Of a stretch of 28,556 nt of DNA, positions 1-28,556 are shown piece by piece. This DNA is from a virus. How positions within the stretch are numbered: position 1 is the first letter of the stretch; each line of letters starts with the position of its first letter. The position numbers and the translations under genes are program-made. The notes below the pieces were generated by a model that had not been told where the DNA came from, did not search any database, and saw nothing but the letters and a program-made list of their open reading frames with translations. Where the stretch lies: the IMG/VR virus record IMGVR_UViG_3300025759_000506, positions 1 to 28,556 of that record; one strand, 5' to 3'.

Positions 1-460
1 CTCCCTGGAACGTGTAGTTGTCGAACACGAAGCTGTCGTCTGGGTTCTTTGGTGTAGATCCTGTAGCAGTCTTGCTGGCCTCCACGTCGTCCACGAGGTT
101 GGCGTCGATGTTAAGCGGTCCTTTCGCGCTCTCCGTCTCGGCCCCTGTGGTCACCTTCTTGCTGGAGTAGTTGATGTTGTTGTTCTGCACCAGTGATCTA
201 ATGATGCCGTCCTCGTCCACAATCCCTATCTTCGAGAAGTCCACGAAGTCGTCGGGTAGGGCGACCGTATCGTTGCTTGTGTCGATGGCCAGCTTGAGAG
301 ACTTGATCTTCTTGCCCAGATCGAATCCGATCTCACGAATGCCACGCAGGGCGAAGTTTCTAATCGCCACGTCCGATGCATTGCTTACGTAGTCATCACC
401 GTCAAGGGTGATGATGAAGTCCCTGATGATCTGACTCAGCTTTACTTTGTTCATACTCAT
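1..460 (-). CDS. Head-tail connector-like virion protein (C-terminus off window)
   Basis: The first 153 residues are visible and the gene runs off the left edge. The N-terminus is helical (about residues 5-50). A segment LPDDFVDFSKIGIVDEDG follows at residues 68-85. This pattern, a Pro-Asp-Asp turn and a KIG[IV]V strand after a helical repeat, is familiar to me from ring or tail-hub proteins at the portal exit of crAss-like and T7-like podoviruses. The role is inferred from that resemblance and from the position next to another connector candidate at the end of the structural module. The start codon shares its A with the upstream stop (TAATG at 458-462), so translation is probably coupled to the 245-aa gene. 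The family call is moderate; that it is a real gene is nearly certain. Confidence 0.75.
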   Translation of the reverse strand, partial: MSMNKVKLSQIIRDFIITLDGDDYVSNASDVAIRNFALRGIREIGFDLGKKIKSLKLAIDTSNDTVALPDDFVDFSKIGIVDEDGIIRSLVQNNNINYSSKKVTTGAETESAKGPLNIDANLVDDVEASKTATGSTPKNPDDSFVFDNYTFQG

Positions 461-1197
461 TACTCAGCTGATTCTTTGCGAGCCCCATATCCCTGGAGGT
501 TCTGGTCTCTAAGTCTAACTCCGAGAAGCTCACACATCTCGGCAATAATCTCTGGCACGTACTCGTCTGGGATCATAAAGTCGTACGATGTTGCGGGGTC
601 TACAGCTGAGCTGTTAGGAATGAAGTTGATCGATGGTCGGAACGACGGCCTGTTATCCGTAGTTCCGTACGCATAAGAAGTGGGAAGGCTGTAGTAAGTA
701 AGTGTTGTAGACCTGATGGTATCTGGGAACACCTCAATGTCTTCAGAGATCAAGGCTACGGGAAACTCCTGGGTAGGCGTAGAAAGATTGCTGCCCAAGA
801 TCATGTTCATCTTCTCGACATCGTACACGATCTCACACGGAGTCCTGTTCGTATCAAACTTCCTTACGAGTGCATTCACCCTCAATGAGATGATCTTGCT
901 TAGGTCGCTAGGCTTACCGAATCTATTTGTAGAGCCCTGCTTCTTTGTAAGCTGCACGTCTCTCACGTAGATGGAGACGTCCTCGGATGTGAACTTACGT
1001 GCAGACTTGTCTCTGCCCGCGTCCATCCCCTGACGGATGAGCCCCTGCGCCTTCGTGAAGTCATCGAAGAGCTCGTTGTATACGTTCATCTGCGCGATGT
1101 GGGCAAATGAATTGAAGACAGCAGGTGTGATGAAGCCTTTCTGCTCCTTGTTGCTGATGTCCTTCAGTGCCTCGTATACCTTTAATACACTTGCCAT
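460..1197 (-). CDS. Virion structural protein, probable head-tail ring protein (245 aa)
   Basis: The reading frame opens at 1212, but the ATG at 1197 (MASVLKVYEAL) is chosen because a TATATTTG promoter box ends 4 nt before it and a terminator lies just upstream; the longer start would lie inside the promoter. The N-terminal pattern KEQKGFITPAVFNSF followed by AQMNVYNELF (about residues 18-42) is one I associate with connector or ring proteins of Bacteroidetes podoviruses. The middle is beta-rich and the C-terminus carries a conserved-looking helix (IIAEMCELLGVRLRD). It is the first gene of its own transcription unit and is coupled to the next gene by TAATG. Function is inferred from position and resemblance. 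Confidence 0.8.
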   Translation of the reverse strand: MASVLKVYEALKDISNKEQKGFITPAVFNSFAHIAQMNVYNELFDDFTKAQGLIRQGMDAGRDKSARKFTSEDVSIYVRDVQLTKKQGSTNRFGKPSDLSKIISLRVNALVRKFDTNRTPCEIVYDVEKMNMILGSNLSTPTQEFPVALISEDIEVFPDTIRSTTLTYYSLPTSYAYGTTDNRPSFRPSINFIPNSSAVDPATSYDFMIPDEYVPEIIAEMCELLGVRLRDQNLQGYGARKESAE

Positions 1198-1201
1198 GAG
1201 A

Positions 1202-1209
1202 CAAATATA
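1202..1209 (-). promoter_or_regulatory. TATATTTG promoter box, 4 nt before ATG
   Basis: The minus strand reads TATATTTG then TCTC then ATG (1197). The box matches the Bacteroidetes -7 element TAnnTTTG. No TTG -33 element is present at the usual distance because a terminator hairpin occupies that space. A start this close implies a leaderless or nearly leaderless mRNA. Similar boxes precede 3319, 8944, 9909, 14259 and 25623. Confidence 0.55.
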
Positions 1210-1210
1210 C

Positions 1211-1241
1211 AAAAAAGAAAAGCCGCCCTTTCAGGCGGCTT
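1211..1241 (-). terminator. Rho-independent terminator after the 274-aa gene
   Basis: On the minus strand an 8-bp stem (AAGCCGCC / GGCGGCTT, 1220-1241) with a 6-nt loop is followed by a U-rich run ending near 1211. It lies 5 nt past the stop codon at 1246. The next promoter box begins only 2 nt downstream, so termination and re-initiation are back to back. Confidence 0.8.
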
Positions 1242-1245
1242 CTCG

Positions 1246-2070
1246 TTAGGCGAGCTTGTCTAGTCTACTCTCGATATCTGATAGGACTGGAGCCCCTTTC
1301 TCCGTGAGGCAGAACCTCACCATGACGTCCATGGATTCTTGACCCGCTGGTACCGATACGATCAGGGAGTTTGAATCAAACCAGTACACCCCGTCCTTCT
1401 TCAGGTTGATGATTTGGTAGTCACCTGCCTGCTGGATGGTCGCACGTGTCGTGACCTGTGGCGAATCAAAGGCTTCGATAAACTCCTGGGTCTTCGACTT
1501 GGCGATGTTCAAGAGGTTGTATCGAATCTCCGTCGTAGGCTTGTTGATGTTCACTTTGAAATACAGAGCGATAGGGAGCAGTTCTGTAATGTCCTTATCC
1601 CGAACCATACCGATGGCTTCGCTAAGCGCAAATTCGCGCTTCAGTGCAGTCTCAGCGTCCTTCTTCTTGTTGACCTCTCGGAAGACTGAACCACCGTTGG
1701 TCATGTTCATAGGATGCAACTCCATGAACTTGCGCAGGTTCGGCTTCTCCTTCGGCACGAAAAGCTTGCCTTCTCGGAATGCGACGGTCTGCTTCACGGC
1801 GTTGTCGCTCTGCTCGTCGGCCCAGATGCTGGGTTCGTTAGGACAGTAGCGCATCTCACGCACGGTGTCGTTCTCCTCGTCGTAGACGGTGATGCCTTTC
1901 TGTGGGAGCATGAATACGATGCCCGCACGTCGCGGGATCTCAAACTCCACGGTTCTGTTATCCTCCTCCTTGCGCTTGAGTACGCGCTTCTTGGGGGCTG
2001 TCGGTGCTGCAGTTGCTGCAGCTGCCTGGGCTTTGGGGCGCCCAGGAGCCCTTTTGGTTTGTTGTGCCAT
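1246..2070 (-). CDS. Virion-associated protein with basic, AT-hook-like N-terminus (274 aa)
   Basis: I do not recognise a named family. Residues 1-37 are rich in Lys, Arg, Ala and Pro and contain RAPGRPK (residues 7-13), an AT-hook core (Gly-Arg-Pro flanked by basic residues), which suggests contact with AT-rich DNA minor groove. The rest (about 40-274) is a mixed alpha/beta domain, including WADEQSDNAVKQTVAF and a C-terminal strand-rich part GVYWFDSNSLIVSVP. It sits between a LamG-like virion protein and the connector candidates and ends at a strong terminator, so it is most likely a virion protein, possibly contacting packaged DNA. The DNA-binding role is inferred only from the short motif. 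Confidence 0.7.
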   Translation of the reverse strand: MAQQTKRAPGRPKAQAAAATAAPTAPKKRVLKRKEEDNRTVEFEIPRRAGIVFMLPQKGITVYDEENDTVREMRYCPNEPSIWADEQSDNAVKQTVAFREGKLFVPKEKPNLRKFMELHPMNMTNGGSVFREVNKKKDAETALKREFALSEAIGMVRDKDITELLPIALYFKVNINKPTTEIRYNLLNIAKSKTQEFIEAFDSPQVTTRATIQQAGDYQIINLKKDGVYWFDSNSLIVSVPAGQESMDVMVRFCLTEKGAPVLSDIESRLDKLA

Positions 2071-2074
2071 TTAA

Positions 2075-3319
2075 TTAAAAATTATATAGGTTAAATAAAT
2101 CTTGTGCAAGTTGTGCAGCAGAGTCGACCCCGACGTCCTTTTCGATCACCCCGAACCTGGCGATGCTGGACTTATTGAAGTGATTTGTGGCCAAGTCCTT
2201 TGCGGTTCCGAGTCTTTCGATCTTTAGCCGACCAGACGTTTCATCTTTCAGTGGCTTGATCGCTCCAATCACACCCCCGCTTTCAAATCCTGAGTGATAG
2301 AACATCCTGCCTTCGCTGTCTCTGCGCACAATCAGAACGTGACAGCTGTCTGCATCAGTAGCGCCGACCTTGTACTTTCTAGGAAAGTCAACGCTAGAGC
2401 TGGTGGACGCAGGAACACCAGTCTGTCCAGAATGCCTGGCCTGGAATGTGTTTAGGGTTTGAAGAGGTCCTCCTTTAATGTCGGTTCCGTCTTCAAACAG
2501 AACTCCATTCGGACCAAGTGTCTCTCCTGCTGCATCCCCGTACGCCACAAGCAAATATTGATTGTACAGCGTTGCAGTGTACTGCGTATCGAACACCATG
2601 TACAGGGTGTAGTCTCCGTCCACGTTGATGGCGGGGACTATGAAGTGCTCACCCTCCACAAAGAACGCAGCCTTTGTCCTAAGCCCTCTCTGCGCTACGG
2701 ATGGGTCTGTACATGCAGGGGTCCCTACGTTGGAAGAGATGTCGTACGTCGCCCCACCGCTGCCTGCATTGTCCCAAGAGTTGATCGTGTGCGTATCTGA
2801 AACGCTTGCAAGCCCCTCGTGGTTGTAGTCCACGAGAGGCTGGTTCACGCCGAAGTCAATACCTGCAATAAGAGCACTGTCCTCTGCGTCTCTGTTCGCC
2901 TTGGTGCTGGTGTCGCCCGTCTGCATATTGATCGGACGGCGGTGGATCACAGGGGAGACGGTATCCAGCGCGGCTTGTGCCAGAGTAGACTTCCCGTCGA
3001 CCACATCAAACCGCATCACGTTGGAGGCGGTCTTCTCACTGGTCATGAACTTGATCATGGATTCTACAAGATCGAACTCTCCGCCCTCCTCGCATCCGAT
3101 AAATACGTAGGACTTCTCAAGAGACTCTCCGTCTCTGAGGTTTACTTCTTCGTAGATCGACACGTTGTTGAATACAACCTTGACCTTCCCGAGCTCTGAA
3201 GAAATGTAAGACACGCTGTCCGTGGGGACCGCGAGTAGACTCAGGCCAATACCTGAGTCCGAGGCGGTTACGCTGAATGCACTCACCTCTTCCTTTCTAA
3301 ACAGGAAGTACTTCTTCAT
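2075..3319 (-). CDS. LamG/concanavalin-like virion appendage protein (414 aa)
   Basis: The ATG at 3319 (MKKYFLFRKEEV) is preferred over the frame opening at 3388, because the upstream extension would run through a terminator and a promoter box. The N-terminal ~150 residues are a small alpha/beta domain. From about residue 170 the sequence has a LamG/concanavalin-type jelly-roll pattern: INSWDNAGSGG, then DYTLYMVFDTQY, CHVLIVRRDSEG, and a closing SIARFGVIEKDVGVDSAAQ segment like the usual 'ig el.iydr.ls..e' ending. Such domains bind surface glycans, so it may be a decoration or accessory adhesin. It has its own promoter and terminator environment, unlike most neighbours. No catalytic motif is seen. 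Confidence 0.75.
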   Translation of the reverse strand: MKKYFLFRKEEVSAFSVTASDSGIGLSLLAVPTDSVSYISSELGKVKVVFNNVSIYEEVNLRDGESLEKSYVFIGCEEGGEFDLVESMIKFMTSEKTASNVMRFDVVDGKSTLAQAALDTVSPVIHRRPINMQTGDTSTKANRDAEDSALIAGIDFGVNQPLVDYNHEGLASVSDTHTINSWDNAGSGGATYDISSNVGTPACTDPSVAQRGLRTKAAFFVEGEHFIVPAINVDGDYTLYMVFDTQYTATLYNQYLLVAYGDAAGETLGPNGVLFEDGTDIKGGPLQTLNTFQARHSGQTGVPASTSSSVDFPRKYKVGATDADSCHVLIVRRDSEGRMFYHSGFESGGVIGAIKPLKDETSGRLKIERLGTAKDLATNHFNKSSIARFGVIEKDVGVDSAAQLAQDLFNLYNF

Positions 3320-3335
3320 TGCAATAAAGTTACCG

Positions 3336-3343
3336 CAAATATA
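3336..3343 (-). promoter_or_regulatory. TATATTTG promoter box
   Basis: The minus strand carries TATATTTG 16 nt before the ATG at 3319, directly after a terminator. It matches the Bacteroidetes -7 consensus TAnnTTTG. No clear TTG element is seen about 19-21 nt upstream. Confidence 0.5.
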
Positions 3344-3345
3344 GC

Positions 3346-3376
3346 AAAAAGAAAAAGGCTCCCGAAGGAGCCCTTT
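3346..3376 (-). terminator. Rho-independent terminator after the 290-aa gene
   Basis: The minus strand reads GGCTCC-TTCG-GGAGCC, a 6-bp stem with a UUCG tetraloop at 3357-3372, followed by a run of U broken by one C. It closes the unit ending at 3395. Confidence 0.85.
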
Positions 3377-3394
3377 CTGTTGAGTCAAGACATC

Positions 3395-4267
3395 TTACAA
3401 TGCATCTTCTTTTGCTCCGAAAAGTCTAATCAAAATTTGACCACCAGTGTAATCTCCGTCTGGGGACGTGCCCGTATGGATCAAATGAAGGTACTTTCCG
3501 TCAAGTGCTTGATTTACATCAAAAGAAACAGACTTACCAGCAGTGTCTGCAGTAAGAGCAGTACCAACCGTAGTCAGACCTGATCCCTCTCCCTCTCCCT
3601 TGGACTCACTGTCGTGTCTAGCCAACTCTATCACATCGTCTCCTCCAGTAAGCGGCTTGATGCAAATCATTTCGCCTCGATAGATCACTCCGTTTTTGGC
3701 CTTGTTTACAAGAGTGATCCTGCAGTCTGTTCCATTCTCTTCTCCAATGACTTGGTCACCCACAGCGCTAGAGTGCAGAGGCCCATCTGTAAAGTCAATA
3801 AGAATCGTAGTAACTACTTCAGAGTTGTAATTACCAATACGACCAGATGTTGTGATGTCGGCTCCTGAGCTATTGATGTTGTCTGAAATTGCAGTAACTT
3901 TTTTTGAGAAAACAATTTGAGAGTGAGCTGCAAATTCAACACCTGTCATCTGCTTGACGTCAGGGTGAATTGTTTCCTCAGTAAAATCATCAGCGATTGT
4001 TATTACTGCATTGTTAGAGAAGTTAATCTCATTAACAATGTGCTCCATCAAATCTCTTGGGTTGCTGCCAGATGTCCTCAAAAGAGTTAGATCCAAAGTA
4101 TCAGTCTCAACAGACTCCTTGAAAAACATTCTCAAGTTAGACGCCGTAGTAGTTTCCATCCCCGCAAAAGTTGACACAGGTACTGTGACTGCATTTTGCT
4201 GACTGCCTCCACCTTCAGAATCCCCTTCGTCAGGGTTGAAGTGTAAAAATTTCTTATTAGGATCCAT
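3395..4267 (-). CDS. Virion protein with domain shared with the upstream 109-aa protein (290 aa)
   Basis: The first ~105 residues align by eye with the whole of the upstream 109-aa protein: FLHF versus FLYF, VPVS versus MPVS, a strand-rich core ending in LTLLRTS versus VTLKAST, a helix, then ITIADDFTEETIHPD versus IVVADTLSKEFIHTD. It is therefore a paralogue carrying a ~185-residue C-terminal extension. That extension is beta-rich and ends in a jelly-roll-like segment (DGKYLHLIHTGTSPDGDYTGGQILIRLFG). Small proteins with this N-terminal pattern are common among marine phage virion genes, but I know no assigned function. It starts 2 nt after the upstream stop, so the two are probably co-translated. 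Decoration of the capsid is an inference. Confidence 0.75.
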   Translation of the reverse strand: MDPNKKFLHFNPDEGDSEGGGSQQNAVTVPVSTFAGMETTTASNLRMFFKESVETDTLDLTLLRTSGSNPRDLMEHIVNEINFSNNAVITIADDFTEETIHPDVKQMTGVEFAAHSQIVFSKKVTAISDNINSSGADITTSGRIGNYNSEVVTTILIDFTDGPLHSSAVGDQVIGEENGTDCRITLVNKAKNGVIYRGEMICIKPLTGGDDVIELARHDSESKGEGEGSGLTTVGTALTADTAGKSVSFDVNQALDGKYLHLIHTGTSPDGDYTGGQILIRLFGAKEDAL

Positions 4268-4269
4268 AA

Positions 4270-4599
4270 TTACTGAATAGAAAGATCACCAGGAAGTTCA
4301 ATATTAAGAAGATCGGTGTGAATAAACTCTTTACTTAGAGTATCAGCCACAACAATAAAAGGCTTTTTGCTCGTCCTAATCGCATTAGCAACGGCGTCTA
4401 TAACATCTTGAGCCTTATTCCTTGTGGTTGACGCCTTTAAGGTGACTTCGGCTCCTATTCCGTCACCAGTGTCTTTAAACTCAAAAGTGACACCGTCGCT
4501 TTCTGTGTCTATTTTCATAGCACGAAGCAATGAAACAGGCATGCAGATACAATCCCGACCGTCGGATTCGGCATCTGCGAAATATAAAAATTTTAACAT
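4270..4599 (-). CDS. Small conserved virion protein (109 aa)
   Basis: The sequence begins MLKFLYFADAESDGRD, with a motif CICMPVSLLRAM (residues 18-29), a beta core, a helix (QDVIDAVANAIRTS) and a closing FIVVADTLSKEFIHTDLL. I recognise this layout from small proteins in head-gene clusters of marine phages, without a known function. It shares this domain with the N-terminus of the downstream 290-aa protein, pointing to an ancient tandem duplication. It is the first gene after a terminator and a 15-bp palindrome. A minor capsid or decoration role is inferred. Confidence 0.75.
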   Translation of the reverse strand: MLKFLYFADAESDGRDCICMPVSLLRAMKIDTESDGVTFEFKDTGDGIGAEVTLKASTTRNKAQDVIDAVANAIRTSKKPFIVVADTLSKEFIHTDLLNIELPGDLSIQ

Positions 4600-4618
4600 C
4601 GTAGTTATTTTTTATAGC

Positions 4619-4633
4619 TGAGGAGTATCCTCA
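4619..4633. promoter_or_regulatory. 15-bp perfect palindrome upstream of the 109-aa gene
   Basis: The sequence is TGAGGA-GTA-TCCTCA, a perfect 6-bp inverted repeat with a 3-nt centre, 20 nt upstream of the ATG at 4599 and just after a terminator. It could be an operator or a 5' UTR hairpin. No other copy was noticed in the window. Confidence 0.45.
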
Positions 4634-4649
4634 CCTAACTGTTAATGTA

Positions 4650-4677
4650 AAAGAGAAAACGGGGCCGAAGCCCCTTT
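4650..4677 (-). terminator. Rho-independent terminator after the 157-aa gene
   Basis: On the minus strand GGGGC-TTCG-GCCCC (4661-4674) is followed by GTTTTCTCTTTT. It lies 4 nt past the stop codon at 4681. Confidence 0.85.
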
Positions 4678-4680
4678 TCG

Positions 4681-5154
4681 TTAAATCAGATGAGTAAACT
4701 CAAAGTTTACCTCTACGTTAGAGTTTTCAGTAACCGCGTGGTCGCTGTGCAAGAACGTCAAGTACACAGTCCTATCTACATCTGTGTACCCTAAGGCAGC
4801 AGCAGGAGTAGTATGAGTTGTGCTTTCAAAATTAGTATCAGCATCAAGGTTTCCTTGTCCTCCGTTCAATAGATACACTGTATTTTCAGGAATAGAAGTT
4901 CCGCTATCAAGAAAGCCATCTACCTGGGTTCCAAGTTGGGCGCCACTACTGGTTGATCCAATCTCCCAGCCGACCTGACTAGAAGCTCCATGCGTGGAGG
5001 TGTTTGTAAACCTTACGATAATCTCTCTCAACAAAGTTCCAGCAGGCTGAGTGACTTCAATAATAGCTCCATCGGCATCTTGAGTAAATACGTCTGTTGC
5101 AGTAACTCTCTTGGCAGCCGTTACAGCTCCTGACCCGTGTTTATATGTAGGCAT
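4681..5154 (-). CDS. Small beta-rich virion protein (157 aa)
   Basis: The product begins MPTYKHGSGAVTAAKRVTATDVF and is almost entirely predicted beta strand with Thr/Ser/Gly-rich turns (STSSGAQLGTQVDGFLDSG). It has no charged helices, signal peptide or membrane segment. It lies alone between the capsid gene hairpin and its own terminator. Position directly after the major capsid gene and composition suggest a capsid decoration protein or head fibre; no family is recognised. Confidence 0.7.
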   Translation of the reverse strand: MPTYKHGSGAVTAAKRVTATDVFTQDADGAIIEVTQPAGTLLREIIVRFTNTSTHGASSQVGWEIGSTSSGAQLGTQVDGFLDSGTSIPENTVYLLNGGQGNLDADTNFESTTHTTPAAALGYTDVDRTVYLTFLHSDHAVTENSNVEVNFEFTHLI

Positions 5155-5178
5155 AATAGAAAGTATTATGAAGCTAAG

Positions 5179-5200
5179 GGGAAGGGCCGAAGCCCCTCCC
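5179..5200 (-). terminator. UUCG hairpin after the major capsid gene
   Basis: The minus strand carries a 9-bp stem with one G-U pair and a UUCG tetraloop, 20 nt past the capsid stop codon at 5220. It is not followed by a clear U run, so it may be a weak terminator or an mRNA 3' stabiliser rather than a full stop. Confidence 0.55.
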
Positions 5201-5219
5201 TTTCACTTCAGGTTAATTA

Positions 5220-6665
5220 TTATCCCTTGATGACCACGTGCTGGTTTGCAGCACGGACGCAAAGGGCGATTTCGGATCTGTAGTGGAACACAGCCTGGTC
5301 TGTACCGAGGTCGCCGTTGTTGTTGTGACCCAACACGCCGCCACCAGTCACCCAGTGCTCCATTTCACGAGAATATCCGTTAGCCTCCTTGTAGTGCATA
5401 GAGAGCGCAGGAACAGAAGCACCGCTGCGGGCGTCGTTCACAGTTCTCAAAGGCACCATAGCACCCTGGATAACTCCGTTGTCAACAGCACCCAACAAGG
5501 TTGGATCGTTCAACAACTTCCAGTCGTGCTTGTGGAAGGTGTAGCCACCGCGAGTGAAGCTCTTGAAGCCCAACTGCACGGCCATGTCTGCAGAGTTCTG
5601 GAATGCACCGAACTGACCTGGGAGACCCGCAGTCACACCAGTAGCGATACCAGATGCCAACATGTCGTCGATGGCCAAGTCCTGCTTTCTGTTGACGTAC
5701 ATGGCGTACTCGGAAGGAGCGCCCTGCTTGTCCAACTCCAGGATCAAGTCATCGAACTCAGAGAAGCTGTCCATGGGGTTAGCTCCTGCGTTCTGCATCA
5801 CGATACCTCTGTCCTCGACGGCGGAGAAGTAACCCTCAGAGCCTGCTCTTGCGCCAGTGAGATCTGTAGCCTCGGAAGAGCTACGCTTCTCACCGAAGAG
5901 CATCATCAACTCACGCTTGTCTTCGAAACGAGCACGTGCCTCTTTCTCACCGTACATGAACCATCTGTAGTCTCCGCCACCCAAGTTCACGTAACCGATG
6001 TTGGTAGCCTGAGATCCGTTGACCTCGTAGCGATCCTTTACGATCATATATGGGTTGGTGTAGCGGACCATACCTGGGTCGGTGAATGCGTGAGGCTGTT
6101 CAGTACCCTGTGCGTACAAGTTTCCGAGAACAACGAAAGTACAGTTGCCTGCACCTGCAGTGATGTCAACCGCGTCGGTGTGACTTCCGTCGAGCTTGAC
6201 CAAAGTCACGTTACTGTTGGTACCATCAGATGCAAGTCCACCAGCCTGAACGATGAAACGAGCACCAGTCTTTGCCTCCATAACGACGTCGTTCACCTGA
6301 ACATTAGTCTTGAAGGTGGCATCGGAGACGGCGAAACCGTCGGTGTCATCAGACTGGGCAGTGTCTGCCGCGATGGTGAATGATCTGTGGCGACGGCCTT
6401 CTTCCCACCAGTCGACCTGGTCTGAAGAACCACCGCTGTTGATGGCGCCTGTCAACTTCAAGAATCCAGTGATACCCTGATCACCGTAGGTCTTGACGAG
6501 GTCTGGCATGACGTCCTCCTTCGTTGCCTTAACGAGGTCGTCAATAGTAGTATAGCTCTCAGGAGAGGCTTTAAAAGCACGGCTGAGATTTTTTCTTTCA
6601 ACCACCACATTTGGTGAGCTCAAAGTAGGGTCGAGGGTTGGCTGTCCTGATTTAATGTTAGCCAT
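5220..6665 (-). CDS. Major capsid protein (481 aa)
   Basis: This is the probable shell protein, HK97-fold by inference. The length (481 aa), the position directly after an acidic scaffold gene and downstream of terminase and portal, and an N-terminal helical arm (residues 20-60, DLVKATKEDVMPDLVKTYG) all fit. The segment VDWWEEGRRHRSF (about 84-96) is a pattern I associate with crAss-like capsid proteins, followed by an inserted beta domain (roughly 97-190) and then YEVNGSQATNIGYVNLGGGDYRWFMYGEKEARARFEDKRE split over the spine-helix region. No internal cleavage site is obvious. The start at 6665 is the first ATG and matches the scaffold stop 13 nt upstream. The family call is from resemblance, not a search. 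Confidence 0.88.
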   Translation of the reverse strand: MANIKSGQPTLDPTLSSPNVVVERKNLSRAFKASPESYTTIDDLVKATKEDVMPDLVKTYGDQGITGFLKLTGAINSGGSSDQVDWWEEGRRHRSFTIAADTAQSDDTDGFAVSDATFKTNVQVNDVVMEAKTGARFIVQAGGLASDGTNSNVTLVKLDGSHTDAVDITAGAGNCTFVVLGNLYAQGTEQPHAFTDPGMVRYTNPYMIVKDRYEVNGSQATNIGYVNLGGGDYRWFMYGEKEARARFEDKRELMMLFGEKRSSSEATDLTGARAGSEGYFSAVEDRGIVMQNAGANPMDSFSEFDDLILELDKQGAPSEYAMYVNRKQDLAIDDMLASGIATGVTAGLPGQFGAFQNSADMAVQLGFKSFTRGGYTFHKHDWKLLNDPTLLGAVDNGVIQGAMVPLRTVNDARSGASVPALSMHYKEANGYSREMEHWVTGGGVLGHNNNGDLGTDQAVFHYRSEIALCVRAANQHVVIKG

Positions 6666-6678
6666 AGTTTCTTAGTTT

Positions 6679-7776
6679 TTAGATTTTAAAAGTTAATCCT
6701 GAGGATGAGTTTCTCAGGAGGTTTCTCACCTGATCGGAGAGAGGATTGTTTTGTTCTTGACCTGTCTGTTTTGGCGCGGCGGTAGAAACATTCGCAGCCT
6801 TGTCGACGAGACCTCGCTGACCGTCACCCAACCCCTGTTGATACGCAGAGCGTACAATGGCGTCGATGTTCTGTGTCACGGCGATGTGAGTCGACAGAGC
6901 GTCGTAGTTCCAGTTGCCTTCGCCGTCCACGAACGGGTCGAAGAAGTTTTCAATGTTGGCGTTGGATGCCTTCACGCGATTCTTAGTGGCGTCGTCGAAG
7001 CCAAAGGTGAAGCTCTTGTCACCGCCCAGGTCGAACTCCAACCCAGTCATCTGATCTACTTCTTTTGACATCGTGCTGATCCACTGATCATCAACGATAG
7101 GATCCATGTCCATGTCTTGCTCTTGGGCAGGTGCGGTGTAGCGATCTCTCAAATCGGAGATTGCAGCGCGTGCCTTTTGAGCATCGACCTTCAGTCGCAG
7201 TTGCGACATCTGGATGGTGTTGGCGTCATTAGCCTTGTCATCCATTGGGTAACTGTTCTGTACGAGAAGATTGATCTCGCTAGAGGAGAGGTTAGGGTAC
7301 TCAGATGCCAGATTGACTCTCACTGCTGTGAGGTCGTCCATACCTGATGGATCCAGCGACTGATATCTAAACCAATCTTCAGGACCGCGTCCCGTCGTTT
7401 CGACGAACTCTGCGATCTTAGCGACTCTCTCATCTAGAGCAGTCTGTTGTTGAGCTCCCTGGAGTTGATCAAATGATTCGATCTGCATGCCGAGCCTTTC
7501 GCTGGCGTAGTTCAGAACGGCTGATTCGATGTCCTCCTGAGAGTACTCAGGTTGTTCTTGTTGTGGTTCGGCCTGTGGTTCTGGCTGAACTTCTGGTTGT
7601 GGCTCAGGTTGAGCCGCGTCTGGGGCTTCGTATGTAGCGGGCTCTGGGGCCTGCTCCTCCTGAACAGGCTGAGACTCCTGTTGGGGAGTCTCTTCCTGTA
7701 CTTGCTCAGACGCGATCATGGCGTCTGGCGAGTCGAAGACTTCAAAGCCTGCGACGGGTGAGTTGTTATCTTCCAT
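6679..7776 (-). CDS. Capsid scaffolding protein (365 aa)
   Basis: The first ~85 residues are extremely rich in Gln, Glu and Pro (repeats such as PEPQPEVQPEPQAEPQQEQPE), acidic and disordered. The middle is helical and coiled-coil prone (LNYASERLGMQIESFDQL, QLRLKVDAQKARAAISDLRDRY), and the C-terminal ~35 residues (QEQNNPLSDQVRNLLRNSSSGLTFKI) look like a capsid-binding tail. Composition, length and position immediately upstream of the capsid gene are typical of podoviral and crAss-like scaffolds. It would act inside the procapsid and leave or be lost on maturation; no protease motif is visible here. Confidence 0.85.
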   Translation of the reverse strand: MEDNNSPVAGFEVFDSPDAMIASEQVQEETPQQESQPVQEEQAPEPATYEAPDAAQPEPQPEVQPEPQAEPQQEQPEYSQEDIESAVLNYASERLGMQIESFDQLQGAQQQTALDERVAKIAEFVETTGRGPEDWFRYQSLDPSGMDDLTAVRVNLASEYPNLSSSEINLLVQNSYPMDDKANDANTIQMSQLRLKVDAQKARAAISDLRDRYTAPAQEQDMDMDPIVDDQWISTMSKEVDQMTGLEFDLGGDKSFTFGFDDATKNRVKASNANIENFFDPFVDGEGNWNYDALSTHIAVTQNIDAIVRSAYQQGLGDGQRGLVDKAANVSTAAPKQTGQEQNNPLSDQVRNLLRNSSSGLTFKI

Positions 7777-7795
7777 TATATTTTAATTGATTTGT

Positions 7796-8125
7796 TTACT
7801 TCGCTGGGCCGTGGTAGGCCAAGACCTTTCCAGATGCCAAGGTGATGGCATCGAAACGACCATAGATGGTCATACCTTTTGGAAAGACTGTGGTCGACGC
7901 GACCTGATCACCAGTGCCGTCGAAGTCATCTGCACTGTCGGTACCGAAGTACTTGGTGTTGTCCTCTGCTTCGAGCTTGGTGAACTTGGTGTCCTCAAGG
8001 CACGTAACAGCAACGTACACCATCCCTGTAGGAGGTGTACATGCTGTATTGCTGTCGATGTGCGTGCTTCCGAGTTGACCGAAAGCAGCCTGAGAGGACA
8101 TTCCTTGGTTTGCTAATGTTGCCAT
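7796..8125 (-). CDS. Capsid decoration-like protein (109 aa)
   Basis: The product has a short N-terminal arm (MATLANQGMSSQAAFGQLG), then a beta core: MVYVAVTCLEDTKFTKLEAED, and a closing TVFPKGMTIYGRFDAITLASGKVLAYHGPAK. The closing 'FP.GMTIYGR...ITLASG..IAY.G' pattern recurs, as I recall, in small head proteins of many marine phages. It sits between a tandem pair of beta-rich proteins and the scaffold, and begins 10 nt after the upstream stop. Capsid decoration is the likely role. Confidence 0.8.
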   Translation of the reverse strand: MATLANQGMSSQAAFGQLGSTHIDSNTACTPPTGMVYVAVTCLEDTKFTKLEAEDNTKYFGTDSADDFDGTGDQVASTTVFPKGMTIYGRFDAITLASGKVLAYHGPAK

Positions 8126-8135
8126 GTCTTATGTA

Positions 8136-8543
8136 TTAGGAACCTCCGTATGGGTTGTCTGAATCATCGTTGCCGAACACACCGTACTCGATCAACGAGT
8201 CGACTCTTGTGCCGTACACCTCGTACTTCTTGTCTGGAGCGACTGGGATAAACGCAAATTCACCTCCGCCAATCTTGGCTACGAGACCAGTGTCGGTGTC
8301 ATTGTGAATGTATACATAGTTCTCCAGATCCTCCTCCAGGTTTTTGATGTAGAGGTAGGCTCTGTCTTCGCACTGATTGGCGATGTAGATAGCGAGGTCG
8401 TTCGTGTCCGCAGCAGTACCCTTCACCTTCGCACGAATCAAGCTACCTGAATCGACATTGATGCCACCAGATACAGATAAGTTCAAAGGCGACGTAAGCA
8501 CGTCGCTGCTCGCGAGAGTAAGTGATACTGTTACGTTAGCCAT
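8136..8543 (-). CDS. Head decoration or vertex protein, paralogue of the upstream gene (135 aa)
   Basis: It shares with the upstream 133-aa protein an opening with two beta strands (VSLTLASSDV versus ASITLSSSDL), a central YLYIKNLEED / KVYIKNTSTS strand and a late FIPVAPDKKYEVYG / LIPYDGNNDIDID plus a closing LIEYGVFG / TVEYLVIYE. These are clear tandem paralogues. The start codon overlaps the upstream stop as TAATG. Exact placement on the capsid is unknown. Confidence 0.75.
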   Translation of the reverse strand: MANVTVSLTLASSDVLTSPLNLSVSGGINVDSGSLIRAKVKGTAADTNDLAIYIANQCEDRAYLYIKNLEEDLENYVYIHNDTDTGLVAKIGGGEFAFIPVAPDKKYEVYGTRVDSLIEYGVFGNDDSDNPYGGS

Positions 8544-8944
8544 TAAGCTTCGTAGATAACGAGGTACTCGACGGTCATGTTGACATCAGAAGTGTCGATG
8601 TCAATGTCGTTGTTTCCATCGTAAGGAATCAACATCCAGTCTCCTCCGTACAGTCTGCCAAGAGAAACGTTAGAGCCGCCAAGTTCGATCGTGATAAACT
8701 CAGAATTGCTAGTAGAGGTGTTCTTGATGTACACCTTGTGAGCCTTGTCTGCAGTGTAGTCTGCAGCAGCGACGAGGTTGTAAGCAGTCTGTGCTCCAGC
8801 AAAGAACTTTCGAGCAACGCCAGTAGTCTGATCCAGGCCAGTAGCGCTACCAGCCTTAGTCAAGGTTGCGGTAGAGCTCAGGGACAATGCGTCTCCCGTG
8901 AGATCAGAGCTAGAAAGCGTAATTGATGCAGTGGTTGTAGCCAT
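8543..8944 (-). CDS. Head decoration or vertex protein (133 aa)
   Basis: This all-beta protein opens MATTTASITLSSSDLTGDAL and carries KVYIKNTSTSNSEFITIELGG, then IGRLY-like SLGRLYGGDWMLIPYDG and MTVEYLVIYEA. The 'YIKN...GRLYGGDWMLIPY' pattern is frequent in small virion proteins of marine phages. A TATATTTG box lies 21 nt upstream of the ATG, so it may begin its own transcript that reads through decoration proteins, scaffold and capsid. It couples to its downstream paralogue through TAATG. Confidence 0.78.
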   Translation of the reverse strand: MATTTASITLSSSDLTGDALSLSSTATLTKAGSATGLDQTTGVARKFFAGAQTAYNLVAAADYTADKAHKVYIKNTSTSNSEFITIELGGSNVSLGRLYGGDWMLIPYDGNNDIDIDTSDVNMTVEYLVIYEA

Positions 8945-8965
8945 TTTTGTTTGTTGTTATTTCTG

Positions 8966-8973
8966 CAAATATA
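8966..8973 (-). promoter_or_regulatory. TATATTTG promoter box
   Basis: The minus strand reads TATATTTG 21 nt upstream of the ATG at 8944, beginning 4 nt past the stop of the 87-aa gene. It is a good position for a head-gene promoter. No -33 TTG is seen. Confidence 0.45.
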
Positions 8974-8977
8974 GTAA

Positions 8978-9241
8978 TTATCTGTAACGCGCAGTTTTAC
9001 GCGCGATAGACTTGGGTTGTTTTACGAACTGCTTCTTGCTCTTAGCCTTTGCTTTGTTTGTCGCAGATTTTTCTCCCGCACTCAACGCACTCCACGCAGC
9101 CTTAGGAAGATACCGCTTCTTGCCCTTGGACTTAACCTCCTTGGACTTTCCTTTCTTCTTGTTTGCGTGGGTTCCAGACGTCATCCATTCTTGACCCGTC
9201 CAGTTCTTGAGCGACTGCTGTGACTTCTTGAGCTTTGGCAT
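8978..9241 (-). CDS. Small basic protein, DUF5872-like pattern (87 aa)
   Basis: The protein is very rich in Lys, Arg and Ser. Its pattern is SLKNWTGQEWMTSG (about 10-23), a Lys tract, then KKRYLPKAAWSALSAGEKSATNKAK and a closing QFVKQPKSIARKTARYR. I associate the order 'SLK.W..Q.W ... RYLP..AW.ALS..EKAATN...K...QFV.QP..IA.KT..YR' with short uncharacterised proteins shared by phages and large DNA viruses of eukaryotes (DUF5872-like). A role in DNA condensation or a minor capsid component is inferred from charge and neighbours. It is coupled to the previous small basic gene by TAATG. Confidence 0.7.
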   Translation of the reverse strand: MPKLKKSQQSLKNWTGQEWMTSGTHANKKKGKSKEVKSKGKKRYLPKAAWSALSAGEKSATNKAKAKSKKQFVKQPKSIARKTARYR

Positions 9242-9435
9242 TAGTTTTTATATCCTCCGCCTGCGGCCTTGTAAGCCTTGGCTACCATCTGTGCTTTGCG
9301 TGCAGACCACTGACCTGGTCTGCCGCCCTTCGATCCAGCTTTGATTCTGTTGAAGATTCTCTTGCGCATACCTGGCTTGGTGTAATTACCTGCCTCGTTT
9401 ACGCGGCTCTTGCTTTTCTTGTTGAGTTTAGGCAT
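9241..9435 (-). CDS. Small basic conserved protein (64 aa)
   Basis: The product contains KSRVNEAGNYTKPGMRKR (about 8-25), RIKAGSKGGRPGQWSARKAQ and a closing MVAKAYKAAGGGYKN. This strongly conserved-looking pattern is one I recall in phages and giant viruses as a domain of unknown function. It is net positive by a large margin and has no membrane segment. It starts inside the end of the previous gene with an 8-nt overlap (ATGCCTAA) and couples to the next by TAATG. Nucleic-acid binding is likely from composition only. Confidence 0.72.
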   Translation of the reverse strand: MPKLNKKSKSRVNEAGNYTKPGMRKRIFNRIKAGSKGGRPGQWSARKAQMVAKAYKAAGGGYKN

Positions 9436-9616
9436 GATTTACGAGTTTGAACTTTGCACTCTTGACTGCACCTGGATGCGGTTTGTAATCTCCCTTCATG
9501 AGGAAGTATCTACCACGCTCCTCCATCCAATGGTAGCCCGAAGGAGGCGGTACATCCATGGCCTTGGAGCTGACCTTCAACTTGCCCCCTTTGTTGTATT
9601 TGACTACGCTTGGCAT
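9428..9616 (-). CDS. Small conserved phage protein (62 aa)
   Basis: The ATG at 9616 (MPSVVKYNKGGKLKV) is chosen because it forms a TAATG overlap with the upstream stop; two further in-frame codons upstream exist but would give a longer overlap. The sequence PPPSGYHWMEERGRYFLMKGDYKPHPGAVKSAKF is a signature (split here for length: GYHWMEE, GRYFLMKG, KPHPGAV) I recognise from many phage and environmental viral contigs, with no known function. Confidence 0.72.
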   Translation of the reverse strand: MPSVVKYNKGGKLKVSSKAMDVPPPSGYHWMEERGRYFLMKGDYKPHPGAVKSAKFKLVNHA

Positions 9617-9909
9617 TACCACTTTACTTTATTAGCCCAGTAAGCTGCGCTGGTCTTCCCCTTAGCGATGTTCTTTCTGTGGCGTGCCTTGAACGACTTG
9701 CGCTTGGCCTTCATGCGTGCAGACTCACCCGCCTTGGGCTTACCTGCGGTGGACGCCCCACGTTCACCGAAGCGGATGATCTTGACTCTACCGCCGTCGC
9801 GTACCGCTACGATGTGTGACTTCTTCCCGCTTGAAGATCTCTTAGGTTTGTTCAGTCCGCTAAGACCAAATCTTTTCAGTTTCTTTTTATCGCTTTCGTT
9901 AAGTGCCAT
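9616..9909 (-). CDS. Small basic conserved protein (97 aa)
   Basis: The first half is Lys/Ser-rich (ESDKKKLKRFGLSGLNKPKR). The second half has IIRFGERGAS, SARMKAKRKSFKARHRKN and IAKGKTSAAYWANKVKW. The 'FKARH.KNI.KGK.SAAYWA.KVKW' ending is, as I recall, a widely shared signature of short phage and giant-virus proteins without a known function. A TATATTTG box ends 4 nt before the ATG, so it opens the transcript for the four-gene basic cluster. Confidence 0.75.
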   Translation of the reverse strand: MALNESDKKKLKRFGLSGLNKPKRSSSGKKSHIVAVRDGGRVKIIRFGERGASTAGKPKAGESARMKAKRKSFKARHRKNIAKGKTSAAYWANKVKW

Positions 9910-9913
9910 ATTG

Positions 9914-9921
9914 CAAATATA
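9914..9921 (-). promoter_or_regulatory. TATATTTG promoter box, 4 nt before ATG
   Basis: The minus strand reads TATATTTG then CAAT then ATG (9909), placed between the stop of the 505-aa fibre gene (9934) and this gene. The spacing is identical to that at 1197 and 25623. Confidence 0.55.
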
Positions 9922-9933
9922 AACAGCTAGGCT

Positions 9934-11451
9934 TTATGGGTTCTGCTGGTGTTCTGTGCTGCTGGAGCCAAGGTCTGCAGATGTATCGAACTCAACAATA
10001 GTTGTCACATACCAGTATGTGGTACTGGACAAATCGGCAGAAGCGTTAAGACCTATCGTACATAAGTCTCCAGCCTCGAAGTGCTGAGCGTTGTCGAACA
10101 CGAAATGGAAAGTATGATGGTCGTCAGTATCAGTGACAGCCAAAGTCTCATTCTCCTCTTGCGTAAAGCTGCCTGGGGCAAAGATATTAGTTCCAGTGGG
10201 CGCGGTGTAGACTCTTACCGTAAGGTCTCCGCTTCCTGAAAGAGTTGCAGGACGAATAGACACTGAAACAATTCTTCCGTCGTATGGCATAAGCATGGCA
10301 GCCTCTTCCTGATAGATTGTGGTCTGCTCGTTAATGTCTTTCCATGGCAAATAGTGATAGGAAGTCCCAATGTCATCTAAGAACGACATTGAGTGTACCT
10401 GCCTAAATGTTGTACTACTGCCTCCGCCTGCAGCCGCAAAAGACAGGTTTCCTGATCCGTCTGTTTTTAAGAACTGACCAGCACTTCCATCGGCAGTGGG
10501 CAGAATAAAGACAGTGTCAGAGGTCAGGGTAGTGGCACCTCTCAAAGCAACAAAGTTGTCTCCTGCGTCGTCGTAGAAAGATACCGTGCCTCTGGTAGTT
10601 CCTGCGTCTTTAATCTGAGTTACTCCAGTAAGCGTGTCGTTGACACCATCCAAGGCATCAGTAAACGAGAGGGTTCCTGATCCGTTGGTCTTCAGTACTT
10701 GACCGTCGCCACCATCAGCGGCAGGGAGAGTGAAGGTCAGATCAGATGCTAGAGATATAGGAGCCTGAAGCGCAACGAAGTTGTCATCTGGCAAAATATC
10801 ACCTTCGTACAACTTAATTATTCCAACCCCCACAGAACCAGTTCCTCTAGTTCTGATTTCGTCAGCCTGCAAAACAATTTTGCCTGTACCATGAGGATCA
10901 ATAACAATGTCTCCATTAGAAGCAGATACAATCTTGTTCCCGTTGACATCAAGGTCCCCTCCAAGCTGAGGCGTTGTGTCGTCTACAACGTCACCTGAGG
11001 GTATGGTTGGAGCCCCTGAAAGGTCTGAGTATGCCCCGCTAGTAGCTACTGCAGCGAGAGAAGGCTTACCAGAAAGATCTGAGTAAGCTCCACTTGTTGC
11101 AACAGTAGCCAAACTTGGAGTCCCCGTTACATCCGAATAAGCAACAGCCCCCCAGGAAGTGTCGTAGTCAGTTCCAGAGTCCTTGATCAGAACCTGATTC
11201 GCAGTACCTCCAGTAGGAACACCCTGACCATCTGCACCGTCTGCACCGTCAACGCCATTATTACCAGGAACGCCTTGGATTCCCTGGGGGCCAGTGTCTC
11301 CCTTGGGTCCCTTCTGAAGAATAGACACAGAAGAAGATGCAGGGGGTGTGACCGAAACGCTCGTACTCTCCGTGGTAAACGATGCCTGGGTAGTACCAGA
11401 CACAGTAACCGTAAGAGAGTTACCGCTCGTGGTATTTACCGTAATCGCCAT
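9934..11451 (-). CDS. Tail/head fibre with collagen-like repeat (505 aa)
   Basis: Residues 1-45 form a beta-rich Thr/Ser attachment region. Residues 48-77 are about ten Gly-X-Y triplets (GPKGDTGPQGIQGVPG onward), a collagen-like triple-helix segment. Residues ~95-145 hold three near-identical turns (AYSDLSG[KA]P). Two ~45-residue repeats follow, each with DNFVAL, then FxLPxADGxxGQxLKTxGSGxLSF. The C-terminal ~160 residues (from about 345) form a jelly-roll-like tip (MLMPYDGRIVSVSIRPATL). Such trimeric fibres attach phages to host surfaces. It is coupled by TAATG to the 146-aa protein, which is probably its adaptor. Confidence 0.85.
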   Translation of the reverse strand: MAITVNTTSGNSLTVTVSGTTQASFTTESTSVSVTPPASSSVSILQKGPKGDTGPQGIQGVPGNNGVDGADGADGQGVPTGGTANQVLIKDSGTDYDTSWGAVAYSDVTGTPSLATVATSGAYSDLSGKPSLAAVATSGAYSDLSGAPTIPSGDVVDDTTPQLGGDLDVNGNKIVSASNGDIVIDPHGTGKIVLQADEIRTRGTGSVGVGIIKLYEGDILPDDNFVALQAPISLASDLTFTLPAADGGDGQVLKTNGSGTLSFTDALDGVNDTLTGVTQIKDAGTTRGTVSFYDDAGDNFVALRGATTLTSDTVFILPTADGSAGQFLKTDGSGNLSFAAAGGGSSTTFRQVHSMSFLDDIGTSYHYLPWKDINEQTTIYQEEAAMLMPYDGRIVSVSIRPATLSGSGDLTVRVYTAPTGTNIFAPGSFTQEENETLAVTDTDDHHTFHFVFDNAQHFEAGDLCTIGLNASADLSSTTYWYVTTIVEFDTSADLGSSSTEHQQNP

Positions 11452-11891
11452 TAAAGAGTCGGATTGGAGATGTCGTCGTTGACAGTGAACTGTCCTTCAA
11501 GAATTGTAGTGGCTACGCTGTTCACAGTCTGCTGAATGTCGTACACGTAGTTGCCAGCTTCGATAAGCTGCATGGCCTCGCTCGTTGCAGTGAACGTGGC
11601 GTTGCCGTCATCGTCCACCGTAACGGTGAAGTTCGTGGCAACCTCGACCCTGTCGGCATTCACCTTTGTCGCAGACCTGCCCTGGTCCGTCGTACCCATG
11701 ATGAGCTCCCTATCGGAACCGTCTGGAAGTGGGTCCCCCTTCACTTGCATCAAGAACGTGTATCCGCTGGTGCTGAGCGTGATGGCTGTGCCAGCCGAAT
11801 CCTTGATCAACAAGCCAAGGCTAAATGTATCTCCGCGCTTGCACGTGATGTCAAGCCTTTCGGAGATATCTAGGTTTACTTTATTGGCCAT
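11451..11891 (-). CDS. Fibre adaptor / BppU-like immunoglobulin-fold virion protein (146 aa)
   Basis: The protein opens with ISERLDITCKRGDTFSLGLLIKDSAGTAITL and continues with YTFLMQVKGD, FTVTVDDDGNATFTATSE and a closing AGNYVYDIQQTV...ILEGQFTVNDDIS. This strand order resembles the N-terminal domain of baseplate upper proteins (BppU), an immunoglobulin-like module that anchors fibres. It overlaps the portal gene by 11 nt and the fibre gene by TAATG, which fits a fibre-anchoring role. The BppU resemblance is by pattern only. Confidence 0.75.
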   Translation of the reverse strand: MANKVNLDISERLDITCKRGDTFSLGLLIKDSAGTAITLSTSGYTFLMQVKGDPLPDGSDRELIMGTTDQGRSATKVNADRVEVATNFTVTVDDDGNATFTATSEAMQLIEAGNYVYDIQQTVNSVATTILEGQFTVNDDISNPTL

Positions 11892-14259
11892 CTTCTTCTA
11901 GTTGTTCTTGTTGTTGAGTTTGCTGCTGGGTGAGTCTTTCGTTCTTGCCATCCTCCTTCATCACCTCCAGCTTTTCCTTAAAGTTCTGATCGTCTTCACG
12001 GAAACCAAGTGTGGCCTGTGCTTTGATCATCTCGATCTCCTTACGCATCTCGTGCTCCATCTGCATGAGCTGCATGTCGAGCTGACCTTTGAGTTGGATT
12101 TCCTGCTGCTTGAGCTGAGACTCCATCTGGATCTCCTGCTGTTTTGCCTGTGATGCAGCGGCAGCAGCTTGTTGAGCCTGCTGCGCCTGCACTTGAGAAT
12201 TCTGTGCAGCCATCTCTTGTTGCTGCTTCATTCGCTTCTTGCGGCGAAGGACGAGCAGCCTCTCTGCCTGGTTCACATCCTTCAGTGTGCGAACAGCGAT
12301 GGCGTCTTCAAGATCGATCTGACCCTGCTGAATGGACACCTGGATGTTCTGCTCCAGGTACTCCTTGTCCTTGTCCTCCATCTCTTTGACGACCTGCACC
12401 CCGAAATTGTACATGGCCAAATCTCTGAATGAATCAAGGACCGACATGTTGGTCTCTCCGATAGCGTTGGCGTAGATCCTGAACAGCACGGACTCGGATG
12501 GGATGATCTGAATGCACTTGACGATATCCTGACACACCTTCTTGTACATCATCATCGATGCGTTGGTGATGTCGTGGATTGCATTGTTGCCCTGGACGAT
12601 GGCGTTCTGCTGAACCCCGACGAGCATATCACCCTTCGGTGTAGTCCCGTCCATAGATTCGTTGATGCCAGACGTATCTCTGATCAACTGCAGGTAGTGG
12701 TTGTACAGAGCCACCAACTCTTGAATGTTCCTGATGGCATTGCCGATTTCCCGTACTGGAGGATTCTGGAATCCACCCTCTGGGTTCTTGCTCCTGTAGT
12801 AGAAGACACCAGTCTGCTCGTAGATGTCGTGGATCTCCAGTGGCTCAAGCTCACCGCCCTTTCCAAGCTGGACGTTCTCCAACCCTTCGATGTCGATGAT
12901 CAATCCATCAGGCTTGGCCTTGGCGACCGCCTGCTGGATCTTCAAGTGAGTGAGCTGAAGCATGTCCGCAAACCCTGTGCAGCTGTCCACCATGGATTTG
13001 GGGACCATGCGCAGCATGTTTGTGGCTACGGGAGAGTAAGACAACGTCACACGGCTGAGGTCGTGTACGTTCTTCGGCATGTTTTGCTTCTTGCCGTACC
13101 CGTAGATGGTCTCGGTACCGACGATGAACGAACCACCGTAAACGCAAGAAACCTCCATCTTGTGAGGCTTTCTTTCGAACACGGTGCCAGCTCTCTCCTT
13201 GTAGGAGTCGCCCTTGTAGTAGAATCCAGTGTTACCGAATCGGTTCTCCTTCTCCTCGAAGTAGATGCAATCGACGCCGATGAACTCGAAGTCCATCACC
13301 TCCACCATGTACTCGTCGTATCCGTAAATGGTACGCATGTACCTGTCGTCGTAGTGTGACGAATTAAACCTAGATGCGTCGTTGGAATACTTGTCCTTGA
13401 CCTTGTTTGCGATCTGCTTGTAGTCCTCCTCTGTAAGATCGTCTCCCGCCAACCGCTTCAGCTCCTGAATGGGGATGCGCTTGATGTGACCAGCGTACAC
13501 CATATCCCCGAAGTTAGGGTCCTCCGTGTAGCTGTGGACGAAGGTGGCGGGGTCGACGTACTCCACGTCGATTCCCTTGTTGGGATCGTTCTGCCTCTTC
13601 ACGACAGCCATACCCAAGGACACGAGGTCGAGTACAGCTCTGCGGAATGTGGAGTCATTGAAGTTCGCCCAAGACAAAGTCATCGCAGTGGCAAGCTGTG
13701 CGGCCACCTCTGCGTCCGTCTTGATATTCGTGTCCATGAACATCTCAGCCTCCTCCAAAGATTCTGGGATGTCGTCTGGGTCCATGTCGAGCACTGCGCC
13801 CGTCTGCTCCTTCAACTGCTGCAACTCCTTCCGTGCCTCCACCTGCATGCGGATGCGGTCCTTCTTCTTGTTTTTCTCGGAGGAAGAGACAGGGTCGATG
13901 GACTCCAGGTTCGGATAGGGGTCCCTTGACAAGATTTTGTTAGCGACGATCTTGACAAACTTGGGGAGGATCGGTACGGGAGTGTAGTCGAGATTAAGCA
14001 AACTACCGTCCCCGTCCATGGGGTTGAGTGAGCTTAGAAGTTTTTTGTAGATTGTAGTATCTTGCGTACCGTTCGCGTAGTCTCTGTTGCGACTGAAGAT
14101 CTTGTTTCTTCTACCGTAGAGAGAGTGGGTGTCTGTAGACTGCCCCCACTGGGAGTAGATGGCCATGGCATATTGGAGGCCATAGGACTTTTCCCTCTTC
14201 GCCTCTGCAGCAGCTAGAGGATCTGGAAAACCCTTCTTCTTATTGTTGTCGCTATACAT
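11881..14259 (-). CDS. Portal protein (792 aa)
   Basis: This is the dodecameric DNA gate at the unique vertex. The N-terminal half has the clip and wing pattern of long portals (about 85-110, PVPILPKFVKIVANKILSRDPY, then FRRAVLDLVSLGMAVVKR and VEYVDPATFVHSYTEDPNFGD). The stem region holds LQLIRDTSGINESMDGTTPKGDMLVGVQQNAIVQGNNAIHDI (split motifs SGINE, DGTTPKGD, VGVQQ), the TGxNE...P...VG pattern I know from crAss-like portals. The last ~150 residues are a Gln/Lys/Glu coiled coil, usual for the barrel and crown. The ATG at 14259 is chosen over a GTG 6 nt upstream because a TATATTTG box ends 5 nt before the ATG. It begins 18 nt after the terminase stop. Confidence 0.88.
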   Translation of the reverse strand: MYSDNNKKKGFPDPLAAAEAKREKSYGLQYAMAIYSQWGQSTDTHSLYGRRNKIFSRNRDYANGTQDTTIYKKLLSSLNPMDGDGSLLNLDYTPVPILPKFVKIVANKILSRDPYPNLESIDPVSSSEKNKKKDRIRMQVEARKELQQLKEQTGAVLDMDPDDIPESLEEAEMFMDTNIKTDAEVAAQLATAMTLSWANFNDSTFRRAVLDLVSLGMAVVKRQNDPNKGIDVEYVDPATFVHSYTEDPNFGDMVYAGHIKRIPIQELKRLAGDDLTEEDYKQIANKVKDKYSNDASRFNSSHYDDRYMRTIYGYDEYMVEVMDFEFIGVDCIYFEEKENRFGNTGFYYKGDSYKERAGTVFERKPHKMEVSCVYGGSFIVGTETIYGYGKKQNMPKNVHDLSRVTLSYSPVATNMLRMVPKSMVDSCTGFADMLQLTHLKIQQAVAKAKPDGLIIDIEGLENVQLGKGGELEPLEIHDIYEQTGVFYYRSKNPEGGFQNPPVREIGNAIRNIQELVALYNHYLQLIRDTSGINESMDGTTPKGDMLVGVQQNAIVQGNNAIHDITNASMMMYKKVCQDIVKCIQIIPSESVLFRIYANAIGETNMSVLDSFRDLAMYNFGVQVVKEMEDKDKEYLEQNIQVSIQQGQIDLEDAIAVRTLKDVNQAERLLVLRRKKRMKQQQEMAAQNSQVQAQQAQQAAAAASQAKQQEIQMESQLKQQEIQLKGQLDMQLMQMEHEMRKEIEMIKAQATLGFREDDQNFKEKLEVMKEDGKNERLTQQQTQQQEQLEEDGQ

Positions 14260-14264
14260 TGGCA

Positions 14265-14272
14265 CAAATATA
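14265..14272 (-). promoter_or_regulatory. TATATTTG promoter box, 5 nt before ATG
   Basis: The minus strand reads TATATTTG then TGCCA then ATG (14259). It lies in the 18-nt gap between terminase and portal, so the portal can be transcribed separately. The G that ends the box is also the G of a possible GTG start, which argues against that start. Confidence 0.5.
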
Positions 14273-14277
14273 ACAAA

Positions 14278-16374
14278 TCAGCCCATTGTCTTGTAGCGAC
14301 GGAAAAACTGACGCTCTGTAAAGTCCGTACGCTCAACGGGTTTCGACTTCTGCGAAGCCAGGAGTGCGAGACCAGAACTAATCGTCAAGTCAAACTTGGT
14401 TCGATCGTTAATCTTAAAGCCGATCCAATCCTCCAGAGTCCTGTTGAAATACATCTTCCCGTACTCACCTGTATTGTTATTCATACCTACGTGATCGTGG
14501 ATGTACTGCTCGATGGACTGAGCATGAGACTGGATTACATCCTGAGAGTTGGACGGGATACCCTTTGTCTTCACATTCACCTTTGCGTTAGCAGACATCA
14601 AGTGCTTCGGTCTGTCCATCAGGTATCCATCGTAACCTCTTGATTCAAAGTACCTTACAATACCATACTTGTTGTTCTCTACCAGCAACGGATACCCGTA
14701 GAAGAACGCAGCCATGAGCACGTCCTCGTAGAAGATCTTAGCCAAGTCTGGACGTGAAGCGTACTCCACGACAAACATGTTTGATGGATTCTCGATATGA
14801 AACTTGTTGTACAGATGCAGGGCTCCCTTCGAGCCCCTGCCATCCACTGTGGCATCCAGGTCGTACGAGTCAACCCCACCACATCCACGATCGACGAACG
14901 GGGCGACAAGCTTGCCACCATCCATCCTCCTCACATTTCGCTGCTCCTGCGGGGGCATCCACGCCACGCGGAATCTCCCGTTGACGTCTGGAGAAAACAC
15001 GACAGTCTTGTCCTTCTCCTTCCAGATGAAGTTGCCCTTGACAACAGGGTTGGGGAACAGCTCGTCGTTGTACTCGACCTGCTGATAGATCTTACCTACG
15101 TTGAATATGCTCCCGTCGATGCTGTCACGGAACGCCTCATCCGTGGTGAACGGGAACTGCCTGGTTACCTCGTTGAGTTCCGAAGGATCGCCCTTAAGAC
15201 TTTCTCTTTCATTTTTGAGATAGGTCTTCGCACCGATAAGAACAGCGTCGCCGTCAAGCCCATCCACAGGCTCAGCAGGATCATCAACAATGGGTCTACC
15301 GTGAACATCAAAAAATCCCTCTAAAGATTGGTGCGAAGGTATGAACAATCTGTACAATCCAGATCTGGTTCTACCATTCGCGTTTCGTTGATTGGGGTCG
15401 GAGTCTGCCCAAAGGTCTTTGTACTCCTTGCCTCCCTTGTCCATTGGATTTACAGTAGAACCCACCAGAGCCTTTCCCACAATCTTGCGACCCACGATAA
15501 GACACGTACGCTGAATCCTCCAAGCGTCACGAATATCCGTAGGCTTCTCCCACTTCCCCGCCTCATCCAGATATAGTATGTGTAGCTTCTCTCCGTCGTA
15601 TGCGTTGTTGGTAGTGTTCTTCCAGTTGATTACCGTATTAAGAGCCTCGCCCGTCTGCGAACTCTTATTCTTCTTCGTGATTCTCTTAGAGGGCTCGCGA
15701 AAAGCCAGCTCCATGCGCGGATTGGTCGTTCCATCTTGAATGGGTTTAAAGAAGAAGGGGTAGTGCCTAAACATGTAGACCACCTTCTTCATGAATATAT
15801 TTTCTTGAGCGTCCTTACCAGTCTTGGACTGGATGCCAAGGAGCTTGTCCTTGACCTGTGTCGCTTCATCTAGAAGTACAGACGAGCAGATGTTCGTGTA
15901 CCCGCTTCGTCTGCACTTAGTGTAGAGCTGACCGATACATCGGTCGTCCGCCTCACACGCAGCCAAATGTAAGAAAATATCTCTTTGGAACAAAAGGAAG
16001 CTCGGATAGCCTATATCCATCCGAGTCCATTGGAGCATCATGTAGTGCCTGCCCGTAATATATGTAGGCTCACCGTCGTTAAAAAACCAAAAGCCCTCAC
16101 GCCTACGGCGAAACTCCTCCTCGATATACGGACGAAACTTCTGTCGGAACTCCCTTGGCATTTCCGCCCACTCATCCATAGACTTAATCCGAGACAACTC
16201 CTTGGGCATAGAAACCCTTTTCCACAACTGCATGTGGTTTGGAAGTCCATGTCCTTCAATCTCCTCTTCGGGAGGCTGAGCGGGAAGTGCAATGTGTAGC
16301 CCACCGATCGAAAGACTTTCACCTTTCGTACCGTTGGGGCAAATTGCGATAATGTCCTCAGCATCAGTAGACAC
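14278..16374 (-). CDS. terL: Terminase large subunit (698 aa, GTG start)
   Basis: This is the packaging ATPase and headful nuclease. Numbered from the GTG at 16374: a conserved pre-motif (GFWFFNDGEPTYITGRHYM, ~94-112), a Walker A-like KCRRSGYT (153-160), Walker B LYLDEAG (267-273, acidic pair D270 E271), coupling motif GSTVNP (305-310), then RNase H-like nuclease residues D502/D505 (GGVDSYDLD), E566 (LLVENNKYG) and D662 (FDLTISSGLAL). The frame is open to 16572, but that stretch lies over the zinc-protein gene and touches the tRNA, so it is not coding. The GTG lies inside the last codons of the zinc protein (11-nt overlap). The next internal ATG would be at residue 48. Confidence 0.92.
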   Translation of the reverse strand: MSTDAEDIIAICPNGTKGESLSIGGLHIALPAQPPEEEIEGHGLPNHMQLWKRVSMPKELSRIKSMDEWAEMPREFRQKFRPYIEEEFRRRREGFWFFNDGEPTYITGRHYMMLQWTRMDIGYPSFLLFQRDIFLHLAACEADDRCIGQLYTKCRRSGYTNICSSVLLDEATQVKDKLLGIQSKTGKDAQENIFMKKVVYMFRHYPFFFKPIQDGTTNPRMELAFREPSKRITKKNKSSQTGEALNTVINWKNTTNNAYDGEKLHILYLDEAGKWEKPTDIRDAWRIQRTCLIVGRKIVGKALVGSTVNPMDKGGKEYKDLWADSDPNQRNANGRTRSGLYRLFIPSHQSLEGFFDVHGRPIVDDPAEPVDGLDGDAVLIGAKTYLKNERESLKGDPSELNEVTRQFPFTTDEAFRDSIDGSIFNVGKIYQQVEYNDELFPNPVVKGNFIWKEKDKTVVFSPDVNGRFRVAWMPPQEQRNVRRMDGGKLVAPFVDRGCGGVDSYDLDATVDGRGSKGALHLYNKFHIENPSNMFVVEYASRPDLAKIFYEDVLMAAFFYGYPLLVENNKYGIVRYFESRGYDGYLMDRPKHLMSANAKVNVKTKGIPSNSQDVIQSHAQSIEQYIHDHVGMNNNTGEYGKMYFNRTLEDWIGFKINDRTKFDLTISSGLALLASQKSKPVERTDFTERQFFRRYKTMG

Positions 16375-16549
16375 GACCGTGGCTGTCTCGCTTAAACGAT
16401 GGCACTCCAGTCTTTGGGTTCTTGATCTCCATGTACTTACCGCATGGACACTTGATGTCATGGTAAGCCCCGTCCTCTCCGAACTTGATGGAGACTCCCG
16501 TCTTAGATTCTTCGTGCTTCTCCTTGCATCCGCAAATGTAATCTGCCAT
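16364..16549 (-). CDS. Small zinc-ribbon-like protein upstream of terminase (61 aa)
   Basis: The ATG at 16549 (MADYICGCKEKHEES) is chosen; the frame continues upstream through the tRNA and cannot be coding there. Two Cys pairs, C6/C8 (CGC) and C34/C36 (CPCG), with H12 and H30 nearby, form a likely Zn site. A beta hairpin (GVSIKFGEDGAYHDIKC) links them. It overlaps the terminase start by 11 nt. Position suggests a packaging accessory, but the true small terminase is not identified in this window and this protein is unusually short for one. Confidence 0.75.
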   Translation of the reverse strand: MADYICGCKEKHEESKTGVSIKFGEDGAYHDIKCPCGKYMEIKNPKTGVPSFKRDSHGRVY

Positions 16550-16567
16550 AGTAGTTGATTTAATTTG

Positions 16568-16641
16568 TACACCCGCAGGGACTCGAACCCCGAACCTGCG
16601 CATTAGAAGTGCGCTGCTCTATCCCGTTGAGCTACAGGTGC
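16568..16641 (-). tRNA. tRNA-Arg (anticodon UCU)
   Basis: The minus strand folds as a complete cloverleaf. The acceptor is GCACCTG/CGGGTGT with one G-U at the first pair. The D stem is GCTC/GAGC and the anticodon stem GCGCA/TGCGC with loop CTTCTAA (anticodon TCT). The T stem is CGGGG/CCCTG with loop TTCGAGT, and the discriminator is A. CCA is not encoded; the genome continues CAA. It would read AGA and AGG. It sits 6 nt after the 57-aa gene and 18 nt before the zinc gene, inside the late transcript, so it must be excised by host RNases P and Z or E-like enzymes. Confidence 0.96.
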
Positions 16642-16647
16642 ATTCTA

Positions 16648-16821
16648 TTACTCTTCGTTCCAGGAATCCTCCCAGAAGTAATGATGTCCGTCGTTTCCGT
16701 TCTGGCCGATGATGTTCATCCTCCTGTCAAGGTACACCTCATCCTGCCACCAAGGGAATTTATTTTGAGAATTTTTCTGCGAATCCCCCTGAGTAGTCTT
16801 TGGCTTCTTCGATTCCTCCAT
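16648..16821 (-). CDS. Small orphan protein (57 aa)
   Basis: The frame runs from ATG at 16821 to TAA at 16648. The start overlaps the end of the 96-aa gene by 62 nt, and the stop is 6 nt before the tRNA. The product opens polar and Lys/Gln/Ser-rich (MEESKKPKTTQGDSQKN), then NKFPWWQDEVYLDRRM, and ends in a Trp/His/acidic tail (DGHHYFWEDSWNEE). The aromatic-rich tail and the way it fills the gap between gene and tRNA argue it is real. No family is recognised. Confidence 0.55.
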   Translation of the reverse strand: MEESKKPKTTQGDSQKNSQNKFPWWQDEVYLDRRMNIIGQNGNDGHHYFWEDSWNEE

Positions 16822-17050
16822 GGTCTTTTAGGTCTTTAATCATTTGTTCTAGACGCTGGCGCTCGACCAGCAACTCCTTGCAATCCGTGGCTGTCTGCTT
16901 GATAGACTGGAGCTCGGCTTTTCGAGCCGCGCCTCCAGCCTCTGGGTCTACAGGCTTCCTGACTTCATCGATCATGTTGTTGATGGCAACCTCCATGCTC
17001 GACATCAGCCTCTGTGCAGCTTCAATCGTTGTGAATTTCTTGCGTGACAA
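16760..17050 (-). CDS. Helical orphan protein (96 aa)
   Basis: The product is nearly all alpha-helical and coiled-coil prone: TTIEAAQRLMSSMEVAINNMIDEVRK (about 7-32), a PVDPEAGGAARKAELQ turn, and ATDCKELLVERQRLEQMIKDLKD (about 54-76), with a Gly-rich tail. Its start overlaps the previous gene by 29 nt. Size, helicity and its place upstream of the terminase allow a small-terminase-like role, but there is no recognisable DNA-binding motif, so this stays a guess. Confidence 0.7.
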   Translation of the reverse strand: MSRKKFTTIEAAQRLMSSMEVAINNMIDEVRKPVDPEAGGAARKAELQSIKQTATDCKELLVERQRLEQMIKDLKDHGGIEEAKDYSGGFAEKFSK

Positions 17051-17291
17051 AGTTTACGTATTGAGGTGTCTTCTCGCCCATGTAGGCTCCGACAATGTTG
17101 TACTCAATGAACTCCACCGCGTCGTCATACTCCATCCCTTCTGCGATAAGTATTTCGATCATCTTGTTGATGTCGTACACGGCTACGACGTTGGCCCCGT
17201 AGGTGCAGCCTACCAGGGCCTCGTCGAATCCATCGGCGGTGAGGCATTCCTCCTCCTCCAGGATCTCCATAAGGTGCTCTCTGTCAATCAT
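17022..17291 (-). CDS. Conserved phage protein of unknown function (89 aa)
   Basis: The acidic product contains REHLMEILEEEECLTADGFDEALVG (about 4-28), then VVAVYDINKMIEILIAEGMEYDDAVEFIEYNIVGAYMGEKTP. I recall the 'L.ADGFDEA..G.......VYDI.KMIEIL...GM..D.A.E...YN..GAY.GE.TP' pattern from many cyanophage and marine phage genomes with no assigned function. It overlaps the co-chaperonin stop as ATGA (17288-17291), so they are translationally coupled. Confidence 0.8.
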   Translation of the reverse strand: MIDREHLMEILEEEECLTADGFDEALVGCTYGANVVAVYDINKMIEILIAEGMEYDDAVEFIEYNIVGAYMGEKTPQYVNFVTQEIHND

Positions 17292-17875
17292 GCCTCTACG
17301 TATAAAAGATCCTCTACCCTGGTGCGGTAGTATTCCTTGCCGTCGATCTTGATTCGGTAATCTCTGTTCTCCTTAAAACCCACGACATCGCCTACCTCTA
17401 CTCCGATGTCATTCAGTTCCTCGGACTCGAACGCAACCCTGCCCTTGGTGGGGAGCTTCTCCGTCAACTGCACCATCTCGATCAGATCGTTCGGGAACTC
17501 CTCCTCTTCTACAGGTTCGAGCAACGACCAGCCGAAAAGCGGTTTGATCTCATCCGTGTCTTGGTCCTTATATGCAATGGCCTGATTGCTCAGCGCCTCC
17601 TCGCTGCACTTTACGATGTAGTGCTTGTCGTCCCCCGTAAGAACCTGACCGCCCTGCATGACAACGAGGTGATGAAAGTAAAGAGTGTCTCCTGGGCGTA
17701 CTCCCGTATCAATCTTAAATGGTGAACAGACGACAGGGCCTTCAGTGACTCGGTTCTCGAATTCCCCGTTCTCGTTGTATTTATGATCGATGTAAAGCTC
17801 TAGGCCGCTGTCGGTCACGAGGGTGTCGTTGATGAGCTTCTCTAGCTCAACAACAAAATAGTTGTAGGTGCGCAT
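17288..17875 (-). CDS. GroES-like co-chaperonin with two Cpn10-type domains (195 aa)
   Basis: Domain 1 (about 4-105) has YFVVELEKLINDTLVTDSG, a mobile-loop-like stretch (residues 22-42), GPVVCSPFKIDTGVRPGDTLYFHHLVV, and HYIVKCSEEA. Domain 2 (about 110-195) has KPLFGWSLLEPV, LPTKGRVAFES, VEVGDVVGFKENRDYRIKIDGKEYYRTRVEDLLYVEA in consecutive parts; the GDVVGF and IKIDGKEYY..R.EDLLYV portions match the end of GroES (KIDGKEYL..RE.DILAV). It probably replaces or supplements host GroES to fold the capsid protein, as gp31 does in T4, but here as a tandem two-domain chain. It sits in a five-gene accessory operon ahead of packaging genes. Confidence 0.85.
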   Translation of the reverse strand: MRTYNYFVVELEKLINDTLVTDSGLELYIDHKYNENGEFENRVTEGPVVCSPFKIDTGVRPGDTLYFHHLVVMQGGQVLTGDDKHYIVKCSEEALSNQAIAYKDQDTDEIKPLFGWSLLEPVEEEEFPNDLIEMVQLTEKLPTKGRVAFESEELNDIGVEVGDVVGFKENRDYRIKIDGKEYYRTRVEDLLYVEA

Positions 17876-17878
17876 GAA

Positions 17879-18115
17879 TTAAAAGTTACAGTCGTATTCA
17901 ATGATGCAGGGCATGTCGTCTACAGATTTCCATAGAACCTGCCCGTCATCTGTCTGTAAATATACGAGGTATCTTTTTTTACTGTACCTGAATAGGTGCT
18001 CGTCGTCCAACACGATTGCCGACACATTGCCCGTGCCTGCCTTCATTCCGACGTAGTACGCCATGGCATCCTTTGGATCTCTGCCGATGACAATCTTTCT
18101 AATAAGTCCGTCCAT
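17879..18115 (-). CDS. Small orphan protein (78 aa)
   Basis: The product is mainly beta: LIRKIVIGRDPKDAMAYYVGM, VSAIVLDDEHLFRY, RYLVYLQTDDGQVLWKSV and a C-terminal CIIEYDCNF. It has no signal peptide or membrane segment. It is coupled to the 96-aa gene by TAATG and ends 3 nt before the co-chaperonin start. Its tight linkage to the co-chaperonin is the only functional hint. Confidence 0.72.
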   Translation of the reverse strand: MDGLIRKIVIGRDPKDAMAYYVGMKAGTGNVSAIVLDDEHLFRYSKKRYLVYLQTDDGQVLWKSVDDMPCIIEYDCNF

Positions 18116-18405
18116 TAGTTTAATGAAATACCGAGACCGTTGAGTAGATCGTCGAGGTCTCCCCCGATGTCCTTCTGCTCTTTCCAGGTCTCTTTAATAA
18201 AATCGATTATAGTGTCTAGTTCTTCTTCGGAATCCAGAGAATACCCATACATTGTCTTCATCGTAGACTTAGTGTCAGTGTATGGTTCTAGAACACCGAC
18301 TACAAAGATAGACATTAACTGATCTCTCATTTCGTACTTGTCGATGATCTCGTCGATCTCCATAAGTTTTTGCTGAATCTCCATGAGGAAGTCGTCTTGC
18401 TTCAT
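18115..18405 (-). CDS. Acidic helical orphan protein (96 aa)
   Basis: The acidic product begins MKQDDFLMEIQQKLMEIDEIIDKYEMRDQLMSIFVVGVLEP and ends EEELDTIIDFIKETWKEQKDIGGDLDDLLNGLGISLN (quoted in part). It is almost entirely helical with one short hydrophobic stretch (MSIFVVGVL). It is the first gene of the accessory operon, and its ATG is 15 nt from the divergently oriented MarR-like gene, so both may be regulated from this tiny gap or by read-through. No family is recognised. Confidence 0.7.
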   Translation of the reverse strand: MKQDDFLMEIQQKLMEIDEIIDKYEMRDQLMSIFVVGVLEPYTDTKSTMKTMYGYSLDSEEELDTIIDFIKETWKEQKDIGGDLDDLLNGLGISLN

Positions 18406-18420
18406 ATCTTGTAGTTTATT

Positions 18421-18843
18421 ATGCCGAGGAGTAAAGTATCATCCAAGAAGATGTTCCGCGACTTTGCTAAGCAAGATAAGAAGTATCTGCGTAGGAACAA
18501 TCTCAAGAGACTCAAACAGGTGAGACAGAGGGTACAGTCGGAATGGGAAATCTCATTCTCCGACCTGGAGTTCTTGCTCTGGGGGTACGACCTTCAGTTC
18601 TTCACGATAGATTATGCCGCCCAGGACCTGGGTGCCAACAAGACGAATCTATCGAACAGGGTCATCTATCCGCTGCAGAGGAAGAAGTATCTGTACAAGC
18701 ACTTCGACAAGCTCACCCCATCCGACACGTACGAGGATCACCTCTTCAGAGACGAGACCAAGTACAACTACCGAGTACGCTACGCCCTCACACAGAGGGC
18801 TAGGCTACTCGTACAGAAGTTCTACAGAGAGCTAGAGGGTTGA
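18421..18843 (+). CDS. MarR-like winged-helix regulator (140 aa)
   Basis: A basic N-terminal helix (residues 1-40, rich in Lys/Arg) precedes a winged-helix fold. SDLEFLLWGYDLQFF (47-61) is the first helix. FTIDYAAQDLGANKTNLSNRVIYPLQRKKYL (split: AAQDLGANKT, LSNRVIYPLQ) is the helix-turn-helix. Residues ~91-120 form the wing, and YALTQRARLLVQKFYREL (121-138) matches the 'LT..GR.lv...' dimer helix of MarR proteins. It lies alone on the plus strand: its start is 15 nt from a divergent gene and its stop abuts the minus-strand stop of the 125-aa gene. It probably regulates phage transcription. Confidence 0.78.
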   Translation: MPRSKVSSKKMFRDFAKQDKKYLRRNNLKRLKQVRQRVQSEWEISFSDLEFLLWGYDLQFFTIDYAAQDLGANKTNLSNRVIYPLQRKKYLYKHFDKLTPSDTYEDHLFRDETKYNYRVRYALTQRARLLVQKFYRELEG

Positions 18844-19221
18844 TCAGAGCAGAGAGTCCACTTCAATCCTTGCGCAGTTGGGGCTCTCGAATGAACCACC
18901 ATCTCTGCTGACCCTGGACTGGAAGTCAACAATTATCTGAACATCTCTTGAGTGATTCGCACTCAAAGTAGAAACCTCTGTGAGGGCACAGTTGTTGGCT
19001 TCGAAAGAACCACCGTCCCTAACTACCCTCAAACCAAAGTCCCTGACAATGTTTCTGTCAAGGAAGTCGTCGTCCAGGTTGTCAAACGCGCTTGTAAGGC
19101 AGCTAGGATTATCTGTGCTACCCCCGTCTCTCTCTACCCTCAGCTTGAAGTTCGAGAGCGCCAAGGCCTCGATAGAGAACGCAGAGGAGCTAGATAGAAT
19201 AGATGTACCTAGTCCTAGCAT
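18844..19221 (-). CDS. Virion protein with three ~40-residue repeats (125 aa)
   Basis: Three copies of a motif follow one another: FKLRVERDGGSTDNPSCL, FGLRVVRDGGSFEANNCA and FQSRVSRDGGSFESPNCA, each followed by a short helix ending in a hydrophobic residue (SAFDNL, TEVSTL, IEVDSL). The 'RV..DGG..E...C' unit is one I have seen singly or in tandem near tail genes of marine phages. It follows the receptor-binding protein by two genes, so a tail-tip or fibre-associated role is likely. The start overlaps the upstream stop as TAATG. Its stop and that of the opposing MarR-like gene share the palindrome TGATCA. Confidence 0.75.
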   Translation of the reverse strand: MLGLGTSILSSSSAFSIEALALSNFKLRVERDGGSTDNPSCLTSAFDNLDDDFLDRNIVRDFGLRVVRDGGSFEANNCALTEVSTLSANHSRDVQIIVDFQSRVSRDGGSFESPNCARIEVDSLL

Positions 19222-19583
19222 TACTCTTCTTCTGAAGCGTAGAGATCAGGCTGCTGCACTTTGCACTCCTTGATGAACTCCTCTTCTGCTGCGGAGTTGC
19301 CGAAGGAGTGGACGCCAGGGTAGACACACCAGATCATCTGGTTGTCCCAGCTTGGATCTGGATCTCCATTCCAGAGAACATCGACGTGCCAGCTAGAAGA
19401 GAATACAGGTGCAGTGACTTCATTGTCGTCTGCATCATACACCCCTTTTTTGGTTACGATGTTGCCAAGGACTACGATGCTGTGGGGGTGAGAAGGGTGC
19501 CCTTCTTCATCCACCCCCAGGGCCTTGATCTTCGTTGTGGCGGCAGACTTGCTGCCGAACTCGTACTTTCTAAATTTTCTCAT
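19221..19583 (-). CDS. Tail-module protein of unknown function (120 aa)
   Basis: The product begins MRKFRKYEFGSKSAATTKIKALG and contains HPHSIVVLGNIVTKKGVYD, SSWHVDVLWNGDPDPSWDNQ, MIWCVYPGVHSFG and a closing helix with acidic tail EEEFIKECKVQQPDLYASEEE (quoted in parts). The 'WHVDVLW.G.PDPSW..Q..WC.P.G.HSF' pattern recurs, as I recall, in marine phage tail modules, always close to large fibre genes. It begins 5 nt after the receptor-binding gene and couples by TAATG to the repeat protein, suggesting that the three act together. Confidence 0.72.
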   Translation of the reverse strand: MRKFRKYEFGSKSAATTKIKALGVDEEGHPSHPHSIVVLGNIVTKKGVYDADDNEVTAPVFSSSWHVDVLWNGDPDPSWDNQMIWCVYPGVHSFGNSAAEEEFIKECKVQQPDLYASEEE

Positions 19584-19587
19584 TGTC

Positions 19588-21972
19588 TTACGATGTCAGG
19601 TCGATACACTCTTGATCGGTGAGCACTCTGTCCCAGGCGGCGATTTGCTTGACTCTGATGGGAGTTGACTCGCCGTCCAGGAGGATCCTATTCCATCTTT
19701 CCATATTCGTGTTCACGTCATCCTTTACTTCAACGCCGTCGTGGAAGACCTTGATCCTGCCGCTTCCCCAATCTCTTGTGATGCAAAACTTTGGTGCGGT
19801 GCCTGTATGCTCAATGCCTGAGGGGACAAACAACCCATCTTTGTCTTGGAACACTGTGGTAAGTCTCTGCTGGTTGGTGGCTGATCTGTAGATTCTTAAG
19901 CTACCGAGGTTGCTAGCGGCGCTAATCGTGATGGTGCTGCCTCCGTAATCTCTAGGTATGTCTCTGTTTTCTGCAAGCTCGACAAACCAAGTGACATTCT
20001 CACCAACCATGTAGTCTGCAAGATCGAGGTTGCCATTATTAGGCGCTGCTTCGTCATGGTTCCTGGTCAAGCTTCCAGCGCCGTAGTTAGGGATGTAGGA
20101 CGTCACACATCTTCCATCACCGTCTGGCGACGAGGTAGTTGCACGCTCGATTTGATAGCCGTAGAACAGCATACCCTTGCCTGTGTCTCCAGCGTAATCC
20201 TCGCTGCTGCCGTTAACGAGTTTTATGTTAGGTCCAGTGTCGCCTGTATCGCCGCACTGAACACCCTCGATGCAGCACCTGTACCATCCGTTACCTACGT
20301 CGTAGATGTAAGGATTCCCTGTTCCAGTGTCTGATCCAACTGTATAATTTGTAGCCGTCACTGCGGTTAGATCAAACTCTACTTTAAGGGGCAACCTTGT
20401 GAAGTTTCCTGCCTCAACCCTAAACTTGTCTCTACCCGCTTTTTTTGCGTAAATAGACAACGTGTAGTACTCGGTATTGTCAAACCCTTGTGGCGCTTGT
20501 ATTCTGTGTTTGCCAGTCGCCGCAGTCTCTGTCATAAGCGTGGCGTTGTACAGCCCTTCAGGTGACCGAGTGTTCAGGTCGCTACCAGATCCAAACCAAT
20601 CATTCTTCTGAGCGGGGCAGCTTTCTATTGTGGCGTTTGTAAGTGTAAAATCTCCACCTTTTGTCGAATCCGCAAAGTATTCAGTGTGATCCACGACGTT
20701 TACCCTCTTGGGCTCCAGCAAAAGAGATGGGCATCCACCGATAGCCCCCTCGTAGCAGATGCGAGGCTCGTCGTCGCTCATCCCCACAACAGCACTCTCT
20801 GCACTCGTAGACTTGTTCTCGATGTAGGAAGTAGGCACCTGGCCTCTTTCCACCTGAGGCTTTGACAGGGTGACTGTGGCGGTGGCCTCGATGTCAGAGC
20901 TTGTTCCTAGGCCGAATCTCATCGTAAGAGTACCAGTCATAATTACAGACACAGCATATCGCTTGTTGGCAGAGATTGTGTCTGTAGCAGAGATAGGTAT
21001 TCCGTTTTCAAAATACGCGATGTTGGTCTTAGTGCCAGCATTGGCCCCCAGAATCTGGTTTACTCGAGGTGCCGTACCCGTGACTGCATTCACATACACG
21101 GATGAAGTGTAGATGCCTTCCGAAGAGAACGAGTTTGAGACCATGAAAGCTCGGTCACTTCCTCCACTTGCGTCTGTGACTTCAAATACAATACGATCAC
21201 TAAGGCTACTGTGAGGAGCGAAACTTGTGCCACCCTGGACAACAGAGTTTCCGTGACCAGTAGCTTTTGTGTCAGTGCCAGCACCAGCAAACACCGTGTT
21301 GAACATGAGGTTCTTCCTACCCTTCTGGATCATGCCGTCTGCACCGACGCGAGTAGCTATCATATCGCTACCTCTTGAGAAGGTGGTGAAGTCCTTTGCT
21401 CTCTGCTTAATTCTCTTGATAGAGACGTTGTCGATAGAGATGCTGTGGTTTGCTTCAATCAAGGAAAAGAGAAACAGCGTGTTTGACACTGAATCTCCTC
21501 TGTACATTTCTATAGAGTGAGTCCCAAGGGTGTCTGGAACGGGGTCGTGGCTTCCGTCAAAGTACACTCTAAGGATGTCGTCACCATCGGAGGTAGTTGA
21601 AGTGACAGTGTAAGTCAGCTTGAAATACCCACTAGCCTCTGGAAAGAGATTTCTGTTGGATGATCCGTCTGGATTCGTAGCATACGCTCTTGCTGCGGCG
21701 TTGGCTCCAGTTGTTAAGGTGAGAACACCGTTTGCAATCTTGGAAGTAGCACCAGCACCCTGTTGGGCACTGTCAATGTTCCAGCCCCAGTCGCCGTAGG
21801 TGCCGTTCTGCAAGGCTCCATCAGTGCCATCACCACCTATCGTGAAGTCACCGTTGATTACAAGCTCCTCACTGTGAAGGAGTTCTTCAGGTTTGAGGTT
21901 GTAAACCGTTTCGTTCTTTACAGCCCCACCCGTAGGCAAACAGATAAACGCTGCGTCGTCGTATAAGCTCAT
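19588..21972 (-). CDS. Large receptor-binding / tail fibre protein with lectin-like domains (794 aa)
   Basis: The N-terminus (MSLYDDAAFICLPTGGAVKNETVYNLKPEE in parts) looks like a virion-anchoring segment. Residues ~35-185 form one jelly-roll (ELVINGDFTIGGDG, GYFKLTYTVTSTTSDGDDILRVYFDG, SIDNVSIKRI), the layout of carbohydrate-binding modules. Two further beta domains follow (about 210-400 and 420-640, YYTLSIYAKKAGRDKFRVEAG, DVGNGWYRCCIEG). The C-terminal ~150 residues are LamG-like (VTWFVELAENRDIPRDYGG, RIKVFHDGVEV, IRVKQIAAWDRVLTDQECIDL). It is the largest putative adhesin and sits next to the lysin. No hydrolase residues are visible, so binding rather than cleavage is favoured. Confidence 0.85.
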   Translation of the reverse strand: MSLYDDAAFICLPTGGAVKNETVYNLKPEELLHSEELVINGDFTIGGDGTDGALQNGTYGDWGWNIDSAQQGAGATSKIANGVLTLTTGANAAARAYATNPDGSSNRNLFPEASGYFKLTYTVTSTTSDGDDILRVYFDGSHDPVPDTLGTHSIEMYRGDSVSNTLFLFSLIEANHSISIDNVSIKRIKQRAKDFTTFSRGSDMIATRVGADGMIQKGRKNLMFNTVFAGAGTDTKATGHGNSVVQGGTSFAPHSSLSDRIVFEVTDASGGSDRAFMVSNSFSSEGIYTSSVYVNAVTGTAPRVNQILGANAGTKTNIAYFENGIPISATDTISANKRYAVSVIMTGTLTMRFGLGTSSDIEATATVTLSKPQVERGQVPTSYIENKSTSAESAVVGMSDDEPRICYEGAIGGCPSLLLEPKRVNVVDHTEYFADSTKGGDFTLTNATIESCPAQKNDWFGSGSDLNTRSPEGLYNATLMTETAATGKHRIQAPQGFDNTEYYTLSIYAKKAGRDKFRVEAGNFTRLPLKVEFDLTAVTATNYTVGSDTGTGNPYIYDVGNGWYRCCIEGVQCGDTGDTGPNIKLVNGSSEDYAGDTGKGMLFYGYQIERATTSSPDGDGRCVTSYIPNYGAGSLTRNHDEAAPNNGNLDLADYMVGENVTWFVELAENRDIPRDYGGSTITISAASNLGSLRIYRSATNQQRLTTVFQDKDGLFVPSGIEHTGTAPKFCITRDWGSGRIKVFHDGVEVKDDVNTNMERWNRILLDGESTPIRVKQIAAWDRVLTDQECIDLTS

Positions 21973-21990
21973 TTGTTGTTGTTTTCTTTC

Positions 21991-22470
21991 TTAGAGGCCT
22001 TTGCCAAAGATAGGTTCGTAGTAAACTTTTCCGTCATCGTCTCGGCAAGCCTTGAGACACCTTCCACGATTAAGACCATCGCGCACATAGCTAACGTGGA
22101 CCCAATCAGGATTGTCTTGATCACCAAACTCCCAAATGAGTTGATCAAACGTAAGGTTGTTGAGAATGTATTGGAAGATCTCACCGTTTGTACAACCTCC
22201 GAATACGTCTGCGTCGAGATCAAGAGCTCTGCCCTGTACATGCTGACTGCGCTTCGACCCACCGATCGCAACATTGAGCTCCTCCGAACGATAGCCGCTC
22301 GACACATATATAGCAGTTCCGAAAGCGTTGCGCAGAGGTTGAAAAATATCCTCTGCAACGGCTCGTAGATTTTCGATGGTCCAGTCATCTGGTGTGTTGT
22401 CAATTCCCAGGCGCACCGCCGTTCGGCTTTTGGTGACTTCCCTTAGAGATAAATTTTTTGACAGATTCAT
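21991..22470 (-). CDS. M15-family peptidase, probable endolysin (159 aa)
   Basis: This zinc peptidase cleaves peptidoglycan stem peptides. The signature SSGYRSEELN (58-67) precedes SQHVQGRALDLD (75-86), the SxHxxGxAxD motif supplying H77 and D84. WVHVSY (123-128) supplies the third ligand H125, with E114 a candidate catalytic acid. There is no signal peptide, so release would need a holin, but no convincing holin is adjacent. Length matches single-domain Peptidase_M15_3 lysins. It stands directly upstream of the receptor-binding gene, so it could also be a virion-associated lysin used at entry. Confidence 0.9.
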   Translation of the reverse strand: MNLSKNLSLREVTKSRTAVRLGIDNTPDDWTIENLRAVAEDIFQPLRNAFGTAIYVSSGYRSEELNVAIGGSKRSQHVQGRALDLDADVFGGCTNGEIFQYILNNLTFDQLIWEFGDQDNPDWVHVSYVRDGLNRGRCLKACRDDDGKVYYEPIFGKGL

Positions 22471-22546
22471 TGTTTAGTCGTCTTTTTTCGTTCGCGACTG
22501 CAGTGTTTTGGTTCTTTCTTTTCGAGTTGAAGTAAAACTTCTTCAT
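22400..22546 (-). CDS. Possible small Lys/Asn-rich protein overlapping the lysin start (48 aa)
   Basis: An ATG at 22546 opens a 48-codon frame ending at 22400 inside the lysin gene. The product begins MKKFYFNSKRKNQNTAVANE and stays basic and Asn-rich. It would fill most of the lysin's upstream gap. AAGAGG lies immediately before the ATG, too close for normal ribosome binding. It may be a short leader peptide or simply a chance frame. Confidence 0.25.
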   Translation of the reverse strand: MKKFYFNSKRKNQNTAVANEKRRLNNESVKKFISKGSHQKPNGGAPGN

Positions 22547-22621
22547 CCTCTTAACGAATTTTCACGCTCCAAAATTTGGACGGTATTGAAAGTTTTCCAT
22601 ATACTGAGATCAGCGATCAGC

Positions 22622-22629
22622 CAAAGTTA
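22622..22629 (-). promoter_or_regulatory. Possible -7 promoter box for the lysin transcript
   Basis: The minus strand reads TAACTTTG, matching TAnnTTTG, about 150 nt upstream of the lysin ATG in the divergent gap. No TTG lies at the usual distance upstream, so support is weak. Confidence 0.3.
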
Positions 22630-22655
22630 CGAAATCTAATTTAATACCTATACCC

Positions 22656-22832
22656 ATGAACAAGTTTCAATTCACCCTCGCTCTTGCAGCCATCGTCGCC
22701 GTCGGATCTGTCTTCATCGACACCGAAGCACACGTAGCACGTCGTGGTCAGGTCTCCCTCAACGGGGCACAGATCGAATCCGACATCGCCTTCCTCCGCC
22801 ACATGGCGTCTCCACTCCCTGGGCAGGAGTAA
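22656..22832 (+). CDS. Small secreted or periplasmic peptide (58 aa)
   Basis: The product opens with a textbook signal-like segment, MNKFQFTLALAAIVAVGSVF, a short basic start and a ~15-residue hydrophobic core, then IDTEAHVARRGQVSLNGAQIESDIAFLRHMASPLPGQE. It is on the plus strand, opposite to the surrounding late genes, and its stop is followed by a bidirectional terminator. It could be a superinfection-exclusion or lysis-accessory peptide; the N-terminal segment could also stay as a membrane anchor. No family is recognised. The opposite-strand frame here is a shadow. Confidence 0.6.
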   Translation: MNKFQFTLALAAIVAVGSVFIDTEAHVARRGQVSLNGAQIESDIAFLRHMASPLPGQE

Positions 22833-22850
22833 TCCAAAGTACATGAAAAG

Positions 22851-22876
22851 AAAAAGGGGCTCGCGCCCCTTTTTTT
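22851..22876. terminator. Bidirectional terminator between convergent genes
   Basis: A run of A, then GGGGC-TCGC-GCCCC, then a run of T (22851-22876) gives a stem with flanking U run on either strand. It ends both the plus-strand 58-aa gene and the minus-strand 336-aa gene, and overlaps the stop codon of the latter (22875-22877). Confidence 0.85.
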
Positions 22877-23885
22877 ATGATCTAGATCTCATGATCTGTA
22901 GTGCCTTCTCGTAGGCCTTCTCCCTCGTCATCATCTGGCGTGGTGATCTGCGCACTTGATTCTTGAAGATGTAGTCTGCGATCTCCTCGGGTTCCATCTG
23001 ACGGTCCTCGAACTGGCGAGTCTTGGGGTTGCGGACCTTGATGTTTGTCGGCACCTGACCTGTACGCAAGTATGGGGCCGTGATGAATCCAGTAAAGTCA
23101 TCCTGCATCTTGCCTGGCATGTCCTGCATACCACCCTGGAGTTCTCTATCCGCACCGACTTTCAGAAGTCGTGCGGATCTAGGCGCAATAGGATCGAGGT
23201 CCCCAGGTCTAGCTGCAGGTTCGTCTGCAGGTTCGGGTTCTGGCATGGTGGGCACATCACCCACTGGCATGTATACGTCGGTGGATGCGGTACCGAAGGC
23301 TGACTGTCTGTCGGCTCTGGACTGCTGGAGATCGTTGATGTCTCTAAAGTCTCTCACGTCAGCATCGGGTGCAGTGTTGAGGAGGAAGTCGGCCACGGGT
23401 GGATCCTCTCCCTCTGGAACGGCCATCCCGTCTTCCGCGTACTTCATTCGGTACTTAGGCACTGCCATGCCGTGCTTGGCCTGCAAGAGCCCAGGCAATC
23501 CAAAAAGGGCTGCCATAGGGTTACCGCCTGGCATAAAGTTGCTAGCCATGCCAGCAACACCTCCGACCTTCTGAAGCAAGGGGTTGTTGCTGTTCTGTGC
23601 CATGCCTCCCAAAAATTTAGCACCTTGTGCGATTCCGCTGCCTGGAGTGGCGTAGGCCTTGGCCACATCCTTGATGCCACCGACGAGACCCTTACCCTGC
23701 TTGAAGGCATTGACTCCAGCCATGATTGCACCGCCCAAACCGTACTCTACCTTACCGCCCTCTCCCTGAGACTTCTTGTTCTTTTTGAGCCTCCCCTTCA
23801 GGACGTCGGCGTAGGTGACCTTTCCGTCTCCTGTCAAATCTGGGAAGGACTTACCTCCCTTCTTGTATCTTTTAATCTTTGGCAT
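22875..23885 (-). CDS. Virion protein with dockerin/EF-hand calcium loop (336 aa)
   Basis: A basic N-terminus (MPKIKRYKKGGKSF) leads into DLTGDGKVTYAD at residues 16-27, a full 12-residue EF-hand/dockerin loop with acidic positions D16, D20 and D27. A Gly/Ala/Met-rich central region (about 50-135, GLGGAIMAGVNAFKQGKGLVGG) looks amphipathic and membrane-active. A Pro/Glu-rich disordered middle and a basic helical end (QMMTREKAYEKALQIMRSRS) follow. I recall proteins with 'PDL..DGKVTYADVLKGR' in tail or internal-core regions of marine phages. An ejected internal protein is a reasonable guess. It is coupled by TAATG to the 158-aa protein. Confidence 0.75.
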   Translation of the reverse strand: MPKIKRYKKGGKSFPDLTGDGKVTYADVLKGRLKKNKKSQGEGGKVEYGLGGAIMAGVNAFKQGKGLVGGIKDVAKAYATPGSGIAQGAKFLGGMAQNSNNPLLQKVGGVAGMASNFMPGGNPMAALFGLPGLLQAKHGMAVPKYRMKYAEDGMAVPEGEDPPVADFLLNTAPDADVRDFRDINDLQQSRADRQSAFGTASTDVYMPVGDVPTMPEPEPADEPAARPGDLDPIAPRSARLLKVGADRELQGGMQDMPGKMQDDFTGFITAPYLRTGQVPTNIKVRNPKTRQFEDRQMEPEEIADYIFKNQVRRSPRQMMTREKAYEKALQIMRSRS

Positions 23886-24361
23886 TACGATGCGATAAAG
23901 ACCTCTACTGAGATCGCGTTAGATCCTGGGTCGACGAGGATCGACTCCAGGTCGTTGAGTGTTGTTACGATGGTTGCGTTGGCGTCGCTCACTGCAATCC
24001 CGTCTTCTGGCGTACCCATGATGTAGCTGCGACCCGCCGCAACGAGAATCGTTGCAGAAGAGTCTGCCGCGCTGTCGTCCTCCCCTGTCTCCACCTGTAA
24101 CGAAAGGTTGATCGGATTGGCGGAGTCCAGGTTGGTCACACGGATGTACTTGACATCCCCGAGGTCCAGAGCCCCCTTCCCTCCAGTGACACCTCCTACT
24201 GCGCTCTTAAACAGAGCAACCGTGGTGTCTTCGTTTGCGGGGCATGTAACGATGCGGTGCAGTACTTCGTTTACGGAGGTGATGGACAGGAAGTTCTCCG
24301 ATCCTCGATCCTTTCCGTTGAGTGTAACCGACTCTGTGATTGTGACGTCTAGTGTAGCCAT
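23885..24361 (-). CDS. Beta-rich virion protein (158 aa)
   Basis: The protein is all beta: MATLDVTITESVTLNGKDRGSEN at the start, SITSVNEVLHRIVTCPANEDTTVALFKSAVG, VKYIRVTNLDSANPINLSLQVE, SYIMGTPEDGIAV and a closing DLESILVDPGSNAISVEVFIAS (in parts). The 'YIRVTNLDS.N...L' strand resembles the YIKN strand of the head decoration paralogues at 8136-8944, although overall similarity is low. It is flanked on both sides by TAATG junctions and low-complexity genes, so it is a virion component of unknown place. Confidence 0.7.
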   Translation of the reverse strand: MATLDVTITESVTLNGKDRGSENFLSITSVNEVLHRIVTCPANEDTTVALFKSAVGGVTGGKGALDLGDVKYIRVTNLDSANPINLSLQVETGEDDSAADSSATILVAAGRSYIMGTPEDGIAVSDANATIVTTLNDLESILVDPGSNAISVEVFIAS

Positions 24362-25623
24362 TACTTCATTCCGTATTTAGCCTTGATGCGCTTCATGAGT
24401 TTTGCAGTGGATGGGTTCTTACCTCCCATGGCCTGGACTCTTGGGCCAGTGGATCTCACTGGGATCCCGTCAACGCCTGCTCTTCTGGCTCTGTTCCTAG
24501 CTCTTGCAGCTTCTCTAGCCATCGCAGCTCTCTCCCTTCTGGTGCTCATGGGGAAATCCTCAAGCGGGATGTCGGCTTCTTCTGGCATATCGAAGTTCTC
24601 GATACCTCTGAGCGGCAAGTAAGCGTCACCGAACTCCAGCGGGATGTCCGCCTCTTCCGACAGCGGAATGTCTTCGATGGTGCCGATGGTGTTTGCGCCC
24701 GCTCTCAAGCGGCGCATAAGCTCATTGTACTCGTTACCTCTGTCCAGCGCATCTTGCATACGTGCCGAGGCGAGTTGATTCTGTGCCCGCTGCTGTGCGT
24801 CTCTACCCTGGGAGGTAGGTGTGCCTTCCCCAGGAGGCGCAACGTAATCGTAGATAGGGCTGGCCTCCAATCTTCTGACAGCCTCCATTCTAGGATCATC
24901 GATGTTTCGCCCAGATAGATCGGCAAGAGCGTCACGCATAAAGCTTCTTTGATTTGGATTGGTCGCTCGTCTAGGCGCATCTTCGAGCGTGAACTCAACA
25001 TCACCTCCAACTGGCCTTCCGCCAGACACCTCCCCAGTCTCAGCATCACTTCTCATACCGTCGATACCATCAGAGAGCCTTGAGGCACCGCTATAAAAAA
25101 TAGAGGGGTCCATCAAGGACGCCCGCGCCAACTCATCGTCGATGGTCTCTTCAGCCTGCTCAATTTCTTCAATGTCTCTGATGAGTTCATCATCGGATGC
25201 AGGTTCAGAAGCGGTCTCCCCCACTCCAGATCCTCCTGCTTCAGAGGTTGGTTGTTCTTTTGCATCATCGGTAGTTTCTTGTGGATCTGCATCTACCCCC
25301 ATCGCCTCAAGCCTCTTCAACAGCTCAGACGTTTCGGACACGTCCCCAGCACCTACTGGATCCCCTGGAGGAACATCTTCTTTCTTCGCACCACCCAGTC
25401 TGCTGAAGATGTCACCACCCATCAGCGCTGCAGCACCGAGTCCTGCACCCATCCCGAGTGGGAGACCAAGTGTGTATGGTCGTCGACGGCGTGCCGCCTT
25501 TCTAAATCGACCCTCTTGATCAAGAAGATCCTTCTGCTCACGTGCAGAGAGTGTCCCCTTGCGGGCCTGCTTCCTCAGGTTGCGCCTGAGAGCACGGCTC
25601 CGCTTGTCTACTTTTCTAGCCAT
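24361..25623 (-). CDS. Large low-complexity virion protein, possible internal/ejection protein (420 aa)
   Basis: The first 50 residues are strongly basic (KRSRALRRNLRKQARKG, KAARRRRPY). A short Gly/Ala hydrophobic segment (LGLPLGMGAGLGAAALMGG, about 52-70) could span a membrane. The middle is acidic, Asp/Glu/Ser-rich. Near the C-terminus EEADIPLE occurs twice (about 322 and 347), then a basic helical tail (REAARARNRARRAG). This charge layout resembles internal or ejected core proteins. It is the first gene of the minus-strand late module, with a TATATTTG box 4 nt before its ATG and a second promoter about 140 nt upstream. Confidence 0.72.
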   Translation of the reverse strand: MARKVDKRSRALRRNLRKQARKGTLSAREQKDLLDQEGRFRKAARRRRPYTLGLPLGMGAGLGAAALMGGDIFSRLGGAKKEDVPPGDPVGAGDVSETSELLKRLEAMGVDADPQETTDDAKEQPTSEAGGSGVGETASEPASDDELIRDIEEIEQAEETIDDELARASLMDPSIFYSGASRLSDGIDGMRSDAETGEVSGGRPVGGDVEFTLEDAPRRATNPNQRSFMRDALADLSGRNIDDPRMEAVRRLEASPIYDYVAPPGEGTPTSQGRDAQQRAQNQLASARMQDALDRGNEYNELMRRLRAGANTIGTIEDIPLSEEADIPLEFGDAYLPLRGIENFDMPEEADIPLEDFPMSTRRERAAMAREAARARNRARRAGVDGIPVRSTGPRVQAMGGKNPSTAKLMKRIKAKYGMK

Positions 25624-25627
25624 GCAG

Positions 25628-25635
25628 CAAATATA
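25628..25635 (-). promoter_or_regulatory. TATATTTG promoter box, 4 nt before ATG
   Basis: The minus strand reads TATATTTG then CTGC then ATG (25623). It starts the late module with a leaderless-type geometry, the same as at 1197 and 9909. The nearest upstream TTG is 26 nt away, longer than the usual spacing. Confidence 0.5.
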
Positions 25636-25764
25636 ATGCTTTTGTTTTTACCTCAGATGATCAAGAACCGCCTCTTAACGCCTGGACACAGCTAACCTGT
25701 ATTGAACAGTTATACATCCTTATTGATTTAGTGTGGGTGCGCCAAAGCACCCCATATAGAATAG

Positions 25765-25795
25765 CAAAGGTATAACAGAAATTCTTAAAAGTCAA
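25765..25795 (-). promoter_or_regulatory. Bacteroidetes-type promoter (TTG-N20-TACCTTTG)
   Basis: On the minus strand TTG (25795-25793) is followed after exactly 20 nt by TACCTTTG (25772-25765). This fits the Bacteroidetes -33/-7 architecture well, and it is the only box with both elements that I found. It points toward the late module, about 140 nt from the 420-aa gene, and would give that transcript a true leader. Confidence 0.5.
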
Positions 25796-26225
25796 GATTG
25801 AATTGTTACTTTAATCAATAGCCTTAACCGCTTCCTAACGAGACTGTTACGTGCTCTCCCGCTTTGACGAGCGGATCGCACGCCTCGAAAAATGGGTGAG
25901 AAATACGTAGGGTGGGGATTATATGTATCTGACGAGAGGCCAATCCGACACAGAAAACGAGTTTTCTGACCCCCCTCCCTTCGACACAATCAAAGATTGT
26001 GGGGTAACTTTTGACGCTAACCATCTCACCGACAGGTCTTTAGACCTGTAGCTTAAACCTTTGGTTTAACAGAGAACTGGCTAAAAGGGTACGCAGCTTG
26101 TTCCTAGGCATAATGCGTTGACAATCACCCCCTTTCCCTTTCCAACTTGGAGTATTACTCCAACCTGACTAGACACTACCAACCTCGATGCTGTTGGTAA
26201 TTGCAATAACCATGGGTTATTGAGA

Positions 26226-26432
26226 ATGTTTTGTCAACATCAAAATCCATTGGCGGAGCGGTGCGCTGCGTCAGTAGCACACATAGCCAACTTGTTGGCT
26301 TCCTGTCACTACCGAGGATTCGGTCAAACTATTACTTTACTTCGTAAAGGAATAAGATGGTGGCAGAGTAGAGATGTAGTAAGAAAGAGAAGAGGAGTCT
26401 TACGACTTCTCTTCCTTACTACTATCTCCTAG
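26226..26432 (+). CDS. Possible short basic protein inside the structured region (68 aa)
   Basis: From ATG 26226 the frame encodes MFCQHQNPLAERCAASVAHI, then a hydrophobic ANLLASCH stretch and a very basic segment (RDVVRKRRGVLR), ending at TAG 26432. It lies across hairpins at 26285-26300, 26311-26324 and 26335-26349 and the large hairpin at 26371-26428. Since downstream genuine genes are also hairpin-dense, structure alone does not exclude coding. The amino-acid makeup is not persuasive. Confidence 0.25.
   Translation: MFCQHQNPLAERCAASVAHIANLLASCHYRGFGQTITLLRKGIRWWQSRDVVRKRRGVLRLLFLTTIS
26371..26428 (+). promoter_or_regulatory. Long leader hairpin before the first early gene
   Basis: The outer stem GAGAT/ATCTC pairs 26371-26375 with 26424-26428. 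The middle GTAGTAAG/CTTACTAC pairs 26376-26383 with 26415-26422. A 5-nt bulge (26384-26388) precedes an 11-bp inner stem (26389-26399 with 26404-26414, one G-U) and a TTAC loop. It is directly followed by a 9-bp stem at 26428-26455 and then the TCAAACTTCAA leader. There is no U run, so it is not an ordinary terminator. Confidence 0.7.
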
Positions 26433-26455
26433 AGCCTTGAGAAGTCGGTTCTAGG

Positions 26456-26466
26456 TCAAACTTCAA
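26456..26466 (+). repeat. Leader motif TCAAACTTCAA, copy 1
   Basis: The 11-nt motif follows a long hairpin and precedes the ATG at 26478 by 11 nt. Identical copies lie at 27339-27349, 27573-27583, 28513-28523 (all after hairpins, before ATGs) and 28268-28278 (codons 2-5 of a gene). Confidence 0.8.
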
Positions 26467-26483
26467 ATTCATTTTCAATGAAT
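26467..26483 (+). promoter_or_regulatory. Start-codon hairpin of the 167-aa gene
   Basis: ATTCATT-TTC-AATGAAT is a perfect 7-bp stem with a 3-nt loop, and the ATG (26478-26480) lies in its 3' arm. The same two arms with loop GAA occur at the next gene (26981-26997). Translation would need the hairpin to be opened. Confidence 0.65.
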
Positions 26484-26981
26484 AACTTCCAATTCCAAGA
26501 CTGCCGTAAGGCAGTGAACCAAGCCACCTTCCGTCCTACTTCAGAGCGTAAAGCTCTGGCTCTGAAGCTTCTGCAAGAAGCTATGGACTTCGTCAATAAC
26601 CTCGAAGAGGTTAAGCCGACCAAGAAGAAGGCCAAGAAGGGCCGTCGTAAGACGGCGAAGAGAACACCTTCACAGAAGGTGGCAGACCAAATGGACAGAG
26701 CTTCGATGAAGACCAACGAAGTTGGGCCAGTCAAGCCTTCCAAGAAGGCTCCGAAGGCTTCCGTTAAGGAAGCTGCTGAGTCAGCCAAGGCTGTCTCAGA
26801 GCACACAGGAGCTGCTCAGAGAGCAGCCAAGAAAGCCGAAGTGAAGGCAGAGGATGACAAGTTGGCTTCTTTGGAAGCCAAGGTTGAAGCCCTGACAGCT
26901 TGCTTGGCCATCCACATGGAGTCTTCGACTCCTCAATCAATCAACGAAGTTGGCTTCGACGACGTTCCATTCATCATCTAA
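26478..26981 (+). CDS. Histone H1-like Lys/Ala-rich protein (167 aa)
   Basis: The N-terminus (about 1-45, NNFQFQDCRKAVNQATF, ERKALALKLLQEAMDFVNNL) is helical. Residues ~46-125 are a Lys/Ala/Pro-rich low-complexity region (PTKKKAKKGRRKTAKRTPSQK, PVKPSKKAPKASVKEAAESAK, each partly quoted) like the tails of histone H1 or bacterial H1-like proteins. A short coiled coil (KLASLEAKVEALTACLAIHM) and an acidic end (NEVGFDDVPFII) follow. It probably binds nucleic acid and may oligomerise. It is the first gene of the early unit. Its coding sequence is packed with hairpins: about eleven stems of 6 bp or more. Confidence 0.8.
   Translation: MNNFQFQDCRKAVNQATFRPTSERKALALKLLQEAMDFVNNLEEVKPTKKKAKKGRRKTAKRTPSQKVADQMDRASMKTNEVGPVKPSKKAPKASVKEAAESAKAVSEHTGAAQRAAKKAEVKAEDDKLASLEAKVEALTACLAIHMESSTPQSINEVGFDDVPFII
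26500..26932 (+). repeat. Dense perfect hairpins inside the histone-like gene
   Basis: Stems (bp, loop) are: 26500-26515 (6, GTAA); 26542-26558 (6, GTAAA); 26566-26582 (6, TGCAA); 26597-26613 (7, GAA); 26641-26656 (6, GTAA); 26665-26681 (7, ACA); 26734-26750 (7, CAA); 26757-26773 (6, GTTAA); 26811-26827 (7, AGA); 26862-26881 (8, TTTG); 26918-26932 (6, TTC). Two are C-GUAA-G, a GNRA tetraloop in its stable context, which points to sense-strand RNA as the functional form. Confidence 0.8.
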
Positions 26982-26997
26982 TTCATTGAAAATGAAT
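26981..26997 (+). promoter_or_regulatory. Start-codon hairpin of the 51-aa gene
   Basis: ATTCATT-GAA-AATGAAT begins on the last base of the upstream stop codon and encloses the ATG at 26992. Its arms are identical to those of the hairpin at 26467-26483. Confidence 0.65.
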
Positions 26998-27147
26998 ACC
27001 AAACATTCCTTCGTGCTCCGTCTTATCGATGAAATCGATAACATCCTTGAAATCAATGGAATTGATTCAAGCATACCTGAAAACGCAAGTCTCTACGAGA
27101 CTCAAATCGGTCTCATTGCTTTAGCAATGTCAATGGAAAAACTCTAA
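26992..27147 (+). CDS. Small orphan protein (51 aa)
   Basis: The product MNTKHSFVLRLIDEIDNILE continues INGIDSSIPENASLYETQIG and ends LIALAMSMEKL; it is acidic, helical and soluble. It starts 11 nt after the histone-like gene stop. The coding sequence contains an 8-bp hairpin (27023-27041, loop GAA), an 11-bp hairpin with one bulged A (27046-27071, loop GGA), and 6-bp stems at 27088-27102 and 27114-27129. No family is recognised. Confidence 0.6.
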   Translation: MNTKHSFVLRLIDEIDNILEINGIDSSIPENASLYETQIGLIALAMSMEKL

Positions 27148-27148
27148 T

Positions 27149-27161
27149 TCATCGAAGATGA
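27149..27161 (+). promoter_or_regulatory. Start-codon hairpin of the 33-aa gene
   Basis: TCATC-GAA-GATGA has a 5-bp stem and encloses the ATG at 27158. The loop is the same GAA as in the previous gene, and the arms are a compensated variant of ATTCATT/AATGAAT (C-G in place of T-A). Confidence 0.5.
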
Positions 27162-27259
27162 CAATCATTCTCCAACTCTTCATGCTCTGCGTATACGGAA
27201 CACTCTGTGTTCTCTGTGTGCTCGCCTTTCTCAACTTGTTGAGGGGCCGAGGGCAATAA
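27158..27259 (+). CDS. Tiny single-span membrane peptide (33 aa)
   Basis: The product is MTIILQLFMLCVYGTLCVLC followed by VLAFLNLLRGRGQ: about 26 hydrophobic residues, then a basic end. It probably inserts in the inner membrane with the Arg-rich tail in the cytoplasm. It lies 10 nt after the 51-aa gene. It carries stems at 27198-27212 (6 bp, loop TCT) and 27230-27243 (CTCAA/TTGAG). A holin-like or exclusion peptide is possible, but it lies far from the lysin. Confidence 0.5.
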   Translation: MTIILQLFMLCVYGTLCVLCVLAFLNLLRGRGQ

Positions 27260-27270
27260 TCCCAACTACT

Positions 27271-27333
27271 AGAGAGTTCTAGTATATATACCCTCTCTGA
27301 ACGTAGTGAAGAGAGTATATATACAGAACCTCT
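27271..27333 (+). promoter_or_regulatory. Long intercistronic hairpin, copy A
   Basis: Three stacked stems enclose an 11-nt loop. The outer 9-bp stem pairs 27271-27280 (one bulged A) with 27325-27333. The middle 9-bp stem GTATATATA/TATATATAC pairs 27282-27290 with 27316-27324. The inner stem CTCTCT/AGAGAG pairs 27293-27298 with 27310-27315. It is directly followed by CAATG and the TCAAACTTCAA leader. A second copy at 28454-28507 has different stem bases but the same architecture. An alternative 6-bp hairpin (27268-27283) competes with the outer stem, allowing a switch. Confidence 0.75.
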
Positions 27334-27338
27334 CAATG

Positions 27339-27349
27339 TCAAACTTCAA
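27339..27349 (+). repeat. Leader motif TCAAACTTCAA, copy 2
   Basis: It lies between the long hairpin and the ATG at 27363, and is extended by a second ACTTCAA unit. It shares AATGTCAAACTTCAAACTTC with the copy at 28513. Confidence 0.8.
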
Positions 27350-27362
27350 ACTTCAATTCATC

Positions 27363-27509
27363 ATGAACACATTCACTGATGTCCGTTCTCAGCTGATTGC
27401 TGAACTCCTCGATTCTCACCTTTCCTTCGAATCAGTCCGTGCCACGGCTACGTGGGATGAGATGTCTTGCCTTGAGCAGATGACCCTGGAGGATTTGATG
27501 GATATGTAA
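27363..27509 (+). CDS. Small orphan protein (48 aa)
   Basis: The product MNTFTDVRSQLIAELLDSHL continues SFESVRATATWDEMSCLEQM and ends TLEDLMDM; it is acidic and helical. The ATG at 27363 sits in the 11-nt palindrome TTCAT-C-ATGAA. An in-frame ATG at 27336 would add MSNFKLQFI, but those codons coincide with the shared leader motif, so the inner ATG is preferred. A 7-bp hairpin (27499-27515, loop GTA) spans the stop codon. Confidence 0.55.
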   Translation: MNTFTDVRSQLIAELLDSHLSFESVRATATWDEMSCLEQMTLEDLMDM

Positions 27510-27550
27510 TATCCAATCACAGATACACTGATGAGCCTTGAGTAGGCGAA

Positions 27551-27567
27551 ACACCCCTTTGGGGTGT
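27551..27567 (+). terminator. Intercistronic GC hairpin
   Basis: ACACCCC-TTT-GGGGTGT is a perfect 7-bp stem. It is followed by CTGTATCAAAC rather than a U run, so it is probably not a full terminator. It holds the position that the long hairpins take before other leader-motif genes. Confidence 0.55.
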
Positions 27568-27572
27568 CTGTA

Positions 27573-27583
27573 TCAAACTTCAA
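27573..27583 (+). repeat. Leader motif TCAAACTTCAA, copy 3
   Basis: It follows the GC hairpin and precedes the ATG at 27594 by 10 nt. CATT-TAC-AATG just downstream again pairs across the start codon. Confidence 0.8.
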
Positions 27584-27593
27584 TTCATTTACA

Positions 27594-28022
27594 ATGGCAT
27601 CATTGCAATCTCTTTACATGGCCCTGCAAGACGGCGAGGGCTTCAGCGTAAACGCTGACCAAAAGACCTTCACAGGCCGTGGCTACGCAGTAGGCGGCAC
27701 CGAAGTCCCTTCTCTTGTCGTTGAAAACGACAGCCTTTCGTTCAATAAGTTCTGTCTTGCCATGACAAGCATGGCATCAGAGATGCTCGACCCAGACACA
27801 CAGGTGATCGGGGGCTGGGTGGATGCAGGAATGGCCTTCATCGAGGTTTCCGACGTGGTTCGTAGCAAGTACGTAGCCTTGGAACTTGCGAAGCACCGAA
27901 ACGAAATCGCCATCTACGACTTCCAAGCGCAGTCAGAGGTACGCAACCCCGACTTCGTTGTTGGTGGAGCCACCACGAAGGTCGAGTTGCCTGCACGTCA
28001 AACCGAAAATCAAACATCATGA
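27594..28022 (+). CDS. Orphan early protein (142 aa)
   Basis: The start at 27594 (MASLQSLYMALQDGEGFSV) is chosen because upstream in-frame codons coincide with the leader motif. The middle is mixed alpha/beta (KTFTGRGYAVGGTEVPSLVV, FNKFCLAMTSMASEMLDPDTQ, VIGGWVDAGMAFIEVSDVV), followed by a helix and a polar tail (QTENQTS). No family is recognised. Hairpins lie at 27643-27658 (6 bp), 27716-27732 (7 bp, loop GAA) and 27758-27776 (7 bp), a lower density than upstream. It overlaps the next gene as ATGA. Confidence 0.75.
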   Translation: MASLQSLYMALQDGEGFSVNADQKTFTGRGYAVGGTEVPSLVVENDSLSFNKFCLAMTSMASEMLDPDTQVIGGWVDAGMAFIEVSDVVRSKYVALELAKHRNEIAIYDFQAQSEVRNPDFVVGGATTKVELPARQTENQTS

Positions 28023-28258
28023 ACATTTGGGAACGCTACCCTGCGAAGGGAACACACTACGAAGCCATGAAAGCAAAGGCAGGACTTCATACATTCGAGT
28101 ACTACGTATACTACGGGAGGGACCGCGATGATTGGCGCGGCCCTCACAAAATCAAGGCTCTCACGAAAGAGGAAGCCATCCGCTCGGCACAGGACTACTT
28201 CGCAAACACGGGGTGGACCGTGTGGAACAAAACCTTCAAAGTCATTCAAAATCAGTGA
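28019..28258 (+). CDS. Small orphan protein (79 aa)
   Basis: The aromatic-rich product begins MNIWERYPAKGTHYEAMKAK, continues GLHTFEYYVYYGRDRDDWRGPH, then KALTKEEAIRSAQDYFANTGW and VWNKTFKVIQ. The strand-helix-strand order with 'TKEEAIRSAQDYF' resembles small double-stranded-RNA-binding-like or DUF folds, but no family is certain. It starts by ATGA overlap with the 142-aa gene, without a leader motif. Confidence 0.7.
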   Translation: MNIWERYPAKGTHYEAMKAKAGLHTFEYYVYYGRDRDDWRGPHKIKALTKEEAIRSAQDYFANTGWTVWNKTFKVIQNQ

Positions 28259-28264
28259 TTTACC

Positions 28265-28450
28265 ATGTCAAACTTCAACGAATACTTCAACCCATTCCGT
28301 GACCTTTGTCACGACGAACTCATCGAGGCGTACGCCTACTACTCCGAGTGCCGCGACTACGAAGCAACCTCAATGGTTGCCGAGGCGTACAACGAGGACA
28401 CATGGCTCGACCTCTCTTACTTCGGCATCGGCACCACCGACCAACCTTAA
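28265..28450 (+). CDS. Small acidic orphan protein (61 aa)
   Basis: The product begins MSNFNEYFNPFRDLCHDELI, is acidic and rich in Tyr, and ends in DLSYFGIGTTDQP. The leader motif TCAAACTTCAA lies here inside the gene as codons 2-5 (28268-28278). Hairpins occur at 28298-28313 (6 bp, loop CTTT) and 28364-28380 (6 bp, loop TCAAT). It begins 6 nt after the 79-aa gene. Confidence 0.7.
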   Translation: MSNFNEYFNPFRDLCHDELIEAYAYYSECRDYEATSMVAEAYNEDTWLDLSYFGIGTTDQP

Positions 28451-28453
28451 TAG

Positions 28454-28507
28454 AGAGGTAGTATATATACCTTCTGAATTTATGAAGAAGGTAATATACA
28501 ACCCTCT
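28454..28507 (+). promoter_or_regulatory. Long intercistronic hairpin, copy B
   Basis: Stacked stems are AGAGG/CCTCT (28454-28458 with 28503-28507), GTATAT/ATATAC (28461-28466 with 28494-28499) and ACCTTCT/AGAAGGT (28469-28475 with 28486-28492), separated by small internal loops, with a 10-nt apical loop. Copy A (27271-27333) has CTCTCT/AGAGAG where this copy has CCTTCT/AGAAGG, so both arms changed together. It is followed by CAATG and the shared leader. Confidence 0.75.
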
Positions 28508-28512
28508 CAATG

Positions 28513-28523
28513 TCAAACTTCAA
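28513..28523 (+). repeat. Leader motif TCAAACTTCAA, copy 4
   Basis: It follows long hairpin B and precedes the ATG at 28535 by 11 nt. The ATG directly before it (28510) would open a 10-codon peptide, MSNFKLQTHD, overlapping the next start out of frame. Confidence 0.8.
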
Positions 28524-28534
28524 ACTTCAAACCC

Positions 28535-28556
28535 ATGACTGAATCAAACTTCCCCA
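28535..28556 (+). CDS. Start of a further early gene (truncated by window end)
   Basis: ATG at 28535 opens MTESNFP before the window ends. It is called because it follows the same hairpin plus leader arrangement as upstream genes, and the codons after the ATG again contain TCAAACTTC. Confidence 0.4.

Follow-up and report, generated by a model that had tools for sequence, protein, structure and literature searches.

An exchangeable gene for a small envelope-type protein within a proposed moron-like cassette beside the lysin of putative Bacteroidota phages

Phage morons, the cargo of lysogenic conversion, are autonomous genes located in late operons but equipped with a promoter and a terminator of their own, with lom and bor of phage lambda as examples. 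Small phage holins and periplasmic lysis regulators of the T4 RI type are small proteins with one hydrophobic N-terminal segment and are encoded next to the lysin. A further group of small envelope proteins acts in superinfection exclusion. In the passages of PMC9586334 that deal with them, the lipoproteins Llp of phage T5 and Cor are presented as very small exclusion proteins with an adjoining host-interaction gene, and exclusion is modeled from the periplasmic side. For phage Fc02, an exclusion protein of 7.9 kDa is among the subjects of PMC9936078. Here, we analyze a small gene that shares features with each of these systems. It is located in a virus record of 28,556 bases, which is referred to as the window.

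Terminase and portal protein of the window match PHROGs 6681 and 6547 in a search of PHROGs. The closest terminase of an annotated phage is encoded by the environmental Caudoviricetes record MW202828 (48% identity), followed by Flavobacterium elemo phages (41%). Since the terminase matches among annotated phages mostly come from Flavobacterium (68) and Cellulophaga (15) phages (83 of 102 records), the host of the window phage probably belongs to the Bacteroidota. The late genes are organized on the minus strand. They include an M15-type endolysin (21991-22470, minus strand; Peptidase_M15_3, E=5.3e-18; PHROG endolysin, E=3.2e-32) and, as the last gene of the upstream late run, a gene of 336 codons (22875-23885, minus strand) known from the ORF list and a homologue search. 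Between both lies a gene for a peptide of 58 amino acids (22656-22832, plus strand; ATG start, TAA stop), divergent from the lysin and convergent with the 336-aa gene. A preliminary description of this DNA had placed a plus-strand gene against the late direction and beside the lysin, and the ORF, the M15 matches and the minus-strand late genes bear this out. Two other small frames are found here. A lysine/arginine-rich ORF of 48 amino acids (22400-22546, minus strand) overlaps the lysin start and has no significant match in a PHROG search; comparable ORFs of ~43-49 aa are located ahead of the lysin in the relatives L004, L011, L013, L017 and L177 (L numbers designate the related contigs). An ORF of 67 aa (22641-22844) runs antisense to the 58-aa gene.

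The 58-aa product (MNKFQFTLALAAIVAVGSVFIDTEAHVARRGQVSLNGAQIESDIAFLRHMASPLPGQE) has a hydrophobic stretch directly after MNK. A search with this single sequence retrieved no relative from viral contigs and one non-significant match from phage records (E 0.8, 33% identity); relatives were reached via the neighbor genes and subsequently by stepwise profiles. Contig L002, found through the 336-aa neighbor, encodes a 43% identical peptide at the same place, and profile searches of uncultured phage contigs resulted in a family (family P) of 18 distinct full-length peptides of 53-59 aa, including that of the window. In profile searches of whole records, P was present in 2 of 36, 5 of 40 and 5 of 39 records, many of which are fragments and several of which were already known. 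Some contigs share an allele (L174, L190 and L199; L177, L200, L210 and L214; L017 and L086), and the counts given here ignore relatedness. Five residues (F20, D22, R30, Q39 and P53) are invariant across 17 aligned peptides. The dN/dS ratio amounts to 0.08-0.39 in 11 of 13 hand-chosen pairs, one of these finite values resting on a nearly saturated dS, while dS is saturated in the other two. The frame, whose presence in related phages the preliminary description had named as a check, is thus conserved in 17 other distinct full-length peptides, and the substitution pattern indicates a real, conserved gene with a protein under purifying selection.

No homologue of known function was found for family P in any library searched. 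There is no significant match in Pfam, PHROGs, NCBIfam, PADLOC, PDB sequences or 50,697 phage records, and a profile scan covering 84,980 bacterial and archaeal species with a single genome per species, which depends on conserved short peptides, yielded 76 pattern-matching stretches and no confirmed relative. The AlphaFold2 model of the 58-aa peptide (pLDDT 75, pTM 0.35) comprises helices at residues 3-19, 24-30 and 37-50, and a fold search with this model is uninformative (best E 4.9). Similar to Llp of phage T5, P is by its sequence a very small phage envelope protein. Llp, as far as it is covered in the source cited above, has a lipidated cysteine and adjoins a receptor-binding protein gene, whereas P lacks a conserved cysteine and adjoins the lysin. 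Indeed, the alignment of 17 P peptides contains no conserved cysteine that could serve as the +1 residue of a lipobox (signal peptidase II), and no sequence or profile match between P and Llp or Cor is significant or above the curated cut-off in Pfam, PHROGs, NCBIfam, PADLOC and PDB sequences.

The gene is flanked by signals on both sides. Downstream, a symmetric intrinsic terminator (22851-22874, both strands) is positioned between the 58-aa gene and the convergent late gene, with the stem AAAAAGGGGC-TCGC-GCCCCTTTTT and T runs on both strands. The corresponding stretch of 50 nt folds with -17.2 kcal/mol (z=-3.6; 1 of 200 shuffles as good), and the z-scores of the two terminators that were folded are -3.6 and -3.4. 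A terminator follows the cargo gene in 25 of 27 loci, the remaining two ending with the available sequence. A simple consensus scan, by which 4 terminator-like sites are found in 6 kb against 5.3 expected, is uninformative alone. The bidirectional terminator that the preliminary description assigned to this gene is confirmed by the symmetric stem, the T runs on both sides and the fold, and it would stop transcription of the upstream late run as well as of the cargo gene.

Upstream, the gene is preceded by a conserved intergenic block (22548-22655), recognized by its alignment identity relative to the ORF, which comprises two putative promoters. The ~107 bp before the start codon share 65-78% identity between the window and 12 relatives, compared to 43-57% for the ORF. 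Block conservation equals or exceeds ORF conservation in 74 of 78 pairs among 13 members; the four exceptions differ by 1-5 points and three of them involve L177. In an alignment of 16 blocks, six of which came from the block scan described below, 33 columns are invariant. A structured RNA was considered and rejected: there is no Rfam match, and the fold z-scores of three block stretches are 0.5, 0.5 and 0.0. In the absence of both an RNA fold signal and an Rfam match, the constraint more likely acts on the DNA. Within the window, a search for repeats of the block gave a single match to its core, with ~1 expected by chance at that tolerance.

On the plus strand, the putative cargo promoter (22576-22605) is a conserved pair consisting of TTG (22576-22578), a spacer of 21 nt and TATACT (22600-22605). 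The pair TTG-N20/21-TA (then TA...T) is present in 27 of 27 loci scanned. This candidate does not belong to the TATATTTG class of boxes, which occurs where late genes begin. On the minus strand, the conserved box TAACTTTG (22622-22629) is a putative -7 box of the lysin-side promoter and is of the TAnnTTTG type, which PMC9723704, in the part that concerns it, gives as the flavobacterial sigma-A -7 box at -12 to -5. Either TAACTTTG or TAAATTTG is found in all 27 loci, with variation only at the free TAnnTTTG position. As AAANTTAC was a fixed part of the scan pattern, the minus box is partly built in for loci known from the scan only; the ten blocks that had been reached via the peptide before the scan constitute an independent set, and all ten carry both elements. 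In the window alone, promoter-like sites by a simple consensus scan are at chance level (4 versus 3.7 expected) and TAnnTTTG occurs 16 times versus 9.8 expected, so that the promoter evidence appears to lie in conservation across loci, not in the match to a consensus. Both elements are thus putative promoters. If they act as such, transcription in the window would start at ~22612 on the plus strand and at ~22617 on the minus strand, the two units facing each other with an overlap, and the minus-strand box would restart transcription toward the lysin side after the terminator.

Two further features of the window concern its transcription units. TATATTTG boxes occur on its minus strand at 25635, 14272, 9921, 1209, 8973 and 3343, all six on the late strand, with an ATG 4-5 nt after the box in four of the six. 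Across 22 related loci, the first ATG follows at 4-5 nt in 29 of 65 such boxes, whereas six control octamers show this spacing at 1 of their 50 sites, which suggests leaderless late mRNAs from sigma-A-like boxes. Moreover, ~530 bp between opposed transcription units (25940-26470) contain densely spaced hairpins, folding as single-strand DNA with -90 kcal/mol (z=-7.1), and represent a candidate origin or regulatory region.

The conserved block was used as a probe for the content of the site in other phages. Scans of viral contigs gave 18 and 35 stretches, of which seven of the 35, obtained with the loose pattern (L201, L203, L204, L205, L211, L212 and L213), were dropped as chance matches without lysin or block context. 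The block occurs with a nearby lysin homologue in 28 contigs besides the window; in L175 and L180 one ORF intervenes, and the lysin was partly judged from another locus of the same contig. In 19 of these 28 contigs the block is followed by P (two of them ending with the available sequence). In seven others it is followed by unrelated signal-peptide proteins of 115-175 aa, i.e., 158 aa in L184 and L189, 175 aa in L197, 151 and 133 aa in L202, 117 aa in L206, 149 aa in L209 and 115 aa in L216. The remaining two contigs (L207 and L208) carry a P stump of 18 aa (L207:483-539, L208:7375-7431) ahead of an exported-type protein of 149 aa, and these stumps are best read as P erosion in progress. Furthermore, a second signal-peptide protein is located behind P in L215 and in three contigs sharing the L177 allele. 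The preliminary description had called the gene isolated, which applies within the window and does not extend to other contigs, where as many as two cargo genes occupy the slot. A cargo gene and terminator also occur in L004 and L013-L016, but with a diverged block. A signal-peptide family of ~150 aa with Gln at +1 is found in the slot of several contigs (L209:3107-3556, L177:1041-1490, L208:6908-7357, L215:768-1226, L202:6372-6827).

In relatives that lack the slot (L005/6, L011, L017, L018-20, L021 and others), ORFs in the late direction reach the lysin within ~85 nt or overlap it, and therefore the slot appears to be an insertion in the late gene run with exchangeable content. P is absent by profile from eight records of 51-62 kb to which a close lysin or terminase had led (60.5, 59.8, 54.6, 51.6, 60.4, 62.3, 53.7 and 55.5 kb), and likewise from a ninth record of 52.4 kb with a more distant lysin. 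Because of these eight records, P would be an accessory gene rather than a universal lysis gene of the group, although diverged copies may be missed. In a sample collected by the lysin only (at least 65% lysin identity; the distant hits L026-L082 are outside the count), a cargo gene is present in 2 of 14 distinct contexts and P in the slot in none of the 14. Given that contigs were gathered by lysin, terminase, profile and block, these frequencies are no estimate for nature.

The larger cargo proteins differ from P in their export signals. According to the part of PMC5837995 dealing with the Bacteroidetes Q-rule, substrates of signal peptidase I typically carry a glutamine at +1. Such a Gln+1 is present in 13 of 14 larger cargos, some of them near-identical, after a small residue or a cysteine (ASAQ, SFGQ, AMCQ and similar). 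These alleles look exported, and the L013 cargo has a membrane-anchored appearance. None of the 18 P peptides has a Q-rule cleavage site, and a simple (-3,-1) rule gives any site just past the hydrophobic stretch in 13 of the 18. Secretion of the peptide, as read in the preliminary description, and its cleavage are consequently not supported, although P may still be cleaved. As P never fits the Q-rule, anchoring in the membrane is more probable than secretion, and the window allele would most likely span the inner membrane once, with ~35 residues protruding from it. For a larger cargo of the ~150-aa family, the model is mostly beta (pLDDT 65, pTM 0.64). Fold searches with it gave no significant match, neither in PDB (best E 0.045, a lipase, then Ig/TCR, C2, pilin and other beta domains) nor in a viral library (best E 0.021; tail fiber, Ig, FN3), and the L209 cargo has no match among phage records.

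Taken with the flanking signals, these data support the earlier view of a gene with its own signals and an envelope-targeted product, as judged from sequence, and this envelope reading is strengthened by the other signal-peptide proteins that occupy the same slot in related phages. The 58-aa gene thereby appears as one of several interchangeable envelope-protein cargos of a self-contained cassette, for which no description was found in the open-licence PMC literature with the terms used. From lysin to late run, the proposed plan would consist of the lysin reading outward, two opposed promoters, a cargo gene in the opposite orientation, the terminator and the converging late genes. The cassette resembles morons in its promoter-like block, its terminator, its insertion in a late run, its accessory and swapped content and its envelope products (by sequence). 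Two moron criteria, i.e., an inserted gene that close relatives lack at this site and an own terminator, both apply. Unlike morons, the cargo points against the late genes and the block also bears a lysin-side box, and database searches with the tested cargo families gave no match. In this scheme a moron-like cassette would have been inserted in the late run of a Bacteroidota phage with the 58-aa gene as its cargo, and the product of this gene would go to the envelope.

P has a second home. In five contigs (L017, L086, L088/L011, L140 and L167) it lies in the late direction behind tRNA-Arg(TCT), shortly before the terminase genes; in L088 one small ORF separates the tRNA and P, and in four of four contigs where the next ORF was read, its start and the end of P share a few bases. 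Neither block scan listed any of these five contigs. As they place P behind the tRNA and outside the block lists, the P gene appears to move between sites. In these phages P may be expressed late. The window itself has a tRNA-Arg(TCT) at 16567-16641 (minus strand), directly before the terminase genes, a place it also takes in many relatives.

With regard to function, we favor the reading that P changes the envelope of the infected cell and thereby excludes competing phages (superinfection exclusion), to which we give a little under an even chance. It is preferred since an accessory, exchangeable and envelope-directed cargo with its own signals resembles phage genes for exclusion or host conversion. 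Its main weakness is the second home, which fits late expression better than early exclusion. The same late orientation of five homologues would suit a lysis accessory, i.e., a membrane protein that resembles a holin or an antiholin or sets the time of lysis and cooperates with the M15 lysin, the other cargos doing the same job. Indeed, similar to small holins and T4 RI, P is small, has a single hydrophobic N-terminal segment (in the model one N-terminal helix, accompanied by a C-terminal helix) and is located beside the lysin, a position retained in 28 block contigs and the window, and the lysin is the only lysis gene recognized among the scanned subset of window proteins. Yet, P diverges from the lysin and is transcribed away from it, has no family match, is replaced by unrelated signal-peptide proteins of 115-175 aa (seven contigs) or eroded to 18 aa (two contigs), and is absent from the eight records of 51-62 kb, where diverged copies were possibly missed. 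Altogether, we regard a role in lysis as rather unlikely, while it stays a serious contender.

A variable, accessory and envelope-targeted cargo, with a larger allele modeled as mostly beta and giving weak, mixed matches, could also modulate the host envelope in another way, e.g., by acting on gliding, protein export or envelope stress and raising burst size; such regulators show no similarity to the cargos in the libraries searched, and we hold this explanation to be improbable. The remaining two readings have very little probability. In one, the peptide is a mere short leader and the DNA block is the selected element, so that the ORF itself matters little. In nearly all pairs the identity of the block equals or exceeds that of the ORF, and the block is kept in L207 and L208 while P is eroded, but the low dN/dS, the five invariant residues and the conservation of the peptide in five contigs unlisted by either block scan speak against it. 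In the other, equally remote, P is a minor virion or assembly protein made late, in line with the five contigs in which a homologue lies just ahead of the terminase genes; this is at odds with the 20 contigs, counting the window, in which P and the lysin have opposite orientations, and with the replacement of P by signal-peptide proteins elsewhere.

The two putative promoters may be interlocked and add a regulatory layer, each having its -7 box within the first bases transcribed from the other. Cargo and lysin transcription would then be mutually exclusive, and the cassette would operate as a switch between early cargo and late lysis that carries interchangeable, exported or membrane-bound proteins changing the envelope of Bacteroidota; we put this forward as a tentative and somewhat doubtful possibility. 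An arrangement of opposed promoters that interrupts a late run and restarts the lysin would be a compact and testable regulatory design. The shared block locates the slot without knowledge of the cargo, which makes it possible to list and test candidate proteins for exclusion or lysis control that act against Bacteroidota. The small ORF would serve as a marker of a conserved slot from which the envelope-acting proteins of an uncultured phage group may be read off.
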